Assembly: GCA_013289685.1 (NCBI GenBank)
Contig: JABCZL010000001.1
Span: 685,838 to 749,837 of the forward strand
Reading direction: 5' to 3'
Source: Acidobacteriota bacterium
GTDB lineage: Bacteria > Acidobacteriota > Terriglobia > Terriglobales > Acidobacteriaceae
DNA length: 64,000 bases
The translations under genes were made by a program, and so were the position numbers. The notes under the pieces are model-generated. The model ran no database searches. It worked only from the letters and a program-made list of their open reading frames with translations, and was not told where the DNA came from. The stretch's first letter is position 1; every line of letters begins with the position of its first letter. This document shows positions 1-64,000 of the stretch, piece by piece.

Positions 1-995
1 CCGGCGTAAAGAACAAGATGGCCTTCAAGGCGCAGACCCGCATCTGGGGCTACGACCTGAAGAAGGGCGGCAAAGACGACGAGCTAACGCAGATCCGCGT
101 GGACAGCGTGACCGACGAGAGTCCGACCGCGCAGGATGCGTCCCCGCTGCAGGCTGAGCGCGTATGGCAGCAGCAGGCGGAAGACAACGTTGTCGAGCGC
201 CTTACCAACGCCGGCTTGCTCGCCCCTGAGGGCGACGTCGACCGGATTCTCCAGACCGTGGTCAACAACCTGGAAGTTACCAACAACATCGACTTGCCGC
301 GTCCGGTGCGTACGCGCGTGCTGCTCACTTCTCCGCTGGAAACCTTCAGCGTGGGCAACACCATCGTGATCAGCCGCGGACTGGTGGATGTGCTCCCGGA
401 CGAGGCCAGCCTGGCTGCCGTGCTCTCGCATGAGCTGGCGCACATCGTGCTCGGCCACAACCTGGGCAGCAAGTTTGCCTTCAACGACCGCATGCTGTTC
501 AACGACGACTCCACTTATCAGAACCTGGGCTTCAAGCACATTCCGGAAGAAGAACAGGCCGCCGACAAGAAGGCAATCGATCTCCTGAAGAACTCGCCCT
601 ACGCGCAGAAGCTGGACAACGTGGGCCTGTTCCTGAAGGCGCTGCAGCTGCGGGCTGGGTCACTGACCGCACTGCTGACCACGCACCTGGGCAACCCGCT
701 GGCGGAAAACGGGACGGTCAATCGTTTGACCGCTCTGGCCGCGCAAGGCCCGGCGCTGGACAACAGCAAACTCGACCAGATCGCAGCTCTGCCGTTAGGT
801 GGCCGCGTGAAGGTCAATCCCTGGGACGACAAGGCGGAAATGGTGAAGACGGCTCCGGTCGCCATCACCTCGGCGCGTGACAAGATGCCGTTTGAAGTCA
901 CGCCCTTCTTCCCGCGCTTGGCCCGGTACGGTGCAGGCGCCGCTCCAGTTGCGGCTCCGACCACCGCTGCCGCCAACTCGGGCTCGGGCAACTAA
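1..995 (+). CDS. M48 family zinc metallopeptidase, 5' end cut by window edge
   Basis: The reading frame is already open at base 3 and runs through the ATG at 18, so the true start lies upstream. Counted from that ATG, the zinc-binding helix HELAH is at residues 138-142 and the likely third ligand is in the EEEQAAD segment near 177-183, as in M48 peptidases (HtpX/Oma1/BepA/LoiP type). After the catalytic region comes about 140 residues without a recognisable TPR domain, ending in an Ala/Gly/Ser-rich tail. Proteins of this kind usually act in envelope protein quality control; that role is inferred. The N-terminus (signal peptide or membrane anchor) cannot be seen. A strong hairpin terminator follows at once. 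Confidence 0.85.
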   Translation, partial: GVKNKMAFKAQTRIWGYDLKKGGKDDELTQIRVDSVTDESPTAQDASPLQAERVWQQQAEDNVVERLTNAGLLAPEGDVDRILQTVVNNLEVTNNIDLPRPVRTRVLLTSPLETFSVGNTIVISRGLVDVLPDEASLAAVLSHELAHIVLGHNLGSKFAFNDRMLFNDDSTYQNLGFKHIPEEEQAADKKAIDLLKNSPYAQKLDNVGLFLKALQLRAGSLTALLTTHLGNPLAENGTVNRLTALAAQGPALDNSKLDQIAALPLGGRVKVNPWDDKAEMVKTAPVAITSARDKMPFEVTPFFPRLARYGAGAAPVAAPTTAAANSGSGN

Positions 996-1032
996 GAGTC
1001 AAGACTTCTACTCCAAGTTGAACGAAGACGTG

Positions 1033-1080
1033 GGCCGGGATCCGGAACTTCCTTCCGGGATGCCCGGCCTTCGTTTGTTT
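1033..1080 (+). terminator. Rho-independent terminator after the M48 peptidase gene
   Basis: GGCCGGG at 1033-1039 pairs with CCCGGCC at 1063-1069. Inside this, ATCCGGAA pairs with TTCCGGGAT with one bulged G. A T-rich run (ttcgtttgttt) follows. The hairpin starts 38 bases after the stop codon. Confidence 0.75.
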
Positions 1081-1340
1081 GGGCAGTTGTCCCAAACACC
1101 GGCCGTCAGAGCCCTACCTTAGTCATGCTGCGGTGAAGTGACTTGGCCGATTGCACGCATTCGAAAGTCGGCCGATTCTCAATGAGCGAAATGGCCTCGT
1201 TACAACAGTTTAGTTCCGGTTTGCCCGTGACTCGGGCAGAAGCGGTGTTGTGTTTCCGCGCTACTTGATCTTTGGACGTGTTCAATATTGACCAGCACTG
1301 GCATGGTGAATCGCTGTAGGTTATTCATTCTCCGAACTTA
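1081..1340. other. Intergenic region upstream of the cytochrome operon
   Basis: This non-coding stretch runs between the M48 terminator and the decaheme cytochrome gene. It should contain the promoter of the porin-cytochrome pair. I see no convincing -35/-10 pair, no tRNA and no clear operator. Confidence 0.4.
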
Positions 1341-2336
1341 ATGATCGCCGCGAATCATCACCGTCCAGGCAAACGTGTATGGCTCCCAGCCCTTCGAGCT
1401 CTTCTGTTTTTCTCCCTTCTTTTCGTCGTCGTCTTCGCTCACGGCCAGACTAGTCCGCCAGCGGCAAGTAAGAGTGTTCAATCTGGCGCCGCACCGGTGG
1501 CCGATACGCCTTCCCCCGAAGCGTCCAAGTATGTGGGAGCCGAGACCTGCAAGACTTGTCACGAGGAAATCTATAGCGCCTGGGAGAAAACGCCACACTG
1601 GAAGACCACTCTGAACAAGAAGGGCGGCCCTTCAAAGCAAGGTTGTGAAGGTTGTCACGGTCCCGGAGCTGACCATGTGGCCGGCGGCGGCGACAAAACC
1701 AAAATATTCGTGTTCGAGGGAAAGTCGCGGCAGGAGACTAGCGCTCGCTGTCTCAGCTGCCACGGCGAAGCGCACGCACAATCGCATTTTGCCGAATCCG
1801 CCCACTCCAGCAGCGATGTCGGATGCCTCGAATGCCATTCTCCCCATCACGCCAAAGACAAAGAGTTCCTGCTGGTCCAGGAGCAACCCCAGTTGTGCTA
1901 CGGATGCCACACCTCCGCCAAGGCAGATTTTGCAAAACCGTATCACCACCGGGTCAACGAGGGGTTAGTGCAATGCAACGACTGCCACAACCCGCACGGC
2001 ACGGGAACGGTGCGACAGTTGCGGACCATGCCGAGCGGCGACGCCATTTGCTACAAGTGCCATGTCGATAAGCAGGGCCCTTTCGTCTACGAACATGTGC
2101 CAGTGAAGACTGAGGGCTGCACCAGTTGCCATTCACCCCACGGTTCCACAAATCCCCGGCTGCTCAACGTGATGCCGGTGAACATGCTTTGTCTACAGTG
2201 TCACACTTTCTCGACACAGTTGACCGCGGGCGGACCAATCGGTCCGGCGCACAATCAGTCGGCGAAGTATCAGGCTTGCACCCTGTGCCACACCCAGATT
2301 CATGGCTCCAATTTCAGCAGTGTGTTTTTCAAGTAG
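1341..2336 (+). CDS. Decaheme c-type cytochrome, MtrA/DmsE family
   Basis: The 331-residue protein has a Sec signal peptide (basic start, Leu/Phe/Val core, cleavage near HGQ at about residue 36) and exactly ten CXXCH heme-binding motifs: CKTCH, CEGCH, CLSCH, CLECH, CYGCH, CNDCH, CYKCH, CTSCH, CLQCH and CTLCH. Length, heme number and the repeated CXXCHxPH spacing match the periplasmic MtrA/PioA/DmsE family, which passes electrons through an outer-membrane barrel. The next gene, 9 bases downstream, encodes the matching MtrB/PioB-type barrel, so the two should form a porin-cytochrome complex. No MtrC/OmcA-type surface cytochrome is nearby. Direction of electron flow (metal reduction or oxidation) cannot be told from sequence. 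The start lacks a strong Shine-Dalgarno. Confidence 0.92.
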   Translation: MIAANHHRPGKRVWLPALRALLFFSLLFVVVFAHGQTSPPAASKSVQSGAAPVADTPSPEASKYVGAETCKTCHEEIYSAWEKTPHWKTTLNKKGGPSKQGCEGCHGPGADHVAGGGDKTKIFVFEGKSRQETSARCLSCHGEAHAQSHFAESAHSSSDVGCLECHSPHHAKDKEFLLVQEQPQLCYGCHTSAKADFAKPYHHRVNEGLVQCNDCHNPHGTGTVRQLRTMPSGDAICYKCHVDKQGPFVYEHVPVKTEGCTSCHSPHGSTNPRLLNVMPVNMLCLQCHTFSTQLTAGGPIGPAHNQSAKYQACTLCHTQIHGSNFSSVFFK

Positions 2337-2345
2337 GGAGTACCG

Positions 2346-4763
2346 ATGGAGCCGCCCACAAAACTCGCCCTCAACTTGGAACCTTTCCAACTGGAGAGAT
2401 CGGCGTCCCCACCAGCCTGCCCTAAGCGAAGTCGAAGGGTGCAAGCCGAGCGCAGTTCGGCAGTCGACTCTGGTACCGGCAAAAGGCGAACGGCGACAGC
2501 TCCAGCGGTTCTTATATGGACGGTAATGATCGCGTCGTCAGCAAATACACTTTTCGCCCAAGCTCCCACGGCGAGTCCGCCGCCATCCCCTACTGTGAGT
2601 TCAACGCCAGCACCGCCCGCCGAACCCGAGGGCGTGACCCGCGGCGGGTATCAGATTCACTCCTCGATCGAGCTGGGCTACCGGTCCAACGACGTGACCG
2701 GCAGCGGTGATATGTACGACACCTTGGTGAATCTGCAGACCGGCCCGCGAATACTGGACCAGACGCTTACGATGCAGTCGGTCGATCACCAGAGCCTGCT
2801 GTTCGACAATCTCTACCTCAACAGCGCGGGATGGGGAGGCGATCCCAACAACTACTTGCGCCTTCGGGCAGACAAGGACAAATGGTACAACCTGCAAGGC
2901 AGTTTCCGCCGCGATCAGAGTTTCTTTGACTACGACTTGCTGGCGAATCCACTGAATCCCCCAACTTCTACTCCATCGATTCCGATCCTGAACTCGCCTC
3001 ACTCGTTCGATACGACACGGCGCATGAGCGACGTCGACCTCACGCTGCTCCCGCAGTCCGCTGTGAGTTTCCGTTTGGGATATTCGCATAACAACATGAC
3101 CGGGCCTTCGTACAGCAGCATTCACGAGGGTACGGAAGGTTCGCTCCTGCAAAACTGGAACACAACCATGAATTCATACCGCATGGGGGTGGACTTCAGA
3201 ATCGCGCCGCGCACTGTTCTCAGCTACGACCAATTCCTCGATTACTACAAGGGAGATACGGACTACCAACTGAATCCAATCAATGAGGCGCTCTTGCCGA
3301 CAACGCCGGCAAGTTCTGTTTCGCTGGGCTTGTCCATCGACACCGTGAACAAGGCACCCTGTGCCGTGCCGACTGGCCAAAGCAGTTTGATTGTCAACGG
3401 GACTCTGACTAATGTGACATGCAGCGCGTACTCCAGCTACTTGCGCAACCAGCGGATTCGCACTTCCACGCCCACCGAGCGCGTCAGCCTGCGCAGCAAT
3501 TACTTTCGGAGGTTAGAGGTGCTCGGTTCTTTTTCCTATAGTTCCGCGACTTCCAGCACGCCGTTCAACGAGTCCTTCGGAGGCTTGATCACCCGCACCA
3601 ACACTCTCGCCTTCACGGGGACTGGGACAGCCGCCGCAAACCGCATTTCTGACGTGGTCGATCTCGAAGCGACACTGCACTTGACCCAACATCTGCGCCT
3701 GATCGAGAAATTCTATTTCTGGGCCTACCGCATTCCGCAGAATGGCAGTTTCAACGAACTCGACTATAGCTGTGCAGTGCCACCGTGCACGTTGCTGAGT
3801 ACGCCGCTCACTACACCAACACCTCCAGGAGGGACGCCCACCGTAGCCCAGTCATCTTTCAACCAGACCTGGACGAGAAATCAGACCGAACTCGCCTGGG
3901 ACTTTTCGAAAAAGGCCGGCGCGCGCATTGGCTACCGCTATGGCGACCGAGAGTTCAACCACTTCCTTGACTATCTGCCCGGAGACGTGGACCACTTCGT
4001 GGGCCTTGAGAAAACCGCCCTCTTCGGGTTCTGGGCACGGCCCATCCATACTTTGCGATTGAATTTCGATCTGGAGCACACGAACTTCAATAGTGTGTTC
4101 GTCCGACTCTCGCCACGAAAGGAAGCGCGCTACCGCTTCCAGACGACCTACGCGCCGCGCTCGTGGGCCACCCTGGGCGGATCCATCAACATCCTGCGAC
4201 TATCCAATGCCGACGCAGAGACCCAGTTTGTGGGCCACAACCAGAACTACGGGCTCACCGCGTCGCTCGCGCCGCGCGAACGCTTCGGAATAGATCTGGC
4301 GTACAACTTCAATAGCGTAATCCAGAATGCCCTGATCTGCTTCAACGACACACCGCCCACAGGCGTGATCCTTCCTTTCGTGGCCAATGCCAATAACAAT
4401 GATTGTGCAGGGAACGATACGTCCAACAACTTGATGGCCAACTCGTACTACACCAACCACACCAATTTCGGAATGGCCACTGTCAGGTTCAAGCCGGCGA
4501 AGCGGGTGATGGCCAACGTCGGCTACAGCATCACCAGTGTTGAGGGCAACGTACCGCAGTTCAACATTCTGCAGCCCCTCGGCTCGTTGCAATACAAGTA
4601 CCAGCAACCGGTGGCCAACCTGAGCGTGGATATTGGCCATAAGTGGGCCTTCAACATGGGCTGGAATTACTATCAGTACGCTGAAGGTTCGTTTGTCGGC
4701 CCGACAGCGTCACGCTATTTTCACGCCAACTCGCTAACCGAGTCGCTACGTTACGCATTCTGA
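2346..4763 (+). CDS. MtrB/PioB-family outer-membrane beta-barrel of a porin-cytochrome complex
   Basis: This 805-residue protein is rich in alternating hydrophobic/polar strands and aromatic residues and ends in an outer-membrane-type C-terminus (SLRYAF). Its size and position next to a decaheme cytochrome identify it as the barrel that holds the cytochrome in the outer membrane. The start is supported by GGGAG at 2335-2339, which overlaps the upstream stop codon, so the pair is translationally coupled. Oddly, the signal peptide (KRR at about 46-48, hydrophobic core 50-70, cleavage after FAQ) begins only after about 45 extra residues. Part of this extension comes from a dispersed-repeat-like sequence (CCCTAAGCGAAGTCGAAGGG at about 2421-2440). 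The family call is confident; export of this particular copy is less certain because of the extension. Confidence 0.85.
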   Translation: MEPPTKLALNLEPFQLERSASPPACPKRSRRVQAERSSAVDSGTGKRRTATAPAVLIWTVMIASSANTLFAQAPTASPPPSPTVSSTPAPPAEPEGVTRGGYQIHSSIELGYRSNDVTGSGDMYDTLVNLQTGPRILDQTLTMQSVDHQSLLFDNLYLNSAGWGGDPNNYLRLRADKDKWYNLQGSFRRDQSFFDYDLLANPLNPPTSTPSIPILNSPHSFDTTRRMSDVDLTLLPQSAVSFRLGYSHNNMTGPSYSSIHEGTEGSLLQNWNTTMNSYRMGVDFRIAPRTVLSYDQFLDYYKGDTDYQLNPINEALLPTTPASSVSLGLSIDTVNKAPCAVPTGQSSLIVNGTLTNVTCSAYSSYLRNQRIRTSTPTERVSLRSNYFRRLEVLGSFSYSSATSSTPFNESFGGLITRTNTLAFTGTGTAAANRISDVVDLEATLHLTQHLRLIEKFYFWAYRIPQNGSFNELDYSCAVPPCTLLSTPLTTPTPPGGTPTVAQSSFNQTWTRNQTELAWDFSKKAGARIGYRYGDREFNHFLDYLPGDVDHFVGLEKTALFGFWARPIHTLRLNFDLEHTNFNSVFVRLSPRKEARYRFQTTYAPRSWATLGGSINILRLSNADAETQFVGHNQNYGLTASLAPRERFGIDLAYNFNSVIQNALICFNDTPPTGVILPFVANANNNDCAGNDTSNNLMANSYYTNHTNFGMATVRFKPAKRVMANVGYSITSVEGNVPQFNILQPLGSLQYKYQQPVANLSVDIGHKWAFNMGWNYYQYAEGSFVGPTASRYFHANSLTESLRYAF
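2421..2440. repeat. Short dispersed-type repeat inside the barrel gene
   Basis: The 20-mer CCCTAAGCGAAGTCGAAGGG has complementary ends (CCCT/AGGG) and resembles a short palindrome that recurs in many high-GC genomes. It lies in frame in the N-terminal extension of the MtrB-like gene and encodes PKRSRR. The mobile or repeat nature is inferred, since only one copy was noticed in the window. Confidence 0.4.
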
Positions 4764-5128
4764 TCTTCTCGTTTGCATAGGAATGCGCGACGGCCACAGC
4801 GACCCGCTACGCGAAACGCGCTTCAGAGTTATTGGATCTACCAAATTGAGAGCGCAAACATAACCGCCAGCTCGAAGGGACGGTGAATATGAAAGCGATC
4901 AGTTTGCAAGTGTTCGGCACAGTGCTCTTTGTGGACATTTCTTAGTCTCAACGGCAACCTCAGTCGTTGCAATATATCGCCAACAGACCGACACCGATCT
5001 ATGGAAAGCGGCGAGATAACTCCCGAGTCGGCAAACCGGAAGTGATCCGAGCCGCCATCGCTAGGGCGATTGTCTCAAGTGGCGAAACATCCCGATTACA
5101 CTCGTTGACCTCGAAACAAGGAATCGCC
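4764..5128. other. Intergenic region after the porin-cytochrome pair
   Basis: This 365-base gap separates convergent genes. It holds a 19-codon ATG-TAG frame at 4889-4945 preceded by AAGGG (MKAISLQVFGTVLFVDIS), which looks like the start of a signal peptide, perhaps a gene remnant. It also holds a perfect 10-base inverted repeat, TAGGGCGATT (5062-5071) against AATCGCCCTA (5122-5131), which reaches the 3' end of the methyltransferase gene. No typical T-tract terminator was found. Confidence 0.4.
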
Positions 5129-5752
5129 CTACGGCGTGCAGTGGAAAATCAGCGCGGGCAGGATGTTGAAGAACTGGAAATTGAGTTTGACAGAGCTGAA
5201 ACTGGACTCAAGATAAGGCAGGAGCGTCCGCGTGTATTGAAACAAGAGCATCGAACCTTCGGCCCGCAGCGCCAGGCGAGACTCTTCGAGAATCTCGCGG
5301 CGCAGCGCATCCGACATATTGAGATAAGGAATACCGGAAATGATGTAGTCGGCGTACTCCAGATTCTGTTCCGCCAGCACACTGCGCACCCGCTCGGCCG
5401 AGCCATGCACGACGCGGAAGCGCGGATCGCGGACATGGTCGCGCAAGTACTCCACGAAATCGGTGTTCAGCTCGATCGCTACCAGAACGGCATCGGGCCG
5501 CATGCGCCGCAGAATTTCCCGCGTAAATGTGCCGACTCCCGGACCGTACTCCACCAGAACGCGCGCCCGGTCCCAGTCCACCTGGTTCATCATGTCGTTG
5601 ACCAGGAAGGACGAGCTCGGGACCACCGATCCCAGCATGAAGGGACTCTTCAGGAAATTGCGGGCGAACAGCGCGAGCGAAGAGGATCGTAGTGATAATC
5701 GTAGCGACGACGATCGTGCAGCGGCGGACTTCTTGACGCCCTGACTCGGCAT
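5129..5752 (-). CDS. Class I SAM-dependent methyltransferase, PmtA/rRNA-adenine-dimethylase-like
   Basis: The 207-residue protein has the SAM-binding motif VEYGPGVGTFT and the acidic ribose-binding loop AIELN, followed by a GIPYLN motif in the place of the catalytic NxPY of N-methyltransferases. The N-terminal segment (FLKSPFMLGSVVPSSSFL) resembles PmtA-type phospholipid N-methyltransferases and their relatives, so a phosphatidylethanolamine-type substrate is possible but not proven. The start at 5752 was chosen because GGAAG lies 6-7 bases upstream; the frame extends further 5', but that extension is low in family-like sequence. The gene stands alone, divergent from the sulfatase-fold gene. 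Confidence 0.75.
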   Translation of the reverse strand: MPSQGVKKSAAARSSSLRLSLRSSSLALFARNFLKSPFMLGSVVPSSSFLVNDMMNQVDWDRARVLVEYGPGVGTFTREILRRMRPDAVLVAIELNTDFVEYLRDHVRDPRFRVVHGSAERVRSVLAEQNLEYADYIISGIPYLNMSDALRREILEESRLALRAEGSMLLFQYTRTLLPYLESSFSSVKLNFQFFNILPALIFHCTP

Positions 5753-6044
5753 GCAGTTCTTCCGGACAACAGCAAACAGGAGTGCGCCTTCTATCCTACC
5801 CAAACCTGAGCCTCCGCACTGGCTCCGCCCACACCGAAGTAGTAACGAGGTTGATACTTTGGTCACGAATGAGTCTTGAGATGCGCCACCTGCGGTTCCC
5901 CGTTGTAAGGTCGAGAATGCTTTGCAACTGGACCAGAGCCATTCCCTCGCCCACGGTAACTTGCGGCCGGGACGGATGGTCATTAAGAATCAAGTTACTC
6001 CCGTCTTTTGTCTTCGGGATCCCGGCGGCACGTGAGGAGCAGGT
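5753..6044. promoter_or_regulatory. Divergent intergenic region
   Basis: This 292-base region lies between the 5' ends of the methyltransferase (minus) and the sulfatase-fold gene (plus), so both promoters should be here. I could not assign either with confidence. GAGGAGCAGG just before the TTG at 6045 is the ribosome-binding site of the plus-strand gene. Confidence 0.35.
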
Positions 6045-8567
6045 TTGAGGCTTTGGCTCAATACTTTTCTGAGGGCAGTTTCGGGGACGTATTTCGTTCT
6101 GACCTCTCTATATTGTCTGCTCGCGTTTCTGCCCTACACGTTCTTCTTTCTGATCAAGGCGCCCGCTTACACGTGGATGCCGTGGTTTGTGCATCATCAG
6201 GCGATTCTGTATTGGCTGGCGGCGGTCGCCGCGGTGGCGGCGAACTGGCGCCTCATGGATTCGTTGAGGAGCAAGGACCGCCGATTCCTGGCGGGCATCG
6301 GATTGCTGGCCGCGGCCGGGCTCTACCTTACGTTCCGCCCCTTTCTGCGCACGGTCGCGGACAACCGGCCGGCCTATTGGTGGAGTCTTGCGGCTCTGGT
6401 CCCGCTCATCGCTGTGGCGCTTTGGAAGCAATCCGACAAGGCACAGGCGCACGAAAGCGTTGACAATCGGCCATTCGCGTACTCGGGAGGGCTGTTGATC
6501 GCATTCGTGGTCAGCATGGTCTACGTAGCGGGCGCGAGGTTTCAGGTCTATCACGAAAGCCGCAGTTTAACTTTTCATTCGGCCGATGCCGAACTGACGC
6601 TCTGGAGCCTTCTCTCCCACTTCGTGCTTGCGATCATCGTCCTGTCGATCATCAACCTGATTTTTGTGCTGGCGGCGAGGACGGCGAAACCGCAGGCGGT
6701 TCGGCGCGGGGTGCTGGGCGCGGCGGTCTTCGCTTCACTGGGGACTCTGCTGTTTCGTTTCCTTCAGAACGCTTTGAGTTTTGGCGGATGGGACGCCCGC
6801 GTCTATGCGGCCTCGCTGGCCTTGGCTCTTACGCTGTGGGGATTTTCGCTGGTCCTGCCGTTTCTGGACGCGAAGCGAAAGTTCGCATCCGCGCACGCTT
6901 CCGGCAGCAAATCTTCGTTCCAATTGGGGACATGGACTGCATTGGTGATGTCCGGAGTGTTGGCGCTTGCATTTCCCTACATCATTGGAGATGCGGACTG
7001 GAGCGGGTTCTTCCAGAGCATCGTTACGCTGCTGTTCTGGATCGCGCTGAGCGTTTGCCTGTTCCGCCTGCGGCCGGTGCGAAGTCAATATTCCGCAATC
7101 GTAGTGCTCTCGGTGCTGGCGGCAAGCGGAGTCATTTACAAGTCCTTGCAGGCCACCGAAATTTTTTGGAGCCGGCCTCTGGGTGCGACCGACGATGAGA
7201 TCTCCCTGAACCTGGAGGCTTACGCCGGACACGACAATTCCTTTCAGCTGGCGCATCACATCCTGGGCAACTCGCGCAACGAGGTTTGCGGAGATCTTTG
7301 CCGCATCCTGCGCGAGAACTCGAACATCCGCGACATGCGAAATCACGTTGACGTTCAACTCGTCAGCGACTTCACGGCGTCGCAGGGCGAGCGGCCAAAC
7401 GTATTTATTTTCGTGATTGACTCCATGCGCCCGGATTATCTAGGCGCCTACAATCCCCGCGTACACTTCACACCGAACCTCGACGCCCTGGCACGCGACA
7501 GCATCGTCATGCACAACGTTTACACACAATATGCGGGGACGTCGCTTTCCGAGCCGGCCATCTGGTCTGGCGCGATGATGCTGCATGCCCACTATTTGCA
7601 GCCCTTCTCCAGATTGAACAGCCTGGACAAAATGATGCACGCGGACGGTTACCGGATGGTGGTCAGCGTGGACGAAGTCTTAAGCGCCATCTTGCCGGCC
7701 GACGACGACCTGGTGAGGTTGGATAACGGAAAGAAACTGTGGAACGAACTGGAACTGGGATCCACTTTACGGCAGGCAACGAATGTTCTGGACGCTCCCG
7801 AGAATCCAGCGCGGCCGGTGTTCTTCTACACTCAGCCCAAGAACGTGCACCAGTTCGCCCGCAACGACGTGCCGTCGCCGACTTCGCAGCATTGGCAGGC
7901 GCCGGACGGAATGAGCATCCGCGTATCGTATGAAGTGCATTGGGTGGACCAGTGCCTGGGCGAGTTTTTCAGCTATCTCAAGCAGCGCGGCATGTATGAC
8001 AACAGCATCATCATTGTAACCAGCGACCACGGCGATGCCCTGGGCGAGTTCGGACGGTCGAGCCATTCGGCTTCGATCTGGCCGGAAGTCATGCGGGTGC
8101 CGCTGATCATCCATCTGCCGCCCAAGATGCGCGAACGTCTGGTGTACGATGACGCCCGCCTTTCGACCTTGACGGACATTACGCCGACTCTCTACTACCT
8201 GCTGGGGCACCGCCCCATCATGCAGAACCCGCTCTACGGCCGCCCTCTGTTGGCTGAGACGAAACAGGAACTGGAATCTTACCCACGGCAGGATCTTCTG
8301 CTGGCTTCGGATTCGCGCGCGGTGTATGGAATTCTGACGGCGGACGGGCGCTATTTGTATACGACCTACGATTCGCCGGCGCAAAGTTACCTGTTCGATC
8401 TCACGACCGATCCCAACGCCGAGCACAACATTTTGACTCCGGCGCTCAAGCAACGCTACGACGAAGAGATCATCGACCATCTCCACATGATCGGCGATTT
8501 CTATGGATACAAGCCAGGAATGCGATCGCTGCTGGCGTCATCGGCGCGCTCCGCCAATCCGCAGTAG
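6045..8567 (+). CDS. Polytopic membrane protein with C-terminal sulfatase/alkaline-phosphatase-fold domain
   Basis: The 840-residue protein starts at TTG with AGGAG about 7 bases upstream. Residues 1-395 hold about 11 hydrophobic helices, and residues 450-780 hold a sulfatase-superfamily domain: FVIDSMRPDYLG (first metal-binding Asp), a TPNLDALA segment and SDHGDALGE with distal metal ligands. The CxPxR formylglycine motif of true sulfatases is absent; the corresponding segment reads AGTSLSEPAIWSG, so a Thr or Ser nucleophile is likely. The architecture is closest in spirit to membrane phosphoglycerol or phosphoethanolamine transferases and related envelope enzymes (LtaS/EptA-like), with the catalytic domain outside the membrane. 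The substrate is unknown. Confidence 0.8.
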   Translation: MRLWLNTFLRAVSGTYFVLTSLYCLLAFLPYTFFFLIKAPAYTWMPWFVHHQAILYWLAAVAAVAANWRLMDSLRSKDRRFLAGIGLLAAAGLYLTFRPFLRTVADNRPAYWWSLAALVPLIAVALWKQSDKAQAHESVDNRPFAYSGGLLIAFVVSMVYVAGARFQVYHESRSLTFHSADAELTLWSLLSHFVLAIIVLSIINLIFVLAARTAKPQAVRRGVLGAAVFASLGTLLFRFLQNALSFGGWDARVYAASLALALTLWGFSLVLPFLDAKRKFASAHASGSKSSFQLGTWTALVMSGVLALAFPYIIGDADWSGFFQSIVTLLFWIALSVCLFRLRPVRSQYSAIVVLSVLAASGVIYKSLQATEIFWSRPLGATDDEISLNLEAYAGHDNSFQLAHHILGNSRNEVCGDLCRILRENSNIRDMRNHVDVQLVSDFTASQGERPNVFIFVIDSMRPDYLGAYNPRVHFTPNLDALARDSIVMHNVYTQYAGTSLSEPAIWSGAMMLHAHYLQPFSRLNSLDKMMHADGYRMVVSVDEVLSAILPADDDLVRLDNGKKLWNELELGSTLRQATNVLDAPENPARPVFFYTQPKNVHQFARNDVPSPTSQHWQAPDGMSIRVSYEVHWVDQCLGEFFSYLKQRGMYDNSIIIVTSDHGDALGEFGRSSHSASIWPEVMRVPLIIHLPPKMRERLVYDDARLSTLTDITPTLYYLLGHRPIMQNPLYGRPLLAETKQELESYPRQDLLLASDSRAVYGILTADGRYLYTTYDSPAQSYLFDLTTDPNAEHNILTPALKQRYDEEIIDHLHMIGDFYGYKPGMRSLLASSARSANPQ

Positions 8568-8915
8568 CGTACGCAGATGGTGACGGGCCCTCGTCTGCAG
8601 CGCGGACAACATTTTCTGCACGCCATGGCCGACCAGCACTGCTCGCTCAAAAAATCGACGTAGATCCTCGATTCCGATGCAGGATGCCCCGCGCTGAAGA
8701 TGACAGTGTCTTTGGGAGAGAATTCCAGCGTCATAGTGCCTGCCGGAAGAGCTCGGGAAGGAGAAGTTGGAACGGAGGAACGTTCTGAGGGGGGCAACAA
8801 CTGATCGGTGACCTTACCATGATTGACGATGCACAAGGACACAAAGGTACACGCAGAAAGGCATAGCTGGAGGTCTAACTGCGATCGGCAGGTTGTTTAG
8901 CGCTAGACTCCGCTG
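8568..8915. other. Intergenic region between convergent genes
   Basis: This 348-base gap separates the sulfatase-fold gene from the minus-strand secreted-protein gene. A minus-strand frame at 8501-8842 overlaps the end of the sulfatase-fold gene and would encode 113 residues with a CRKCCPRC cluster. It has no good start signal and is not called a gene. No terminator hairpin with a T-tract was found. Confidence 0.35.
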
Positions 8916-9317
8916 TTAGGGTTTGGCGGGAGGAGCGACAGTCATAGCTTCTTGGGGGACTCGCTGGCCCTCTATTTTGCATTTGTATTCTTTGCCGTTG
9001 TCGCGGCGGATATAGAGGCGGTCGGAGTCGAGTCGGTAATCCACGGCCTGGCCTATCCCGAACTGTCCCGCCTGGAAAGCGCCGCAGTAGTCAATCAGGT
9101 AAATCCGGCCTGTGCCTTTTAATTCGAAAACCGTCTTCTCCCGGGGAACGCCCTCACCATAGGTGCCGAAAAAGCCTGCGCCCCACAAGTCCATGCCGTT
9201 TTGCCAGCCGGTAATCGTCCCCTTCAGATAGGTGCGCGGGGTTTTGTCGGAGCCGAATACGAATGTCGCTAACAGTACTGCCAACAATGCTGTGCGAGTT
9301 ACCGTAACCGAACTCAT
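8916..9317 (-). CDS. Small exported protein of unknown function
   Basis: The 133-residue protein has a signal peptide (hydrophobic ALLAVLLATFVFG, about residues 9-21) and a compact beta-rich body with two Cys (YCGAF and YKCKI) that could form a disulfide. It ends in a Pro/Ala tail. The start is well supported: AAGGAGG lies about 5 bases before the ATG. I do not recognise the family; similar small exported proteins are frequent in Acidobacteriota. No operon partner. Confidence 0.7.
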   Translation of the reverse strand: MSSVTVTRTALLAVLLATFVFGSDKTPRTYLKGTITGWQNGMDLWGAGFFGTYGEGVPREKTVFELKGTGRIYLIDYCGAFQAGQFGIGQAVDYRLDSDRLYIRRDNGKEYKCKIEGQRVPQEAMTVAPPAKP

Positions 9318-9604
9318 GACGCCTCCTTCGTTATACCGTAGGAGCCGGACTCACCAGGACGACATCTTACCTCGCAAGACTACTACTCGATTGCGTCACG
9401 GAACGTAGCAATCGCGTAAAGAATTGTTACGCAGTCAGCGGGGGTACTGCGCTCCGCCCGGAGCTTCTGCCGGAAATTTTGCTTGGAGAAATCTTCGTGG
9501 AGCCCGGACGCCTCGCCCCGGGGATAGTGCGACCAGTCTTAACCAATGAGCACGGGTGGTGGGGTGGCGAGGGGTCAGTCACCTGGTCCCCTAGCAAGAA
9601 AATA
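9318..9604. other. Intergenic region with promoter of the small exported protein
   Basis: This region between two minus-strand genes should carry the promoter of the 8916-9317 gene. It contains TGTTACGCAG at 9425-9434, a 10-mer also present at 59276-59285 in the c-di-GMP intergenic region. No gene or RNA was recognised. Confidence 0.3.
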
Positions 9605-9630
9605 AACGGCCGCCGGCAATGGCGGCCGTT
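9598..9630 (-). terminator. Rho-independent terminator of the W/G/Y-rich protein gene
   Basis: A perfect 10-base stem (AACGGCCGCC at 9605-9614 with GGCGGCCGTT at 9621-9630) and a 6-base loop are followed on the minus strand by TTTATTTTCTT. It lies 25 bases after the stop codon at 9655. Confidence 0.85.
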
Positions 9631-9654
9631 CAGTCTTAGCGTTCCTGCCTTGGC

Positions 9655-10956
9655 TTAATCGCGCTCCTTGGCGGCTTTACTCTTGTTGTTGTGCTTCTCG
9701 TTGTAGATCTGCTTGCTGTTTTTGTTCTCTTCCTTGTTGGCCTGTTGTTTCTGTTGCTTGGTTAACGCGCCGCCGTTGGCGGTGCGCTCGTTGTGCACCT
9801 GCTGAGCCACGTTAGCCTGGTTCTCGTTGGTGCGGGCCGCTTCGCCAGAGGTCATCTGGCCGCTGCGCAGGCCATTGGCGGTGCGCTGCTGCTGGTTGGC
9901 TTCGCGGTCGTCGACTTCGTTCGGCTTCACGGTATTCCCGTTGTGCTTTTCGTCGTAGATCTGACGGCTGGCTTGATTTTGCTCGCCGTTGATCTGTTGA
10001 CGCTCCGCGCCCGTGAGCTTGCCACCGTTGGCCTCGCGATCGTCATGCACTTGCTGGTCAATGTTGGATTGCGTGCGCTCGGCGTGTGCAGCCTCGCCGG
10101 AAGTCATCTGGCCACTGCGCAGGCCGTTGGCGATGCGCTGGTCCTGATTGGCCTCCCGGGTATTGGGATTGTAGTTGCGCCCAACCGAGCGATCGGCGGA
10201 CGAGATGGGCTGCGACTGCGCGTGCTGCTGTGCCACCGAGTGATATTCGTTTACGTTCGCGGCCGCCATGGTTGCGGGACGACCCTGATTCACCGAAGCC
10301 AGCTGCGCGCGGTCCTGCGCGGCAAAGCTTTCATGCTGCACCTGGTTGGGAGTTGGGTCGAAGTGGCGCTCGTTGGCGGCCTGCATCTCCACCGCCGACG
10401 CATGCACCGAAATGCCCACGCCGCCATTGAAGCTTACGTGGTTGACGTTCACGATCGTGGTCTGCTCGACGATCGTGCGGTTCTCGTACACATTGGTGAC
10501 ATGGACGCTGCCAAAGTTCGCCACTGCGCTGTTGTAGGCGAACACTCCCCCGCGCCACTCGCCGCCGGCAAAGCCGACTCCGCCGAAGCCGAAGCCGTAG
10601 TTAACGCCACCGTAGAACCCAACATGCGGGCCCCAGTAGCCGCGGTGCCAGCCGTAGACTCCGCCTTCAAAACCCCAGTAGCCAGGCGTCCACAGAAGAC
10701 CGGCGCTGGGAGGTTGCGCCCACACGCCCGGAACCCAGAAGTAGCCCGCTTCCCCGTAGGACCAGTAACCAGGAGTCCACATGTAACCCGGCGCTGGCAG
10801 CGGTGGCTGCTCATACACCGGCAAAGCCGGAGGAGCAATGTTGATAGAGAGAGCCACGCCGATTTGTGCCTGCGCAACGGGCAGGGTAAGCATCGGCACC
10901 ATGATGAAAGCCGCAACGAGCATGATGCGAATCTTGGAACGAAGAGACATAGTCAT
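9655..10956 (-). CDS. Exported YXWGxW-type W/G/Y-rich protein with two C-terminal polar repeats
   Basis: The 433-residue protein has a signal peptide (cleavage near AQAQ, residues 28-31). A Pro-rich lead-in is followed by WTPGYW/WVPGVW/HRGYWGP-type repeats and a Gly/Phe/Tyr-rich stretch up to about residue 135, as in YXWGxW/BcpO-type envelope proteins. A Gln/Asn/Ala-rich region leads to two tandem repeats of about 76 residues (about 267-342 and 347-422), both containing GLRSGQMTSGEAA and ending in QIYxEKHN. AAGGAG precedes the ATG. It stands alone, with its own terminator. The function is unknown; a surface or periplasmic structural role is inferred. A long open frame on the opposite strand here is an artefact of GC-rich coding. 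Confidence 0.8.
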   Translation of the reverse strand: MTMSLRSKIRIMLVAAFIMVPMLTLPVAQAQIGVALSINIAPPALPVYEQPPLPAPGYMWTPGYWSYGEAGYFWVPGVWAQPPSAGLLWTPGYWGFEGGVYGWHRGYWGPHVGFYGGVNYGFGFGGVGFAGGEWRGGVFAYNSAVANFGSVHVTNVYENRTIVEQTTIVNVNHVSFNGGVGISVHASAVEMQAANERHFDPTPNQVQHESFAAQDRAQLASVNQGRPATMAAANVNEYHSVAQQHAQSQPISSADRSVGRNYNPNTREANQDQRIANGLRSGQMTSGEAAHAERTQSNIDQQVHDDREANGGKLTGAERQQINGEQNQASRQIYDEKHNGNTVKPNEVDDREANQQQRTANGLRSGQMTSGEAARTNENQANVAQQVHNERTANGGALTKQQKQQANKEENKNSKQIYNEKHNNKSKAAKERD

Positions 10957-11184
10957 TTCTCCTTGTACAGGGGTCTGAAAACGGCAGCATCTCCCCGTGT
11001 GCCCGGCACTACTTTGGGCGTATTTATTAAAACCCAGAATCGCGGTGTTTGTTGCAAACTAAAGGTCAGGACCGCAGGGCTCACGAAAGTAATCCGCGCA
11101 GGCCGACGTGGGGCGGGATTCCGCTACTCGCAGAGCTTCTATCAACTGCTGCAAACCGCGACAGCACCCAGTGGGAACTTTGAC

Positions 11185-14100
11185 CTACTTCGCGCCCAGA
11201 TCGTCGTGCTCGTGGTAGTTCGGGTAGGGCGGACGCTTGATCTCGGGCAGCGGATGCTCTTTCAACTGCTGCATGACAACCTCGATGGCTTTTTCGAGTT
11301 GCGCGTCGTGGCCCGCGCGCCACGCGGCGGGTTCGAGGTCGACTTCGACGTCGGGCGCGACGCCGTGGTTCTCGACTTCCCACTCGCCGTTGAGGCCGTA
11401 GATGGCCCCGCGCGGCGCGGTGACGCGGCCTCCGTCGATCAGCTCGGGATAGCCACCGATTCCCACCAGTCCGCCCCAGGTCTTTTTGCCGATGAGCGGA
11501 CCGATCCCGGTCTTGCGGAAGTACCACGGCAAGGCGTCGCCGCCGGAACCGGACATTTCGTTGATGAGCATGACCTTGGGCCCGTAGATGGCTTCCGAGG
11601 GGCTGGACCAGTCGTGGCCTTCGCGAGTGACCACCTTGCTCAGCATGGGGCGGCGCAGGTAGTCGATGATGTAGTCGGCGAGCTGTCCACCTTCGTTGAA
11701 GCGCTCGTCGATGATGGCGCCTTCTTTGCCGACTTGCGAAAAGTAGTAGCGATTAAAGCTGGTGTATCCACCACCCCCGGTATTGGGCACGTGCACGTAG
11801 GCAACGCGGCCTCCGGTGGCCTGGTCGACGCGCCGGCGATTGCTCTCGATCCAGGCAAGATGGCGAAGATTTTCTTCGCTCTCGACGGGCACGACGGTGA
11901 CTTCGCGCGAATCCTTTCCGTCGGGATTTGCGCCGACTTTGAGCACGACCTGCTTGCCCGCGGTCTCTTCGAAAAAGCTGTAGATGTTATCGGAGGCGTG
12001 CAGATCACGTCCGTTCACGGCGAGAAGGTAATCTCCGGCCTTCACGTTGACGCCGGGTTGGGTCAGCGGAGCTTCGTTGCCGGGATTCCAGTTCTCCCCG
12101 TTGTAGACTTTGGCAAAACGATAGCGGCCATTTTCCAGGCTGTAGTCGGCGCCGAGCAGGCCGCCTTTCAGCTTCTTCGGCTCGGGTGCTTCGCCGCCGC
12201 CCACGAACATGTGGCCAACCGTGATCTCGCCGAGGCACTCCTGGAATAGATAAGTAAGTTCGTCGCGGGAGGCGATGCCGTCCAGATAAGGCGCGTATTT
12301 CTTCTTGGCCTTGTCAAGGTCGAGGCCGTGATAGTGCGGATCGTAAAAGAAGTCGCGCTCAATGCGCCAGGTCTCGTTGTAGATCTGCTTCCACATGGCG
12401 CGGGGCTCGACATAGACTTCCCAGCCATCGAGCTTAAGCGGACCGAAGCCGGGCTTGGGCGGGGCTCCGGCGGCGGGGCCATCGTCGGGCGACACGGTCG
12501 TCCAGGCGTCGGCTTTGCGATAGAGAATCTTTTCGCCGTCGAAGGAAACCGCGAAGTCGTTCACATCTTCGATGACCTTGTCGACCTTGCGCTTGCTGAG
12601 GTCGAATTTCTGGATGGTCTGGCTGACGTTAGGATTATCGTCGTCGGTTGCAAAGACCATGGGGCCTTCGGAAAGGAACAGAATGCCCGACTTGCCGGGA
12701 AGCATGTTGAGGTAGTTCTTGGCGGGAATAGGCAGCGAGAGGATGCGCTGACCGATGCCGTCGATATCGATCTTCACGACGACGGGTTCGTCTTTCTTCG
12801 CGTCTTTGTCTTTGTCTTTGTCTTTGTCGGCGGCCGACTTGTCTGCCGCTTTGCTCTTGTCTTTTGCCTTGTCCTTGGCCTGGTCGGCGGCCTTGTCTTT
12901 TTCTTTATCTTTGTCCTGATCGGGCTTCTTCTCATCTTTCGGTTTATTCTCTTCGTCGCTTTCGGGGGCAAGGGGCGACTTCTCATCTTTGCTCAGGACC
13001 GCGACGTAGACGTTGCGTGAGATGCGGTGCTCGTCGCTGGTCATGTCGAGGCCAGCGCTGGAGAGGGCGACGTTAGTCGAAGCGGTAAAGTAGAGATATT
13101 TGCCGTTCTTATCGAAGGTCGGATTGAGCGCATCGCTCATCCCGTCGGTGACCTGGAAAGTCTTGGCCTGATCGAGCGAGTAGACGAAGACGGCGTGCTG
13201 GCCGCTGGGAAGTTGTCTGGTGTAGGCAATCCACTTGTTGTCTGGGGACCAGGTCTGGTTGAGCTGCGTGGGCCCGAATCCTCCGAAATAGTCCGCGTCA
13301 ATCAGTTTGGGCGCTGGATTGTCGAGATCGAGATACCACAACTGCAGGCGCTTGTCGCTGTAGGCGATCTTCTTGCTGTCGGGCGACCAGGTGGGCGCAT
13401 AGAAAAACGACGGCGGGTTGCCCAGGTTGATGTGGCGCACCGTGCCCAGACCGTTCTGATCGCGGATGGCCAGTTCGTACTCCCCGGACTCATCGGTGAA
13501 ATACGCGATGGACTTGCCGTCGGGCGACCATGCCGGATCGCGGTCGGCCGCGGCCGGGCTGCGTGTGATGTTGCGAATGTCACCCTTGTCGGTAGGAACA
13601 GTGAAAATCTCTCCCCAGGCTTCGAAGACGGCGCGCGCGCCGGTGGGGGAAATGCCGAAATTCTGAATGCGCTTGGGATCGACCTTGGCGAAGTGCGGGC
13701 GCACGGCATCAATGTCACCAGCCACGTGAATTGTTACGTTCTTCGCCTGATGGGTATTAAGGTCGTAGAGCTTGATGGCTCCAAACTGTTCGATCACGAT
13801 AGCGTCGGGGCCAGCCGAGGCCGTCTTGAAGTCGAGCCCGTCGCTGTGGAGAGCTTCGGAAACTTGTTTGGTCTTCGTGTCGTAGGCAAAGAGGCTGACG
13901 GGACCGTTGCGGTCAGAAAGAAAATAAATCGTGTCACCAATCCACATGGGGTGGTGATCGTTGGAGTTGTCGCGGGGAATCTTAATGATGCTCGAGTCTT
14001 TGAGATCGGCGATCCAGATAGGCGTGGTCTGGCCGCCGTGGTAGCGCTTCCAGGCTTCCTGCCACTTGGGGTGCGGAACGTAGGCGATGTGCGTGCCATC

Positions 14101-14595
14101 GGGCGAGAACGATGCATCCTCGGCGATGGGCAGAGGCAGTTGAGTGGGAAGTCCACCGTCGACGGGAACAGTGTAGAGCTGATCCTCGAAGTGCATGAAG
14201 CTGTTAGCCCAGGAGTTGAACAGGATTTTCTTGCCGTCGGGAGTCCAGCCGGCGACGTATTCTTCGGCGGGGTGATAGGTCAGGCGGCGTGGCACGCCGC
14301 CGGTGGCTGGCACAACAAAGACATCGCGGTTGCCGTCGTACTCGCCGGTGAAGGCGATCATCGAACCGTCGGGGGAGAAGCGCGGAAGAGCTTCGATCCC
14401 TACGCCGGATGTGAGGCGGTGGGCGTCGCCGCCATCGCGGCTGACGATCCAGAGATCGTTCGCGTAGTTGAAAACGATCTGCGTTTTGCTGACCGTGGGA
14501 AAGCGCAGCAGGAGCAGGGGATCAGACTGGGCCGCGGTGGTTTGCAGGAACGCGAGGGCGAAGACGAACGACAGCATGGGGACGAGTTTGCGCAT
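11185..14595 (-). CDS. Tricorn-like S41 family protease with TolB-type propeller
   Basis: The 1136-residue exported protein starts at 14595, with GGAG 6 bases upstream and a clear signal peptide; the frame extends 47 residues further 5' without signal. Residues 25-500 carry WD40/TolB-like propeller repeats (RFSPDGSMIAF, PAWSPDGKSIAY). A Lys/Asp-rich low-complexity linker follows, then a second propeller part, the C1 domain (DPHYHGLDLD), a PDZ domain (VKAGDYLLAVNG) and the S41 catalytic core. SGSGGD contains the likely nucleophile Ser at about residue 1017, followed by TWGGLVG and ENHGVAPD as in Tricorn. It probably degrades peptides in the periplasm. Confidence 0.9.
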   Translation of the reverse strand: MRKLVPMLSFVFALAFLQTTAAQSDPLLLLRFPTVSKTQIVFNYANDLWIVSRDGGDAHRLTSGVGIEALPRFSPDGSMIAFTGEYDGNRDVFVVPATGGVPRRLTYHPAEEYVAGWTPDGKKILFNSWANSFMHFEDQLYTVPVDGGLPTQLPLPIAEDASFSPDGTHIAYVPHPKWQEAWKRYHGGQTTPIWIADLKDSSIIKIPRDNSNDHHPMWIGDTIYFLSDRNGPVSLFAYDTKTKQVSEALHSDGLDFKTASAGPDAIVIEQFGAIKLYDLNTHQAKNVTIHVAGDIDAVRPHFAKVDPKRIQNFGISPTGARAVFEAWGEIFTVPTDKGDIRNITRSPAAADRDPAWSPDGKSIAYFTDESGEYELAIRDQNGLGTVRHINLGNPPSFFYAPTWSPDSKKIAYSDKRLQLWYLDLDNPAPKLIDADYFGGFGPTQLNQTWSPDNKWIAYTRQLPSGQHAVFVYSLDQAKTFQVTDGMSDALNPTFDKNGKYLYFTASTNVALSSAGLDMTSDEHRISRNVYVAVLSKDEKSPLAPESDEENKPKDEKKPDQDKDKEKDKAADQAKDKAKDKSKAADKSAADKDKDKDKDAKKDEPVVVKIDIDGIGQRILSLPIPAKNYLNMLPGKSGILFLSEGPMVFATDDDNPNVSQTIQKFDLSKRKVDKVIEDVNDFAVSFDGEKILYRKADAWTTVSPDDGPAAGAPPKPGFGPLKLDGWEVYVEPRAMWKQIYNETWRIERDFFYDPHYHGLDLDKAKKKYAPYLDGIASRDELTYLFQECLGEITVGHMFVGGGEAPEPKKLKGGLLGADYSLENGRYRFAKVYNGENWNPGNEAPLTQPGVNVKAGDYLLAVNGRDLHASDNIYSFFEETAGKQVVLKVGANPDGKDSREVTVVPVESEENLRHLAWIESNRRRVDQATGGRVAYVHVPNTGGGGYTSFNRYYFSQVGKEGAIIDERFNEGGQLADYIIDYLRRPMLSKVVTREGHDWSSPSEAIYGPKVMLINEMSGSGGDALPWYFRKTGIGPLIGKKTWGGLVGIGGYPELIDGGRVTAPRGAIYGLNGEWEVENHGVAPDVEVDLEPAAWRAGHDAQLEKAIEVVMQQLKEHPLPEIKRPPYPNYHEHDDLGAK

Positions 14596-14700
14596 GTGGG
14601 CTCCGAACGTCGGCTCCGAAGACTTCTGGGCGAACGGGAATCTTAGTGCGGGACGGGGACCGTGGTCAACTGCGTGGACTTCCTTCGTTCGAAGACCTTC

Positions 14701-14764
14701 ACCACGAAGGACACGAAGGATCACGAAGGACTTCATTGTGGTTTTCCTTCGTGTCCTTCGTGGT
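14701..14764. repeat. Long inverted repeat between protease and dinB genes
   Basis: ACCACGAAGGACACGAAGGA (14701-14720) is the exact reverse complement of 14745-14764, separated by 24 bases that include another cacgaagga unit. The basic unit CACGAAGGA is repeated in tandem. The element can fold into a 20-base-pair stem. It could end transcription between the two minus-strand genes or be a dispersed REP-like element. Confidence 0.75.
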
Positions 14765-14788
14765 TTATGCTTCGGTTTTCACCGGCGC

Positions 14789-16045
14789 CTAATGCTTTTT
14801 CTTCCCTGGCAGGCTCGCCGGATTCTCGTGAATGCGCTCGCGGAAGCCTCCGCGCATGCCGGTTGCCAGGCCGACGCTGGACTCGCCGAATTTGTCGCGC
14901 AGGCGGTCGGCGGCGGCCATCGCATCTTTCCAGCGTTGCTGTTTGTTGCCTTCGAGCAGGTCGATCTGATCAGGTTGCGAGGTGAACGACGAGGCCTGCA
15001 CGCCCAGCAGACGAATCTGCAAGCCTTTCTTCCAGTTCTTGCGGAACAGCGCGCGTGCCTGCTCGAAGATTTCCGTGTCGAGCTGGGTTGGGGACAGCAG
15101 AGAGTGGGCGCGGGTGTTCGTGGTGAAATCTTTGTAGCGCAGTTTGAGTTGGATAGTCCGCGCGTAATACTGCGATTCGCGCAAGCGGCGGGCCACCATC
15201 TCTGAGAGCCGCATCAGCGTGGCTTCAAGCTGGCTGACGTCGGCCGTGTCTTCGTTGTAGGTGTGCTCGTGGCTGATGGACTTGGCCCCGACGTCGGCTC
15301 CGACTTCGGTATCGAACCATCCGCCGGCATCTTCGCCGCGGGCTTTGCCGGCCAGAGCGAGTCCCCATTTTCCGAAGCGATCGCTCAATTCTGATTCTTC
15401 GAGGCGGGCGAGATCTCCGACTTTCTTGATGCCGAGCGCGTGCAGATGGGTCTCCATGACTTTGCCGACGCCGGGAATCTCGCGCACGTCGAGCGGCGCG
15501 AGAAACTTGGCCTCTTCGCCGGGAACGATCCACAGCGCGCCATTCGGCTTGGCCTGCGCCGAGGAAACTTTCGCGATCAGACGGGATGTCCCCATCCCGA
15601 TAGAGCAGTTCAGTCCGGTGTCGGCCTTCATGCGCTGGTGCAGGGTGTGCGCGGCTTTCAGCGGAGGACCGTGCAGGCGCTCCGTGCCGGTCATGTCGAG
15701 GTAGGCTTCGTCGATCGAGGCCATTTCCACTTGCGGCGAAAATGTGCCGAGGACCGTGTGGACTTTCTCGGAACACTCGCGGTAGCGCTCGGGATGTCCA
15801 TTGACGAAAATCGCGTGCGGGCACATCTTGGCCGCGGTGCGCAGCGGCATCGCGGAATGAACTCCAAATTTGCGGGCTGCGTAGGAAGCGGCGGAGACGA
15901 CTCCGCGCTCGTCGCGCTGGCCCCCGACCACGACCGCCTTGCCCTTCAACGTGGGGTCGAAGAGTTCTTCCACGGACACGAAGAAGGCGTCCATATCGAC
16001 GTGAAAGATGGTGCGGGTGAAGCCGAGCTGTTGGGCGGCAGCCAT
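14789..16045 (-). CDS. dinB: DNA polymerase IV (Y family)
   Basis: The 418-residue translesion polymerase has the N-terminal metal site HVDMDAFF (Asp17) and the SIDEAYLD motif (Asp112, Glu113), which together bind catalytic Mg2+. A helix-hairpin-helix segment (VREIPGVGKVMETHLHALG) and a C-terminal little-finger domain follow. Length is slightly above the E. coli enzyme (351). The Lys/Arg-rich C-terminus ends in GKKKH; a sliding-clamp-binding peptide is not obvious. It lies alone, upstream of the protease gene on the same strand but separated from it by the long inverted repeat. Confidence 0.95.
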   Translation of the reverse strand: MAAAQQLGFTRTIFHVDMDAFFVSVEELFDPTLKGKAVVVGGQRDERGVVSAASYAARKFGVHSAMPLRTAAKMCPHAIFVNGHPERYRECSEKVHTVLGTFSPQVEMASIDEAYLDMTGTERLHGPPLKAAHTLHQRMKADTGLNCSIGMGTSRLIAKVSSAQAKPNGALWIVPGEEAKFLAPLDVREIPGVGKVMETHLHALGIKKVGDLARLEESELSDRFGKWGLALAGKARGEDAGGWFDTEVGADVGAKSISHEHTYNEDTADVSQLEATLMRLSEMVARRLRESQYYARTIQLKLRYKDFTTNTRAHSLLSPTQLDTEIFEQARALFRKNWKKGLQIRLLGVQASSFTSQPDQIDLLEGNKQQRWKDAMAAADRLRDKFGESSVGLATGMRGGFRERIHENPASLPGKKKH

Positions 16046-16232
16046 GCTGAGGGGATTTTAGCAGCCGGCGCGATGGGTTCGTTAGAGAGAGGATCCACGA
16101 ACGGGCGTGCGCGGAGTATTCGACGTCAATCAGCGTAGTGGCTGTTCGCGTCACATATGCCTGTGCTTCTGTCTTGGCTAGTTCTGGATGTTGGCGATAA
16201 GATTTGGGGCGTCGAATCCCGTGAGGTTCCCT

Positions 16233-17024
16233 ATGAAAAGACTCACGCTTGCTCTGCTGCTCTTGACCCCTGCTCTGTCATTCAGCCAAAGCCCTTTCGA
16301 TGGCGGTTGGATTTTTGATGAAAACTCTATGCAGCAGTCGGAGAAACCGAAACCAGTGACGTATTTAGTTGCCAAAGGCACGCTTCGCTGCTCTGACTGT
16401 TTTGCAAGCCCGAAAATTAATGCGGACGGGCGTGACCAAAAGGTCCATGAGACCAGCTACTGGGACACCGTGAGCGCCCGAATCGTCGATGCCTACACGG
16501 TTGAAATCATCGCCAAGAAAGCTGGGAAGACGATGTATACGGAAATCGATACAGTTTCTCCAGATGGAAGTACACTGACCAAAGTGGTGAAAGACACCAC
16601 GGAATCACAACCGGTCACAAGTGAGACTCTTAGCCAACGAGTGAAACCAGCACCCAGCGGCTCTCACACCCTTTCCGGCTCGTGGCTGTTTTACAAGAAA
16701 AGTAAGTCCAAGATCGTTCCCAACGTTCCCGCAATCTCGTACCGGTGTACAGCGGATGGATTCAGTGCGTGGACTCCCCTTGGTGAGAGGTACGACGCAA
16801 AATTCGATGGCAAGGACTATCCCGTCGAAGACGACCCGGGACACACGATGACCTCTGTAAGGCTACTAAGCCCTAGCCAGGTCGAGATAACCTCCAAACG
16901 CAACGGGAAAGTCGTTGGGGTTCTTCACCTTTCCGTTAAGCCCGACGGTAAATCCATCCATGGTGTTTTCGAGAACAAGGAAAACAATACCTCATCGAGC
17001 TACGAACTGCGGAAACTACAGTAG
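16233..17024 (+). CDS. Exported two-module protein of unknown function
   Basis: The 263-residue protein has a signal peptide (MKRLTLALLLLTPALSFSQ). The ATG at 16233 has GAGG about 7 bases upstream; the frame opens earlier at 16188, but that would hide the signal peptide. The body seems to hold two copies of one module, each with GxW at its start (GGWIFDE and SGSWLFYK), a Cys-containing middle, a VEI..K segment (YTVEIIAKKAGK and SQVEITSKRNGK) and a closing SPDG/KPDG turn. Such lipocalin-like beta modules suggest ligand or surface binding, but no family is recognised. Confidence 0.7.
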   Translation: MKRLTLALLLLTPALSFSQSPFDGGWIFDENSMQQSEKPKPVTYLVAKGTLRCSDCFASPKINADGRDQKVHETSYWDTVSARIVDAYTVEIIAKKAGKTMYTEIDTVSPDGSTLTKVVKDTTESQPVTSETLSQRVKPAPSGSHTLSGSWLFYKKSKSKIVPNVPAISYRCTADGFSAWTPLGERYDAKFDGKDYPVEDDPGHTMTSVRLLSPSQVEITSKRNGKVVGVLHLSVKPDGKSIHGVFENKENNTSSSYELRKLQ

Positions 17025-17319
17025 TAACTTGTCGAAAAATCCCCATAGCACTCATTCGACTCGGCCGGGCTTTGCCCTCGGTTTCCCCGGCCGAAAAATC
17101 CCCACTTCTCGCGCAAAGAACACGCGAGAAATGGGGCACCCGGCTGCTGTTCGAAGCGGCAGGGTCCAAAATAATGTTGACCAAAATAATTTTGAATATA
17201 ACCGAGTGCCCCGCGCGGATGCCGGGTTAGCACAAAACGAAAACATTCGCGCGCGGATCGTCATCCGCGTCGCGTAATCCACACCATCCACCTTCCTATT
17301 CCGTCAGAAGGAGAATGTT
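17025..17319. repeat. Intergenic gap filled by two palindromic repeats
   Basis: From 17034: CGAAAAATCCCCAT, then a GC-rich hairpin (GGCCGGG ... CCCCGGCC). From about 17093: a palindrome of the family GTGCCCCAT/ATGGGG with stem TTCTCGCG ... CGCGAGAA. The second is nearly identical, in inverse orientation, to 52840-52893; the first resembles 31849-31910. The rest has no gene. AAGGAG at 17309-17314 is the ribosome-binding site of the next gene. Confidence 0.7.
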
Positions 17320-18843
17320 ATGAAGTCCAGCCCCAAGGTTCTGTTACTTGCCGCCGTGCTCGTGGCAACGGCTGCCCACGCCCAGTACGGGTCCACTCCC
17401 ATTAAGCATGTGGTTGTGATTTTTCAGGAAAACCGCACCCCCGACAATCTGTTTCAGGGATTGTGCGCAGCCAACGGCGGCGTGCCCGGATGTAATCCCG
17501 CAGGCACCGCAGGAACCTACAACATCGCAACAACCTATGTGAATGCCGACGGCCAGACTGTGCCTTTAACCCCCGTCGGGCTGGCCACCAACTTCGACCT
17601 GGATCACAGCCACGGCGGACCCAAGCTCAACGGAACCATCAGCGGATGGGATTTCGAGTATAAGTTCCAGGGCGTCAGCGGCAAACCTGCCGCCAACGTT
17701 CCAACCGGCTGTGGAGCGAATACTTTTGGCTGCGTGGTTCCGGCCGACAACTATTCCCAATTCATGTACGTGTACAACTCGCCGGTAACGAATGCGAATG
17801 GCAGCAGAGGCGGCCTCCTCGACCCCTATGTCACGTTAGCCACGACCTATGGATGGGGCAACCGGATGTTTCAGACCAACCAGGGCCCGAGTTATCCCGC
17901 GCATCAGTATATTTTCGGCGCGACTTCTGCGCCGACTGCGGGCGATGACTCCCTCGGCATCTTTGCCGCCGAAAACGGCACCAGCGTGGACTACGGCTGC
18001 GGTTCGGGGAGCTCGGTGCAACTGATCCGGCCCAACGGAAACGGTGCGCCGCCGTTTGGCACCGAGACCCCCGGAGACGAAACCGCGCAATGCTTCACCC
18101 GCAATGCCATGGATTACCTGTTCAGCCAGCCCACTCCGAAGATCACCTGGACTTATTATTCCGAGGGGCAGAGCAGTCTCTGGGTGGCGCCAAACTCTCT
18201 CTCGAACATCTGCATCCCGCTGTCGGGCATATGCACCGGGCCAAACTGGATTAAGGGGGAATCGAATGGCTACGTCGACACTACGCCGCCGGATGTCTTG
18301 AACGACATCGCGAATTGCGCGCTCTCGCAAGTCAGTTGGATCACTCCCGCCGGGCAGTATTCGGACCATCCCATCAACAGCGGCCAGGGGCCGTCATGGG
18401 TGGCGGCCATTGTGAATGCCCTCGGAAATAACACGAATTGCGACGGCGGCACCGGCTATTGGAAGGACACTCTCATCTTCATTACCTGGGACGATTGGGG
18501 AGGCTGGTACGACCATGTCAGGCCGGTGTTTCAGGCGGGCGCAAACCAGAGAGATTATCAGCTCGGCTTCCGCGTGCCGCTGCTGGTCGTTTCCGCCTAC
18601 TCGACCAAGGTGGGGTATATCAGCAACCGGGAATACGATTTTGGCAGCATCCTGAAGGCGATCGAGGGCGTCTTCGGCCTGGGCAGTCTCGGTTTTGCCG
18701 ATGCGCGGGCTACGAATGACATGCACGACTTTTTCGATTTCCATCATGCCCCGTCCGTCTACCGAACGATTCCGGCTCCGTTGGAGGGAACCTTCTTCAC
18801 CAAGACTGCCACGGCTGAGGTCGATGCGCCCGACACCGATTAG
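17320..18843 (+). CDS. Secreted phosphoesterase, phospholipase C/acid phosphatase type
   Basis: The 507-residue protein has a signal peptide (MKSSPKVLLLAAVLVATAAHAQ) and the N-terminal metal site KHVVVIFQENRTPDNLF typical of the bacterial phosphoesterase family (PF04185), which includes non-haemolytic phospholipase C and acid phosphatases. Further family motifs are DLDHSHGG and, near residue 395, TWDDWGGWYDHVRP, matching the D-GG-YDHV metal site. AAGGAG lies 6 bases before the ATG. Such enzymes cleave phosphate esters outside the cytoplasm; the substrate (phospholipid or other) is not decided by sequence. It may be co-transcribed with the small membrane protein gene that follows. Confidence 0.88.
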   Translation: MKSSPKVLLLAAVLVATAAHAQYGSTPIKHVVVIFQENRTPDNLFQGLCAANGGVPGCNPAGTAGTYNIATTYVNADGQTVPLTPVGLATNFDLDHSHGGPKLNGTISGWDFEYKFQGVSGKPAANVPTGCGANTFGCVVPADNYSQFMYVYNSPVTNANGSRGGLLDPYVTLATTYGWGNRMFQTNQGPSYPAHQYIFGATSAPTAGDDSLGIFAAENGTSVDYGCGSGSSVQLIRPNGNGAPPFGTETPGDETAQCFTRNAMDYLFSQPTPKITWTYYSEGQSSLWVAPNSLSNICIPLSGICTGPNWIKGESNGYVDTTPPDVLNDIANCALSQVSWITPAGQYSDHPINSGQGPSWVAAIVNALGNNTNCDGGTGYWKDTLIFITWDDWGGWYDHVRPVFQAGANQRDYQLGFRVPLLVVSAYSTKVGYISNREYDFGSILKAIEGVFGLGSLGFADARATNDMHDFFDFHHAPSVYRTIPAPLEGTFFTKTATAEVDAPDTD

Positions 18844-18912
18844 GCAATTTCCGGGTTGCTGCGGTCAGCTTGTGGTTGCGGCAGCGTGCTCGGACGCGGA
18901 ACGGCTGCTAGA

Positions 18913-19428
18913 ATGCGCCCCATGGCCGGACGCGCGATCAGGATTACGTCTCGCATCGTTTTCTTCGTTTGCGGTTCGCTCTCGCTCTTGACCGGCGCTC
19001 CGTACGCAATGCTGCGGGGCGCCGAGCTGCCGGTTCAGAGCGAATGGGTCATATTTGTGGTTGTGCTGGCATTGTTGGGGGTTTTCAGCGTGGCGGTTGC
19101 CGTGTTGCCCCGTTCATGGATTGCGCGAGCGTGTAAGAAAGATCGCGACGATGAGCGCCTGTTTTCAGCGCCCCTCAAACTGCTCGGCGGCTTCGCGGCC
19201 ACTTTCTATCTCGTGGCGCTGGTCGCGTATCTGGCTCCGCGCCGCTGGAATCTCGATCCCCAACTCATGTTTTCGCTGTGTCCGATGTATTTCCTGAAGA
19301 GGGCGTTCGATCCCCCGCTCGCGACGATTCTCACTATACTGGCTCCCATGAACGCGGCAGTCTACGGCTCGCTCGGCCTGACCTTGGGATACGCGTGGTC
19401 GGCCTTCGGTAAACGAACATTCAGTTAG
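18913..19428 (+). CDS. Small polytopic membrane protein of unknown function
   Basis: The 171-residue protein has about four hydrophobic segments (FFVCGSLSLLTGAPYAML; WVIFVVVLALLGVFSVAVAV; LLGGFAATFYLVALVAYLA; a C-terminal AAVYGSLGLTLGYAW) and a basic loop after the second. The start could be 18913 or the second ATG at 18922; the frame is open further upstream to 18856. It begins 69 bases after the phosphoesterase gene on the same strand. I do not recognise the family. Confidence 0.6.
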   Translation: MRPMAGRAIRITSRIVFFVCGSLSLLTGAPYAMLRGAELPVQSEWVIFVVVLALLGVFSVAVAVLPRSWIARACKKDRDDERLFSAPLKLLGGFAATFYLVALVAYLAPRRWNLDPQLMFSLCPMYFLKRAFDPPLATILTILAPMNAAVYGSLGLTLGYAWSAFGKRTFS

Positions 19429-19474
19429 GCTCCTGAAACGGACGCGCGGTGCAAAATATCCGCGCTGGGAGCCT
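19427..19474. terminator. Candidate bidirectional terminator between convergent genes
   Basis: AGGCTCC (19427-19433) pairs with GGAGCCT (19468-19474), and inside it GCGCGG (19444-19449) pairs with CCGCGC (19460-19465). It overlaps the stop codon of the plus-strand membrane-protein gene and lies before the end of glgA. The T-tract is short, so efficiency is uncertain. Confidence 0.5.
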
Positions 19475-19527
19475 TTAACCGCAGAGGCCGCTGAGAGATG
19501 CCATCGCTACCCACATGAATATCGCTG

Positions 19528-21009
19528 CTACACCAACACTTTCTCCGCCGCAGCCGATGTTGCTCCCCGCATCTGCTTGACCTTCTCGTAAACCTTGCCG
19601 TACTCGCGGGCAGACGCGTTCCAGGAGAAGTCTTTGCCCATACCGTTGCGCATGAGCACTTGCCACGAGGTCTGGTCGCGGAACGCGGTCAGCGCCTGCT
19701 TGATGGTGAGCAACAGCGATTCGCCGTTGTATTCGGTGAACTTGAAGCCGGTTCCCTTCCCGGTGCGGGCGTCCCAGGGCTCGATGGTGTCGTCGAGGCC
19801 GCCGGTGGCGCGGACGATCGGCACGGTTCCGTATTTCAGGCTGTAAATCTGGTTCAGGCCGCAGGGTTCGTAGCGCGAGGGCATGAGGAACATGTCGGCC
19901 CCGGCCTCGATCTTGTGCGCGATTGCGTTGTCGTAAGCAACTTTGACGGCGATCTTGTTGGGGAATTGTTTATTGAGGCGCAGGAACATCTCTTCGTAAG
20001 TCTTGTCCCCGGCTCCGAGGGCCACGATGATCATTTCTTCGCGCGCCAGCCGGTCGGCGATCTGCGAGATCAGGTCAAAGCCCTTCTGGGCGGCGAAGCG
20101 GGAGACGATTCCGATCACCGGCAGTTTCAGATCGGCGCTCTTTACTCCGAAGGCCGCCAGCAAGTCTTCTTTGCACTTCGCCTTATTGGAGAGATCTTCC
20201 GGCGAATACTTGGCTGCGGTGAACTTGTCGGTTTGCGGACTCCATTCGTCGTAGTCGACTCCGTTGAGAATCCCGGTCACCGTCGAGGCGCGGTCGCGCA
20301 GGACGCCTTCCAGACCGAATCCGTATTCCGCGGTTTGAATCTCCTGGCTGTATTTCTTGCTCACTGTCGTGACGAAGTCGGAATAGGTCAGCGCGCCTTT
20401 CAGAAAGTTCACCTGGCCGAAGAATTCCATCTTCGACATGGTGAACAGATCCCAGGGCAGCATCAACAGAGGAAGAGTGTCGGGCGGGAACAATCCCTGG
20501 TAGCCCATGTTGTGAATAGTGAAGACTGTACCCGCGTCGCGGAAGGCGGGGTCTTCGGCATAAATGGTGCGCAGCAGGACCGGCACCAGCGCCGACTGCC
20601 AGTCGTGACAGTGAAAAATGTCGGGAACACCCAGAATCTTCGAGGCCTCGAGCACGGTGCGGGAGAACAAGGCGAAGCGCTCGGCATTGTCGGGATAGTC
20701 CCCGGCCGGCGTGCCGTAGAGGGCATCGCGGTCGAAGTAAGGAGGATACTCGACAAAATAAAAGCGCACCCCGTTCTGACTGCCTCCGCTCACGACCGAA
20801 GCAAAACGGTACTGGTCGTCGAAAGGGACCGTAACGCTGCGCACCACGGTCGCAGGCTCGGCGATCTTGGTCTGGCGATAACGCGGCAGGTAGACGCTGA
20901 CGTGATGGCCCAGAGCCGCAAGCGCTCGCGGCAACGCGCCGACCACGTCGGCCAGTCCGCCAGTCTTGGAAAATGGAACGCCTTCCGAAGCGGCGAATAC
21001 GATGTTCAT
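19528..21009 (-). CDS. glgA: Glycogen synthase (ADP-glucose type, GT5)
   Basis: The 493-residue enzyme has the N-terminal ADP-glucose binding motif FSKTGGLADVVG (about residues 13-24) and the C-terminal GT5 motif EPCGLNQIYSLKYG followed by RATGGLDDT. Length matches the family (about 480). It transfers glucose from ADP-glucose to growing alpha-1,4-glucan. The gene stands alone, divergent from rsmA; no other glg genes are in the window. Confidence 0.96.
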   Translation of the reverse strand: MNIVFAASEGVPFSKTGGLADVVGALPRALAALGHHVSVYLPRYRQTKIAEPATVVRSVTVPFDDQYRFASVVSGGSQNGVRFYFVEYPPYFDRDALYGTPAGDYPDNAERFALFSRTVLEASKILGVPDIFHCHDWQSALVPVLLRTIYAEDPAFRDAGTVFTIHNMGYQGLFPPDTLPLLMLPWDLFTMSKMEFFGQVNFLKGALTYSDFVTTVSKKYSQEIQTAEYGFGLEGVLRDRASTVTGILNGVDYDEWSPQTDKFTAAKYSPEDLSNKAKCKEDLLAAFGVKSADLKLPVIGIVSRFAAQKGFDLISQIADRLAREEMIIVALGAGDKTYEEMFLRLNKQFPNKIAVKVAYDNAIAHKIEAGADMFLMPSRYEPCGLNQIYSLKYGTVPIVRATGGLDDTIEPWDARTGKGTGFKFTEYNGESLLLTIKQALTAFRDQTSWQVLMRNGMGKDFSWNASAREYGKVYEKVKQMRGATSAAAEKVLV

Positions 21010-21154
21010 GAGGGCGGTACCTCCATCCTGAGCGGCAGAAGCGCACGTTTTTCGTGGCGCACGCTATTATGAATGTGTCTCGGGGCCCAGAGGGTCCAGC
21101 AGCCGGAGCAAGGACCGACTTCAAAGTCTACTTCCCGAGGCAGTGAGGGTCAAC

Positions 21155-22018
21155 GTGCCAAAGGTCGCTTCGACGCGCCGTCCGCAAACCAAGCCTAAAA
21201 TGGGACAACATTTTCTGGCCAGTGAAGACCTCGCGTCGCGCGTAGTCGACGCTTTAGGCGACGTATCGCAGAGCACAGTGCTGGAGATCGGCCCCGGGCG
21301 CGGGATTATGACTGGGTTGCTCGCGAGGCGGGCGCGGCGGCTGATTGCGGTGGAACTCGATCGCGTAATGGCGGCGCAGCTGCGGCTGAAGTTTGGCATG
21401 GCCCGGAATGTGGAAATCATCGAGGCTGACGTTCTCGCCATCGACTTCGATTCTCTGTTCGGACCGAAACCGGGGCTCAGCCGTCCCGGCATCGACCTGA
21501 AGCCGGAGCCGGTGAAAGTCGTGGGCAATCTTCCTTATTACATAACCTCCGACATTCTGCTGCGGCTGTTTGAGTTTTCGAAGTACTTCGACAGCATCGT
21601 GATCATGGTGCAGCGCGAGGTTGCCGACCGCATCGCGGCAGAACCGGGTGGCCGCGATTACGGAATGCTCTCGGCCACGGCCCAGTTGTACAGCCGCGTG
21701 GAGAAGCTGTTCTCGCTGCCGCCGACAGCGTTTGTGCCTCCGCCGAAAGTGCACTCGACCGTGCTGCGGTTGACCATCGATCCGCAGCAGGAAAAACTGG
21801 GAGTGGCGGGTGACGGGTTCATCGATTTTCTGCGCCTGTCATTCGGGCAAAAACGCAAGACTCTGTGGAACAATCTGAAGTTGAAGTACGAGGGTGCAGA
21901 GTTGAAACGCGCTCTGGCTGAGGCGAAAGTGAAAACGACGGCACGCGCCGAGACGCTGAGCCTGGAACAAAGCGCGACCGTGTTTCGCGCCTTGCGCAAA
22001 GCACAGACCCAGTCATAG
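21155..22018 (+). CDS. rsmA: 16S rRNA dimethyladenosine transferase
   Basis: The enzyme dimethylates the two adjacent adenines near the 3' end of 16S rRNA during 30S assembly. Diagnostic motifs are KMGQHFLASED (N-terminal), VLEIGPGRGIMTGLL (SAM motif I), AVELD and the catalytic VGNLPYYITS, followed by the KsgA-type C-terminal domain (FGQKRKTLWNNL). The GTG at 21155 has GAGGG 6 bases upstream; a GTG at 21143 is also possible but is too close to its own GAGG. amrB follows after 35 bases, so the two are probably one operon. Confidence 0.95.
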   Translation: MPKVASTRRPQTKPKMGQHFLASEDLASRVVDALGDVSQSTVLEIGPGRGIMTGLLARRARRLIAVELDRVMAAQLRLKFGMARNVEIIEADVLAIDFDSLFGPKPGLSRPGIDLKPEPVKVVGNLPYYITSDILLRLFEFSKYFDSIVIMVQREVADRIAAEPGGRDYGMLSATAQLYSRVEKLFSLPPTAFVPPPKVHSTVLRLTIDPQQEKLGVAGDGFIDFLRLSFGQKRKTLWNNLKLKYEGAELKRALAEAKVKTTARAETLSLEQSATVFRALRKAQTQS

Positions 22019-22053
22019 CATTATCTGTTGGTCCCGGTGGGCGAGGAGGGGCC

Positions 22054-22881
22054 ATGGCTACCACCATCCTGCGTCATCCCGCAGTCGCGGGACGTTTCTA
22101 TCCTGACGATCCTGACGACCTGCGCACCGAAGCTCGCGGATATCTGTCACAGGCGAGGTACATCAACCAGACTCCGCTGCATGCGGTGGGTTGCATCGCA
22201 CCGCATGCCGGGTACATGTATTCCGGGCATGTGGCCGGCGCAGTCTTTGCGCGGGTGGAGGTGCCCCGGCGGTGCATTGTGATGTGTCCGAACCATACGG
22301 GTGTGGGCCGCCCGCTGGCCGTGATGAGTGAAGGCGCTTGGCAGACGCCGCTAGGCGACGTTCCCATCGACGCCGAACTCGCCGGAGCTTTGAAGGCGCG
22401 GTTCCCGGCATTGCAGGAAGATTCTTCAGCGCACCGCGCCGAACATGCGGCGGAAGTGGAGCTTCCGTTTTTGCTGTTGCGTCAGCCGGAGCTCAGGTTC
22501 GTGCCTATCGCTCTGGGCACAAGACAATTCGAAGCGCTCGAACAACTCGGCACAGCCCTGGCTGACGTCATCGCGGCGCAGAAAGATCCCATCCTGATCG
22601 TCGCTTCAAGCGACATGAATCATTACGAGTCGGACGCGGTGACGCGAGTCAAGGACCATCAAGCGATCGAGCGAATTCTGACGCTGGATCCGCGCGGCCT
22701 TTTCGACGTAGTCACGCAGCAGGACATCAGCATGTGCGGCTTCGGCCCGGCTGTGGCGATGCTGACTGCAGCGCGGCGGTTGGGAGCGAAATCGGCGGAA
22801 CTGGTGAAGTATGCGACCTCGGGCGACGTTTCCGGCGACCGCCATCGGGTCGTGGGGTATGCGGGAGTCGCGGTGGTTTGA
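22054..22881 (+). CDS. amrB: MEMO-like protein, AmmeMemoRadiSam system protein B
   Basis: The 275-residue protein matches the MEMO1 fold: VAGRFYPDD near the start, APHAGYMYSG, CPNHTG, LPFLL and SSDMNHYE. Its His/Asp/Cys residues resemble those of the metal site of human MEMO. A strong AGGAGG precedes the ATG. Bacterial members usually sit with an AMMECR1-like protein and a radical-SAM enzyme; neither partner is in this window. The biochemical role of the family is not settled, so only the family is called. Confidence 0.9.
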   Translation: MATTILRHPAVAGRFYPDDPDDLRTEARGYLSQARYINQTPLHAVGCIAPHAGYMYSGHVAGAVFARVEVPRRCIVMCPNHTGVGRPLAVMSEGAWQTPLGDVPIDAELAGALKARFPALQEDSSAHRAEHAAEVELPFLLLRQPELRFVPIALGTRQFEALEQLGTALADVIAAQKDPILIVASSDMNHYESDAVTRVKDHQAIERILTLDPRGLFDVVTQQDISMCGFGPAVAMLTAARRLGAKSAELVKYATSGDVSGDRHRVVGYAGVAVV

Positions 22882-22892
22882 TTTGTGCCATT

Positions 22893-22945
22893 GCCGCCGG
22901 GCTCTGCCCTGGCGGGACAGCCGAGGCGGCTGTCCCCACATGAGT
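22893..22945. repeat. Dispersed palindromic repeat, family R2, copy 1
   Basis: The element has the perfect stem GGGACAGCCG ... CGGCTGTCCC, flanked by CCGCCGGGC and ACATGAGT. An almost identical inverse copy lies at 56199-56250, about 33 kb away. It lies 11 bases after the amrB stop codon and could act as a terminator-like structure. Confidence 0.75.
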
Positions 22946-23072
22946 GTCTAGGCATTCCAGAAAAAGCTTTACAACCCACCAAAACCGGGCGTTCGACCCG
23001 GTACATCGGTAACTTTCTCCTCATCCGCGGGCCGATTAACCTTGGCAGATACCTTACTCGGGAGAGGTGTCT

Positions 23073-23777
23073 ATGTCGGGCGAACGGTACTGGGTCTGGA
23101 TCGTGGTGCGTCTGGCCGTGGGCGTGGCCATCGTGGCCTGGGCGGCGAGCTATCTGACCGCGGGCAGCGGGGAAAAGGAATTCCAGAAAACGCTGGAAGC
23201 GATGAAGCAGGTGCACACCTTCCGCGTGGCGTTTGCAGCGACTCCTCGAGATCAGCACAACGAGATGCTCTGGGAAGTCGACTGCAACCGTAACCTGCTG
23301 CACTATCGCTGGCGTGTCTATAAAACCGGTTCCGATACGAATGAGATGAGCCGCGACGAAGTGCACGTAGCAACGGAAGAGTATGACCGGCAGAGCGATG
23401 GTTCCTGGTCGAAAGCCCGATTTCTTGCGAGGGGAGACCGCCCGGCAAGCTGGTATTGCGGAGCACTCGCCCAGGGCAACGACAACGGCCTGATGCCCCA
23501 GATTGCCACCATGATCAAGCGCGGTGTCCTGCAGAAGGGCGACAAGAAAACGGTGAGCGGGGTTCCCTGCCGCGAGTGGCTGGTTACCATGAAGGGCGGG
23601 ACCAGCGGCCTGGAGCACGATACCGTCTGCCTGGGCCTGGACGATCACCTTCCGTACGAGATGACCGTGGACTGGCAGCAGTCGCGATCGACGTTCTCCG
23701 ATTACAACGCTGCCATCTCATTCGACATGCCGGAGGCGGCCGCGCCGATGACGAGTGAGACGACACCGTCAAACTGA
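23073..23777 (+). CDS. Membrane-anchored exported protein of unknown function
   Basis: The 234-residue protein has one N-terminal hydrophobic helix (WIVVRLAVGVAIVAWAASYL) and an extracytoplasmic body with four Cys (DCNRN, WYCGAL, VPCREW, TVCLGL) and a central KRGVLQKGDKKTVSGVPC region. The fold (beta-rich, with YRWRVYKTG...VATEEYDRQSDGSW) recalls LolA/LppX-like lipid-carrier shells, but this is only a guess. ATG 23073 has GGAGAGG 6 bases upstream; a GTG at 23067 is also in frame. It is the first of four co-directional exported-protein genes. Confidence 0.65.
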   Translation: MSGERYWVWIVVRLAVGVAIVAWAASYLTAGSGEKEFQKTLEAMKQVHTFRVAFAATPRDQHNEMLWEVDCNRNLLHYRWRVYKTGSDTNEMSRDEVHVATEEYDRQSDGSWSKARFLARGDRPASWYCGALAQGNDNGLMPQIATMIKRGVLQKGDKKTVSGVPCREWLVTMKGGTSGLEHDTVCLGLDDHLPYEMTVDWQQSRSTFSDYNAAISFDMPEAAAPMTSETTPSN

Positions 23778-23795
23778 AGACTCCCGGTTTCATGC

Positions 23796-25274
23796 ATGAG
23801 AAGTTTATTTTCAATTCGCGAAGCACTGGCAGCGGCGGCATGTGTGATCTGCCTCGGCGCTGCGCTGATCGCACAGGACTCCGACAGCCCCAATTCTTTA
23901 GGCGACGTTGCCCGCCAAACCCGTGCCCAGCACGCTACAGCCCCTGCCGAGAAATCAGGCAAGGCGCAAGATTTGGTCGATGAAATGCAGCAGGAGCAGG
24001 AAGCCGCGGACAATGCTCCGACGGGCTTCAAGAATTACAATGCCGGCGATTACCGTCTGTTCGTGCCTTTTCCCTACAGTCTTGAAGGTCGCGACGATGG
24101 CGGAGCCGTGCTCCTCGGATCTCGCCTGGGAGTTACCAATACCGAGGTAATGGCCGGGACCCCGATTCCAATTCCACCAAATCTCGATGACAACGATCTG
24201 TTAAACGCGGCGCGACAGCTGGCCAGCATGCACGGGCAGCCCGGCAACTGCTATGCGATCAAGCAGAGCTCACGCAAGAAATACCGTTGCTCATGGCAGA
24301 ACAGTCCGGTTCTGCTGGGGCATCAGGTCTTCGGCTCAATGGAGGTGATCGTCGGGTCGAACAGTTTAATTCCGGTGATGTGCGTAAGCCCGGACGATGT
24401 GCATCAGCCGTGCGTGGTCTACGACACATGGGGCAACAACACCTGCAGCGATCGGGAACGGCAATTGTATGGGTGGGATCACCGCAAGGCGCAGGCCGCC
24501 GCCGACGCGAGCTACAAGGACGAGAGAACTAGCGCGCAGATGTGTGAAGAGATCATCTATCCGTCGATCCAACTCAAAGAAGACATCGTGGTGCATCCGG
24601 CGTCGATCTCTGAGAGCAAGGCTCCCAAGTCGGCGGTGGAGACGACTCCGCTGCGCGAACATGCTGCCGGCGAACCGGAATCGCAACAATCGCAAAGCCC
24701 GTCGCTGGCCGAATTAGCGCGCCAGACGCGCCAGGCCCCGCATGAAAAGGCCCAGGCCAAGCTCGACAATGCCGAAGGAATGAGCGTGGCTCCTGCGGGA
24801 TACCAGTCTTTCATTCTGGTGTATTGCCTGAATCCACAGCAGTGTGCGGAGGCGTCGGTCGTCATCCCCGAAAAGGCTGAAGTAGTGTCGCGGGTCAACG
24901 GACAATACATTTTCAAGGCTTCGCTCAATGGCGATCCGGTCATGCTCTATGCCGGGCCGGCCGACGTGAACGCCCCCTACCGCAGCCTGACCGATCCCGA
25001 CTACATCCGCATGCGCGACCTGGCTAACGCCAACGGATGGTCGCGCGAGAAAGCGGAGAGCGCCAGCACCCAGGAACTGACCATCGAAGACCGGCGGGCG
25101 TTGATGACGCGCTTCCGCTACCAGCGCGACCAGAAGAGATGGTGGATCGGAGAACGCGTGCTGATCGCGAACCAGGGCTCGGAGTTTCTGGTGGGATGCG
25201 CCGCCCCGGAAGAACATTTCGCCGACGCGGAAGTGCTCTGCACCACGCTGGTGCATTCGCTGAGGCTGCCATGA
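23796..25274 (+). CDS. Exported protein with duplicated SLGDVAR-type modules
   Basis: The 492-residue protein has a signal peptide (cleavage near ALIAQ). Just after it is SLGDVARQTRAQ, and a second, weaker copy (SLAELARQTRQA) opens the C-terminal half at about residue 305. Each copy is followed by a charged linker and then a PxGFxxY/PAGYQSF segment that begins a beta-rich domain. The C-terminus (VGCAAPEEHF...LCTTLVHSLRL) resembles the ends of the next two proteins. Its stop codon overlaps the next ATG (ATGA), so translation is coupled. The function is unknown. Confidence 0.65.
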   Translation: MRSLFSIREALAAAACVICLGAALIAQDSDSPNSLGDVARQTRAQHATAPAEKSGKAQDLVDEMQQEQEAADNAPTGFKNYNAGDYRLFVPFPYSLEGRDDGGAVLLGSRLGVTNTEVMAGTPIPIPPNLDDNDLLNAARQLASMHGQPGNCYAIKQSSRKKYRCSWQNSPVLLGHQVFGSMEVIVGSNSLIPVMCVSPDDVHQPCVVYDTWGNNTCSDRERQLYGWDHRKAQAAADASYKDERTSAQMCEEIIYPSIQLKEDIVVHPASISESKAPKSAVETTPLREHAAGEPESQQSQSPSLAELARQTRQAPHEKAQAKLDNAEGMSVAPAGYQSFILVYCLNPQQCAEASVVIPEKAEVVSRVNGQYIFKASLNGDPVMLYAGPADVNAPYRSLTDPDYIRMRDLANANGWSREKAESASTQELTIEDRRALMTRFRYQRDQKRWWIGERVLIANQGSEFLVGCAAPEEHFADAEVLCTTLVHSLRLP

Positions 25275-26050
25275 AATTCTCGCTGGGCACAACTCGCGCA
25301 TGGATCGCGCTGGCAACGTTCATGTTTTGCGCAGGCCTGGCCGCATCGGCACAAGACTCTTCAGGCCAATCTTTGGGCGATGTGGCCCGCAAGACGCGGA
25401 AAGAACATTCATCGCCTGCCCATGTGTCCGCCAAGAAGGCGGTCAACGGAGACGACGACGGCCCGGATACGAGCGGCGTCTGGCGTGTGCGCCTGTGCCC
25501 GATCATCCCGTGCTACGAACTTTCCGTCACCCTTCCCAAGAATGCAAGCTGGAGCCGGGCGGAACAGGAGCCCCGGCCTGTCCTGATTCCTACGGCAGGC
25601 CACGAGGAAGACTCCAGTCGCTCGATCCGGGTTTATTCGGCAGGGTCGAGTGATCCAAGGTACACGATCGACGGCTTCAAGAGAACGTTTCTGCAAGCCT
25701 GGTTCGCTCGCCCGGAATACTTCAGCCAGGGGGCGCGCCTGTTGCGCGACGAGCATGTTCCGATCGACTGGTCGACCGGAACCGTGACTCACTTCACCAT
25801 TACTACCCCTGCTCTTAAATATCGCGGCGTGAGTGTGGTCGCGAATTCGCCCAACGGAGTCTATGGATTCGCGTGCGTGTTTCGTGAAGAGGATTCGGAC
25901 GCGGGCAGCAGCATCTGTGACGCAATCATTCAGTCTGCGCAGTACCAGGAACTGCAGTCGTCCGCCGTTCGCAAGGTATATGACGATCCCCCGCCCGAGG
26001 ATCCGCCCGATCCAGCTAACGATCCCCCAAATAGTCAAGCCTCACAGTAA
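25271..26050 (+). CDS. Exported SLGDVAR-motif protein
   Basis: The 259-residue protein begins at the ATG of an ATGA overlap with the preceding gene. A signal peptide (MKFSLGTTRAWIALATFMF and on to ASAQ) is followed by SLGDVARKTRKE, the same motif as in the upstream protein. The body is a single beta-rich domain (WRVRLCPIIPCYELSVTLP to YGFACVFREEDSD) and ends in a Pro/Asp-rich tail (DDPPPEDPPDPANDPP). The frame opens earlier, at 25037, but that part lies inside the upstream gene. The function is unknown. Confidence 0.65.
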   Translation: MKFSLGTTRAWIALATFMFCAGLAASAQDSSGQSLGDVARKTRKEHSSPAHVSAKKAVNGDDDGPDTSGVWRVRLCPIIPCYELSVTLPKNASWSRAEQEPRPVLIPTAGHEEDSSRSIRVYSAGSSDPRYTIDGFKRTFLQAWFARPEYFSQGARLLRDEHVPIDWSTGTVTHFTITTPALKYRGVSVVANSPNGVYGFACVFREEDSDAGSSICDAIIQSAQYQELQSSAVRKVYDDPPPEDPPDPANDPPNSQASQ

Positions 26051-26066
26051 GGACACACGAGTGTTA

Positions 26067-27779
26067 ATGCGCCGACTGTACTCCATCTTCGTGACCGGGC
26101 TTGCTCTGGCGTTCTGCGCGGGGCCGGCCGCAGTTCGCGTGCACGCGCAAGCGCGAGCCAACGAGCACAAGGTACTGCTGCGGGCCGATGTGAAGGCGGG
26201 AGAGGTTCTGCGCTACGAACTCGAAGCCGCAGGATCCTTCTTGCCGATCGCAGACGCCAGCGGAGCGATTCTGAGCCCACCCCGCGGACCGTGTGATTAC
26301 GCGCTGGCCTCTATTGTGACGTTGCGGCCGCAGGCACCGGATAAAGACGGCAACACTCCGGTCGAAGCCCGGTACAGCGAGACCCGCGTCACCAGCGTGC
26401 GCTGCGCGTTGTTCTCGGCGGCAGACTTCCAGAAGCGGCTGGCGGCGCTGCAGTCCTCGGAGATCATGTTCCGTGTGGGGCCGCACGGCGAGACCGACTT
26501 GAGCCACGCCCGTGACGGCTATTTCAAATATTGGGACGGTGGCGATCTTCTGCGCAAAGTCACGCAGGATCTGCTGCAGACAGAGTTCTCGCCGCAGCCG
26601 GTGGCCGCGGGCGCTGCCTGGAAGCCGCGCGGACAGTTCGCCTATTCCCGCGACCACGCCCTGAAGGATCTCGAACTGAGCGGAGCGGACTTACGCTTCA
26701 GAAATCTGGTCCACGTCGATGGCAAGTCTTGCGCCTGGGTAACCTCGCAATACATCTTCTCGCCCGTCGACCTTCCGGCCGTGGGCACCGCGAGCGTCGG
26801 GCGCACGGTGCCGGCCGCCGGCAACAATGCTGTGGCCGCCGTTCTGCGCATCTCTCTGCTGCTCGATCCGGCGACGCATCATGTGGCGTGGTTGCACCGT
26901 TCGCAGACCATCGACAACAAGCTGACACTGGCGTCGCCTTACGACGACAGCGACCCGGTTGATCCTCCTGAACCCGACTCACAGGACTCGGAGAATCCCA
27001 TGCCCGATTTGTCGAGCATGCGGTCCGACAATCCGGGGCGCTATCCGTTCATGACGTTTCATTTTCAGGAAGAGGCGCGGGCTCGCCTGCTGCCCGATCA
27101 GCGCTCCGTCGAATGGCTGGCGGCACTGAAACGCTTTGAGGCAACGCCCGAGCCCGAGTCTGGAACCACTCCCATTGCGGTGACGAAAACGCTACTGCCG
27201 AATCCGATGATTCTGGCGGCGAAACCCGCGGTGGTGAAGAGAGCCACGCGGCTGGTCGTGGATTCCGACAGCCTGGTTGCGACTCCGGCCGGATTCACCC
27301 GTTACGAGAAGGGCCTGTGCCGGGACGCGTGGTTTTGCGCGACCGTATCGCTGGCCTTGCCCGGGGACGTGCAGGTTTCTGAGGACACGCCGCTGCGGAC
27401 TGTGTATCTCGCGCAGACGGACGACCTGCTGCTGAGCATAACTGTCGGGCCAGCTCTGGACCGCCGCCCTCGAGGTTTAACCGAGGACGAAGAGTTAAAG
27501 AAGCAGGCGAACTATTATCTGGAAAACTATGTCTGGATGGCGGCGAAACCGGGAATCGGAACCAATTTTTCCAGCGCAACGCTCGACGGATATCCCGGCT
27601 TGATCACCGATTTCAGCGCCACCCAGCGTGACCTGGCCGACATCCGCGGCGTGCTTGCGCTCATGCTTACGCCGTGGGGAAAAGTTGTGCCCGTAAGTTG
27701 CAGTTCGGACCACGCTCCGTCGGCGGAGTTGCAATCGCTGTGCGAGAAGGTGATCACTTCGGTGAGTTTGCGGCGGTAG
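26067..27779 (+). CDS. Large exported protein of unknown function, related in its C-terminus to the two upstream proteins
   Basis: The protein is about 570 residues long with a signal peptide (RLYSIFVTGLALAFCAG and on to HAQA). The start could be the ATG at 26067 or the GTG at 26061, which has better spacing from AAGGA. Residues 20-350 form a beta-rich domain (VLRYELEAAGSF, FRVGPHGETDL, FHFQEEARARLLPD). The last 170 residues contain TPAGFTRYEKGLCRD...VSLALPG, comparable to VAPAGYQSF...ASVVIPE in the 492-residue protein, and a closing LCEKVITSVSLRR. It is the last gene of the four-gene run and is followed by a terminator. Confidence 0.65.
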   Translation: MRRLYSIFVTGLALAFCAGPAAVRVHAQARANEHKVLLRADVKAGEVLRYELEAAGSFLPIADASGAILSPPRGPCDYALASIVTLRPQAPDKDGNTPVEARYSETRVTSVRCALFSAADFQKRLAALQSSEIMFRVGPHGETDLSHARDGYFKYWDGGDLLRKVTQDLLQTEFSPQPVAAGAAWKPRGQFAYSRDHALKDLELSGADLRFRNLVHVDGKSCAWVTSQYIFSPVDLPAVGTASVGRTVPAAGNNAVAAVLRISLLLDPATHHVAWLHRSQTIDNKLTLASPYDDSDPVDPPEPDSQDSENPMPDLSSMRSDNPGRYPFMTFHFQEEARARLLPDQRSVEWLAALKRFEATPEPESGTTPIAVTKTLLPNPMILAAKPAVVKRATRLVVDSDSLVATPAGFTRYEKGLCRDAWFCATVSLALPGDVQVSEDTPLRTVYLAQTDDLLLSITVGPALDRRPRGLTEDEELKKQANYYLENYVWMAAKPGIGTNFSSATLDGYPGLITDFSATQRDLADIRGVLALMLTPWGKVVPVSCSSDHAPSAELQSLCEKVITSVSLRR

Positions 27780-27800
27780 TTCAAAGCGTCTGCACATCCA

Positions 27801-27841
27801 AAAAAAATCAGGGCGGCCCGAGAGCCGCCCTGTCTCTTTTG
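27801..27841. terminator. Bidirectional rho-independent terminator
   Basis: The stem AGGGCGGC (27811-27818) / GCCGCCCT (27825-27832) with a 6-base loop is flanked by eight A on the left and GTCTCTTTT on the right, so it works for both the plus-strand exported-protein gene and the minus-strand FecR-domain gene. Confidence 0.85.
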
Positions 27842-27857
27842 TGCTAACTAATCAAGC

Positions 27858-29147
27858 CTAGTGGTGCGAGCCTCCGGGCGCGTGTCCGGCCGGAGCGCTG
27901 CGGCCCATGGAAGGAGACGACATGGAACTCCGTGATTCGCCGGAGCCCGAAACAGGCCTGCCCGAGCTCGCCGAGAACTGCGACGGGGGCCGCACTTCCG
28001 CGAATCCGCTCTTGGCGACCTGGTGATTCAAGTGATTGAGATTGCCCAGCGAACCGCGCGGAATCCCCATGCCCGCCGAGCCGGCATTTATCAGAAAGTG
28101 CGATGGCAAGGCCGAGACCGATCCTCCCCTGCCCACAGCGACCGTCTTGACGGTTCCCGTCGCCGGCGCAACCAGCGGGTGGAAGCCTACCGGCAATGTC
28201 CCGCCGTAACGCGGAATCGGCGTCCAGTTGTTATATCCACCGGGCTGCCACATCCAGCCGTTTCCTGGGATGAACATCCAACTCCCGTAGCGATAAGGCA
28301 TCCATCCCCAGGGATAAGCGGATGCGAACATGTAACCGTAGCCGGGATACCAGGACCAGGCGCCATCCATGAACGGATTCCAGCCGATCCCGGTAAAGTA
28401 GGGCTGCCACATCATCCCGTAGCCAGGGACGTTGGAATAGGCGCCGTAGTAATTCAGGTCGCTCATCCCGTAGCCGTACGGCGAGGTGTTGTTCTTCGCG
28501 TACTGCTCGTGGTAGGCGCTAGCCTCTTTGTCCCAGGCATCGAGCGGGGCTTCTGCAACATTGTTGGCAAGAGTGTACTTGTCGTTGTCCGCCAGGTCGA
28601 AGGTCGCAGTTTTCTTCTTCTCGACCGCGAACTTACCGGCGTCACCCTCTACCTCGACGTCGCCCTTGAAGACAGCCAGACTGGCGACTTGCGCGGATGT
28701 ATCGACGCGGAAGTGCGCGGCGCGGTCGAGCGAGATTTTCTCGTGGGAGAAATTCAGGTTGAAATCGTCTTTTCCCAGCCAGTTGACGTAGGCCATGCCC
28801 TCGACGAGATTGACCACCGAGATGCGTTTCCCGGAGTCGCTCAGGCCGAGCGTGCTGAATTCTACTATGGTGTTTGGAGTCAGGCGCAGCGTGCTGCCGT
28901 CTTCAAACTCGATTTCGGCGCGACCGCGGTCATGCGTCCTCACCTGCGCGCCCTGCGTGATAGGCAGGTTGAGGAACGCGTTCTCGAATCCCATACCCGT
29001 GTTCTTGTTGATTTGAACCGAACCCTGCACGTCGCTCAGGCGAACGATGCGTGCCTGCGAATCAGCCAGAGCGGGCAGCGCCAAAAGCGCGCAGGCAGCG
29101 GCCGTCAGAAGAACCATCTCAAATCCGCGGAGAGATCGCATGGACAT
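27858..29147 (-). CDS. Exported FecR-domain protein with W/Y/P-rich repeats
   Basis: The 429-residue protein has a signal peptide (cleavage near ALADS) and then a FecR-like domain (about 30-190): VQGSVQINKNTGMGFENAF, GAQVRTHDRGRAEIEFEDGS, LRLTPNTIVEF and HFRVDTSAQVASLAVFKGDVEVE. After it, residues 240-340 are rich in Trp, Tyr, Pro and Gly (WNPFMDGAWSWYPGYGYMF, WGWMPYRYGSWMF). The C-terminus is Ser/Gly/Pro-rich and ends in HAPGGSHH. The start 29147 has GGGGG upstream; a second ATG is at 29141. No sigma factor or TonB receptor gene is near, so it is not a classical FecR anti-sigma factor. An extracytoplasmic surface or sensing role is inferred. Confidence 0.8.
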   Translation of the reverse strand: MSMRSLRGFEMVLLTAAACALLALPALADSQARIVRLSDVQGSVQINKNTGMGFENAFLNLPITQGAQVRTHDRGRAEIEFEDGSTLRLTPNTIVEFSTLGLSDSGKRISVVNLVEGMAYVNWLGKDDFNLNFSHEKISLDRAAHFRVDTSAQVASLAVFKGDVEVEGDAGKFAVEKKKTATFDLADNDKYTLANNVAEAPLDAWDKEASAYHEQYAKNNTSPYGYGMSDLNYYGAYSNVPGYGMMWQPYFTGIGWNPFMDGAWSWYPGYGYMFASAYPWGWMPYRYGSWMFIPGNGWMWQPGGYNNWTPIPRYGGTLPVGFHPLVAPATGTVKTVAVGRGGSVSALPSHFLINAGSAGMGIPRGSLGNLNHLNHQVAKSGFAEVRPPSQFSASSGRPVSGSGESRSSMSSPSMGRSAPAGHAPGGSHH

Positions 29148-29264
29148 AGCAGCCCCCAAAGGTCTTCCTCGCCTATTAGAGCACGGTTTCACAAAAGGTG
29201 TTGTAAAAACTTGGCCGTGGAATACACGGGCCGACAGGCCGTTGGCCGGACGGGTCACCCTCGG

Positions 29265-29280
29265 GTAACGGAGGTAATCG
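29265..29280. promoter_or_regulatory. GTAACG-type motif upstream of the FecR-domain gene
   Basis: GTAACGGAGGTAATCG lies about 120 bases upstream of the FecR-domain start. It matches GTAACGAAGGTAATAG at 59289-59304 in the c-di-GMP divergent region (14 of 16 identical). It could be a binding site of a shared regulator; this is inference. Confidence 0.3.
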
Positions 29281-29314
29281 TGACTCCCAGGAGAGATCAA
29301 AACTTCGGAACGGG

Positions 29315-30028
29315 TCAGTGTCGCGCAGCTGTGCTATTTCCCATTTCCATGATTCGCTGCGCCCGGGCCCGCACCATGTTGATGACCGAGCTGTCGTCGT
29401 AAATCTCCTGTAGAACTGGCCTGACGGCTTGTAGTTCGATGATAGCCCCGCGGTGGAGTTGATCCTCCATCTGCTTCAATTCGTCGTCGAGGGCGAGCTT
29501 CTGGTAGCGGTGATAGTGGGCCAGACGCCGGCCGAACTCCAGCGTCGATGCGACGCTTTGAAATAACTCCGTCAACTGCTGGACCGGAGCGAGAGGGGAA
29601 TAATTGTAAGCCGCGGCGGACTCCCGCTGCCCGTCTTTATAAGTCAGTTTCTTGGAGCCCGTGAATGCCAGCTTGCGATGACCCGAGTCGATCTTGCCGG
29701 AAAAATAATGGGCTTGTGCGGTCAGATCGAAAATCCGGGCGCGGGTCGCGTCCGACAAAGTGAATTCCGTCTGGTAGTTCTCGCGGTCGTCGGAATCCGA
29801 CGAGATCTTCCCCGAACATTGGTAACGGGCGTGCCCATCGGAGGCCGCCACGATGGAATAGTGCTCGGGATCGGAGTTGGGAAAATCCAGCGAGAAGGTG
29901 ACCGTGGCGGGCTCGGCGCCGCGAGCCGGGGAACTCCACATGAGCATGAGGGCGAGGCCAGCGGCGAGAAATATCAGCAGCTTCCCCCGTACCGCGCGAT
30001 GCGTTCTTGCTTCCCTCGTGCCGATCAT
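29315..30028 (-). CDS. Exported protein of unknown function
   Basis: The 237-residue protein has a signal peptide (KLLIFLAAGLALMLMWSSPARGAE). The beta-rich middle (TVTFSLDFPNSDPEHYSIV, HARYQCSGKIS) is followed by an alpha-helical C-terminal half (LTELFQSVASTLEFGRRLAHYH...DELKQMEDQLHRGAIIELQ). The family is not recognised. The gene lies upstream of the FecR-domain gene on the same strand, separated by a gap that holds the GTAACG motif. Confidence 0.65.
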   Translation of the reverse strand: MIGTREARTHRAVRGKLLIFLAAGLALMLMWSSPARGAEPATVTFSLDFPNSDPEHYSIVAASDGHARYQCSGKISSDSDDRENYQTEFTLSDATRARIFDLTAQAHYFSGKIDSGHRKLAFTGSKKLTYKDGQRESAAAYNYSPLAPVQQLTELFQSVASTLEFGRRLAHYHRYQKLALDDELKQMEDQLHRGAIIELQAVRPVLQEIYDDSSVINMVRARAQRIMEMGNSTAARH

Positions 30029-30133
30029 CAGCCTCAGATTCGTTCGCGTCGTGAACTCACGCCGACGTCAACGCTAAATTCTGCCAAAACATGATTATGC
30101 CAAAAATGGTCGCTGATAACGGATTGCCAAACC

Positions 30134-30637
30134 CTATCGTGCCACCGCGCGCTGCCGCATGAGGGTCCCGGCCGTGTGCAGATGGCAGATGGCTATGGCC
30201 AGCGCATCGGAAGCATCCATGGGCTCCGGCGGCTCGGAAAGCTCAAGCAGGCGCGTCACCATGTGCTGCACCTGCTGCTTCTCGGCGCGCCCGTAGCCGA
30301 CCACCGAAGACTTGATGGTCAGCGGCGAATATTCGGCCACTTCGAGCCCTGCGGCAGCGGCCGCCAGCATCGCGACTCCCCGGACTTGCCCCAGCTTCAA
30401 CGCCGACTTCACATTGAGAGCGTAGAAAACATCTTCAATCGCAACCTCCTCGGGCTGATGCTGGACAATGATTTCGCCGAGTTGGGTGAAGATGCGCGAC
30501 AGGCGCCGCGGCAGCGCCTCCCGCGGAGAAAGCTTGATGGCGCCGCAAGTCAGGCAGCACAGCTTGCCGCTCTCATGCATCTCGACCACACCGTAGCCGG
30601 TATACTCTCCTCCGCAATCAATCCCAAGGACGCGCAT
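30134..30637 (-). CDS. ruvC: Holliday junction endodeoxyribonuclease RuvC
   Basis: The 167-residue protein resolves Holliday junctions with RuvAB during recombination. All four catalytic acids are visible: Asp7 (VLGIDCGG), Glu68 (VAIEDVF), Asp141 and Asp144 (MDASDALAIAICH). Length fits the family (about 170). The frame extends 26 residues upstream of 30637, but conservation begins at MRVLGID, so this start was chosen. ruvA and ruvB are not in the window. Confidence 0.95.
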   Translation of the reverse strand: MRVLGIDCGGEYTGYGVVEMHESGKLCCLTCGAIKLSPREALPRRLSRIFTQLGEIIVQHQPEEVAIEDVFYALNVKSALKLGQVRGVAMLAAAAAGLEVAEYSPLTIKSSVVGYGRAEKQQVQHMVTRLLELSEPPEPMDASDALAIAICHLHTAGTLMRQRAVAR

Positions 30638-30783
30638 GTCAAGAGCAGTGTAGCGCGGAAAGGTAAGGAAGTCCCAGAGTGGGTATAGGTGGCCCAACGT
30701 CGGCATAGCGCCCACTCGCCTTAAACCGGGGTTTTGAGCGCTATGGTCTGGTTACGACATTTACTAAACCGCGCCACCAATTT

Positions 30784-31818
30784 TCATTGCAAGATGGGGT
30801 TATCTTCGACGGATTGCAGCGTGAACTGTGCCTCAAAAGAACCCATTTGGCCGAACCCTAGCATGATCCTCCTTTCCAAGGGCTGCTTTTGGTAATGATC
30901 GTGGACTTCGTTGGACACTGCATCAATTCTGCCGACGAAGGTAGCGGTCACACGCTTGTCGGTCGATGGACCAGATCGGCCAGTGTTCATTCGCACAAGC
31001 GTATTGAACCGCTCGAATTTCGAGTCACGGACCAAAACCACGGGCACGGGTAAAATTCGCTTTCCTTCAGAGTCTTCTGAGCCAAGCACGTTCGTCGGCT
31101 GGACAGACGCAGCTAATGGGGACCCGCCGTAACGCAGCCAGAGTGCTCCGTGACATGCGGGGTCGTTTAGTTCGGAATATTCAAAATTCCCCACAAAAGA
31201 CCCGCGAATCCGCACCATCTTGTTGTTGAATGCAGGAGGGTTTGCAAGGATGGCGCAGATGGTTGTATCGACTGGTTTCTGGTTAGCAGCTATGTCGGAC
31301 TGCTCCTGATTTATAGGAGCGACGCATCCCAATTGCCCACGTTGTGACGTGCTTAGGCTGATGGGCTTGATGCACTCGGTAACGCGGTTATGAGTATCGT
31401 CCATGAGTTGCGTGTGCCGATCGAGGGGAACGGTGGGGAATCCACGGTCACGGTAGTTCACCGCGAATACATTGCCACTAGCGTCGCCTGCCAAACCGTA
31501 TCCCGACTGAACTGGTTCATCCCAGACACGATATTCGTAGCCCAACAGGAAGGGCCGATGCTGATCAAACGCACTCTTACCACACTCTGTAACGGAGTTG
31601 TCGGTGTGATTCATGCCAGTAAATCCGCAATCGACCACCTGACCGCCGCCTCTTGCAGATATCTCTTGTAATCGATTCACGAAAAGGCTGTCCTGCTTGT
31701 CCGCAATCTGCTTATTGGGTTCTGATGATTGCGCGAAGACCGCAAATGCTGTGCAGAACAGCAGAGTCAAGGCTCGGCCTAAACGACCCAGTAAACGCAT
31801 GAGTAACATTTGCCTCAT
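30784..31818 (-). CDS. Exported protein of unknown function
   Basis: The protein is up to 344 residues long with a signal peptide (LGRLGRALTLLFCTAFAVFAQ); in-frame ATGs at 31818, 31806 and 31797 are possible starts and none has a clear ribosome-binding site. Several Cys (VVDCGF, TECGK, TECIKP, LGCVAP, TICAIL, PACHGAL) may form disulfides. The segment NKMVRIRGSFVGNFEYS and the later KRVTATFVGRIDA resemble OB-fold-like modules found in small exported proteins. It is the only gene between ggt and ruvC on this strand. Unknown function. Confidence 0.55.
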   Translation of the reverse strand: MRQMLLMRLLGRLGRALTLLFCTAFAVFAQSSEPNKQIADKQDSLFVNRLQEISARGGGQVVDCGFTGMNHTDNSVTECGKSAFDQHRPFLLGYEYRVWDEPVQSGYGLAGDASGNVFAVNYRDRGFPTVPLDRHTQLMDDTHNRVTECIKPISLSTSQRGQLGCVAPINQEQSDIAANQKPVDTTICAILANPPAFNNKMVRIRGSFVGNFEYSELNDPACHGALWLRYGGSPLAASVQPTNVLGSEDSEGKRILPVPVVLVRDSKFERFNTLVRMNTGRSGPSTDKRVTATFVGRIDAVSNEVHDHYQKQPLERRIMLGFGQMGSFEAQFTLQSVEDNPILQ

Positions 31819-31848
31819 AGCGAGTATAGATGCAACGCTTATCGTTGG

Positions 31849-31910
31849 CGAAAAATCCCCATTACACTCACCGGCCCACCTCGCCTGGTGCTCGTTTCCT
31901 CACCAGGCCC
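31849..31910. repeat. CGAAAAATCCCCAT element with hairpin after ggt
   Basis: CGAAAAATCCCCATTACACTCA is followed by GCCTGGTG ... CACCAGGC (31883-31908). The same layout, with a different stem sequence, is at 17034-17090. On the minus strand the hairpin overlaps the ggt stop codon and is followed by ATTTTT, so it may end ggt transcription. Confidence 0.55.
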
Positions 31911-33714
31911 AGGCATATGCATCCACGCGAGGATCCGCTCCGGCGCTGAGGACTCCCGAATTCATATCAACAACGATACCCGCGTTCGAGCCCAGCGACC
32001 ACGGGGGTGCGACGCGCAGCTTGTGGCCTCGGGAAATCAGCGCCTGCCGCGTCGTCTCTGGGATACGCGATTCCACCGACAAATCGCCAGGGTGCATGGT
32101 GTGCGGGAACGGCGAGGCCGGGAAGGCGCGCGAGGACCAGCGCGGGGCCTCGATGGCCTGCTGAATGTTCATGCCGAAATCGATCATGTTGATCAGCGTC
32201 TGCATGGTCCGCATCACCTGATCGTCGCCACCCGGACTGCCTAGGATCGCGAAGGGCTGCCCACCCTTCATGATAAGAGTGCTCTGCAGCGTGCTGCGCG
32301 GCCGCTTGCCGGGCTCGAGGGCATTGGCTTCGCCGCGAACCAGCGAGTAATAATCGCCGCGGCAGTTGAAGATGAATCCGGTGTCGCCCATGACGACGCC
32401 GGTGCCGAACTCGCTGTGCAGGCTGGGCTCGAAGCTGACCATGTTGTGGTCTTTGTCGACGACGGCGATGTAGCTGGTGTCGCCGTCGTGGCGGGCGTCG
32501 CCGTCGAGAACTTCGTGAACTGGGCGGTCTAACGGGGATGCGTCCGCCACGAACTTCTCCGGCGAACCGGGGCGCAGTTCGAGCGAAGCCTTCGCGGGAT
32601 CAATAAGCTTCCTGCGTTCGCGGGCGTAGTCTTTCGAGAGCAGGCCATCGTAAGGGATCTTGATGAAGTCCATGTCGCCAAGATATTTTTCGCGGTCGGC
32701 CATGGCGAGTTTTACCGCCTCCACGCTGGTGTGGAGAAAATCCGGGCTGTTGTGGCCCAAGGCTTTCAGGTCGTAGCCTTCGAGGAGATTGAGCGCAATC
32801 AGTTCGGTCGGTCCCTGGCTCGCCGACGGATTCTTGTAAATCTGGTAGCCGCGGTAGTTGATGGAAACCGGCGTCTCGACTTCGGCGGTGTATTCCGCGA
32901 AATCTTCGTAACGGAACAGACCGCCGTTGGCCTCGGAGAACGCCGCCAACTCTTTGGCGATGTCGCCTTTGTAGAAGCGGTCCCGCGCGGCTTTCAGGGC
33001 TTCGTGCCGGCCTTTGGACTGATTCGCCTTCTCGGCTTCGACCAACTTCTTGAGCGTGCGGGCCAGGTCCGGGTTCTTGAGAATTTCTCCTGCCTTGGGC
33101 GCACGACCGTTCGGCAGATAGATTTTGACAGTGGTGGGATACTTGAGAATTTTCTTCGAACCGGCAATGTAGGACGCGCCATATTCGCTGAGCGGGAAGC
33201 CATTCTCGGCGAGGTCGATGGCCGGCTGCAGCACCTGCTCAAAACTCATCGTGCCCCAGCGGTCGAGCAGCGTGTACCAGGCGTCCACAGCGCCGGGTAT
33301 GCCGCCGGAGAGCAGGCCGTCACTCTCGGGAATTTTGCCGCCGTTGTTTTTCTCGTACCACTCAATGGTGGCGAGCTTCGGGGCGCGGGGCTCCGCGTTG
33401 ATCGAGTAGACCTTCTTGTCGTGAACGTTGTAGACAAGAATGACGGCATCACTGCCGACACCGTTGAGCGAGAAGTCGGTGACGCCCAGCGCCGCCTGAC
33501 CGCCGACGGCGGCGTCGAAGGCGTTGCCCCCCATCGTGAGAATCTGGCGCGCCGCTTCGGTGGCCTCGGCTTTCATGGAAGCGACGGCTGCGTGGCGTCC
33601 GCGAATGACGGGGCGCATGGTTTGGCCGGAGTCGCCGCTCTGCGCGAGAGCGAGAGCACACATGAGTAGAAACGCCATCAGTGTCTTAACCGCTAACGAC
33701 GATCGGAATGACAT
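31900..33714 (-). CDS. ggt: Gamma-glutamyltransferase, periplasmic
   Basis: The 604-residue exported protein (signal peptide up to ALAQS) has the N-terminal-nucleophile fold of gamma-glutamyltranspeptidases. The self-cleavage/catalytic Thr is Thr413 in HDGDTSYIAVVDKDHN; PGSPGGD-type glycine loops (ILGSPGGDDQV) and FNCRGDYYSL also fit the small subunit. The oxyanion and substrate-binding region DFSLNGVGSDAV differs slightly from the SGIGGG type. It cleaves gamma-glutamyl bonds such as in glutathione, or has the cephalosporin-acylase-like activity of relatives. It stands alone on the minus strand. Confidence 0.9.
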   Translation of the reverse strand: MSFRSSLAVKTLMAFLLMCALALAQSGDSGQTMRPVIRGRHAAVASMKAEATEAARQILTMGGNAFDAAVGGQAALGVTDFSLNGVGSDAVILVYNVHDKKVYSINAEPRAPKLATIEWYEKNNGGKIPESDGLLSGGIPGAVDAWYTLLDRWGTMSFEQVLQPAIDLAENGFPLSEYGASYIAGSKKILKYPTTVKIYLPNGRAPKAGEILKNPDLARTLKKLVEAEKANQSKGRHEALKAARDRFYKGDIAKELAAFSEANGGLFRYEDFAEYTAEVETPVSINYRGYQIYKNPSASQGPTELIALNLLEGYDLKALGHNSPDFLHTSVEAVKLAMADREKYLGDMDFIKIPYDGLLSKDYARERRKLIDPAKASLELRPGSPEKFVADASPLDRPVHEVLDGDARHDGDTSYIAVVDKDHNMVSFEPSLHSEFGTGVVMGDTGFIFNCRGDYYSLVRGEANALEPGKRPRSTLQSTLIMKGGQPFAILGSPGGDDQVMRTMQTLINMIDFGMNIQQAIEAPRWSSRAFPASPFPHTMHPGDLSVESRIPETTRQALISRGHKLRVAPPWSLGSNAGIVVDMNSGVLSAGADPRVDAYAWAW

Positions 33715-33746
33715 CGGCTCAGCCCCCTCGAGAAGCGTTTAGTTTT

Positions 33747-33795
33747 GTGGAAATCCCACCTTTCGCAAAAAACGCGAAAGATGGGGCACCCGCAG
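33747..33795. repeat. Palindromic repeat, family R1, variant stem
   Basis: GTGGAAATCCCACC, stem CTTTCGC, loop of A-rich bases, GCGAAAG, then ATGGGGCACCCG. Outer parts match the copies at about 17093-17146 and 52840-52893, but the stem sequence differs on both sides, so pairing is kept. Confidence 0.6.
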
Positions 33796-33827
33796 TTTCT
33801 TCGGGTCTAGACATAAAGTCAAAACCA

Positions 33828-33847
33828 GGCGGACAAGAGTGTCCGCC
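33828..33847. repeat. Short perfect palindrome
   Basis: GGCGGACA (33828-33835), loop AGAG, TGTCCGCC (33840-33847). It lies between the end of the cstA-ybdD operon and ggt and may act as a terminator stem; the T-tract is poor. Confidence 0.5.
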
Positions 33848-33859
33848 CCACATTGGCGA

Positions 33860-34036
33860 TCAGCAGCATTTTGGGCGGCGGGTTTTCGCCTCGTCAAATT
33901 CCCGGCGGAAGGCGGCGTATGCACCCGGCGATGACGCCGTCTGGGTGCGCCGCAGAAAACGCTCGTAGGCCGCCTCATCGAAAATCTCGCGCAGCGTTGC
34001 TAGTACGATCCGGGCTGCGGTTACGAAGCGGCTCAT
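33860..34036 (-). CDS. ybdD: YbdD/YjiX-family small protein
   Basis: This 58-residue protein (starts [17 protein letters not shown]; contains YERFLRR and ends KTRRPKCC) belongs to the short YbdD/YjiX family that is almost always found directly after cstA. Its ATG overlaps the cstA stop codon (ATGA), and GGAGGAGAG lies just upstream, so expression is coupled to cstA. The family is reported to be needed with CstA-type transporters for pyruvate uptake. Confidence 0.85.
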
Positions 34037-36075
34037 GGTCTCTCCTCCGCCAGGCGCGTCATGACGAACGGGGCCTCTTTCACACGCACCTCTCCCGTTC
34101 CGTTCAAAACGGCGATCCACTGCCGCACCGACTCGATCAGCACCAGCGCGACCATCACCACCAGAACCGCGGTCACGGCGGCATCCAGTCGGTTGTTGAA
34201 GATCAGCCGCGCCGTCGCATTCGTAGCCGGGCCCGCCGCCAGAGCCCGCGCTTGCGCCAGAAATCCGACGCGCGGGTTGCGATCAAAAATCTTGTGCCAC
34301 GACGCGGTAAACGTGACTGCAACCAGCCACGCCAATGGCACCAGCGTGACCGCGGCATATCGAGTTCGGTGCATTTTAGTGATAATCGTCGTGGCCACAC
34401 ACAGCGCCACCGTCGCCAGCAACTGATTAGCGATGCCGAAAAGCGGCCACAGCGAATTGATCCCGCCCAGCGGGTCTTTCACGCCCTGCCACAGGAAGAA
34501 TCCCCACGCGCCCACAACCAGAGCGCTGGTGGCAAGAATCGACGGATACCAACTGGTCCGCCCTAAGGGTTTGTAGATGTGCCCCAGCGCGTCCTGAATC
34601 ATGAAGCGGGCGACACGCGTGCCGGCGTCGAGGATGGTCAGAATAAATAGCGCCTCGAACATGACGGCGAAGTGATACCACAGCGCCATCACGGCCGCGC
34701 CGCCCAGGCTCTGCGAGAAGATGTGCGCCATGCCCACGGCAAACGCCGGCGCGCCGCCGGTACGATTGAACAGGGTCTGCTCGCCGACGGCGTGCGCTAG
34801 GGCTTGCATGTCGCCCGCGGTCACGGGAAAACCCCACGAGGAAATCGTCGCCGTCGCGGTGGCTGCGGTCTGTCCAACCACGCCTGCTGGGCTGTTAATC
34901 GCAAAGTAAACCCCAGGCTGCAGCACGCACGCCGCAATGATCGCCATGACCGCAACCGCCGACTCGGCCATCATGGCGCCATAGCCAACCATGCGCGTCT
35001 CAGTCTCGCGCGCGATCAGTTTGGGCGTGGTCCCGCTCGAAATTAGAGAATGGAAGCCGCTGATCGCGCCGCAAGCGATCGTAATGAACGCGAAGGGAAA
35101 GATCTTCCCCGCAAAGACCGGACCGGTACCGTCTACAAACCGGGTCAGCGCGGGCATGTGTAGCGTGGGATGCAAAACCACAATGCCTATACCGAGGAGC
35201 GCGATCGTCCCCAGCTTCACAAACGTGCTCAGATAGTCGCGCGGCGCCAAGAGCAGCCACACCGGCAGCGCTGAGGCTGCGAATCCATAAATAATGATCA
35301 GCTTTGCGAGCGTGCTCCCTTGCAGAGTGAAAGCATGCGCCATGGCAGGATTCTGCGAGGCCCACTGCCCGCCGAAGATCGCCCCCAGGACGAGGATGAA
35401 TCCGAGCACCGAAACTTCCAGCACTTTACCGGGGCGGATCCGGCGCAGGTAAAGCCCCATAAGCAGCGCGATGGGAATCGTCATCGCAATGGTGAACGTG
35501 CCCCAGGGACTGTCTTTCAGCGCATTGACGACGATCAAAGCGGCCACGCCAAGCAGAATTACAAGAATCGCGATCACCGCCGTGTACGCCACAAAGCCGC
35601 CCACGCGTCCGATCTCTTCTTTCGCCATTTCGGTCAGCGATTTACCGTCGCGGCGCACGGAGAAGAGCAGGATCACGAAATCCTGCACGCACCCCGCGAA
35701 GACGGCGCCGGCCAGCACCCACATTGTTCCGGGCAGATAGCCAAACTGCGCGGCCAGCACCGGACCCACCAGCGGACCCGGCCCCGCGATCGCGGCAAAA
35801 TGATGCCCGAAGACGACCCACTTGTTGGTGACCAGGAAATCGCGCCCGTTTTCCAGGCGCTCGGCGGGCGTGGCGCGCAGAGCATCGAGCGCTAGAATCT
35901 TCGTCGCAATGAACTTGCTGTAAAAACGGTATCCCAGGGCATAGCAGCAGGTCGCGGCCACGACCAGCCACAGCGCGTTAATCGGCTCTCCGCGGCGAAC
36001 CGCGATGACGCCAACCGCGGCGGCACCCAGCAGGCCCACCGCCAGCCAGGCACAAATCGAAGCAGTCTTGTTCAT
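34033..36075 (-). CDS. cstA: Carbon starvation protein CstA, pyruvate/peptide transporter family
   Basis: The 680-residue polytopic inner-membrane protein has the signature [21 protein letters not shown] near residue 90 and about 16-18 hydrophobic helices, then a C-terminal hydrophilic stretch. CstA/BtsT proteins import pyruvate (and were first linked with peptide use in starvation). The start 36075 follows family alignment; ATG 36102 is an alternative. ybdD overlaps its 3' end. pfkA is divergent. A CRP-type site could not be recognised. Confidence 0.95.
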
Positions 36076-36308
36076 GTCCGTCAAGCTTGTTCCGTCGAGC
36101 ATTGTGTCGAATCCCGAGCCCAAGCGCAATGCCTCACCTGAACGATTTTCTGCGGGCTCTTTGGCTTTGGCCGCTATCGATTTAGTGTTACTCTATTTCT
36201 TCCGACCGATTCTCACCCTTGCGTTTTGGGCCATGTCGCCATATCCCTTTATTTCCGGGTGCATTCGGAGGGCTCTATTCTGAACTCATACTCGAACGGG
36301 AGCATACG
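36076..36308. promoter_or_regulatory. Divergent cstA/pfk intergenic region
   Basis: This 233-base region should hold the promoters of both genes. I see GGGAG 6 bases before the pfk ATG. No clear -35/-10 pair or operator stands out. Confidence 0.35.
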
Positions 36309-37379
36309 ATGAAAATTGGCATGTTGACTGGCGGCGGCGACTGTCCTGGGCTGAACGCTGTCATCCGCGCCGTAGTGCGCAAGGGCGTATTTCATTATCA
36401 CGACGAATTTGTGGGATTCATGGAGGGCTGGCGCGGCCTGATCGAGGACAAGAGCATGGTTCTCGACCTGGACGCGGTGGGCGGAATTCTGCCCCGCGGC
36501 GGAACCATTTTACGCACCTCGCGCACCAACCCCTCCAAACGCCCCGATGGAATCGAGCGTTGCACGGCCACAATTGACAAGCACAAGATTGACGCGCTGG
36601 TTGCCATCGGCGGCGACGATACGCTGTCGGTCGCTCAGAAGCTTTACGAAACGGGAATCAAGATCGTTGGCGTGCCCAAAACCATCGACAACGATCTGGG
36701 TGGAACTGACTACACTTTCGGATTCGATACCGCCTGCAACATCGTGTGCGAAGCCATTGACCGCATCCACACCACCGCCGAAGCCCATAACCGCGTGATG
36801 GTGGTTGAGGTCATGGGACGAGATGCGGGCTGGATTGCCCTGTACAGCGGTGTGGCCGGCGGCGCCGATGTGATCCTGATTCCGGAGCGGCCGTTCGACG
36901 TCGACAAGGTGGCCGAATCGATTCGCCAGCGCCACGAACGCGGACGTTACTTCTCCATCGTCGTGGTCGCGGAGGGCGCGAAGTTTGCCTCCGATGCCGG
37001 CTCCGGTTCCCCCATCCTGCAGGACATGGGTAAGGATGAATTTGGTCACGCCAAACTGGGTGGCATCGCGAACATAGTCGCCCGTGAGATAGAAAAGCGC
37101 ACGGGCTTCGAGACGCGCGCGGTTGTGCTGGGACACATCCAGCGCGGCGGCTCGCCCAGCGCTTTCGATCGTGTGCTGGCCACGCGCTACGGTCTGGGTG
37201 CGATCGACATGGTTCATCGCGGCGAATTTGGCTGCATGGCAGCGCTGCGCTCGAACAAGATTGTTTCCATCCCACTGAAAGAGGCGATCGCCAAGAACCG
37301 CGTAGTCGATAACGAAATGATTCAGATTGTGGATGGCCTCTTCGAAGAGATCGGCGAGAAGGAAACTGCGCGTAAGTAG
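36309..37379 (+). CDS. 6-phosphofructokinase, probably pyrophosphate-dependent
   Basis: The 356-residue PFK-A family enzyme has MLTGGGDCPGLNAVIR at the N-terminus, GGDDT at 101-105 and PKTIDND at 123-129 (catalytic Asp127). In the E. coli numbering, which coincides here, ATP enzymes have Gly104 and Gly124; this protein has Asp104 and Lys124, the pair known for PPi-dependent PFKs, so PPi is the likely phosphoryl donor and the step would be reversible. The E. coli-type allosteric site is not evident. GGGAG lies 6 bases before the ATG. Two membrane glycosyltransferase-like genes follow on the same strand. Confidence 0.9.
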   Translation: MKIGMLTGGGDCPGLNAVIRAVVRKGVFHYHDEFVGFMEGWRGLIEDKSMVLDLDAVGGILPRGGTILRTSRTNPSKRPDGIERCTATIDKHKIDALVAIGGDDTLSVAQKLYETGIKIVGVPKTIDNDLGGTDYTFGFDTACNIVCEAIDRIHTTAEAHNRVMVVEVMGRDAGWIALYSGVAGGADVILIPERPFDVDKVAESIRQRHERGRYFSIVVVAEGAKFASDAGSGSPILQDMGKDEFGHAKLGGIANIVAREIEKRTGFETRAVVLGHIQRGGSPSAFDRVLATRYGLGAIDMVHRGEFGCMAALRSNKIVSIPLKEAIAKNRVVDNEMIQIVDGLFEEIGEKETARK

Positions 37380-37431
37380 CAACCTGCAGCGGATGGGGAA
37401 GTGATTTCCATTCCCTACCGGCCAGATCCGC

Positions 37432-39126
37432 ATGAACGAAATCTACCGACACCTGGCGCCATGGTTGCTCACGATCACAGAAGCAATCATGGTGCTGGCC
37501 GCCGCCGGTCTTTCACTGCGACGCCACACGCGGGACAGCGGACTGCTCTTCGATCGCATTGACCAACTCTTCGCACGGCTCGCCTGCCGTCGCACGCTGT
37601 CGGTCTGCTTTGTTTTTCTACTGGCGCTGAGCATCCGGGCGATTTTAATTCCTCTGCTCGGAATTCCCCTGCCGGACTGGAACGACGAGTACAGCCATCT
37701 GCTCGCCGCCAACACCTTCGCCTCGGGCCATCTGACGAATCCCACGCACCCGATGTGGATCCACTTCGAGAGTTTTCAAATCATCCAGCACCCAACCTAT
37801 ATGTCGATGTACGCCCCCGGCCAGGGCCTGGTGATGGCAGCGGGACTGTGGCTCGGCGGCCATCCTTGGATCGGCGTGTGGCTGATGACCGCCGCGCTCT
37901 GCACTGCGCTCTGCTGGATGCTGCAAGGCTGGTTCCCACCCACCTGGGCCCTCTTCGGCGGAATACTTTCGGTCCTGCGCTTTGCGACCTTCAGCTACTG
38001 GATGAACAGCTACTGGTGCCCCGCTCTCGCCGCGACCGGCGGCGCGCTGGTGCTGGGTGCAATTCCGAGACTCCGCAACCGTCCGCGCGTCCGGGAAGGG
38101 ATTCTTCTCGCTCTCGGACTCGCCATGATGGCGAACAGCCGGCCGTACGAAGGTTTGGTATTCAGCATCGCAGTCGCGGCTGGTCTGCTCGTATGGCTGA
38201 AGGGTCGAAGGCTGCCGCCTTGGCGACAATTGTTGTGGCGGCTTTTCGTGCCGGCAACGTGTTTGCTTATTGTCGCGGCCGCGGCTACCGGCTACTTCTA
38301 TTGGCGCGTCACGGGAAGCCCGTTTCGCATGACTTACGCCGTAAACCGCCAGACCTACGCCGTGGTTCCCTACTTTTTGTTTTTCTCGAAGCGGGCTGTG
38401 CCCGAGTATCATCACGCGGTGATGCGCGACTACTATGCCGGATGGGAAGTCCGCGAGTTCGACGAAGCCCGCACTCTGGTTGGCTTCGTTCGCCGGACCG
38501 GCAACAAGATTGTCCAACTCTGGCGCTTCTATCTGGGCCCGGCATTCTTGCTCCCGCTGATTGCGTTTCCCGGGATCCTGCGCGACCGTCGCATGCGTCT
38601 CGCGCTCACTGCCGGCATTATCTTCTGCTTCGGGTGGCTGGTAGAGACGTGGACCTTTCCCCACTATGTCGCACCCGCCACGGGACTGGTCTATCTGGTG
38701 GTGGTGCAGTGCATGCGGCACTTGCGGCTGTGGCGCCGCGACAACGCTCCGGTGGGACAGTTTCTGGTGCGAAGTGTTCCCGTGGTCTGTGTGGCCATGA
38801 TTTTTCTGCGCCTGGCCGGAATCGTCGCGCACGCTCCCCTCGAACCTCACTGGCCGTTGGGCAATATCGATCGTGTACACATTGTCGAGCGGCTCACCGC
38901 CATTCCGGGATCGCATCTTGTCATCGTGCGTTACGGCCCGGATCACAATGTGGATCGCGATTGGATCTACAACGCTCCCGATATCGATGGATCGCGCATC
39001 GTCTGGGCGCGCGACATGGGAAAAGAACAGAACGTGGAACTGCTGCAATATTTTCACGATCGCCGTGCCTGGCTGATGTCGGGCGATGAATCGCCGCCAC
39101 AGCTTGCGCCGTATCCTGTGAACTGA
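37432..39126 (+). CDS. Polytopic glycosyltransferase-like membrane protein (GT39/PMT-like)
   Basis: The 564-residue protein has about 10-12 hydrophobic segments and, in the first large outer loop, [10 protein letters not shown] with an acidic pair comparable to the DE motif of GT-C glycosyltransferases (ArnT/PMT type). A conserved-looking [13 protein letters not shown] region ([19 protein letters not shown]) and SRPYEGL follow. Such enzymes use polyprenyl-phosphate sugars and act on the outer face of the inner membrane. The acceptor is unknown. The gene starts 52 bases after pfk and is followed by another GT-C-like gene. Confidence 0.65.
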
Positions 39127-39182
39127 GGTCCCACCTGCCGACGTCCTCGCCCGATTCCGGCTCATGGCTGACGGCCCGGCGC

Positions 39183-40379
39183 TTGCGCGCGCATGGCACG
39201 ATTCTCGCCGTGTGCTTGTGGTCGTTCTACGTGTGGAACCTGGCGACACCCGGACTCCGCGACCGAAACGGAAACCTCAAAGGCACCGACTTTCTGCACC
39301 TGTATACGCTGGGTTCGCTGGCGGTGGCTCATCGAGGCACAGATTTGTATGACATGCACGCTCAGGCCGCGCTGGCCGCACAGCGCGTGCCGGAAGCGGC
39401 GGGTATTCGATATCTGCCGTTGTATCCGCCGCAGGTGTCCATCATCTTCGCGCCGCTGGCGCATCTCTCGTACGGCTGGGCGCTGATCTTGTGGTGGAGT
39501 GCAAGCGCTGCCGTCTATGCGCTCTGCTGCTACAGCGTATGGCGTGCCTGCCCGAACCTGCGCGATCACGGCGGGCTCGTCGCTCTGCTCGCCGTGGCCT
39601 ATCCCGCCTTCTTTCACCTGATCGCGTGGGGACAGACCTCGGCCGCCGCGCTCGCATGCTTCACGCTGATGTTCTTCCTGCTGCGCGATCGACGGGAGTT
39701 CCTCGCCGGCGTGGTGCTCGGCTGTCTGATCTTCAAGCCGCAGTTGGGATTGGCCGCCGCCATCTTATACCTCTGCACCGGGGCGTGGAAAACCTTGCTG
39801 GGCGCGGCTCTCTCGGCAGCGGCGCAACTCTCGGTAGGAGTTCTTTACTACGGCATGGAACCATTACGACAGTGGGTGCGCGTGCTGCGGAATGTGCAGG
39901 CTGTCTTGCCCTTGCTTGAGCCCAAGCTTTATCAGACTCACTCGCTGCGAACATTCTGGTCGATGCTGGTGCCCTGGCCTGCGTTTTCCTTCGGCCTCTA
40001 CATTGCGAGTGCTGCGCTCATACTCGGGCTCACGATCGCATGCTGGAAGCGTAGTCACGCCTTGCCACTGTCTCTTCGATATTCGGCACTGCTTTTGGCG
40101 AGCGTGCTCGTAGCGCCGCACCTCACGGTTTACGATCTGGTGATTTTGGCGCCAGCGTTTATTCTGCTGGGCGAAAGGCTGATTGGCCAGCCCATCGCGC
40201 GCTCGACTTGGTGGATGGGGACTCTTCTGTACCTGGTGTACATGCTTCCGCTGCTCGGACCTTTTACTCGATGGACGCACGTCCAGCTTTCGGTGGTTGC
40301 CATGGCGGCGACTCTGTACTTGATCTGGAGCATCTCTCGCGGGGGTGGTTCGGCTGAAGGCTCAGCGAGGAACGCGTAG
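39183..40379 (+). CDS. DUF2029/GT87-like polytopic membrane protein
   Basis: The protein is 398 residues long from a TTG at 39183; no ATG is in frame nearby, and the frame is open back into the previous gene, so the start is uncertain. It has about 10 hydrophobic helices and a first outer loop with GTDFLHLYTLGSLA and YDMHAQ, as in the DUF2029/GT87 mannosyltransferase-type proteins (PimE-like GT-C fold). HLIAWGQTSAAALA and FKPQLGLAAAI are typical of the family. It probably works with the preceding GT-C-like protein on a lipid-linked or surface glycan. Confidence 0.7.
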   Translation: MRAHGTILAVCLWSFYVWNLATPGLRDRNGNLKGTDFLHLYTLGSLAVAHRGTDLYDMHAQAALAAQRVPEAAGIRYLPLYPPQVSIIFAPLAHLSYGWALILWWSASAAVYALCCYSVWRACPNLRDHGGLVALLAVAYPAFFHLIAWGQTSAAALACFTLMFFLLRDRREFLAGVVLGCLIFKPQLGLAAAILYLCTGAWKTLLGAALSAAAQLSVGVLYYGMEPLRQWVRVLRNVQAVLPLLEPKLYQTHSLRTFWSMLVPWPAFSFGLYIASAALILGLTIACWKRSHALPLSLRYSALLLASVLVAPHLTVYDLVILAPAFILLGERLIGQPIARSTWWMGTLLYLVYMLPLLGPFTRWTHVQLSVVAMAATLYLIWSISRGGGSAEGSARNA

Positions 40380-40467
40380 AAGCCTCGAACGATGCACAGG
40401 CAAAGAGCGCTTAACCGCAGGTTGCAGCGAATCTCTGGCAGAATGGCGGCTGGTGCGCAGGATGGAC

Positions 40468-41325
40468 TTATCCCTGCTTCCCGAACAGAAATGCCAGCGC
40501 GTCTGGAAACCTCCGCGCCCAAGCGGACTCATCGTGCGTGGCGCCTTCGTCGATCACCAACCTCAGGCGAGTATCATCCAAGCCCGCGCGCCGCAGAATC
40601 GCGGCGAGTTCGCGAACGTCGTCCACCACGCTCTGATCTTTATCTTTCCGCCCCGCTTCGGCAGTTCCGGTCGCCAGAAAGATTCGTTCCGGCCAGCGCT
40701 TGACTCCGTGACTCTGCCGGATTATCTGCCGGTTCGAGGCCCAGAGGGCAGGACTCTCCAGCAGCAATCGGCCAATCACTCCCGGACGCACCGCCGCGGT
40801 GTAGAGCGCAATCAAAGCCCCCAGCGACGATCCGCCCAGGCCCGTATTCTCAGGCCCGCTCGCCACGCGATAGTTGCGGGCCATGAATGGAATAACCTCT
40901 TTGAACAGAAAACTGGGATAGCGCGTTCCGTGCGCCCGCAGCGTCATGGGATGCAACGAGCGGTGCGGCATATATTCGCGGATGCGCTCCCGCGCAGCGT
41001 TGTCCATGCCCACGAAAATCATGGGCTGGATCACGCCCTCGCGGATCAACCGGTCGCCAGTCTCATCCACCTGCCACTCCACCCCGGTAAACGAGGTCGA
41101 TGCCTCAAACAAGTTCTGCCCATCGTTGAGATAGAGCACTGGGTAACGCCGGTCAGCATTTTCCGGATCGTCGTATCCCGGAGGCAGCCACACGCGCAGG
41201 AATCGCGTGTTGTGAAAAATGCGGCTTCGGAATTCGTGCAGGCGTAAATCACCGGTCGCGGACTGCGCTCGGATCACGCCGGCAGTTCCAGGGCCGTAAT
41301 TTTCACCTTGCTGGGTTTCTTCCAT
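40468..41325 (-). CDS. Fes/esterase D-like alpha/beta hydrolase
   Basis: The protein is about 285 residues from the ATG at 41325; a TTG at 41352 is also possible. Neither has a clear ribosome-binding site. RVWLPPGYD near residue 45 and YPVLYLNDGQNLF are typical of the putative-esterase family (PF00756: enterochelin esterase, antigen 85, S-formylglutathione hydrolase). The nucleophile Ser is in GLGGSSLGALIAL, and the C-terminal His is likely in GATHDESAW. No signal peptide. It is the last gene of the long minus-strand run; 40 bases separate it from the VKOR gene. Confidence 0.8.
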   Translation of the reverse strand: MEETQQGENYGPGTAGVIRAQSATGDLRLHEFRSRIFHNTRFLRVWLPPGYDDPENADRRYPVLYLNDGQNLFEASTSFTGVEWQVDETGDRLIREGVIQPMIFVGMDNAARERIREYMPHRSLHPMTLRAHGTRYPSFLFKEVIPFMARNYRVASGPENTGLGGSSLGALIALYTAAVRPGVIGRLLLESPALWASNRQIIRQSHGVKRWPERIFLATGTAEAGRKDKDQSVVDDVRELAAILRRAGLDDTRLRLVIDEGATHDESAWARRFPDALAFLFGKQG

Positions 41326-41365
41326 CAGGAAATGCGCGTTATCAGAATACAACGGAGGGCTGGCT

Positions 41366-41815
41366 TCACGCGTTAGCAGTTCTGACCTTCACTGCAATTG
41401 CGAGAAGACTGATCAGCGAAATCAGTGCCAGCGAGATCAGGCACAAGATGCACCAGGTCATCAGCTCGTAGGCTTCGATGTAAGTGAGGTAGAGCGCAAA
41501 GCCCAATCCTCCAATCGCCGCTCCCAACAGGCGGTTTGGCGTTTCCGCACGCGCCTTCCAGAATGTCGACAGGATGAACAGCACCGCGTACCCTGCCACA
41601 CCGATCGCCGCGACGGGGATGCCCTGCACGGTCGACCATTCGCTGCGGTTCACGATGTCGCAACTGAACTTCTGGCTAAAATCGCAGAACTCGGTCGCCG
41701 ACTTCGCATAATGACGCTGCAGCGAGACCGCCGACACAATCACACCCGCCAGCGCCAGAACCGCGATGACTCCAAATAAAACTCGGCTGGAACGCAGCGG
41801 CGCAGAATCCGTCAC
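41366..41815 (-). CDS. Vitamin K epoxide reductase (VKOR) family membrane protein
   Basis: The 149-residue protein has four hydrophobic helices, the loop Cys pair Cys44/Cys52 (FCDFSQKFSCD), a conserved Ser/Gly loop (STVQGIPVAAIG) and the quinone-reducing CXXC at 122-125 (WCILC). VKOR replaces DsbB in many bacteria and reoxidises a thioredoxin-like partner using quinone. The GTG start overlaps the stop of the upstream thioredoxin-like gene (GTGA), so the two are coupled, comparable to VKOR-thioredoxin fusions in cyanobacteria. Confidence 0.9.
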   Translation of the reverse strand: MTDSAPLRSSRVLFGVIAVLALAGVIVSAVSLQRHYAKSATEFCDFSQKFSCDIVNRSEWSTVQGIPVAAIGVAGYAVLFILSTFWKARAETPNRLLGAAIGGLGFALYLTYIEAYELMTWCILCLISLALISLISLLAIAVKVRTANA

Positions 41816-42234
41816 GGCAAGCTACACCCGGTCTTGTCGCTCAAGGCTTCCATGGACAACACCCCTTCCTTCGGTGTTTCCATTCCAAACTGCCAACTGG
41901 GAAACAGCTTTATGCCCGCGATTTTGCATGCCGGCACGATTTCCGATGAGCCTTTGATCGCGCACTCCTGGTAGGTCACGTATTGAAACGCTGCGCCAAA
42001 CATTTCTTTCTGCTCGATGCAATGCGGGCACCAGTACAGGCCGTACATCTTGGCCTGCTTCGTCGCCAGGCACTTCGCGAAAGCATCGTACTTGTGATTC
42101 CTGTAATACCGGCCCCCGATGAAAGCGCCCGCCAGAAGGATCAGGGCGATACCATAGAGGAGGACCTTCTTCCTTTTTCCATCATCCGCGCTGCTATCGC
42201 GCTCCTGCTGCCGTTTCCGTCGTTCTTCAGACAT
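41812..42234 (-). CDS. Membrane-anchored thioredoxin-like protein with CPHC
   Basis: The 140-residue protein has a basic cytoplasmic start, one helix at about 24-41 and an outer domain with YWCPHC (Cys69/Cys72) and a cis-Pro candidate at FPSW (Pro112). CPHC is the active-site motif of DsbA-type oxidases. Extra Cys at 55, 91, 103 and 137 may form a second disulfide. With the overlapping VKOR gene it should form an oxidative folding pair. It lies within the long minus-strand run, 43 bases after the lipid-kinase gene. Confidence 0.85.
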   Translation of the reverse strand: MSEERRKRQQERDSSADDGKRKKVLLYGIALILLAGAFIGGRYYRNHKYDAFAKCLATKQAKMYGLYWCPHCIEQKEMFGAAFQYVTYQECAIKGSSEIVPACKIAGIKLFPSWQFGMETPKEGVLSMEALSDKTGCSLP

Positions 42235-42276
42235 GACTCATCCTTATATCACGGCGCTCGTATCTACAAACGATGC

Positions 42277-43278
42277 TCAGGCCACGACGTTGAGCGCTCC
42301 GGGAAGCACATCCAATTCCTCGCAATGCAGCGTCAGCACCTCGCCATCGACCATGACGTCCACGGGCGCGTCCAGGTTGAACTCGACGCGCTGCACGCCC
42401 TTGCGCTCGGCCAGCGGGTGCTCGATGTGGGTGCCGTCATAGAGACCGGGCAGATTACAGATCAATCCCAACCGCCCAATCGGACCCCAGCGAACGTATT
42501 CCACCAGACCGTCCTCGATCTCGGCTTTAGGAGCGATCATCATGGTCCCGCCGGTAAACTTGCTGTTGTTAAAAGTCAGGAACAGGCAACGCCGGCTGTC
42601 AAAGTTGCCGTTGCCTTCGACTCGCACCGGAAAAGGCCGGCGCTTGAATCGAGAGAGCGTCAGAAAAATCGAGGTGATGTAACCCAGTTCGCCCCAGGCG
42701 CTGAAGCGCCGGGCCCGTAGCGTCGCAACGTCCGCGGCAAAGCCCATGCTCAGCAGATTGATGTAATGGATCACGCCGGTGCGATGCCGCAAACGCATCA
42801 CATCGCACGGCCGGCTCCTCTGAGCCAACAGAGATTCGATCGCATACTCGACGCCTTGGTGACTGAAGTCGCGCAGAAAAGAATTGCCCGTGCCCAGCGG
42901 TAAAAATCCTAAGGTCGGGCGCTCGCCGTCGAGAGCCTGCGGATAGAGGCCGTTCACGATTTCGTAAGAAGTGCCGTCGCCGCCAACCGCAATAAAATTT
43001 CGGACGCCATGCTCATAGGCTTCGCGCGCAATCTCCGTCGCCTGCCCCGGAGCACGAGTCTCTGCTACCTTAACGTCGATGCCGCCGGCCAGCAGCCGCT
43101 CCAGCGCCGGGCCCAGCAGTTTGCGGCTGCGCCCGCCTCCGGCCGCCGGATTCACAATTGCGAGATAGCTTTTCCCCAAGGTTCCAGGTCCATTTTTCAC
43201 AGCGGAAAGCGCAGGCGAATGCAATTTCAGTGGCCGGTCAAAATTCCACAATTTTGTCCCGCTCCACCGACTTGCCAA
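42277..43278 (-). CDS. Diacylglycerol kinase-family lipid kinase
   Basis: The family domain begins at [12 protein letters not shown] and continues with [13 protein letters not shown] (nucleotide site) and [15 protein letters not shown], as in YegS/DgkB/sphingosine-kinase relatives. The 333-residue frame starts at a TTG that overlaps the preceding ligase gene by 41 bases; a TTG at 43248 or GTG at 43200 may be the real start, since the domain begins only at about residue 37. The substrate is a lipid alcohol (diacylglycerol or ceramide-like), not known here. Its position behind acyl-activating genes suggests a lipid made by the run. Confidence 0.85.
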
Positions 43279-44947
43279 TTTCTTCCGCCAGCACCTGCCG
43301 CTTGATCTTCATCGAGGCGGTCCGGGGAAAGTCCTTCTCCCAAATCAAATATCCGCCCACGCGCTTGAAATCAGGCAGACGGCGATTTCGCGCAGAAATG
43401 TCTTCCAGCAATTTGCTGTCGAATTTCTGATTTTGCTCCAGCCGTAACGCCAGAACCAAACTCTCGCGTCCGAGTTCTTTCATCGGCCAGATGTAGTTCG
43501 CCGCAAACACCGTATACTCCTTCACCGGCAGGCCGTCGAACACGGTTTCAATATCCTCAGGGTAGATGTTCTTTCCGCCCTCAGTCACGATCATGTTCTT
43601 CTTGCGGCCAAACAGCTGCAGATGACCGCCGTTCTCAAAACGGCCCAGATCGCCCGTCAGAAGCCAGCCATCGACGATGGTCTCGAGCGTAAGTTCGGGA
43701 TCGTCCAGATAGTGCGACATCACCGTCTTGCTGCGAGCTGCCACTTCCCCCACCCCATCGGCATCCGGATTCAGAATGCGCAATTCGACTCCCGGCAACG
43801 GTTTACCAACCGTGTCGGCGCGAAACGGTTTGAGGTCGTTAAGCGTGAGCGCCGTGCCCGCCTCGGTGAGGCCGTAACCGTTCACCACCGGAATACCGAG
43901 ATCGTAGAAAAACTGCATGGTCGAAGGCTCCATGAATGCCCCGCCGGTGATCAGCGCCAGCACTTCGCCTCCAAAGCCGCGGTGCACGTTCGAAAGCAGA
44001 ATGCGGCTGAGCCTCACCTTCGGGCGGCGGCGCGTCAGCGCCCGGTTAGTGGCAATCATGGCATTCAGGTACGCCCGCTTCCACGACGGCAGTTCGTCGA
44101 ATTTTGCGCGTAGGCCGCGCTCGAGATTCTTCACGATCATCGGCACCAGCGACACGTAGGTGATGCGGTAGCGCACAAAAGCGTCGCGCACAAATTCGGG
44201 GCGCAGCGTCCGCAGATGCACCACGCAAGCTCCGCACACAAACGGTCCGATGAAGCCCACCATGAAATCAATCGCGTGATTGGTCGGAAGAATGCTCAAA
44301 TACCGCACCCCCGGCCAGAAGGGATACCACGCGGTCAGCGCGCGGCATTGTTCCAGATAATTTTCGTGGGTGAGCACACAGCCCTTGGGACGCCCTCCGG
44401 TTCCCGACGAATACACGATGCAGGCGACATCGTCCTTCTGCCGCTCAACGAAGTCAGGTGCGCCTTTGCGTTTGAAGTCTTCCCAGCGAAACGCGCCCGC
44501 CAACTCCACGCCCAGAGGCGCCTCGGTCACCAGGACAATCTTGGTTCCAATCTTCTGGAAGTCGGGCGACTCCATAATCGCTCGCCACAGGTGGTACTCG
44601 ACGACCAGCACCTTAGCCTTGGAGTGAGCAAGCAGTTGCAGGTGTTCCACCGCGTTCAGTTTATAGTCGAGCGGCACCAGCACGCCGCCGCAGTAGAAGA
44701 TCGCGTACGCCGAGATCAGCCACTTCGACTGATTCGTCATGATGATGGCGGCGCGATCGCCGGCATCGTAATCTGCGTCCTCGAGTGCGCGGGCCAGGGG
44801 CAGCGCAAGTTCCTTGAAATCCGAATAAGTCAGGCGGACTTTCTCGCGATCGCGATCCGCTTCGATCAGGCAGATTTCGGAGGAAAAGCGGTCGAGCGCA
44901 TCGCGCAGCGCAGCGCCCAGACACGTGTATTGGCGAAGATCGAGCAT
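43238..44947 (-). CDS. AMP-forming acyl-CoA/acyl-ACP ligase (first of two)
   Basis: The 569-residue adenylate-forming enzyme has the P-loop-like motif [29 protein letters not shown] and the hinge region [21 protein letters not shown], and ends with the catalytic-Lys motif RTASMKIKR. It activates a carboxylic acid, likely a fatty acid, as acyl-AMP and then thioesterifies it. The start 44947 (MLDLRQY) was chosen; the frame extends 25 residues further into a repeat-rich spacer. The acyl carrier protein gene is just upstream on the same strand, so transfer to that ACP rather than CoA is possible. Confidence 0.9.
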
Positions 44948-44952
44948 AAAGA

Positions 44953-45051
44953 ATTGCTGACGTGATTGTAAATTGTTGATTGAAGAACTAGCGGTGGCGT
45001 TGGCGTCGACGTTCCTCGGCAATCAACAATCAAAAATCAACAATCAGCAAT
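44953..45051. repeat. Nested inverted repeats in the operon between ACP and ligase genes
   Basis: ATTGCTGA (44953-44960) pairs with TCAGCAAT (45044-45051), and ATTGTTGATTG (44972-44982) pairs with CAATCAACAAT (45020-45030). AATCAACAATC also occurs twice in tandem on the right side. The AT-rich element contrasts with the GC-rich genes around it and sits in the only spacer above 100 bases within the operon. Confidence 0.65.
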
Positions 45052-45064
45052 GAGATATCCTTGT

Positions 45065-45307
45065 CTACAACCGGGCCTGAATCCTGGCGGCCAGCGTGCG
45101 GAAGTCGGTTACGCCCTGCAGTTCATAGTCCGGAAGTTCCACTCGAAAGTGATTCTCCAGCTTGGTGAGCAAATCGAGCGTCTGCAGGCTGTCGATGCCG
45201 AGCGCCTTGAAGAAGTCTTCGTCGGGGGAGAGTTTCTCGCGCGGCACTTTGAAATGCGCCGCGGCCAGCGTGAGTATCTCATCAAGCGTCTTTTCTGCGG
45301 TTTCCAT
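45065..45307 (-). CDS. Stand-alone acyl carrier protein
   Basis: The 80-residue acidic helical protein has the phosphopantetheine attachment site GIDSLQ with Ser40. It differs from the usual FAS AcpP (DSLD) and sits between an enoyl-CoA hydratase and an acyl ligase, so it probably carries a dedicated acyl chain for this operon. Spacing to the hydratase gene is 26 bases. Confidence 0.92.
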   Translation of the reverse strand: METAEKTLDEILTLAAAHFKVPREKLSPDEDFFKALGIDSLQTLDLLTKLENHFRVELPDYELQGVTDFRTLAARIQARL

Positions 45308-45332
45308 AAGCGCTTATTCTAATTCAGTTGGA

Positions 45333-46142
45333 CTACGGTAGATACGGCTGCGCCTCGGTGCTCTCTACAAATTTCTTCAATCCCGCTTGCACCGCCGGAC
45401 GCGAAAATAGCTCACAGAACATATCAATTTCCTTCCGCAACTCGTCAAGCGGAACTGGCTTGATAAATTGCTTGGCCACCACCGCGGTCTGCCGGTCGAA
45501 CTTTCCGATCTGGGCCGTGGTAGCTCGTGCAGCACGCAGCGCCTCGCCTTCCGCCACGACCTGGCTCACCAGTCCGATCTGCTGGGCCTTGGTGGCGTTG
45601 AAACTGCGGCCGGTCAAAAGCAGGTCGCGTACCACGGCATTGCCCACGTCCCGCTTCAACCGCGGGATGCCGCCAAATCCCGGGATCAGCCCCAGTCTCA
45701 ATTCTGGAAAACAAAAACGAGCCATCTTGTCGGCGATGATCAAATCGCAGACCAGGGCGAGTTCAAATCCCCCACCAAATGTGACGCCATGAACGGCGGC
45801 AATCGTGGTCAGGGACGCGGCATCGATGCGATTCAGTACGCGGTGAATGCGCTCCAGAAAATCGCGCACGCCCTGCACGGCCTTGGATGTCTCCATCGCC
45901 TGCGACTGCTCGTAAAGCTCGCGCAAATCGGCGCCCGCGCAGAAACCCGGCTTCAATTCGCTGTGAATGATGAGCGCATGCGCGTTTTTTTCGAGATTGT
46001 CGAGCGCAGACGCGAACTGTTCCAATTCGGCGAGCGAAAGCGAACCCAGTTCATTGCAGGGAGCGCGATGCAGCGCCAGTTCGATGACCCCGCCCTGAAC
46101 CTGCCACGACAGCGCTTGCCCTTTAAATTGTTTCTCGCCCAA
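45333..46142 (-). CDS. Enoyl-CoA hydratase/isomerase family protein
   Basis: The 269-residue crotonase-fold protein has both oxyanion-hole segments (FCAGADLREL and VHGVTFGGGFELA). Both Glu positions of the hydratase pair are kept: Glu in GGGFEL and Glu in FPELRLGLIPG, so dehydration/hydration of a 2-enoyl thioester is plausible; isomerase or other crotonase chemistry is also possible. It lies 25 bases after the second ligase gene and 26 bases before the ACP gene. Confidence 0.9.
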   Translation of the reverse strand: MGEKQFKGQALSWQVQGGVIELALHRAPCNELGSLSLAELEQFASALDNLEKNAHALIIHSELKPGFCAGADLRELYEQSQAMETSKAVQGVRDFLERIHRVLNRIDAASLTTIAAVHGVTFGGGFELALVCDLIIADKMARFCFPELRLGLIPGFGGIPRLKRDVGNAVVRDLLLTGRSFNATKAQQIGLVSQVVAEGEALRAARATTAQIGKFDRQTAVVAKQFIKPVPLDELRKEIDMFCELFSRPAVQAGLKKFVESTEAQPYLP

Positions 46143-46166
46143 AACTCGTCTCTTTCTGCGTCGACC

Positions 46167-47816
46167 CTAGACTGCCTGCTTCACTTGGTACAGATCCTCG
46201 ATCTCGCTCTTCATGCGCGCGGATATCAGATCGCGCTTCAACTTTCCGTTGGCCGTGAGCATCCCATTTTCGATGGAGAACGGTTCCTGCCGCAGGTGAA
46301 ACGCCCGCACCTGCTTATAGTGCGGAAGTTCCGGATTCACCGCATCGAGCGCCACCTGCACCTGTTCGCCAGTGACGCTGCCGGTGACGATCACCGAAAG
46401 ATATCCGCGGCCATTGCCCACGATAACGACCTGCTGCGCACCCGGCAACTGGCGGGCGATTTCCTCTTCGATGGCTTCAGGTGCGATCTTGTGGCCCGAG
46501 CCGAGAACGATCAGATTCTTGATGCGCCCCACGATTCGCCAGTTCCCCGACGCATCCATGTCACCCTGGTCGCCGGTATGAAACCATCCGTCGCGAACTG
46601 CGTCCGCCGTGGACTGTGGGCGGTTCCAGTATCCCGGAAAAACATTCGGCCCGCGCACCACGATCTCATCATTTTCACCGAGCCTCATCTCAATGCCCGA
46701 GATCGCCGGCCCAACGCGTCCGGGCGCGACGTTGTTCGGATCGTCCATCGTGCAGATCCCCGTCGTTTCCGTCAACCCGTAGACCTGCAACACGGGGATG
46801 CCGAGCATACTGAAATAATCCTGGGTCTCGGGAGTCAGCGGGGCCGACCCACAGATCAGCGCCTTCAAGTTCTCGCCGACCATCTTCTTGCGGATCGCGG
46901 GAAAAATTACCGCCTGCCCCAGCCAAAGCCAGATCGCATCACCCGCCTGCGCGCGCTTTTCCTTCTGCCGAATCCACGCCGACTTGGCTCGCGAGTAGAC
47001 AGCTAGCGTGACGCCGCCCTTTTGCGCGATCTGCTCGTCCACCCCGCGCCGCATGCGCTCGAGCAACTGCGGCACATTCAGAAAATAGTGCGGCGCCACC
47101 GCCGGCATGTCGTTCGGAATTTTTGTCAAGTCGGTATTCAAGGTAACCAGGCTGCCACGCAGCAGAAACGTCAGCGTCGCGATCCACGACGCACAAAAAT
47201 TAAACGGCAAATAGTGAAAGATGCGGTCCTGACCGGAGCCGCCTCCCATCAGCGAATCAAGCCGCGCCGAGGTGCAACCCAGCATGAATCCCACGTTCGC
47301 CGCGGTCAGCACCACGCCCTTGGCTTCGCCGGAAGTGCCTGAAGTGTAGATGATGGTCACGGGATCGGCGTCGCGCGCCTGCGGTCGATCCAGCGCGATT
47401 CCCTCTGCGCCGGCAAAGATTTCGTCGAAGAGAAAATACGGAGGCGCTTCGGGCCAGGCCTGCTTAATGCCATCCCGCAGCGTCGCATCGCCACAGCACA
47501 CCAGCGACGGCGTGCTGTCCTTCATCATTGCAACCAACTCGGCGGGCGCCTGGCGGAAGTACAGTGGAATGACAATCAGCCCCTCGGCCATCCCGGCCAA
47601 ATCGAGAGCCATCCATCGGATGCTGTTCGCTGCCAGCAAACCGCAGCGGTCGCCCTTTTTCAGACTCCGCGCGGCCAGGAACGTACGAGCCTTGCGGATC
47701 AACTCGAGGAACTCGGCCCCCGTCACGCCGGTTACCTGGCCGTCGCGGATCTCCTGCAGCACCGTGATGTCCGCGGCAGCCTTGAGTTGCGAAAAGATTT
47801 CTCCGATAAATGCCAT
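46167..47816 (-). CDS. AMP-forming acyl-CoA/acyl-ACP ligase (second of two)
   Basis: The 549-residue adenylate-forming enzyme has IIYTSGTSGEAKG, QVYGLTETTG, FHTGDQGDMD, GRIKNLIVLGSGHKIAPEAIE and the C-terminal NGKLKRDLI with the catalytic Lys. The start 47816 (MAFIGEIFSQ) was chosen; the frame extends 25 residues upstream into the pyruvyltransferase gene. It is clearly divergent from the other ligase of this run, so the two probably act on different acids or carriers. Confidence 0.9.
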   Translation of the reverse strand: MAFIGEIFSQLKAAADITVLQEIRDGQVTGVTGAEFLELIRKARTFLAARSLKKGDRCGLLAANSIRWMALDLAGMAEGLIVIPLYFRQAPAELVAMMKDSTPSLVCCGDATLRDGIKQAWPEAPPYFLFDEIFAGAEGIALDRPQARDADPVTIIYTSGTSGEAKGVVLTAANVGFMLGCTSARLDSLMGGGSGQDRIFHYLPFNFCASWIATLTFLLRGSLVTLNTDLTKIPNDMPAVAPHYFLNVPQLLERMRRGVDEQIAQKGGVTLAVYSRAKSAWIRQKEKRAQAGDAIWLWLGQAVIFPAIRKKMVGENLKALICGSAPLTPETQDYFSMLGIPVLQVYGLTETTGICTMDDPNNVAPGRVGPAISGIEMRLGENDEIVVRGPNVFPGYWNRPQSTADAVRDGWFHTGDQGDMDASGNWRIVGRIKNLIVLGSGHKIAPEAIEEEIARQLPGAQQVVIVGNGRGYLSVIVTGSVTGEQVQVALDAVNPELPHYKQVRAFHLRQEPFSIENGMLTANGKLKRDLISARMKSEIEDLYQVKQAV

Positions 47817-47853
47817 GGTTGTTTGTGGAGGCAGGCTTGTTTTGTTCCGCCGA

Positions 47854-49263
47854 CTAACTATATGCAGCCACCAACTGCCGCAGCGAGGCATTCATCGGCG
47901 GAAGATAATCTTCCCAACTCCATTCGCCGGTACGCGTTGGGAATTCCGGATACCGGCGCTGGACTTCCTCCTCGAATAAAATGCCCATCCGCGCCATCAC
48001 TTTCAGATTCTTCACCACCGTACGCGCGATACCGTCGGCGATGCGCTCGCCCTGTGTGGCCAGCATCTCCAGCGCCGCCAGCAACTTTTGTTCGAGATCC
48101 GGATCGTCGACATTCATCAGCAACTCCGGATGGCCGCGCTCGCGCATGAGATTGCGAATGCGTTCATCCATGGTGATGCCCGCCGAAGGCACAAGCGCCG
48201 GCATGGAAGTCACGATGCCGTGATAGCGCGACGAGGCCATCATGTGGCAGGCGCGCAGAATGCTGACCAGTTCATACATGTTGTACTGGTCCGAGGTCAA
48301 AACCGGCACTCCGCCGAGCTTCTCCGAGATGCGGTTAGCCGGACGCGCATCCAGGCGCTCAGTCGCCACCAGAATGACAAACACCTCGCGCCGTTTGCGG
48401 AAGGCATCTACCGCGTTAGCAATAGAGGTCAGGTAATGCTCATAGGCGCGGTCAGCCGCCGGTCCCGAGCTATGGAAATACGGCCCGCGATAGTGACTTT
48501 TCTTGTACGCCCCGGTCAGGCTGTGCAGCGCCGCTTTGGCCACCGAAGCCTTCACCGGCCATTCAAACGGATTAATCGGGCACACCACCAGGACGGGCGT
48601 TTTCCCGTCCCATCCCACTTGCCGCAAAACGCTCTGGCCATATTCTGCCGGGCGCGGCTCAAAGGTCCACGCAGTATCGGTGCCCAGCTCCGTCGGCACG
48701 CCCAGTTCGCGCAACACGGTGCGCGATTCTTCATTGCGTGTGATGACCAGCGAATTCTTGCAATAGCGGCCGCACATCTTGGCCAGCAGCGGATCCATGT
48801 GGCCGGCCTCGGCTCCGTATCCGACGGAGAGTTTATTCTCCACCGCAGCAATGCCGAGGGAACCAATCATCATCGTGGTCAGGGCGTTGGCGAACTTACT
48901 CTTGAACATCGAGCCTTCGCACGCGACTACTCCGTGGTGCCGCGGAACCTCATCCGACAAGAACGGTGGGAAAATGTCCGGCAGATGCACCTGCTTCGTA
49001 CCGTCGAAATATCCTTTCGAAAACTCGAAGTTCTGACTCATCACGCTGAACTCGACCCGCTCCGCGCCCAGGATGTGCCGTATCTGGCGCAGCATTTCGT
49101 CGACCCGAACATCCGAGCCCATATTGCGCGTGCCGTTGTATCCGGCAAAGAGCAGCTTCAGTTTTTCGCCTGGCTGCCAGGGATTGTGTCCGCCCAGCAT
49201 CCATCGCGCCTTCGCGCGTTCAATGTTGCCGCTGACCCACGCTTCCAGAACAAAATCCATCAT
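47854..49263 (-). CDS. Polysaccharide pyruvyltransferase-family protein
   Basis: The 469-residue protein has [15 protein letters not shown] near residue 40, the nucleotide-binding-like opening of the CsaB/WcaK/AmsJ family, and [19 protein letters not shown] near residue 345, the family's typical C-terminal motif. Members transfer pyruvyl groups to sugars, or have related GT-B-like functions. The ATG overlaps the stop of the upstream reductase gene (ATGA). Finding it inside a fatty-acyl gene run is unusual and hints at a glycosylated or pyruvylated lipid product. Confidence 0.8.
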
Positions 49264-50393
49264 GCGGCAGTTCCTCCTGCAGCCGCGGGCCAGGGCTTGT
49301 ACTGATACTCAAAATCATTCTCGCGGCTGAACTTCAGCAGGGGAAAGCTGTACTGCGAAAACGGCACTGGCTTTTTTCCCAACTCAGACGTGACCCGGGT
49401 GTTGTCGAACACCGTGTTCCACACCAGATACGGCATGAATACCTTCAACAATGACGCACCCTTGGCCATCGAACCCTTCCGATTCGACAGGAAATTGACC
49501 GAACCTGTAAAGGGCTTCTCAGCGAATGGAAGAAATACAGGGCCACGCTTTTGTTGTGCGGCAGCAAGCGCGGTCGTCAACTCGCGGAACGTCTGTGACC
49601 CGATCCCCGACGAAAGATGATACGTTTCGAATTGCGGCTGCTCTTTCTGGTGCAAGGTCGCAATCGCGTCCGCCACAAAATCCACATTCACGATGTCAAT
49701 CTTGTCGTTGGGACGAAACGGCAATACCGGCAGTCCAGCCAGAAAAACGAAGGCCTTGACCATATCGAACTGGGTGGTTTCCGCATGCCGGCTGTCTCCC
49801 AGCACAATGCTGGGGCGGAAGACCGTCCTCGGAGTATCCGGCAGCAGCACGCGCGTCATGTGCTCACAAAATTTCTTGGTGCGCGCGTAGGGATCGTAAT
49901 CGGACCGGTCCCACCCGATCGAGCGATCTTCGGTGACCACTTCGTTACTGCGCTTGCCCGCTACCGCGACGGTGCTGACTTCGCTGAAACGCCGCAGGCC
50001 GTGATAGTGCTCCGCCTGTCGCGCCAGAGTAAGCACTTCGAGCGTGCCGCGCAGATTCACGTTGAGGCAACTCTTCTCCGACTTGCGATTCAGCGACGCC
50101 GCGCAATGAATCACCGAATCCGTGGTGTGCACCAGCCGGTCGTATTCGTCGCGATTCAAACCGAAGGCAGGAGAAGTCAGGTCTCCGCAAAAAATCCGCA
50201 CCTTCGTCTGCAGGAACTCGAAGAAGCGCGGAAAATCCAGGTGCAACTGCAGCGCGCGCCACAGCCGCAACTGCGCTTCCTGCGGATCGCGCGCCCGCAC
50301 CAGCACGTTCAAGGCGGCGCCGTGCCCTTCCAGCAGATTGGCAGCCACGTGCGCGCCGATGTATCCCGTCGACCCGGTCAGGAATATCGCCAC
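49260..50393 (-). CDS. Thioester-reductase-like extended SDR
   Basis: The 377-residue protein has the NAD(P) motif TGSTGYIG (residues 6-13) and the catalytic YARTK (Tyr169, Lys173) and belongs to the NAD-binding_4/thioester reductase group (carboxylic acid reductase R-domain, fatty acyl-CoA reductase). No carrier-protein domain is attached; the ACP is encoded separately in the run. It may release an acyl thioester as aldehyde or alcohol. It overlaps the upstream reductase gene by 16 bases and the downstream pyruvyltransferase gene by 4. Confidence 0.85.
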
Positions 50394-52753
50394 GTGGCTC
50401 CATCGGTCCCGGTCTTCACGGCATCTCCGTTAGCGGGCGCAAGTTGAAAGGTGCGTGGCGGCCGCGCTTCCAGAGGCCGCCCTTCAATCAAGGGATACGT
50501 CCAGCGGCGCAAGGCCGGGATGTGAATATTGATCCAGTACTCCCACCAATCCAGCGAGCGCGTGTCGTAGCCAAAAATGCCCTGCTCTGCGGGCACGAGC
50601 GCGTAGGAAAGCTTCTCGATATTCTCCGCCGCGAAATCGTGTTCATTCAGCAGGATGAAAGGCTCGAACAGCTCAATGAGTTTTTCCAGGCGCTCCAGAT
50701 TCCGCTCGGCCTTCACCAGCGGCGCCTTCTTCAGCGGCAGCGGCGACATGATGCGTTGAATGGACTTCACAATCGCCTTCTGCGCCGGCGCCGACATGCG
50801 GTTGTACCGTGTCTTCGAAACCGGAATCGCATCGAACCGCAGCCGCAGCCACGATTCCAGCCCTTCCTGCGCGCGATAGTGCTTGCGGTGCGCCAGAGAC
50901 GTCAACTCGATCGACCGGCCCATGTCGCACGGGTTGGTCACCGAAGTTGCGAGCTGGTAGAGCGGATCGTGTCTGCGCTCCATGACCGCGGCGGCAATCA
51001 GAGTCATCCCGGCACAAACCGCGTCCACCGGAATAATGTCGAGCCGCTTGCTTTCGTTGGTGGGCAACTGCCGGAAATATGTGCCCAGCAGATACGACAG
51101 CGACGCCGAAGTATTGATGCCCTCATTCCACCCCAGAAATGGTTTGGAGACCGAGGTTTCCACAATCGCCGGACGCACCACAGCAACCGGCAATCCAGCA
51201 CCGTGTTTCGCGATCAGTGACTCGGCCAGGCTCTTAGTCAGCGTGTAGGTATTTGGCCAGCCCAGTTCCTTGGCGCGCCGCGTTCCCGCCTCGGTGAGAT
51301 AGGTCTTCAACCAGCGGACGCGGTTCTTGCGGATCTGGTTCTCGAGCGCTGCGCCCTGCAGATTCTTCGCCGCATGTTCCTTGGCCTGGGCCTGCATCCG
51401 CAGGCCTGATGTGACCTCGTCACTCTCCGCCTGCGCTTCGGCCTGCTTCACCAATTCCTGCAGCGAGCGCCATTCCTGCTCGGCATCGAAATCGGCCAAC
51501 CCACGCGGACTGTAGTTGGGCGTCAGTTTTTCGCCGACACGCCCATCCTGCTCTCCGGCCACATAACAGGTGGAGAGATGCAGAAGCCCGGCGTGATCGG
51601 CCGCCTTTACAAATTCGAGGATATTGACTGCAGCATCTGTATTCGTCGTGAGGGCATCACGCAGGTCGGGATTAAAATCCGTCAAGCCCGAACTGTTGAT
51701 AACGAGATCGAGGTTGTTCTGCAGGCGGAGCGCCGTCTCAGCGCTCAGGCCGAGCCCCGGCTCGGTGACGTCCCCTTCGACGACTTCGATCTTGTCGCGC
51801 AGAAAACTGAGGAACCGATCTCCGTGGCGCTTAAACAGCGGATCGAACACGGGCGAATCTTCCACCATCTTCTCGAAGCGGCGGTCCGCCGGATTCGACT
51901 TCTGCCGGCGGATCAGCAGGTAGATCCGCTTCACGTCGGGCAAATCCAGAAGCGTGTTCGCCAGCCAGACTTTGCCGATGAACCCCGTCACGCCGATGAG
52001 CATCACATGCTTTCCCGAGAATGCCCGGCGAACGGAAAATTCCGGAGCCTGCCTCTGACCCTCAAAGTGGACGATGGGCCGCGTTGGCGCCACCGGCCGC
52101 CGCTCCGCAGGAACAACGGCCGCCCGCAGCTCTTCTACGGAAATGTCCAACTGCCGCGCCAAAGTCTTTGGAGCCCGGCGCCCGTCCGGATTCTCCTCCC
52201 GAATGCGCGCAAACGCCCCGCGCGGCCGGATGATCGGCTCCATCAACCTGCCAGTCGCGGTGCCATCGCGAAAATCCAGGCGGTTGGCCACAATCCGCTT
52301 GACGCCCAAGTGCTGCGCCAGCGGGCGCATTACGTGCTCCAATCCCTGGCTGACGAGCACGACATCCGCGCCGGCCTGCACCAGCTCCAGCACCTTGCGG
52401 ACGCCTCGCTCTTTCAGCCGCGGCTTCAACTTGTATAGAAAGAATTCCTCGCCCAGCAGGTCAAGGCGGTCGCGGGTCACCCCTCGCAGCACGGTATGCA
52501 CCGCCCGGGTGGCAAACTTCCGGTTCGTGGAATAAAGGAACGGCCGCAGCAGTGCCATCAGGAAGATCAGCCCGCGCCGCCGGAACCGCTCGGAGAACGT
52601 TTGCGCGTTCCAGGTAAAGAACGCCACTGGCCGGACGACGGTCAGGTCGAGCAGGCTCCCCTCAACCCGCCAGTAGACGGTAGGGGCCGCACTGGAATTG
52701 TGGTTTGTCGGTTCCAAAATTGCTGTTTTGTCCCTCTTACGGGCTTCCGGCAC
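50378..52753 (-). CDS. Fusion of a degenerate HAD-like domain with a fatty acyl-CoA reductase
   Basis: The 791-residue protein has a GTG start. Residues 26-175 look like a HAD-IB (phosphoserine phosphatase-like) domain: motif I is WRVEGSLLD instead of DxDGT, so the Asp nucleophile is missing; motif II VVLVSQG and ATGRLMEP remain, and the later K/DD motifs are absent. Residues 247-520 are a NAD-binding_4 reductase with GVTGFIGK (254-261), STCYVAG and YTLTK (Tyr503, Lys507). The C-terminal 250 residues resemble the fatty acyl-CoA reductase tail. It likely makes fatty aldehyde or alcohol. It is the first gene of the run; TACAAT lies 21 bases upstream. Confidence 0.85.
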
Positions 52754-52800
52754 TGCGCTCAGACGAAGTTTCTATTGTAAACAATTGAGGGCCCGGAACG
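52754..52800 (-). promoter_or_regulatory. Candidate promoter of the acyl-reductase operon
   Basis: On the minus strand TACAAT (52779-52774) matches the -10 consensus in 5 of 6 positions and lies 21 bases before the GTG start. A good -35 box is not visible. The stretch is AT-rich compared with its surroundings. Confidence 0.3.
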
Positions 52801-52839
52801 AAGCGGAACCGGCGCTTTGTAGGCCACTTTTGATACGAG

Positions 52840-52893
52840 AGCCGGGTGCCCCATTTCTCGCGCGTTCTTTGCGCGAGAAGTGGGGATTTTCGA
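52840..52893. repeat. Palindromic repeat, family R1, inverse copy
   Basis: GGGTGCCCCATTTCTCGCGC, loop GTTCTTT, GCGCGAGAAGTGGGGATTTT. The reverse complement is nearly identical to about 17093-17146 (one substitution and one A length difference over about 53 bases). It lies between the MFS gene and the acyl-reductase operon and could stop or attenuate read-through. Confidence 0.75.
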
Positions 52894-52926
52894 CAGAGCT
52901 ACGTCGAAAGGATGCCGGCCTACGGT

Positions 52927-54228
52927 TCAATCGAGCACGGTCGCCCTTTCGCGGGCTGGCCGGCGACCCACGATCAATGCCATTGTGCCGCTGATGGCGA
53001 GAGTCGCGCCAATCGCCAGCAACCCTCCGCCAAACCCGCCATTCGACGTGCGAAAGAACCCGATGATATCCGAACCGAAGTATCCTCCCAGATTGGCCAG
53101 CGAGTTAATCACCGCGATTCCGGCGGCCGCCGGAAGGCCGGCCATGCGCGTGGTGGCCATCGCCCAGAACGGTCCCACCATAGCCTCCGCCCCGGCCATT
53201 CCAAGTCCAACGCCAGCAATCACCAGCGCTGGAGCCGTTCCGTAGGCGGCAGCGACCAAAGCCACGGCTGCGCAGAACGCCGGAACGGCCGTGTGCCAGC
53301 GCCGCTCTCCGCTGCGATCCGAACTCATCCCGACCAGCACCATGGCGATGGTCGCCACTACGAAGGGCAGCACGGCCACCAGGCTCGTCTCAAAATTACC
53401 CAGCCCCGAAAGCGATTGGATCAGGCTCGGCAGCCAGAACGTGACCCCGTACATGGTCGTAGATACTCCAAAGTAAACCAGCGAAAGCATCCAGATTCGC
53501 GGGGCAATCAGAACCTGCCAGAAGCTGCCCTGTTGAAGACTCGACTCCGCCTGTTTTTCCACGGCTAATTTGTCCAGCAGCCAGGCGCGCTCCTCGCCCT
53601 TCAACCACGCAGCCTCCTCTGGACGATCCGAAAGCACCCGCAGAACGATCCCTCCCAGCAGGATCGCCGGAACGCCCTCCATGAGGAACATCCATTGCCA
53701 TCCCGAAAGCCCTTTGCCGGTCAGGCCCAGCAACGCCCCCGAGAGCGGGCTGCCGACCATGCCCGCGAGCGGGTTCGCGGTCATGAACCAGGCCACGGCG
53801 CGAGCCCGGGCGCGCGCCGGGAACCAACGCTTCATATAAAGAATCATGCCCGGAAAGAATCCCGCCTCGGCGGCGCCGAGCAGGAATCGCAAGGCATAAA
53901 AGCTGATGGGCCCACGGATGAATATCATCAGGCAGGAAATCACTCCCCAAGTCGCCATCAGGCCGGCAATCCAGCGCCGGACGCCAAATTTTTCCAACAC
54001 CAGATTGCTGGGAAGCTGAAAGAAAAAGTAGCCCGCAAAGAACATCCCTTGGGCGCGCCCGATGACGCGGTCGCTCAAACCAAGCTGCCCGCGCATCTGC
54101 AATACGGCGAAGCTCACGTTGATGCGGTCGAGGTAAGCAACAATGTAGAGCAGGAAGAGAAACGGCATCAGCCGCCACATGAGCCGGGAAACCACAGCGG
54201 ATTCAAGGCGGTCGGGGACGGTTTCCAA
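52927..54228 (-). CDS. MFS transporter, anion:cation symporter (ACS) type
   Basis: The 433-residue protein has 12 predicted helices. Helix 1 contains FLFLLYIVAYLDRINVSFA, and GAAEAGFFPGMILYMKRWFP is the ACS-family signature between helices 4 and 5. Members import organic acids such as galactonate, tartrate, phthalate or gluconate. The gluconokinase gene lies directly upstream on the same strand with a 47-base gap, so sugar-acid uptake is the likely task. Confidence 0.88.
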   Translation of the reverse strand: METVPDRLESAVVSRLMWRLMPFLFLLYIVAYLDRINVSFAVLQMRGQLGLSDRVIGRAQGMFFAGYFFFQLPSNLVLEKFGVRRWIAGLMATWGVISCLMIFIRGPISFYALRFLLGAAEAGFFPGMILYMKRWFPARARARAVAWFMTANPLAGMVGSPLSGALLGLTGKGLSGWQWMFLMEGVPAILLGGIVLRVLSDRPEEAAWLKGEERAWLLDKLAVEKQAESSLQQGSFWQVLIAPRIWMLSLVYFGVSTTMYGVTFWLPSLIQSLSGLGNFETSLVAVLPFVVATIAMVLVGMSSDRSGERRWHTAVPAFCAAVALVAAAYGTAPALVIAGVGLGMAGAEAMVGPFWAMATTRMAGLPAAAGIAVINSLANLGGYFGSDIIGFFRTSNGGFGGGLLAIGATLAISGTMALIVGRRPARERATVLD

Positions 54229-54275
54229 GAGTAGGTTCCAGTGTTCGGGTCGAGCCGTTCTGTGGTGCGAGGATT

Positions 54276-54761
54276 CTACGCTAAGGCAAGTTTTTTTCGA
54301 ATCTCGGCCACAATCTGCTGCGGGGTCGAGGAGATTTCAACCGTCACCGCTGCCTCCGGCTCTTCGAGATCGGCGAACTGGCTGGCCAGAATCTGCTCGC
54401 CGGCAAAGTGCCCGTGCCGCGAGCGCAGCCGCTCGGCGATCAGGTCCGCACTTCCCTTCAGGTACACAAACCGGACCTCCGGCCCGACACCCAGTTCCTG
54501 CCTGTAGCTGCGCTTCAGGGCTGAGCAGGCCAGCGCAACATTGCGTTTTTCAGCAATCCACTTGACGATCGCTGCTCGCAGCCGCGCCAGCCAGGGCTCC
54601 CGATCCTCGTCGTTGAGTGCGATGCCCTGCCGAATCTTTTCTACGTTCGCCGGCGGATGAAAGTCGTCCGCATCGGCGAATTCCCAACCAGACTGCTCGG
54701 CCAGCAGGCGCCCGATGGTCGTCTTGCCCGCGCCGACGACTCCCATCACGATAACAACCAT
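54276..54761 (-). CDS. gntK: Gluconokinase
   Basis: The 161-residue kinase has Walker A GVVGAGKTT at residues 7-15, DADDFHPPANVEKI, and ACSALKRSYRQEL, characteristic of thermoresistant/GntK-type gluconokinases. It phosphorylates gluconate to 6-phosphogluconate. The start 54761 was chosen at the conserved MVVIVMG; the frame extends 68 residues further into palindromic repeat sequence. It forms a small operon with the downstream MFS gene. Confidence 0.93.
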   Translation of the reverse strand: MVVIVMGVVGAGKTTIGRLLAEQSGWEFADADDFHPPANVEKIRQGIALNDEDREPWLARLRAAIVKWIAEKRNVALACSALKRSYRQELGVGPEVRFVYLKGSADLIAERLRSRHGHFAGEQILASQFADLEEPEAAVTVEISSTPQQIVAEIRKKLALA

Positions 54762-55095
54762 GGCTGAGAATTGTACGGTAGCGCCGGCATCTTGCCGGCT
54801 GTCGCGGGGGCATCCTGCCCGCGCGTGTTGGGTGGCGAGTGGCCGCCACGACAGCCGCTTCAGCCCTGTGTATTGAAAGGGCGCGGCTTCAAGCCGCGCC
54901 GTAAGTCGAATTGCATCAATCGCCGCTTTACAGTTTGCTGAAAAACTCGGGTTTGTCAGTCCCACCGTGGAAGAGCGGCCCTTTAGGACCGCGTAAGCCG
55001 TTGAAAATTAATCTGGGCTTCAGCCCTCGTCGTCGTTTTTTTTCGACCAACTGAGTTTTTCAACATAACTGTTTAGCCGCTGAGGTCGCAATGCG
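54762..55095. repeat. Palindrome-rich intergenic region with a MITE-like element
   Basis: This gap holds a series of palindromes: CGCCGGC/GCCGGC near 54783-54800, a GGGGGCA/TGCCC unit, and GGCGCGGCTT C AAGCCGCGCC (54880-54900). Then TGAAAAACTC (54939-54948) and GAGTTTTTCA (55053-55062) bracket about 124 bases like terminal inverted repeats of a small MITE-type element, inside which GCGGCCC/GGACCGC pairs. There is no open reading frame of note. Confidence 0.65.
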
Positions 55096-56127
55096 CTATT
55101 TCTTGGCGTACGTCTTCTGCACGCCGGTCCGACCGTTGATCACGGTGAACGTTCCGTCCGCCTGCGCGACGACTTTAATGTACTTCCCTTCGCAGTTTTC
55201 TTTCACGTTCGCGATGCGCTCCTCGGGAACATTGTGGTCCCGATCAGATTCGGCGGCATAGTGCAGCTGCCACAAATCCTCCAGCCCCGGAGAATCGTGG
55301 ACGATCTGCCAGGCCGCTGGACTCGATCCCTTGCGCGGACCATTGTCGATCACGGCCACTCGTGGATGCAGCGCCCACACCAAGGCTTTCGGATTGGAAA
55401 GATCCGCCCCGTGATGGGTCACCAGAAAAAGGTCGACCGTGCCGAGTAGATTATTCGGGCAGGCAATCTCTAGCTCCTTCTTCTTGGTGAGATCGCCGAG
55501 ATCGAGAAAGCGAAACTTCCCGAAGGTGATCAGAACGCCCACGGAACGGGCATTCTCCGTATTGTCCTCGGCGGCGGCTGGCTCGGAACCGCAGTAGGAA
55601 TTCGCCTCCCCGGCACCCGGCTGCGGTTTCGTAAGATGATCTCCAGCCGCGGCCAGGACTTGCACCTGGAGGCCCTTGATCGGAAGCCCCCAGCCCGGCT
55701 TGACCACGACGTGGGCGTGACCTCCGATCGCCTTCTCATAGGCGGCATAGTCGGTGCGCGTCACCTGGGAGTCTTCCAGGTTCGGCCCGTGGTCGACAAA
55801 CGTCCCCACCTTAATCCCGTCGACCAGTTGCGGAACCCCGCCCACGTGATCGCGGTGATAGTGAGTAATCAGAACATAATCGAGCTGCGTGATGCCGGCC
55901 TGATGAGCCGCCGCCAGGATCCGGTCGGCGTCGCGCCCTTCATAGCCGGGCCAGCCCGCATCGATCAGCAGCGACTCCCCTGATGGACTCACTACCAGCG
56001 TCGCCTGCCCTCCTTCCACGTCGATGAAATAAATTTGCAGCGACTTCGGGGTCGGAGCGGCAGCGGCGTATGGCGAACTCGCAACACCAAAACACAGACT
56101 GAGCAAAGCAATCAGCACGGAACGCAT
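55096..56127 (-). CDS. Exported metallo-beta-lactamase-fold hydrolase (ComEC-C-like)
   Basis: The 343-residue protein has a signal peptide (MRSVLIALLSLCFGVASS...AAAAP) and the MBL metal motif THYHRDHVGG (His89, His91, Asp93, His94), followed by LDLGDL and VTHHGADLSNP, the arrangement seen in the C-terminal domain of ComEC/Rec2. It lacks the ComEC membrane channel. It may hydrolyse phosphodiesters or nucleotides outside the cytoplasm. The start 56127 is favoured; upstream frame passes through a dispersed palindrome and would add 66 residues without family meaning. Confidence 0.8.
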   Translation of the reverse strand: MRSVLIALLSLCFGVASSPYAAAAPTPKSLQIYFIDVEGGQATLVVSPSGESLLIDAGWPGYEGRDADRILAAAHQAGITQLDYVLITHYHRDHVGGVPQLVDGIKVGTFVDHGPNLEDSQVTRTDYAAYEKAIGGHAHVVVKPGWGLPIKGLQVQVLAAAGDHLTKPQPGAGEANSYCGSEPAAAEDNTENARSVGVLITFGKFRFLDLGDLTKKKELEIACPNNLLGTVDLFLVTHHGADLSNPKALVWALHPRVAVIDNGPRKGSSPAAWQIVHDSPGLEDLWQLHYAAESDRDHNVPEERIANVKENCEGKYIKVVAQADGTFTVINGRTGVQKTYAKK

Positions 56128-56198
56128 CGGTTGACACCTGGTTGGGAGATGTTGCCGAAGATTATGCCACGCGGCAGGGGTGAGTTGACAGTCACACG

Positions 56199-56250
56199 AC
56201 TCATGTGGCGACAGCCGCCTCGGCTGTCCCGCCAGGGAGAAGCCCGGCGG
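56199..56250. repeat. Dispersed palindromic repeat, family R2, copy 2
   Basis: It is the inverse copy of 22893-22945, with ACTCATGTGG, stem GACAGCCG/CGGCTGTC and GCCCGGCGG. In both copies the translated repeat reads LAGQPRRLSPHE in one frame, which explains a false N-terminal extension of the hydrolase gene. Confidence 0.75.
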
Positions 56251-56334
56251 ACCCTTCCAATTACCCTGCCCCTGCTTCGCCGCAACCCCCAGCGCCATGC
56301 CGACCCACTCTGCCCTGCCCTCCACTCAAGTAAA

Positions 56335-57381
56335 ATGCGGCGAGGCAAAAATTTGAAACTCACCGAAGATCCGCATCGCCGGCTGAATGCCCTGACCAAC
56401 GAATGGGTGCTGGTTTCCCCCCATCGCGCCACCCGTCCCTGGCAGGGAGAAGTGGCTCCGCTGCAAACCGCGTCCGAGCCCACCTACGATCCGACATGCT
56501 ACCTTTGCCCGGGCAATACCCGCGCCGGTGGAATTCAAAATCCCGCATACGACACGACGTTCGTATTCGAGAACGACTTCGCCGCCCTGAAACCGGGCAC
56601 CCCGCGCGAACGCGTCGATGTCGACTACAAAGGTTTGCTCGTTGCGCAGGGCGAACCCGGCATCTGCCGGGTGATGTGCTTTTCTCCGCGTCACGATCTC
56701 ACGCTGGCCACCATGGGTGTTGACGCGATCGAATTGGTCGTCCGCGCCTGGATGGAGCAATTTCGCGAGTTGGGTGAAATGCCCGACATCAACCACGTTC
56801 AGATTTTCGAAAACCGCGGCGCCATGATGGGCGCCAGCAATCCGCATCCCCACTGCCAGATCTGGGCCACGTCTTCGATTCCGGAAGCACCGTCGAAAGA
56901 ACTGACTTCGCAGCAGGCCTATAACATCTCGAGCGATCGCTGCCTGCTCTGCGATTACATTGAATTAGAACGCAGGCTGCGAGTTCGCGTGGTCGCCGAG
57001 AACGCGTGCTTCGTGGCTCTCGTGCCCTTCTGGGCTGTCTGGCCGTTTGAGATTCTGCTGTGCAGCCGCAACCACATCGGCAGCATGAACGACTTCGCTG
57101 TCGACGACGCGCCGCAATTGGGTGCAATCCTGAAGCGCATCACCACCACCTACGACAGTGTTTTCGGCGTTCCCTTCCCCTACTCGATGGGATTCCACCA
57201 GGCGCCGACCGATGGCGCCGACCATCCCGGATGTCATTTCCACGCGCATTTCTATCCGCCGCTGCTGCGCTCGGCCACGATCCGCAAGTTTATGGTTGGA
57301 TTCGAAATGCTGGGAACACCGCAGCGCGACATCACTCCCGAGATTGCCGCCGAACGTCTGCGCGAACTTGCCGGCACATAG
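56335..57381 (+). CDS. galT: Galactose-1-phosphate uridylyltransferase
   Basis: The 348-residue enzyme has the catalytic HPH at 171-173 (SNPHPHCQIW), zinc-site cysteines in CYLCPG (Cys55, Cys58) and HFHAHFYPP near the C-terminus. It exchanges UMP between UDP-glucose and galactose-1-phosphate in the Leloir pathway. The start 56335 gives the family length; the frame opens earlier at 56035 on the strand opposite to the hydrolase. galK and galE are not in the window. Confidence 0.95.
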   Translation: MRRGKNLKLTEDPHRRLNALTNEWVLVSPHRATRPWQGEVAPLQTASEPTYDPTCYLCPGNTRAGGIQNPAYDTTFVFENDFAALKPGTPRERVDVDYKGLLVAQGEPGICRVMCFSPRHDLTLATMGVDAIELVVRAWMEQFRELGEMPDINHVQIFENRGAMMGASNPHPHCQIWATSSIPEAPSKELTSQQAYNISSDRCLLCDYIELERRLRVRVVAENACFVALVPFWAVWPFEILLCSRNHIGSMNDFAVDDAPQLGAILKRITTTYDSVFGVPFPYSMGFHQAPTDGADHPGCHFHAHFYPPLLRSATIRKFMVGFEMLGTPQRDITPEIAAERLRELAGT

Positions 57382-57441
57382 TTGTGCTTCGGCTCACATC
57401 AATTTGAGTGGGGTTGATGAGAAGGCGCCGGAAGATGTGCC

Positions 57442-59226
57442 CTAAGCGGGGAATTCCCAGCCTTCTTCTTTCATCTTGCGGTTAGTCCAATGCTGGAGTT
57501 GTTCGAAGAGGGCAGGTTCGATAACAGCAAAGCGAATGCCGACGCGCCCTTCGTCACCAATCCACATGAGGCGGGCTTTTGCCTGAAACATGACGTCGCT
57601 CTCCGGCAGGACGAAGCCCACGTCGAGCAATCCCGCGAAACGCAGCGGTTCTTTGATGCCGTCCAATCCCATGCCGCCGGTGCTCAGATTGACTCCCTGC
57701 ACCCGAATTTCTTCGCCTTGGGAATTCTTGATCGTCACCGGAATCTCCACCCGCATGCGGAAAAATTTCTGCTGCTCGTTGCTGATGAATCCCAGCGAGG
57801 CGGTGGTTTCTCCGGGAGCAAAATTAATGTTGTATTCCTTGAGCTTGCGGCTCAGCGTGCGCCGGGAAATTCCGAGTTGTTCGGCCGCGAGTGTGCGCTG
57901 GCCGCCGGTGCGCTCCAGAGCCTTGATGATCATCTGCTCTTCCATGCTATCGAGATTGCTGACCGGCATGGAGGCGGTCTGTCGCATCGCGGCAGGCTCT
58001 CCGGTGAGCGCCGCGCTGAGCCGGGAGAAATCGATCTCGTAGCCGGATGATTCCATCGCCATCTTGGCGACCAGGTTCCGCAATTCGCGAATGTTGCCTG
58101 GCCAGGGATGCGAAAGCAGCGCGGAAATAGCCTGCGATGAAAAATTCTTGCTGGGAGCTTTCAGCCGCAGAAAATGTTCGGCGAGAGCGACAATGTCCTC
58201 CGGGCGCTCGCGCAGCGCAGGAACTTGCAGCTGGAATTGTCCAAGCCGGTGAAACAGATCCTGACGGAAACGGCCATCCCTGACCGCGGCTTCGAGATCC
58301 TGATTGGTCGCCGCCACGATGCGGACATCGACTCTGATTTTGCGGTGCCCGCCCAGACGGTAGAAAGGCTGGCCATCCAGCACGCGCAAAAGTTTCACCT
58401 GCGTCTGTAGCTGCAGTTCGCCGATTTCATCGAGAAAGAGCGTGCCCTTGTCGGCCATCTCGAACAGGCCGGGCTTGGAGGCGTCGGCGCCGCTGAACGC
58501 GCCTTTTTCGTATCCGAACAGTTCGCTCTCGACCAGGTTCTCGGGAAGAGCGGCGCAGTTAATGTCGACCCAGGGACGGCTGCGGCGCGGTGAAGACTCG
58601 TGAATCGTGCGGGCGATGAGCTCCTTGCCCGTTCCTGTCTCGCCGGTAATGAGTACGGTTTCCGCATGACCCGCGACGCGGTCGACCAGCGCCATGAACT
58701 TGTGCATCACAGGGCTGGCGAGAATAAAGAGCGTGTCGTCAATCTTGCGGGAAATCACTCCCGGCGTGTTCGGCCCCTGCGCCGGAAACCCGGCCTTGGT
58801 ACCAGCGACGCTCGCATCCGCCAGGGGCACCACGACGGCGATCAGCGCCGCCGGAGCCGAACTCAGCATCGTGACCGAGAACTGCACCGGAAAACTCGCG
58901 CCGGTCTTGGGTCGAGTGAACAACCTGCCGTGATATTCGCCAACCGCCGAAATCGCCGAGAGAATCGACTTCCGCAATTGCGAGTGGTCTTCCCCATTTG
59001 TTTTTTCGCCGCTGGCAAAGAGCGCAGAAAAATCGCGCCCGATCACCTCCGCAGGCGAATAGCCGAGGAGAGCGGTAAACGCGGCGTTGCACGCGCTGAA
59101 TTCTCCCTGCAGATCGGCGGAGAAGACTGCCATCTGGGGCTGCGCCGATGCAGTCTTGCCACCGCCTACGGGAACGGCGCTGGAGAGCACGTCCTGATTG
59201 TCCGGACTGGGGTGCGGAGTCGCCAT
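57442..59226 (-). CDS. Sigma-54-dependent activator with PAS and C-terminal PilZ domains
   Basis: The 594-residue regulator has an N-terminal PAS-like domain (about 25-140), a AAA+ domain with GETGTGKE (Walker A), GAFSGAD in place of GAFTGA, and [11 protein letters not shown] (Walker B), and a Fis-type HTH ([18 protein letters not shown]). A PilZ domain ([24 protein letters not shown]) closes the protein. In the PilZ domain the first Arg of RxxxR is Gln (QKFFR), so c-di-GMP binding may be weak or changed. No response-regulator receiver is present. The start 59226 was chosen; a TTG at 59265 is possible. Divergent from the HD-GYP/GGDEF gene. Confidence 0.9.
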
Positions 59227-59540
59227 ATGGGTTTGGGACGATGGTGACACAACCGGGCGGTACAACCGAGGAGCGTGTTACGCAGGGAGTAACGAAGGTA
59301 ATAGCCCATTAGTGGGGGTTCATCCCCCACTTCCTGGTAGTTACCAAAGTAAGCTTTAGTACCCGTAACCCTTGCAATACGATTCCCGCAGGCTCGAACC
59401 GGGAGAGATGTCTTCCACGAGGGCCGAGCGCGGGCTGAGAAAGCCCGCGCAGTGAATTCTGTGTGTCTCGCGGGAGAACGCGAGGCCGTCACCGGGACAG
59501 CGCGCTTCGAGGCCGAACAGGGCCGCAGTCAGGGTTGTAC
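59227..59540. promoter_or_regulatory. Structured divergent intergenic region of the c-di-GMP locus
   Basis: This region holds repeated GTAAC/GTTAC units (59277-59281, 59289-59293, 59340-59344), a perfect hairpin GTGGGGG/CCCCCAC (59312-59330), an operator-like TGGTAGTTACCA (59335-59346) and a 9-base-pair hairpin GCGCGGGCT/AGCCCGCGC with a GAGAA loop (59428-59450). No T-tract follows the second hairpin. It looks like a control region or structured leader of the HD-GYP/GGDEF gene. It does not match the GEMM c-di-GMP riboswitch consensus. No clear sigma-54 -24/-12 box was found. Confidence 0.45.
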
Positions 59541-62015
59541 ATGAAAGCAGAGACGGACGGATTATCGATCCAGACCAAAGCATTCATCGGCATCACTGCG
59601 TCTATGGGAGTAGTGGTGTTGGGATATGCGTTGTCCCATTGGCAATCGCACGATCTGGTGCGTTTCGCGTGCTACCTGGCCGTGGCCATGCTCGCCTCCG
59701 GGCTGAAAGTGCAACTGCCCGGCATCAACGGCACCATGTCGGTGAACTTCCTGTTCATCCTTCTCGGTGTGCTGGAACTAAGCCTCCCCGAAACTTTGGT
59801 GATTGGCTGCGCCGCGACCTTGATGCAGAGTGTGTGGCAGGCGCGCAACCGGCTCGATCCCGTCAAATTACTTTTCAACGTCGCGGGCATGATGGCCAAC
59901 GCCAGCGCGCTTACCTACCTCACTTATCACTGGCTCTCGGGACGCTTTGGATCGAGTAAGCCCATCCTCCTGATGGTCGCAGCGCTGGTGTTCTTCTTCG
60001 CCAATACTCTGCCCATCTCCATCGTGATTGCGCTGACCGAAGGAAAATCCAGCCGCAAAGTGTGGTCGGAGTGCTACTTCTGGTCGTTCCCGTATTACCT
60101 GGTCGGGGCGGCCGCGGTAGGTCTGGTTGGAATCGTGAACCGGTCGGCGGGATGGGAAACGTCGCTGCTGATCCTGCCCCTGATCTATTGGGTGTATCGA
60201 TCGTACCGTCTATATCTGGGCCGGCTGGAGGCTGAGAAAGAGCGAGTCGAAGTCGAAAAGCGGCACGTGGAACAAATCGCCTCGCTGAACATGCGCACGA
60301 TCGAGGCGCTGGCGCTGGCGATCGAAGCCAAGGACCACACCACTCACACCCATCTGCAGCGGGTGCGAACCTATGCCGTGGCCGTGGCGAAAGAATTGAA
60401 TCTGCCGGAAAGCGAGATCGAGGCGCTGCGCGCCGCGGCCCTGCTGCACGACATCGGAAAACTCGCGGTGCCGGAACAAATCATCAACAAGCCCGGCAAG
60501 CTTACGCCGGAAGAGTTCGAGAAGATGAAGGTGCATCCCCTGGTGGGAGCGGAAATCCTGGACCGGGTGGCCTTTCCTTATCCCGTGGCTCCGATTGTCC
60601 GGTCGCATCACGAACGCTGGGATGGAACGGGATATCCGGAGGGCTTGAGCGGACTGGAGATTCCGATTGGCGCACGGATTCTGGGCGCAGTGGATTGTCT
60701 GGACGCCCTGGCGTCGCACCGTCAGTATCGGCAAGCGTTGCCGCTCGGCGATGCCATGACCAAGGTAAAAGAAAAGTCCGGGACCTGGTTCGATCCACAA
60801 GTGGTCGAGATTCTTCAGAGCCGCTACGTGGAACTGGAACGGATGGCGCAGATGTCGGAGGATCCGCCCGCGCCCCACGGTCTTTCCAAGACGGTTCGAG
60901 TGGAGCGCGGGCAGGCTCCGGCTGCGGGATTCGAACGCACCGACCCCACCCACGGTCCGGTAGAGAATTCGGACTTCCTGACTTCGATTGCCTCGGCCCG
61001 GCAAGAAGCGCAAACCATGTTCGAGTTGAGCCAGGATCTGGGAGTATCGCTGAGTTTGAGCGAGACGCTGTCGGTGCTCTCGATGCGCCTGCGGCGCATG
61101 ATTCCCTACGACTCGATTGCCGTGTTCGTGAACCGGAACGGCTGGCTCTTGCCGGAACTGGTGAGCGGCGAGAACTTCCGTATGCTGTCTTCGCTGAAAA
61201 TCAAAGTTGGCGAGGGATTGTGCGGATGGGTAGCGGCCAACTGCAAGCCCATCGTGAACGGGAATCCGCAAGTGGAAGCGGGATACGTCGTAGATCCGGG
61301 AAAGCACGCGACGCTGCAATCGGCGCTGGTGGTGCCTCTTGAAGGACTGGACAGCGTGGTCGGCGTGCTCGCCATGTATCACGCCAATCGCGACGCCTTC
61401 ACTCCCGATCATTTGCGAATCCTGCTGGCCGTGGCCTCCAAGGTCGCCCTGTCGGTGGAAAATGCGTTGAAGTACCAGCAGGCGGAGAGTTCGGCGACCA
61501 CCGACTATCTGACCGGACTGCCCAATGCGCGTTCGCTGTTTGTGCATCTGGCGCAGGAAGTGGCGCGCTGCCGGCGCATGAAAACGTCACTGGCAGTGCT
61601 GGTGTGCGACATCGACGGCTTCAAGCAGATCAACGATTCGTTCGGACATCTGGAGGGCGACAAACTGCTGCGCGAGTTTACCGCGCGCCTGAAAGACGTG
61701 TGCCGCGGGTACGACTACGTGGCCCGCATGGGTGGTGACGAATTCGTGATCACCGCTCCCGGGCTGACCGCAGAGGCTGCCAAGGAAAAAGCCGACCGGC
61801 TGAATCAGGCGGCCATCGAGTCCGGACGGCATGTGTGCGGACGCGACGTGATCACGCTCAGCGTTGGAATGGCCTTCTGTCCGGAAGACGGATCCGAGGT
61901 GGAACGGCTGCTGGCCGAGGCGGACCGGCGCATGTACTCCATGAAGCAACTTCATCACGCGGCCGCCATCACCCGCGAGCAGGATACAAAAACTCGCGGA
62001 GCGACAGCGGAATAG
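59541..62015 (+). CDS. Membrane c-di-GMP enzyme: HD-GYP phosphodiesterase plus GAF plus GGDEF cyclase
   Basis: The 824-residue protein starts with about 8 hydrophobic helices (1-235), followed by a coiled linker, then HD-GYP (HDIGK near 303, HHERWDGTGYPEG near 355-370), GAF (about 490-650) and GGDEF (731-735). The HD and GYP motifs look intact for c-di-GMP breakdown. The cyclase signature is intact, with the inhibitory I-site RGYD at 722-725, five residues before GGDEF. So the protein could both make and degrade c-di-GMP. ATG 59541 has AGGG upstream. It is divergent from the PilZ-bearing sigma-54 activator; the ABC transporter operon begins 12 bases later. Confidence 0.92.
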   Translation: MKAETDGLSIQTKAFIGITASMGVVVLGYALSHWQSHDLVRFACYLAVAMLASGLKVQLPGINGTMSVNFLFILLGVLELSLPETLVIGCAATLMQSVWQARNRLDPVKLLFNVAGMMANASALTYLTYHWLSGRFGSSKPILLMVAALVFFFANTLPISIVIALTEGKSSRKVWSECYFWSFPYYLVGAAAVGLVGIVNRSAGWETSLLILPLIYWVYRSYRLYLGRLEAEKERVEVEKRHVEQIASLNMRTIEALALAIEAKDHTTHTHLQRVRTYAVAVAKELNLPESEIEALRAAALLHDIGKLAVPEQIINKPGKLTPEEFEKMKVHPLVGAEILDRVAFPYPVAPIVRSHHERWDGTGYPEGLSGLEIPIGARILGAVDCLDALASHRQYRQALPLGDAMTKVKEKSGTWFDPQVVEILQSRYVELERMAQMSEDPPAPHGLSKTVRVERGQAPAAGFERTDPTHGPVENSDFLTSIASARQEAQTMFELSQDLGVSLSLSETLSVLSMRLRRMIPYDSIAVFVNRNGWLLPELVSGENFRMLSSLKIKVGEGLCGWVAANCKPIVNGNPQVEAGYVVDPGKHATLQSALVVPLEGLDSVVGVLAMYHANRDAFTPDHLRILLAVASKVALSVENALKYQQAESSATTDYLTGLPNARSLFVHLAQEVARCRRMKTSLAVLVCDIDGFKQINDSFGHLEGDKLLREFTARLKDVCRGYDYVARMGGDEFVITAPGLTAEAAKEKADRLNQAAIESGRHVCGRDVITLSVGMAFCPEDGSEVERLLAEADRRMYSMKQLHHAAAITREQDTKTRGATAE

Positions 62016-62027
62016 GAGACCTTCACC

Positions 62028-62894
62028 ATGCTGGGGCGGAAAATTGCGCGGCATGGACTCGCCATCGTCGCAACGGTTCTGCTGGGAGGCCTGCTGTCCG
62101 CGGCTCTGATGCGGCTCGCGCCCGGCTTCGATGCCGATGAGGCAGAACTTGACCCGCATCTGAATGCAGCCAGCATTCAGGCCCTCCGCCAGGCACGACT
62201 CGAGCAGCACAACATCTTCCGCTTTTATTTTCATTCCCTGCAACGTGCGGCCCATGGAGACCTGGGAACGTCGATCTCGCTGCGCCAGCCCGTGAGCGTG
62301 CTGCTGCGCGAGCGGGCTCCGCTGACTCTGCGACTTGTAGGCATTGGGTTGTTGCTGAGCTGGGCCGTTGCGATGGCCTTGGCGCTCAGCGCGGCTTGGC
62401 TGCGCGTCTCGGCTTACGACGCTCTGACAACTGTGATCAGCGGAACTTTTCTGTGTATTCCGGCAGCGGTGCTCGCTCTGTTGTCGGTTCTTTGGAATGT
62501 TCCTGGAGCGCTGGCAATAGGTTTGATCGTGTTTCCCCGCGTGTATCGCTACGCACGCAACCTGCTCGGCAAGGCGTACTCCCTGCCCCACATCATTACC
62601 GCGCGGGCCAAGGGTCTGAGCGAGCTGCGGATTTTGTTCTGGCACGTCGTTCCGGTCGCTGGGCCGCAGCTGCTGGCGGTGGCTGGAGTGTCAGTGAGCA
62701 TCGCGGTGGGCGCAGCCATCCCCGTGGAAGCGTTGTGTGGGCTGGCGGGAGTTGGACAGTTGGCCTGGCAGGCAGCGCTGGCACGCGATCTGCCCTTGCT
62801 GACGAATTTAACCATCCTCGTGACGTTGGTAACCTTGCTGGCCAATTCGGGGGCCGATGTAATCGGACATATCCTTCGAGGCCACGAAGCATGA
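62028..62894 (+). CDS. ABC transporter permease, DppB/OppB type
   Basis: The 288-residue permease has about six hydrophobic helices. The inner-loop EAA-type segment (ARAKGLSELRILFWHVVP) contacts the ATPase. GDLGTSISLRQPV in the first outer loop is typical of the DppB family. It begins 12 bases after the HD-GYP/GGDEF gene, and its stop overlaps the next permease ATG (ATGA). ATPase genes are not in the window and probably follow. Confidence 0.88.
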   Translation: MLGRKIARHGLAIVATVLLGGLLSAALMRLAPGFDADEAELDPHLNAASIQALRQARLEQHNIFRFYFHSLQRAAHGDLGTSISLRQPVSVLLRERAPLTLRLVGIGLLLSWAVAMALALSAAWLRVSAYDALTTVISGTFLCIPAAVLALLSVLWNVPGALAIGLIVFPRVYRYARNLLGKAYSLPHIITARAKGLSELRILFWHVVPVAGPQLLAVAGVSVSIAVGAAIPVEALCGLAGVGQLAWQAALARDLPLLTNLTILVTLVTLLANSGADVIGHILRGHEA

Positions 62895-63715
62895 GTATCT
62901 CGCGCACGAATATCTGGCGGGGCCTGGCATGTGCGGTTTTGCTGCTCGTAGTCAGCGCCTCGCTGGCGGCGAACTGGCTCGCTCCGGCGGGATACGCGAA
63001 GCAATATCGCGAAGCCGCAGACGCGTCTCCTTCGCGGCAGCACTGGCTGGGAACCGACGAGATCGGCCGCGACCGCTTTGCGCGCGTGCTGTATGGAACG
63101 CGGATTTCGCTGCTGCTCGCTCCGGCTGCAGCTTTGCTGTCAACGCTCATGGCAGCCTTGATCGGCGGGCTAGCGGGATATCTGGGTGGCGGCTGGGCGC
63201 GCTGCGCGATGGCGGTAACCGACTTGTTTCTATCGCTGCCCTGGCTGTTCTTGCTGATCACGGTTCGGGCGGTGATGCCTCTCAACGTGTCGCCCATGGT
63301 TTCGGTGCTGGTGACATTTTTGATGTTGGGTCTGTTGGGTTGGACCAGTGCGGCGCGGGTGCTGTGCTCGACCGCAGGCTCGCTGCGGGACTCGGACTTT
63401 GTTCGGCAGGCGAAAGCCTCTGGCATTCCCGGTACGCGGCTGTTCTGGATTCACGTGCTGCCGAATCTGAAGCCGGTGCTGTACGCCCAGTTCTGGATTT
63501 CGATTCCAGCATTCATTCTGAGCGAGGCGAATCTTGGAATCCTGGGTCTGGGTGTAGCCGAGCCGATGCCTTCGTGGGGGAGCTTGTTGAAGGAACTGGA
63601 AGGCCTGGTTTCGGTGGGCGAAGAGCCGTGGAAGTTCGTGCCTCTGATTCTGCTCGTAGTCGTAGTGACATCGTTTCAGCTGGTGCTTTCGAAGCAGGAT
63701 GAGGTGGCCGCATGA
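62891..63715 (+). CDS. ABC transporter permease, DppC/OppC type
   Basis: The 274-residue permease has an N-terminal helix followed by HWLGTDEIGRDRFARVLYGTR, the OppC/DppC signature, and an EAA-type loop (VRQAKASGIPGTRLFWIHVLP). It forms the second half of the peptide/nickel-type permease pair. Its start overlaps the DppB-type gene (ATGA) and its stop overlaps the start of the binding-protein gene (ATGA), so the operon is tightly coupled. Confidence 0.9.
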   Translation: MSISRTNIWRGLACAVLLLVVSASLAANWLAPAGYAKQYREAADASPSRQHWLGTDEIGRDRFARVLYGTRISLLLAPAAALLSTLMAALIGGLAGYLGGGWARCAMAVTDLFLSLPWLFLLITVRAVMPLNVSPMVSVLVTFLMLGLLGWTSAARVLCSTAGSLRDSDFVRQAKASGIPGTRLFWIHVLPNLKPVLYAQFWISIPAFILSEANLGILGLGVAEPMPSWGSLLKELEGLVSVGEEPWKFVPLILLVVVVTSFQLVLSKQDEVAA

Positions 63716-64000
63716 CGGACCTCCAGGGAAGGTTGGCAGTAATGGAAACAACGTGCAGAAAAATCTTACTCGGGATCGCCTGCCTGGGAATTCTCGCAGG
63801 CTCCGCGCTGGCGCAAGGCGAACTGCGTTTTTGCCTGCGGTCTGAGCCTAAGACCTTTGATCCGCTGCAGGTGGAAGACGAATCTTCTGGGGCGATCCGC
63901 TACTTGACCGGGGGCGTGCTGGTGCGCCTCAACCGCCAGACGCAGGCCTTGGAGCCGGAACTGGCGCAGTCCTGGAAAGTCTCGAAGGACGGCAAGCAGA
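63712..64000 (+). CDS. Peptide-type ABC transporter substrate-binding protein, 3' end cut by window
   Basis: The gene starts at 63712 (ATGA overlap, GAGGTGG 7 bases before); an ATG at 63742 with its own GGAAGG is a possible second start. The signal peptide (KILLGIACLGILAGSALAQ) is followed by LRFCLRSEPKTFDPLQVEDE and LTGGVLVRLNRQTQALEPEL and then AQSWKVSKDGK, the typical N-terminus of family 5 binding proteins (DppA/OppA). About 96 residues are visible. It should deliver peptides or similar solutes to the permeases upstream. Confidence 0.9.
   Translation, partial: MTDLQGRLAVMETTCRKILLGIACLGILAGSALAQGELRFCLRSEPKTFDPLQVEDESSGAIRYLTGGVLVRLNRQTQALEPELAQSWKVSKDGKQ

Follow-up and report, generated by a model that had tools for sequence, protein, structure and literature searches.

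A conserved eight-gene block of Acidobacteriota, related to elb loci, that may make a fatty-alcohol-derived polar lipid

The closest described relatives of the locus reported here are the elb operon (elbA-elbE) of Myxococcus xanthus and the elb-type loci of Acidobacteriota. Both elbD and elbE have an effect on the ether lipids of M. xanthus (PMC9131029). Among Acidobacteria, elb is reported from only some genomes of subdivision 4, and ElbD is reported as missing from Solibacter usitatus (PMC11868695, PMC10087280); the brGDGT proxies for temperature and pH are based on such ether lipids (PMC10087280). Another bacterial route to ether lipids uses the PlsA/Ger ester-to-ether reductases, whose proposed substrates are preformed ester lipids and which are unrelated by family to the proteins described below.

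We analysed a 64,000-nt stretch of DNA (hereafter the window) from an Acidobacteriota bacterium (Terriglobia; Terriglobales; Acidobacteriaceae; GCA_013289685.1, JABCZL010000001.1:685,838-749,837, forward strand). All gene coordinates are positions in the window, counted from its first letter. The ORF list of the window holds eleven ORFs, A to K, at 40468-52753, every one on the minus strand, as an initial annotation had described. From A to K, the gaps between the longest ORFs are -16, -4, -38, 24, 25, 42, -41, 42, -4 and 13. This makes five overlaps, in agreement with the four or more first announced. Two of the five (C/D and G/H) might not exist if translation begins further in, as conservation is poor over the N-terminal ~25 residues of D and ~37 of H. 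The conserved part of D begins near residue 26, at about 47816.

Gene order in relatives, the check by which the initial annotation had proposed to test its reading, is kept. Order was counted in those of the 80 relative loci retained that have enough sequence after A. Where at least 5.2 kb follow A, the order A-B-C-D holds in 54/54 relatives; where at least 9 kb follow it, the whole of A-H retains its order and orientation in 45 of 51. In addition, the 4-base B/C overlap recurs at 60 of 69 measured junctions. The gene order of the run is more than chance, and A-H (42277-52753) form a conserved core of eight genes, not eleven. I-J follow A-H in 32 of the 51 relatives and I-J-K in 29; in loci with either tail, A is at least 69% identical to that of the window. 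I-K are a lineage-specific tail outside the core. Protein I (41812-42234; 140 aa) has no Pfam or NCBIfam match and is called thioredoxin-like from a CPHC motif read by eye, J (41366-41815) is a VKOR-family protein (PF07884), and K (40468-41352) is a putative esterase (PF00756). Hence, of the eleven-gene unit first proposed, A-H stand as one conserved unit of acyl activation, carrier protein, acyl reduction and lipid kinase, consistent with the unusual lipid then suggested, while the redox pair and the esterase drop out as pathway members. Judged by a profile of C, the block occurs in 40 of the 45 genomes searched from the window's genus and in at least 13 of 396 genomes across the phylum (four candidates scored per genome), and its order is common to several groups of mostly uncultured Acidobacteriota. 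One locus (L102) carries a distant paralogue of C with no other block gene alongside.

Protein A (50378-52753, 791 aa; NAD_binding_4, HAD and Sterile in Pfam) unites an ElbB-like HAD domain with an ElbD-like fatty acyl reductase (FAR), which elb loci encode as distinct genes. Profile searches link one half of A to the HAD genes and the other to the FAR genes of acidobacterial elb-type loci, and its HAD domain is closest to elb-linked HADs; among the HAD-only matches listed, 29 of 34 lie within ~10 kb of a FAR by hand count. In a tree restricted to acidobacterial FARs, A falls in the ElbD-linked lineage, its clade (support 100) adjoining 14 HAD-linked FARs with moderate support (SH-aLRT 85). 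This HAD-FAR link to elb loci strengthens the initial guess of an ether lipid. The reductase residues Y503 and K507 are present in 74/74 aligned sequences, and the FAR part matches an alcohol-forming bacterial fatty acyl-CoA reductase (PDB 7eoz, E 5e-39), compared with which A has an additional HAD domain and a block of partner genes. Unlike ElbB, a HAD-family phosphohydrolase, the HAD part of A is fused to the FAR and lacks the catalytic residues: the catalytic-aspartate positions (HAD motif I) are R29 and E31 in 74/74 sequences, and motifs III and IV, kept by 15 stand-alone HADs, are absent from seven aligned A sequences. The structure model of A is poor (mean pLDDT 64).

The block shares with elb and elb-type loci a HAD protein, a FAR, an acyl ligase and a carrier protein, and adds C, E and a second ligase. 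Its ligases, carrier protein and lipid kinase are separate genes, whereas ElbD is a single chain of FAR, ligase, carrier protein and acyltransferase. Family scans find no acyltransferase domain in the ten block proteins scanned, and A, D/G and F are separate ORFs. The long protein of one locus (L147) is a FAR-ligase-carrier-acyltransferase, and the block's own genome has two ligase-carrier-acyltransferase fusions. FARs of ElbD type, within a frame of 1442-1573 aa, were found in at least 43 of 396 genomes (two candidates scored per genome) and in none of 13 block-carrying genomes, all candidates scored. We do not take these counts as mutual exclusion of the two locus types, as such a difference is often expected by chance alone. 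A LarA-like gene (ElbC position; LarAH14/15/16) exceeds the cut-off in none of the 13 carriers, five of which have weak sub-cut-off matches, and in four of five elb/FAR genomes. In the 20 elb/FAR loci read, no counterpart of C or E was found, and seven had a lipid kinase in or beside them; in a tree with one fragmentary row, the lipid kinases do not form one clade. Protein B, an extended SDR closer to thioester reductases, is not clearly ElbE, which is NAD-dependent epimerase-like; its profile matches elbE-like proteins weakly, over ~30 residues. Likewise, G is not clearly the ligase of ElbD, the ligase tree being indecisive, with long branches and at least two misassigned D proteins (rows labelled G from L062 and L080, picked by mapping). 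Having neither a fused ElbD nor a LarA-like protein nor an acyltransferase, the block is not an elb operon; its composition points to a conserved biosynthetic locus, an elb relative built differently. The initial view that no described system has this composition thus gives way on one side, as elb is a described relative, and holds on the other: a literature search, mostly without subscription papers, returned nothing relevant on this gene combination.

Protein B (49260-50393, 377 aa; NAD_binding_4) is a predicted thioester-reductase-type SDR. It scores 122 bits against TIGR01746, under the cut-off of 213, and keeps Y169 and K173 in 68/68 aligned sequences. In the PDB it comes closest to the reductase domains of NRPS/PKS and of carboxylic acid reductases, a kinship that would suit a carrier-protein pathway (NRPS/PKS-like) in which B would release, by reduction, a small acyl-derived metabolite for secretion. 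The FabH-like genes found between E and F in three relatives (L075, L103 and L105) would also suit it; that of L103, the one scanned against families, scores 413 bits against a cut-off of 249. We nevertheless judge such a product improbable, because the block of the window has no ketosynthase, the lipid kinase fits poorly, and a block carried by 40 of 45 genomes in the genus is more readily seen as serving a structural lipid. The absence of a ketosynthase noted initially holds for the eleven proteins of the window, by family scans, and does not extend to these three relatives.

Protein C (47854-49263, 469 aa) belongs to the polysaccharide pyruvyl transferase family (PS_pyruv_trans, PF04230; 32.1 bits, cut-off 25.3) and is outside the CsaB equivalog (TIGR03609; 60 bits, far under the cut-off of 213). 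By family, it is a candidate phosphoenolpyruvate (PEP)-dependent transferase. Residues R176, R346, H348 and R368 are invariant in 61/61 sequences. Paired by spacing, not by alignment to CsaB, they would correspond to R148, R306, H308 and K328 of its PEP site. On this pairing, C keeps the Arg/His spacing of the ketal-pyruvyl transferases CsaB and Pvg1p, with an arginine for their lysine; CsaB carrying K328R is still active. The model of C (pLDDT 88) gives GT-B structural matches and places its fold near sugar-nucleotide enzymes and PimA, a lipid glycosyltransferase. PDB searches with the sequence of C and with its alignment gave no match, and known pyruvyl transferases are not among the 50 matches listed for its fold, which is no evidence against kinship. 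The studied PF04230 members attach ketal pyruvate to saccharides. Together with the fold of C and a GT87 gene just downstream (39183-40379), a homologue of which follows the block in 11 of 80 loci, this would favour a glycolipid, in which C puts pyruvate (ketal) or a sugar on a lipid-linked saccharide and whose lipid part, a modified fatty alcohol or aldehyde, comes from the reductases and ligases. However, the GT87 gene lies outside the core, on the opposite strand, A-H include no sugar-nucleotide enzyme, and D and E are left without a role. We regard this product as rather unlikely. Unlike CsaB and Pvg1p, C stands among acyl-lipid genes.

The remaining core proteins keep active-site motifs. 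Protein D (46167-47891, 574 aa as longest ORF; AMP-binding PF00501, PF23562) is a predicted AMP-forming acyl ligase with K550 in 52/52 sequences. E (45333-46142, 269 aa; ECH_1 PF00378) is a crotonase-type enoyl-thioester hydratase with E127 and E147, which we take to be crotonase's two catalytic glutamates, in 51/51. F (45065-45307, 80 aa; PP-binding PF00550) is an acyl carrier protein with S40 in 54/54. G (43238-45022, 594 aa as longest ORF; AMP-binding PF00501), the second ligase, has K572 in 51/51 rows, at least two of them the misassigned D proteins. H (42277-43278, 333 aa as longest ORF; DAGK_cat PF00781, YegS_C PF19279) is a YegS-type lipid kinase that exceeds the TIGR00147 cut-off and keeps GGDGT in 44/44. 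Two NAD_binding_4 reductases and two ligases might be taken to make free fatty aldehydes, alcohols, wax esters or hydrocarbons, and no polar lipid. We find this hard to credit, as the core also includes a lipid kinase and a PEP-transferase-family protein, neither of which fits. No WS/DGAT match was found in the block's own genome, which is no proof of absence, the control having matched in 0/14 genomes.

Overall, we suggest, at about even confidence, that A-H are an elb-related locus for a fatty-alcohol-derived, phosphorylated, probably ether-linked polar lipid, whose chemistry, substrates, step order and product we infer. An alkyl-ether or other fatty-alcohol-based polar lipid is the most likely product. 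G would load a fatty acid onto F (or CoA), and from this acyl thioester A, perhaps with B, would produce a fatty aldehyde or alcohol by reduction. The C/D/E branch (PEP-transferase-family protein, second ligase and hydratase) would join the alcohol to a small polar unit, and H would phosphorylate the alkyl lipid for entry to phospholipid synthesis. The FabH-like genes of L075, L103 and L105 are unaccounted for by this pathway.

The same genome encodes, on another contig, three adjacent ORFs that make up a PlsA/Ger-like triplet (L112), of which one is a DUF2229 protein and another a double BadF-type ATPase; family scans find neither BadF-type ATPase nor DUF2229 domains in the block. This triplet could make ethers alone, which counts against the ether reading of the block. 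Ether lipids in these genomes would then come from the triplet, and the block would serve another end, such as fatty acid salvage or turnover. A connection between Ger and those PlsA-like proteins that have two PF01869 domains is drawn in PMC13274423; Ger and PlsA, however, cannot be separated from sequence. Moreover, the two reductases and a core without dehydrogenase or thiolase argue for reduction, not breakdown. We see little chance that the block serves such an end.

Within the polar-lipid reading, a bolder scheme, which we offer as a long shot, has A-H build an alkyl glycerol ether from PEP in place of glycerol phosphate or DHAP. In this scheme G and F would activate a fatty acid and A reduce it to the alcohol, onto which C would move the enolpyruvyl group of PEP. 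D would convert the carboxyl to a thioester, E hydrate the 2-alkoxyacryloyl thioester to a 2-O-alkyl-glyceroyl thioester, B reduce this to 2-O-alkylglycerol, and H phosphorylate the latter. A literature search, mostly without subscription papers, gave no relevant description of PEP-derived alkyl glycerols. The scheme gives each core gene one step and, if true, would mean a glycerol backbone derived from PEP.

The block ties a PEP-transferase-family protein to lipid genes. A nearly genus-wide locus with a reductase of the elb lineage but without the fused enzyme, it is a testable candidate for another fatty-alcohol-lipid route.

A run of eleven closely packed minus-strand ORFs lies at positions 40468-52753, as the initial annotation had proposed. 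From its 5'-most gene, it encodes a HAD plus fatty acyl reductase (FAR) protein (A), a thioester-reductase-type SDR (B), a member of the polysaccharide pyruvyl transferase family (C), an AMP-forming ligase (D), a crotonase (E), an ACP (F), a second AMP-forming ligase (G), a YegS-type lipid kinase (H), a thioredoxin-like protein labeled by eye (I), a VKOR (J) and an esterase (K). The source assembly comprises 6.85 Mb in 48 contigs and is 98.9% complete. Upstream of A, at 52927-54965, lie two genes labeled by eye as an MFS-like transporter and gluconate-kinase-like; many of the closest loci have homologues of them ahead of A as well.

One genome-collection scan with A found 126 relatives, of which the best 80 were kept; all 80 are titled acidobacterial or 'Bacterium HR10', and none of these titles names a cultured isolate. 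Within this best-80 set, all 54 loci whose sequence extends 5.2 kb or more beyond A keep the order A-B-C-D, and of the 51 that extend 9 kb or more, 45 keep the whole of A-H in order. In the six exceptions, part of the block is inverted (L049, L052), H-G-F diverge from A-B-C-D and E was not found (L077, L079), only A-D are in order with H about 40 kb away on the same contig (L062), or A-E are present in order (L080). I-J follow A-H in 32/51 loci and I-J-K in 29/51, while at L107 a K homologue follows H without I-J. The conserved unit is therefore eight genes plus a lineage-specific tail.

At E ≤ 1e-60, with four candidates scored per genome, the C profile matches 13 of 396 phylum genomes (the carriers). 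It also matches 40/45 genomes of the window's genus, and 19/20 of the high-quality ones. The locus is real and conserved, and almost every genome of the genus carries it. In a B+C tree of 31 of the 80 loci and the window, Terriglobales-like rows cluster together, with several weak branches elsewhere. The block looks like a trait retained in few lineages, horizontal transfer being a possible alternative. Genome G062 has a distant C paralogue (L102:8485-10074, 391 bits) whose neighbor is a gene labeled by eye as patatin-like; no other block gene accompanies it.

A 2022 review (PMC9131029) describes the Myxococcus xanthus ether-lipid operon as elbA (epimerase-like), elbB (HAD), elbC (unknown function), elbD (FAR-ligase-ACP-acyltransferase) and elbE (epimerase-like), of which elbD, and possibly elbE, is important for ether lipids; a lipid kinase is not among these five genes. 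The A profile (E ≤ 1e-8, two candidates scored per genome) matches 98/396 genomes, and 12 of the matches are block-type A proteins. In 43 genomes, the FAR lies inside a 1442-1573-aa frame (six of the 43 frames contain internal stop codons), a form found in 0/13 carriers with all candidates scored. In one carrier, G389, A was not found and the contig ends after B. Among 34 listed HAD-only matches, 29 are on the same contig as the FAR and no more than about 10 kb from it. In a tree of acidobacterial FARs, the FAR part of A forms a single clade (support 100) adjoining 14 HAD-linked FARs (85); two further groups fall outside, and in one of these (L160, L161) the FAR likewise has a HAD gene close by. 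By these profile matches and the tree, A combines an ElbB-like part with an ElbD-FAR-like part, which makes the block kin to elb.

Residues that we take to be catalytic are conserved in A FAR (Y503/K507, 74/74 rows), B (Y169/K173, 68/68), D (K550, 52/52), E (E127/E147, 51/51), F (S40, 54/54), G (K572, 51/51, at least two of these rows being misassigned D proteins) and H (GGDGT, 44/44). In the HAD domain of A, motif I reads WRVEGSLL, R29 and E31 replacing both aspartates in 74/74 rows, and motifs III and IV are missing in 7/7 aligned rows; this domain therefore seems inactive. Fifteen stand-alone HADs near FAR genes all retain the nucleophile aspartate and motifs III and IV.

Of 20 FAR loci read, 16 contain a HAD gene, and many contain a LarA-like gene of about 530 aa (three scanned) and an epimerase-like gene (four scanned). 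In acidobacterial elb-type loci, the elbC-position gene is LarA-like: all three scanned (L147:9246-10844, L145:5505-7100, L156:7893-9644) carry a Lar_N domain, and the L147 protein scores 809 bits against a 740 cut-off for the LarAH14/15/16 NPN-dependent hydroxyacid isomerases. The L147 long protein, the sole one scanned in full, is a FAR-ligase-carrier-acyltransferase; L154 and L156 have a separate FAR gene, in the order HAD, LarA-like, FAR, epimerase, kinase. Seven of the 20 loci (L145, L147, L153, L154, L156, L160, L161) have a YegS-type lipid kinase in the vicinity of their FAR/ElbD-type gene, and these kinases and H form no single clade. Unlike elb, the block has no acyltransferase. LarA-like genes are frequent in elb-type loci and pass the LarAH14/15/16 cut-off in four elb/FAR genomes, but in none of the 13 carriers. 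Conversely, homologues of C and E were not found in the 20 FAR loci (profile E ≤ 1e-4). Judged from these differences in gene content, the block is a variant related to the elb kind rather than a copy of it.

An ether or fatty-alcohol lipid product is plausible but unproven. A PEP-based order C-D-E-B-H, each enzyme performing one step, seems quite unlikely to us: C would join a fatty alcohol and PEP, D would activate the product, E would hydrate the 2-alkoxyacryloyl thioester, B would then reduce it, and H would phosphorylate to give 2-O-alkylglycerol phosphate. Crotonases place the hydroxyl on the beta carbon of enoyl thioesters; in the step given to E, that position would fall on the PEP-derived CH2 carbon. 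Three relatives have a KAS III (FabH-like) gene between E and F (L075:9834-10823, L103:5640-6629, L105:12717-13718; the family scan covered that of L103), which the proposed function of the block leaves unexplained. In addition, from their sequences, B does not clearly correspond to ElbE, nor G to the ElbD ligase. Away from the block, the window's own genome encodes two AMP-ligase-carrier-acyltransferase fusions (L113:1321-4176, 951 aa; L114:1491-4169, 892 aa), similar to ElbD but without FAR.

Ether lipids of this organism could instead come from a PlsA/Ger-like set. On contig C5 (L112:5080-10266), three adjacent genes resemble a split PlsA/Ger system: one encodes a DUF2229 protein, one a double BcrAD_BadFG ATPase, and the remaining ORF gives no Pfam match. 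One paper (PMC13274423) counts PlsA-like homologues as Ger candidates if they carry two PF01869 domains, and describes Ger and PlsA as inseparable by sequence alone. For the block itself, the lineage of its FAR, together with the ligases, the ACP and the lipid kinase, speaks for a polar lipid derived from a fatty alcohol, most likely an ether.
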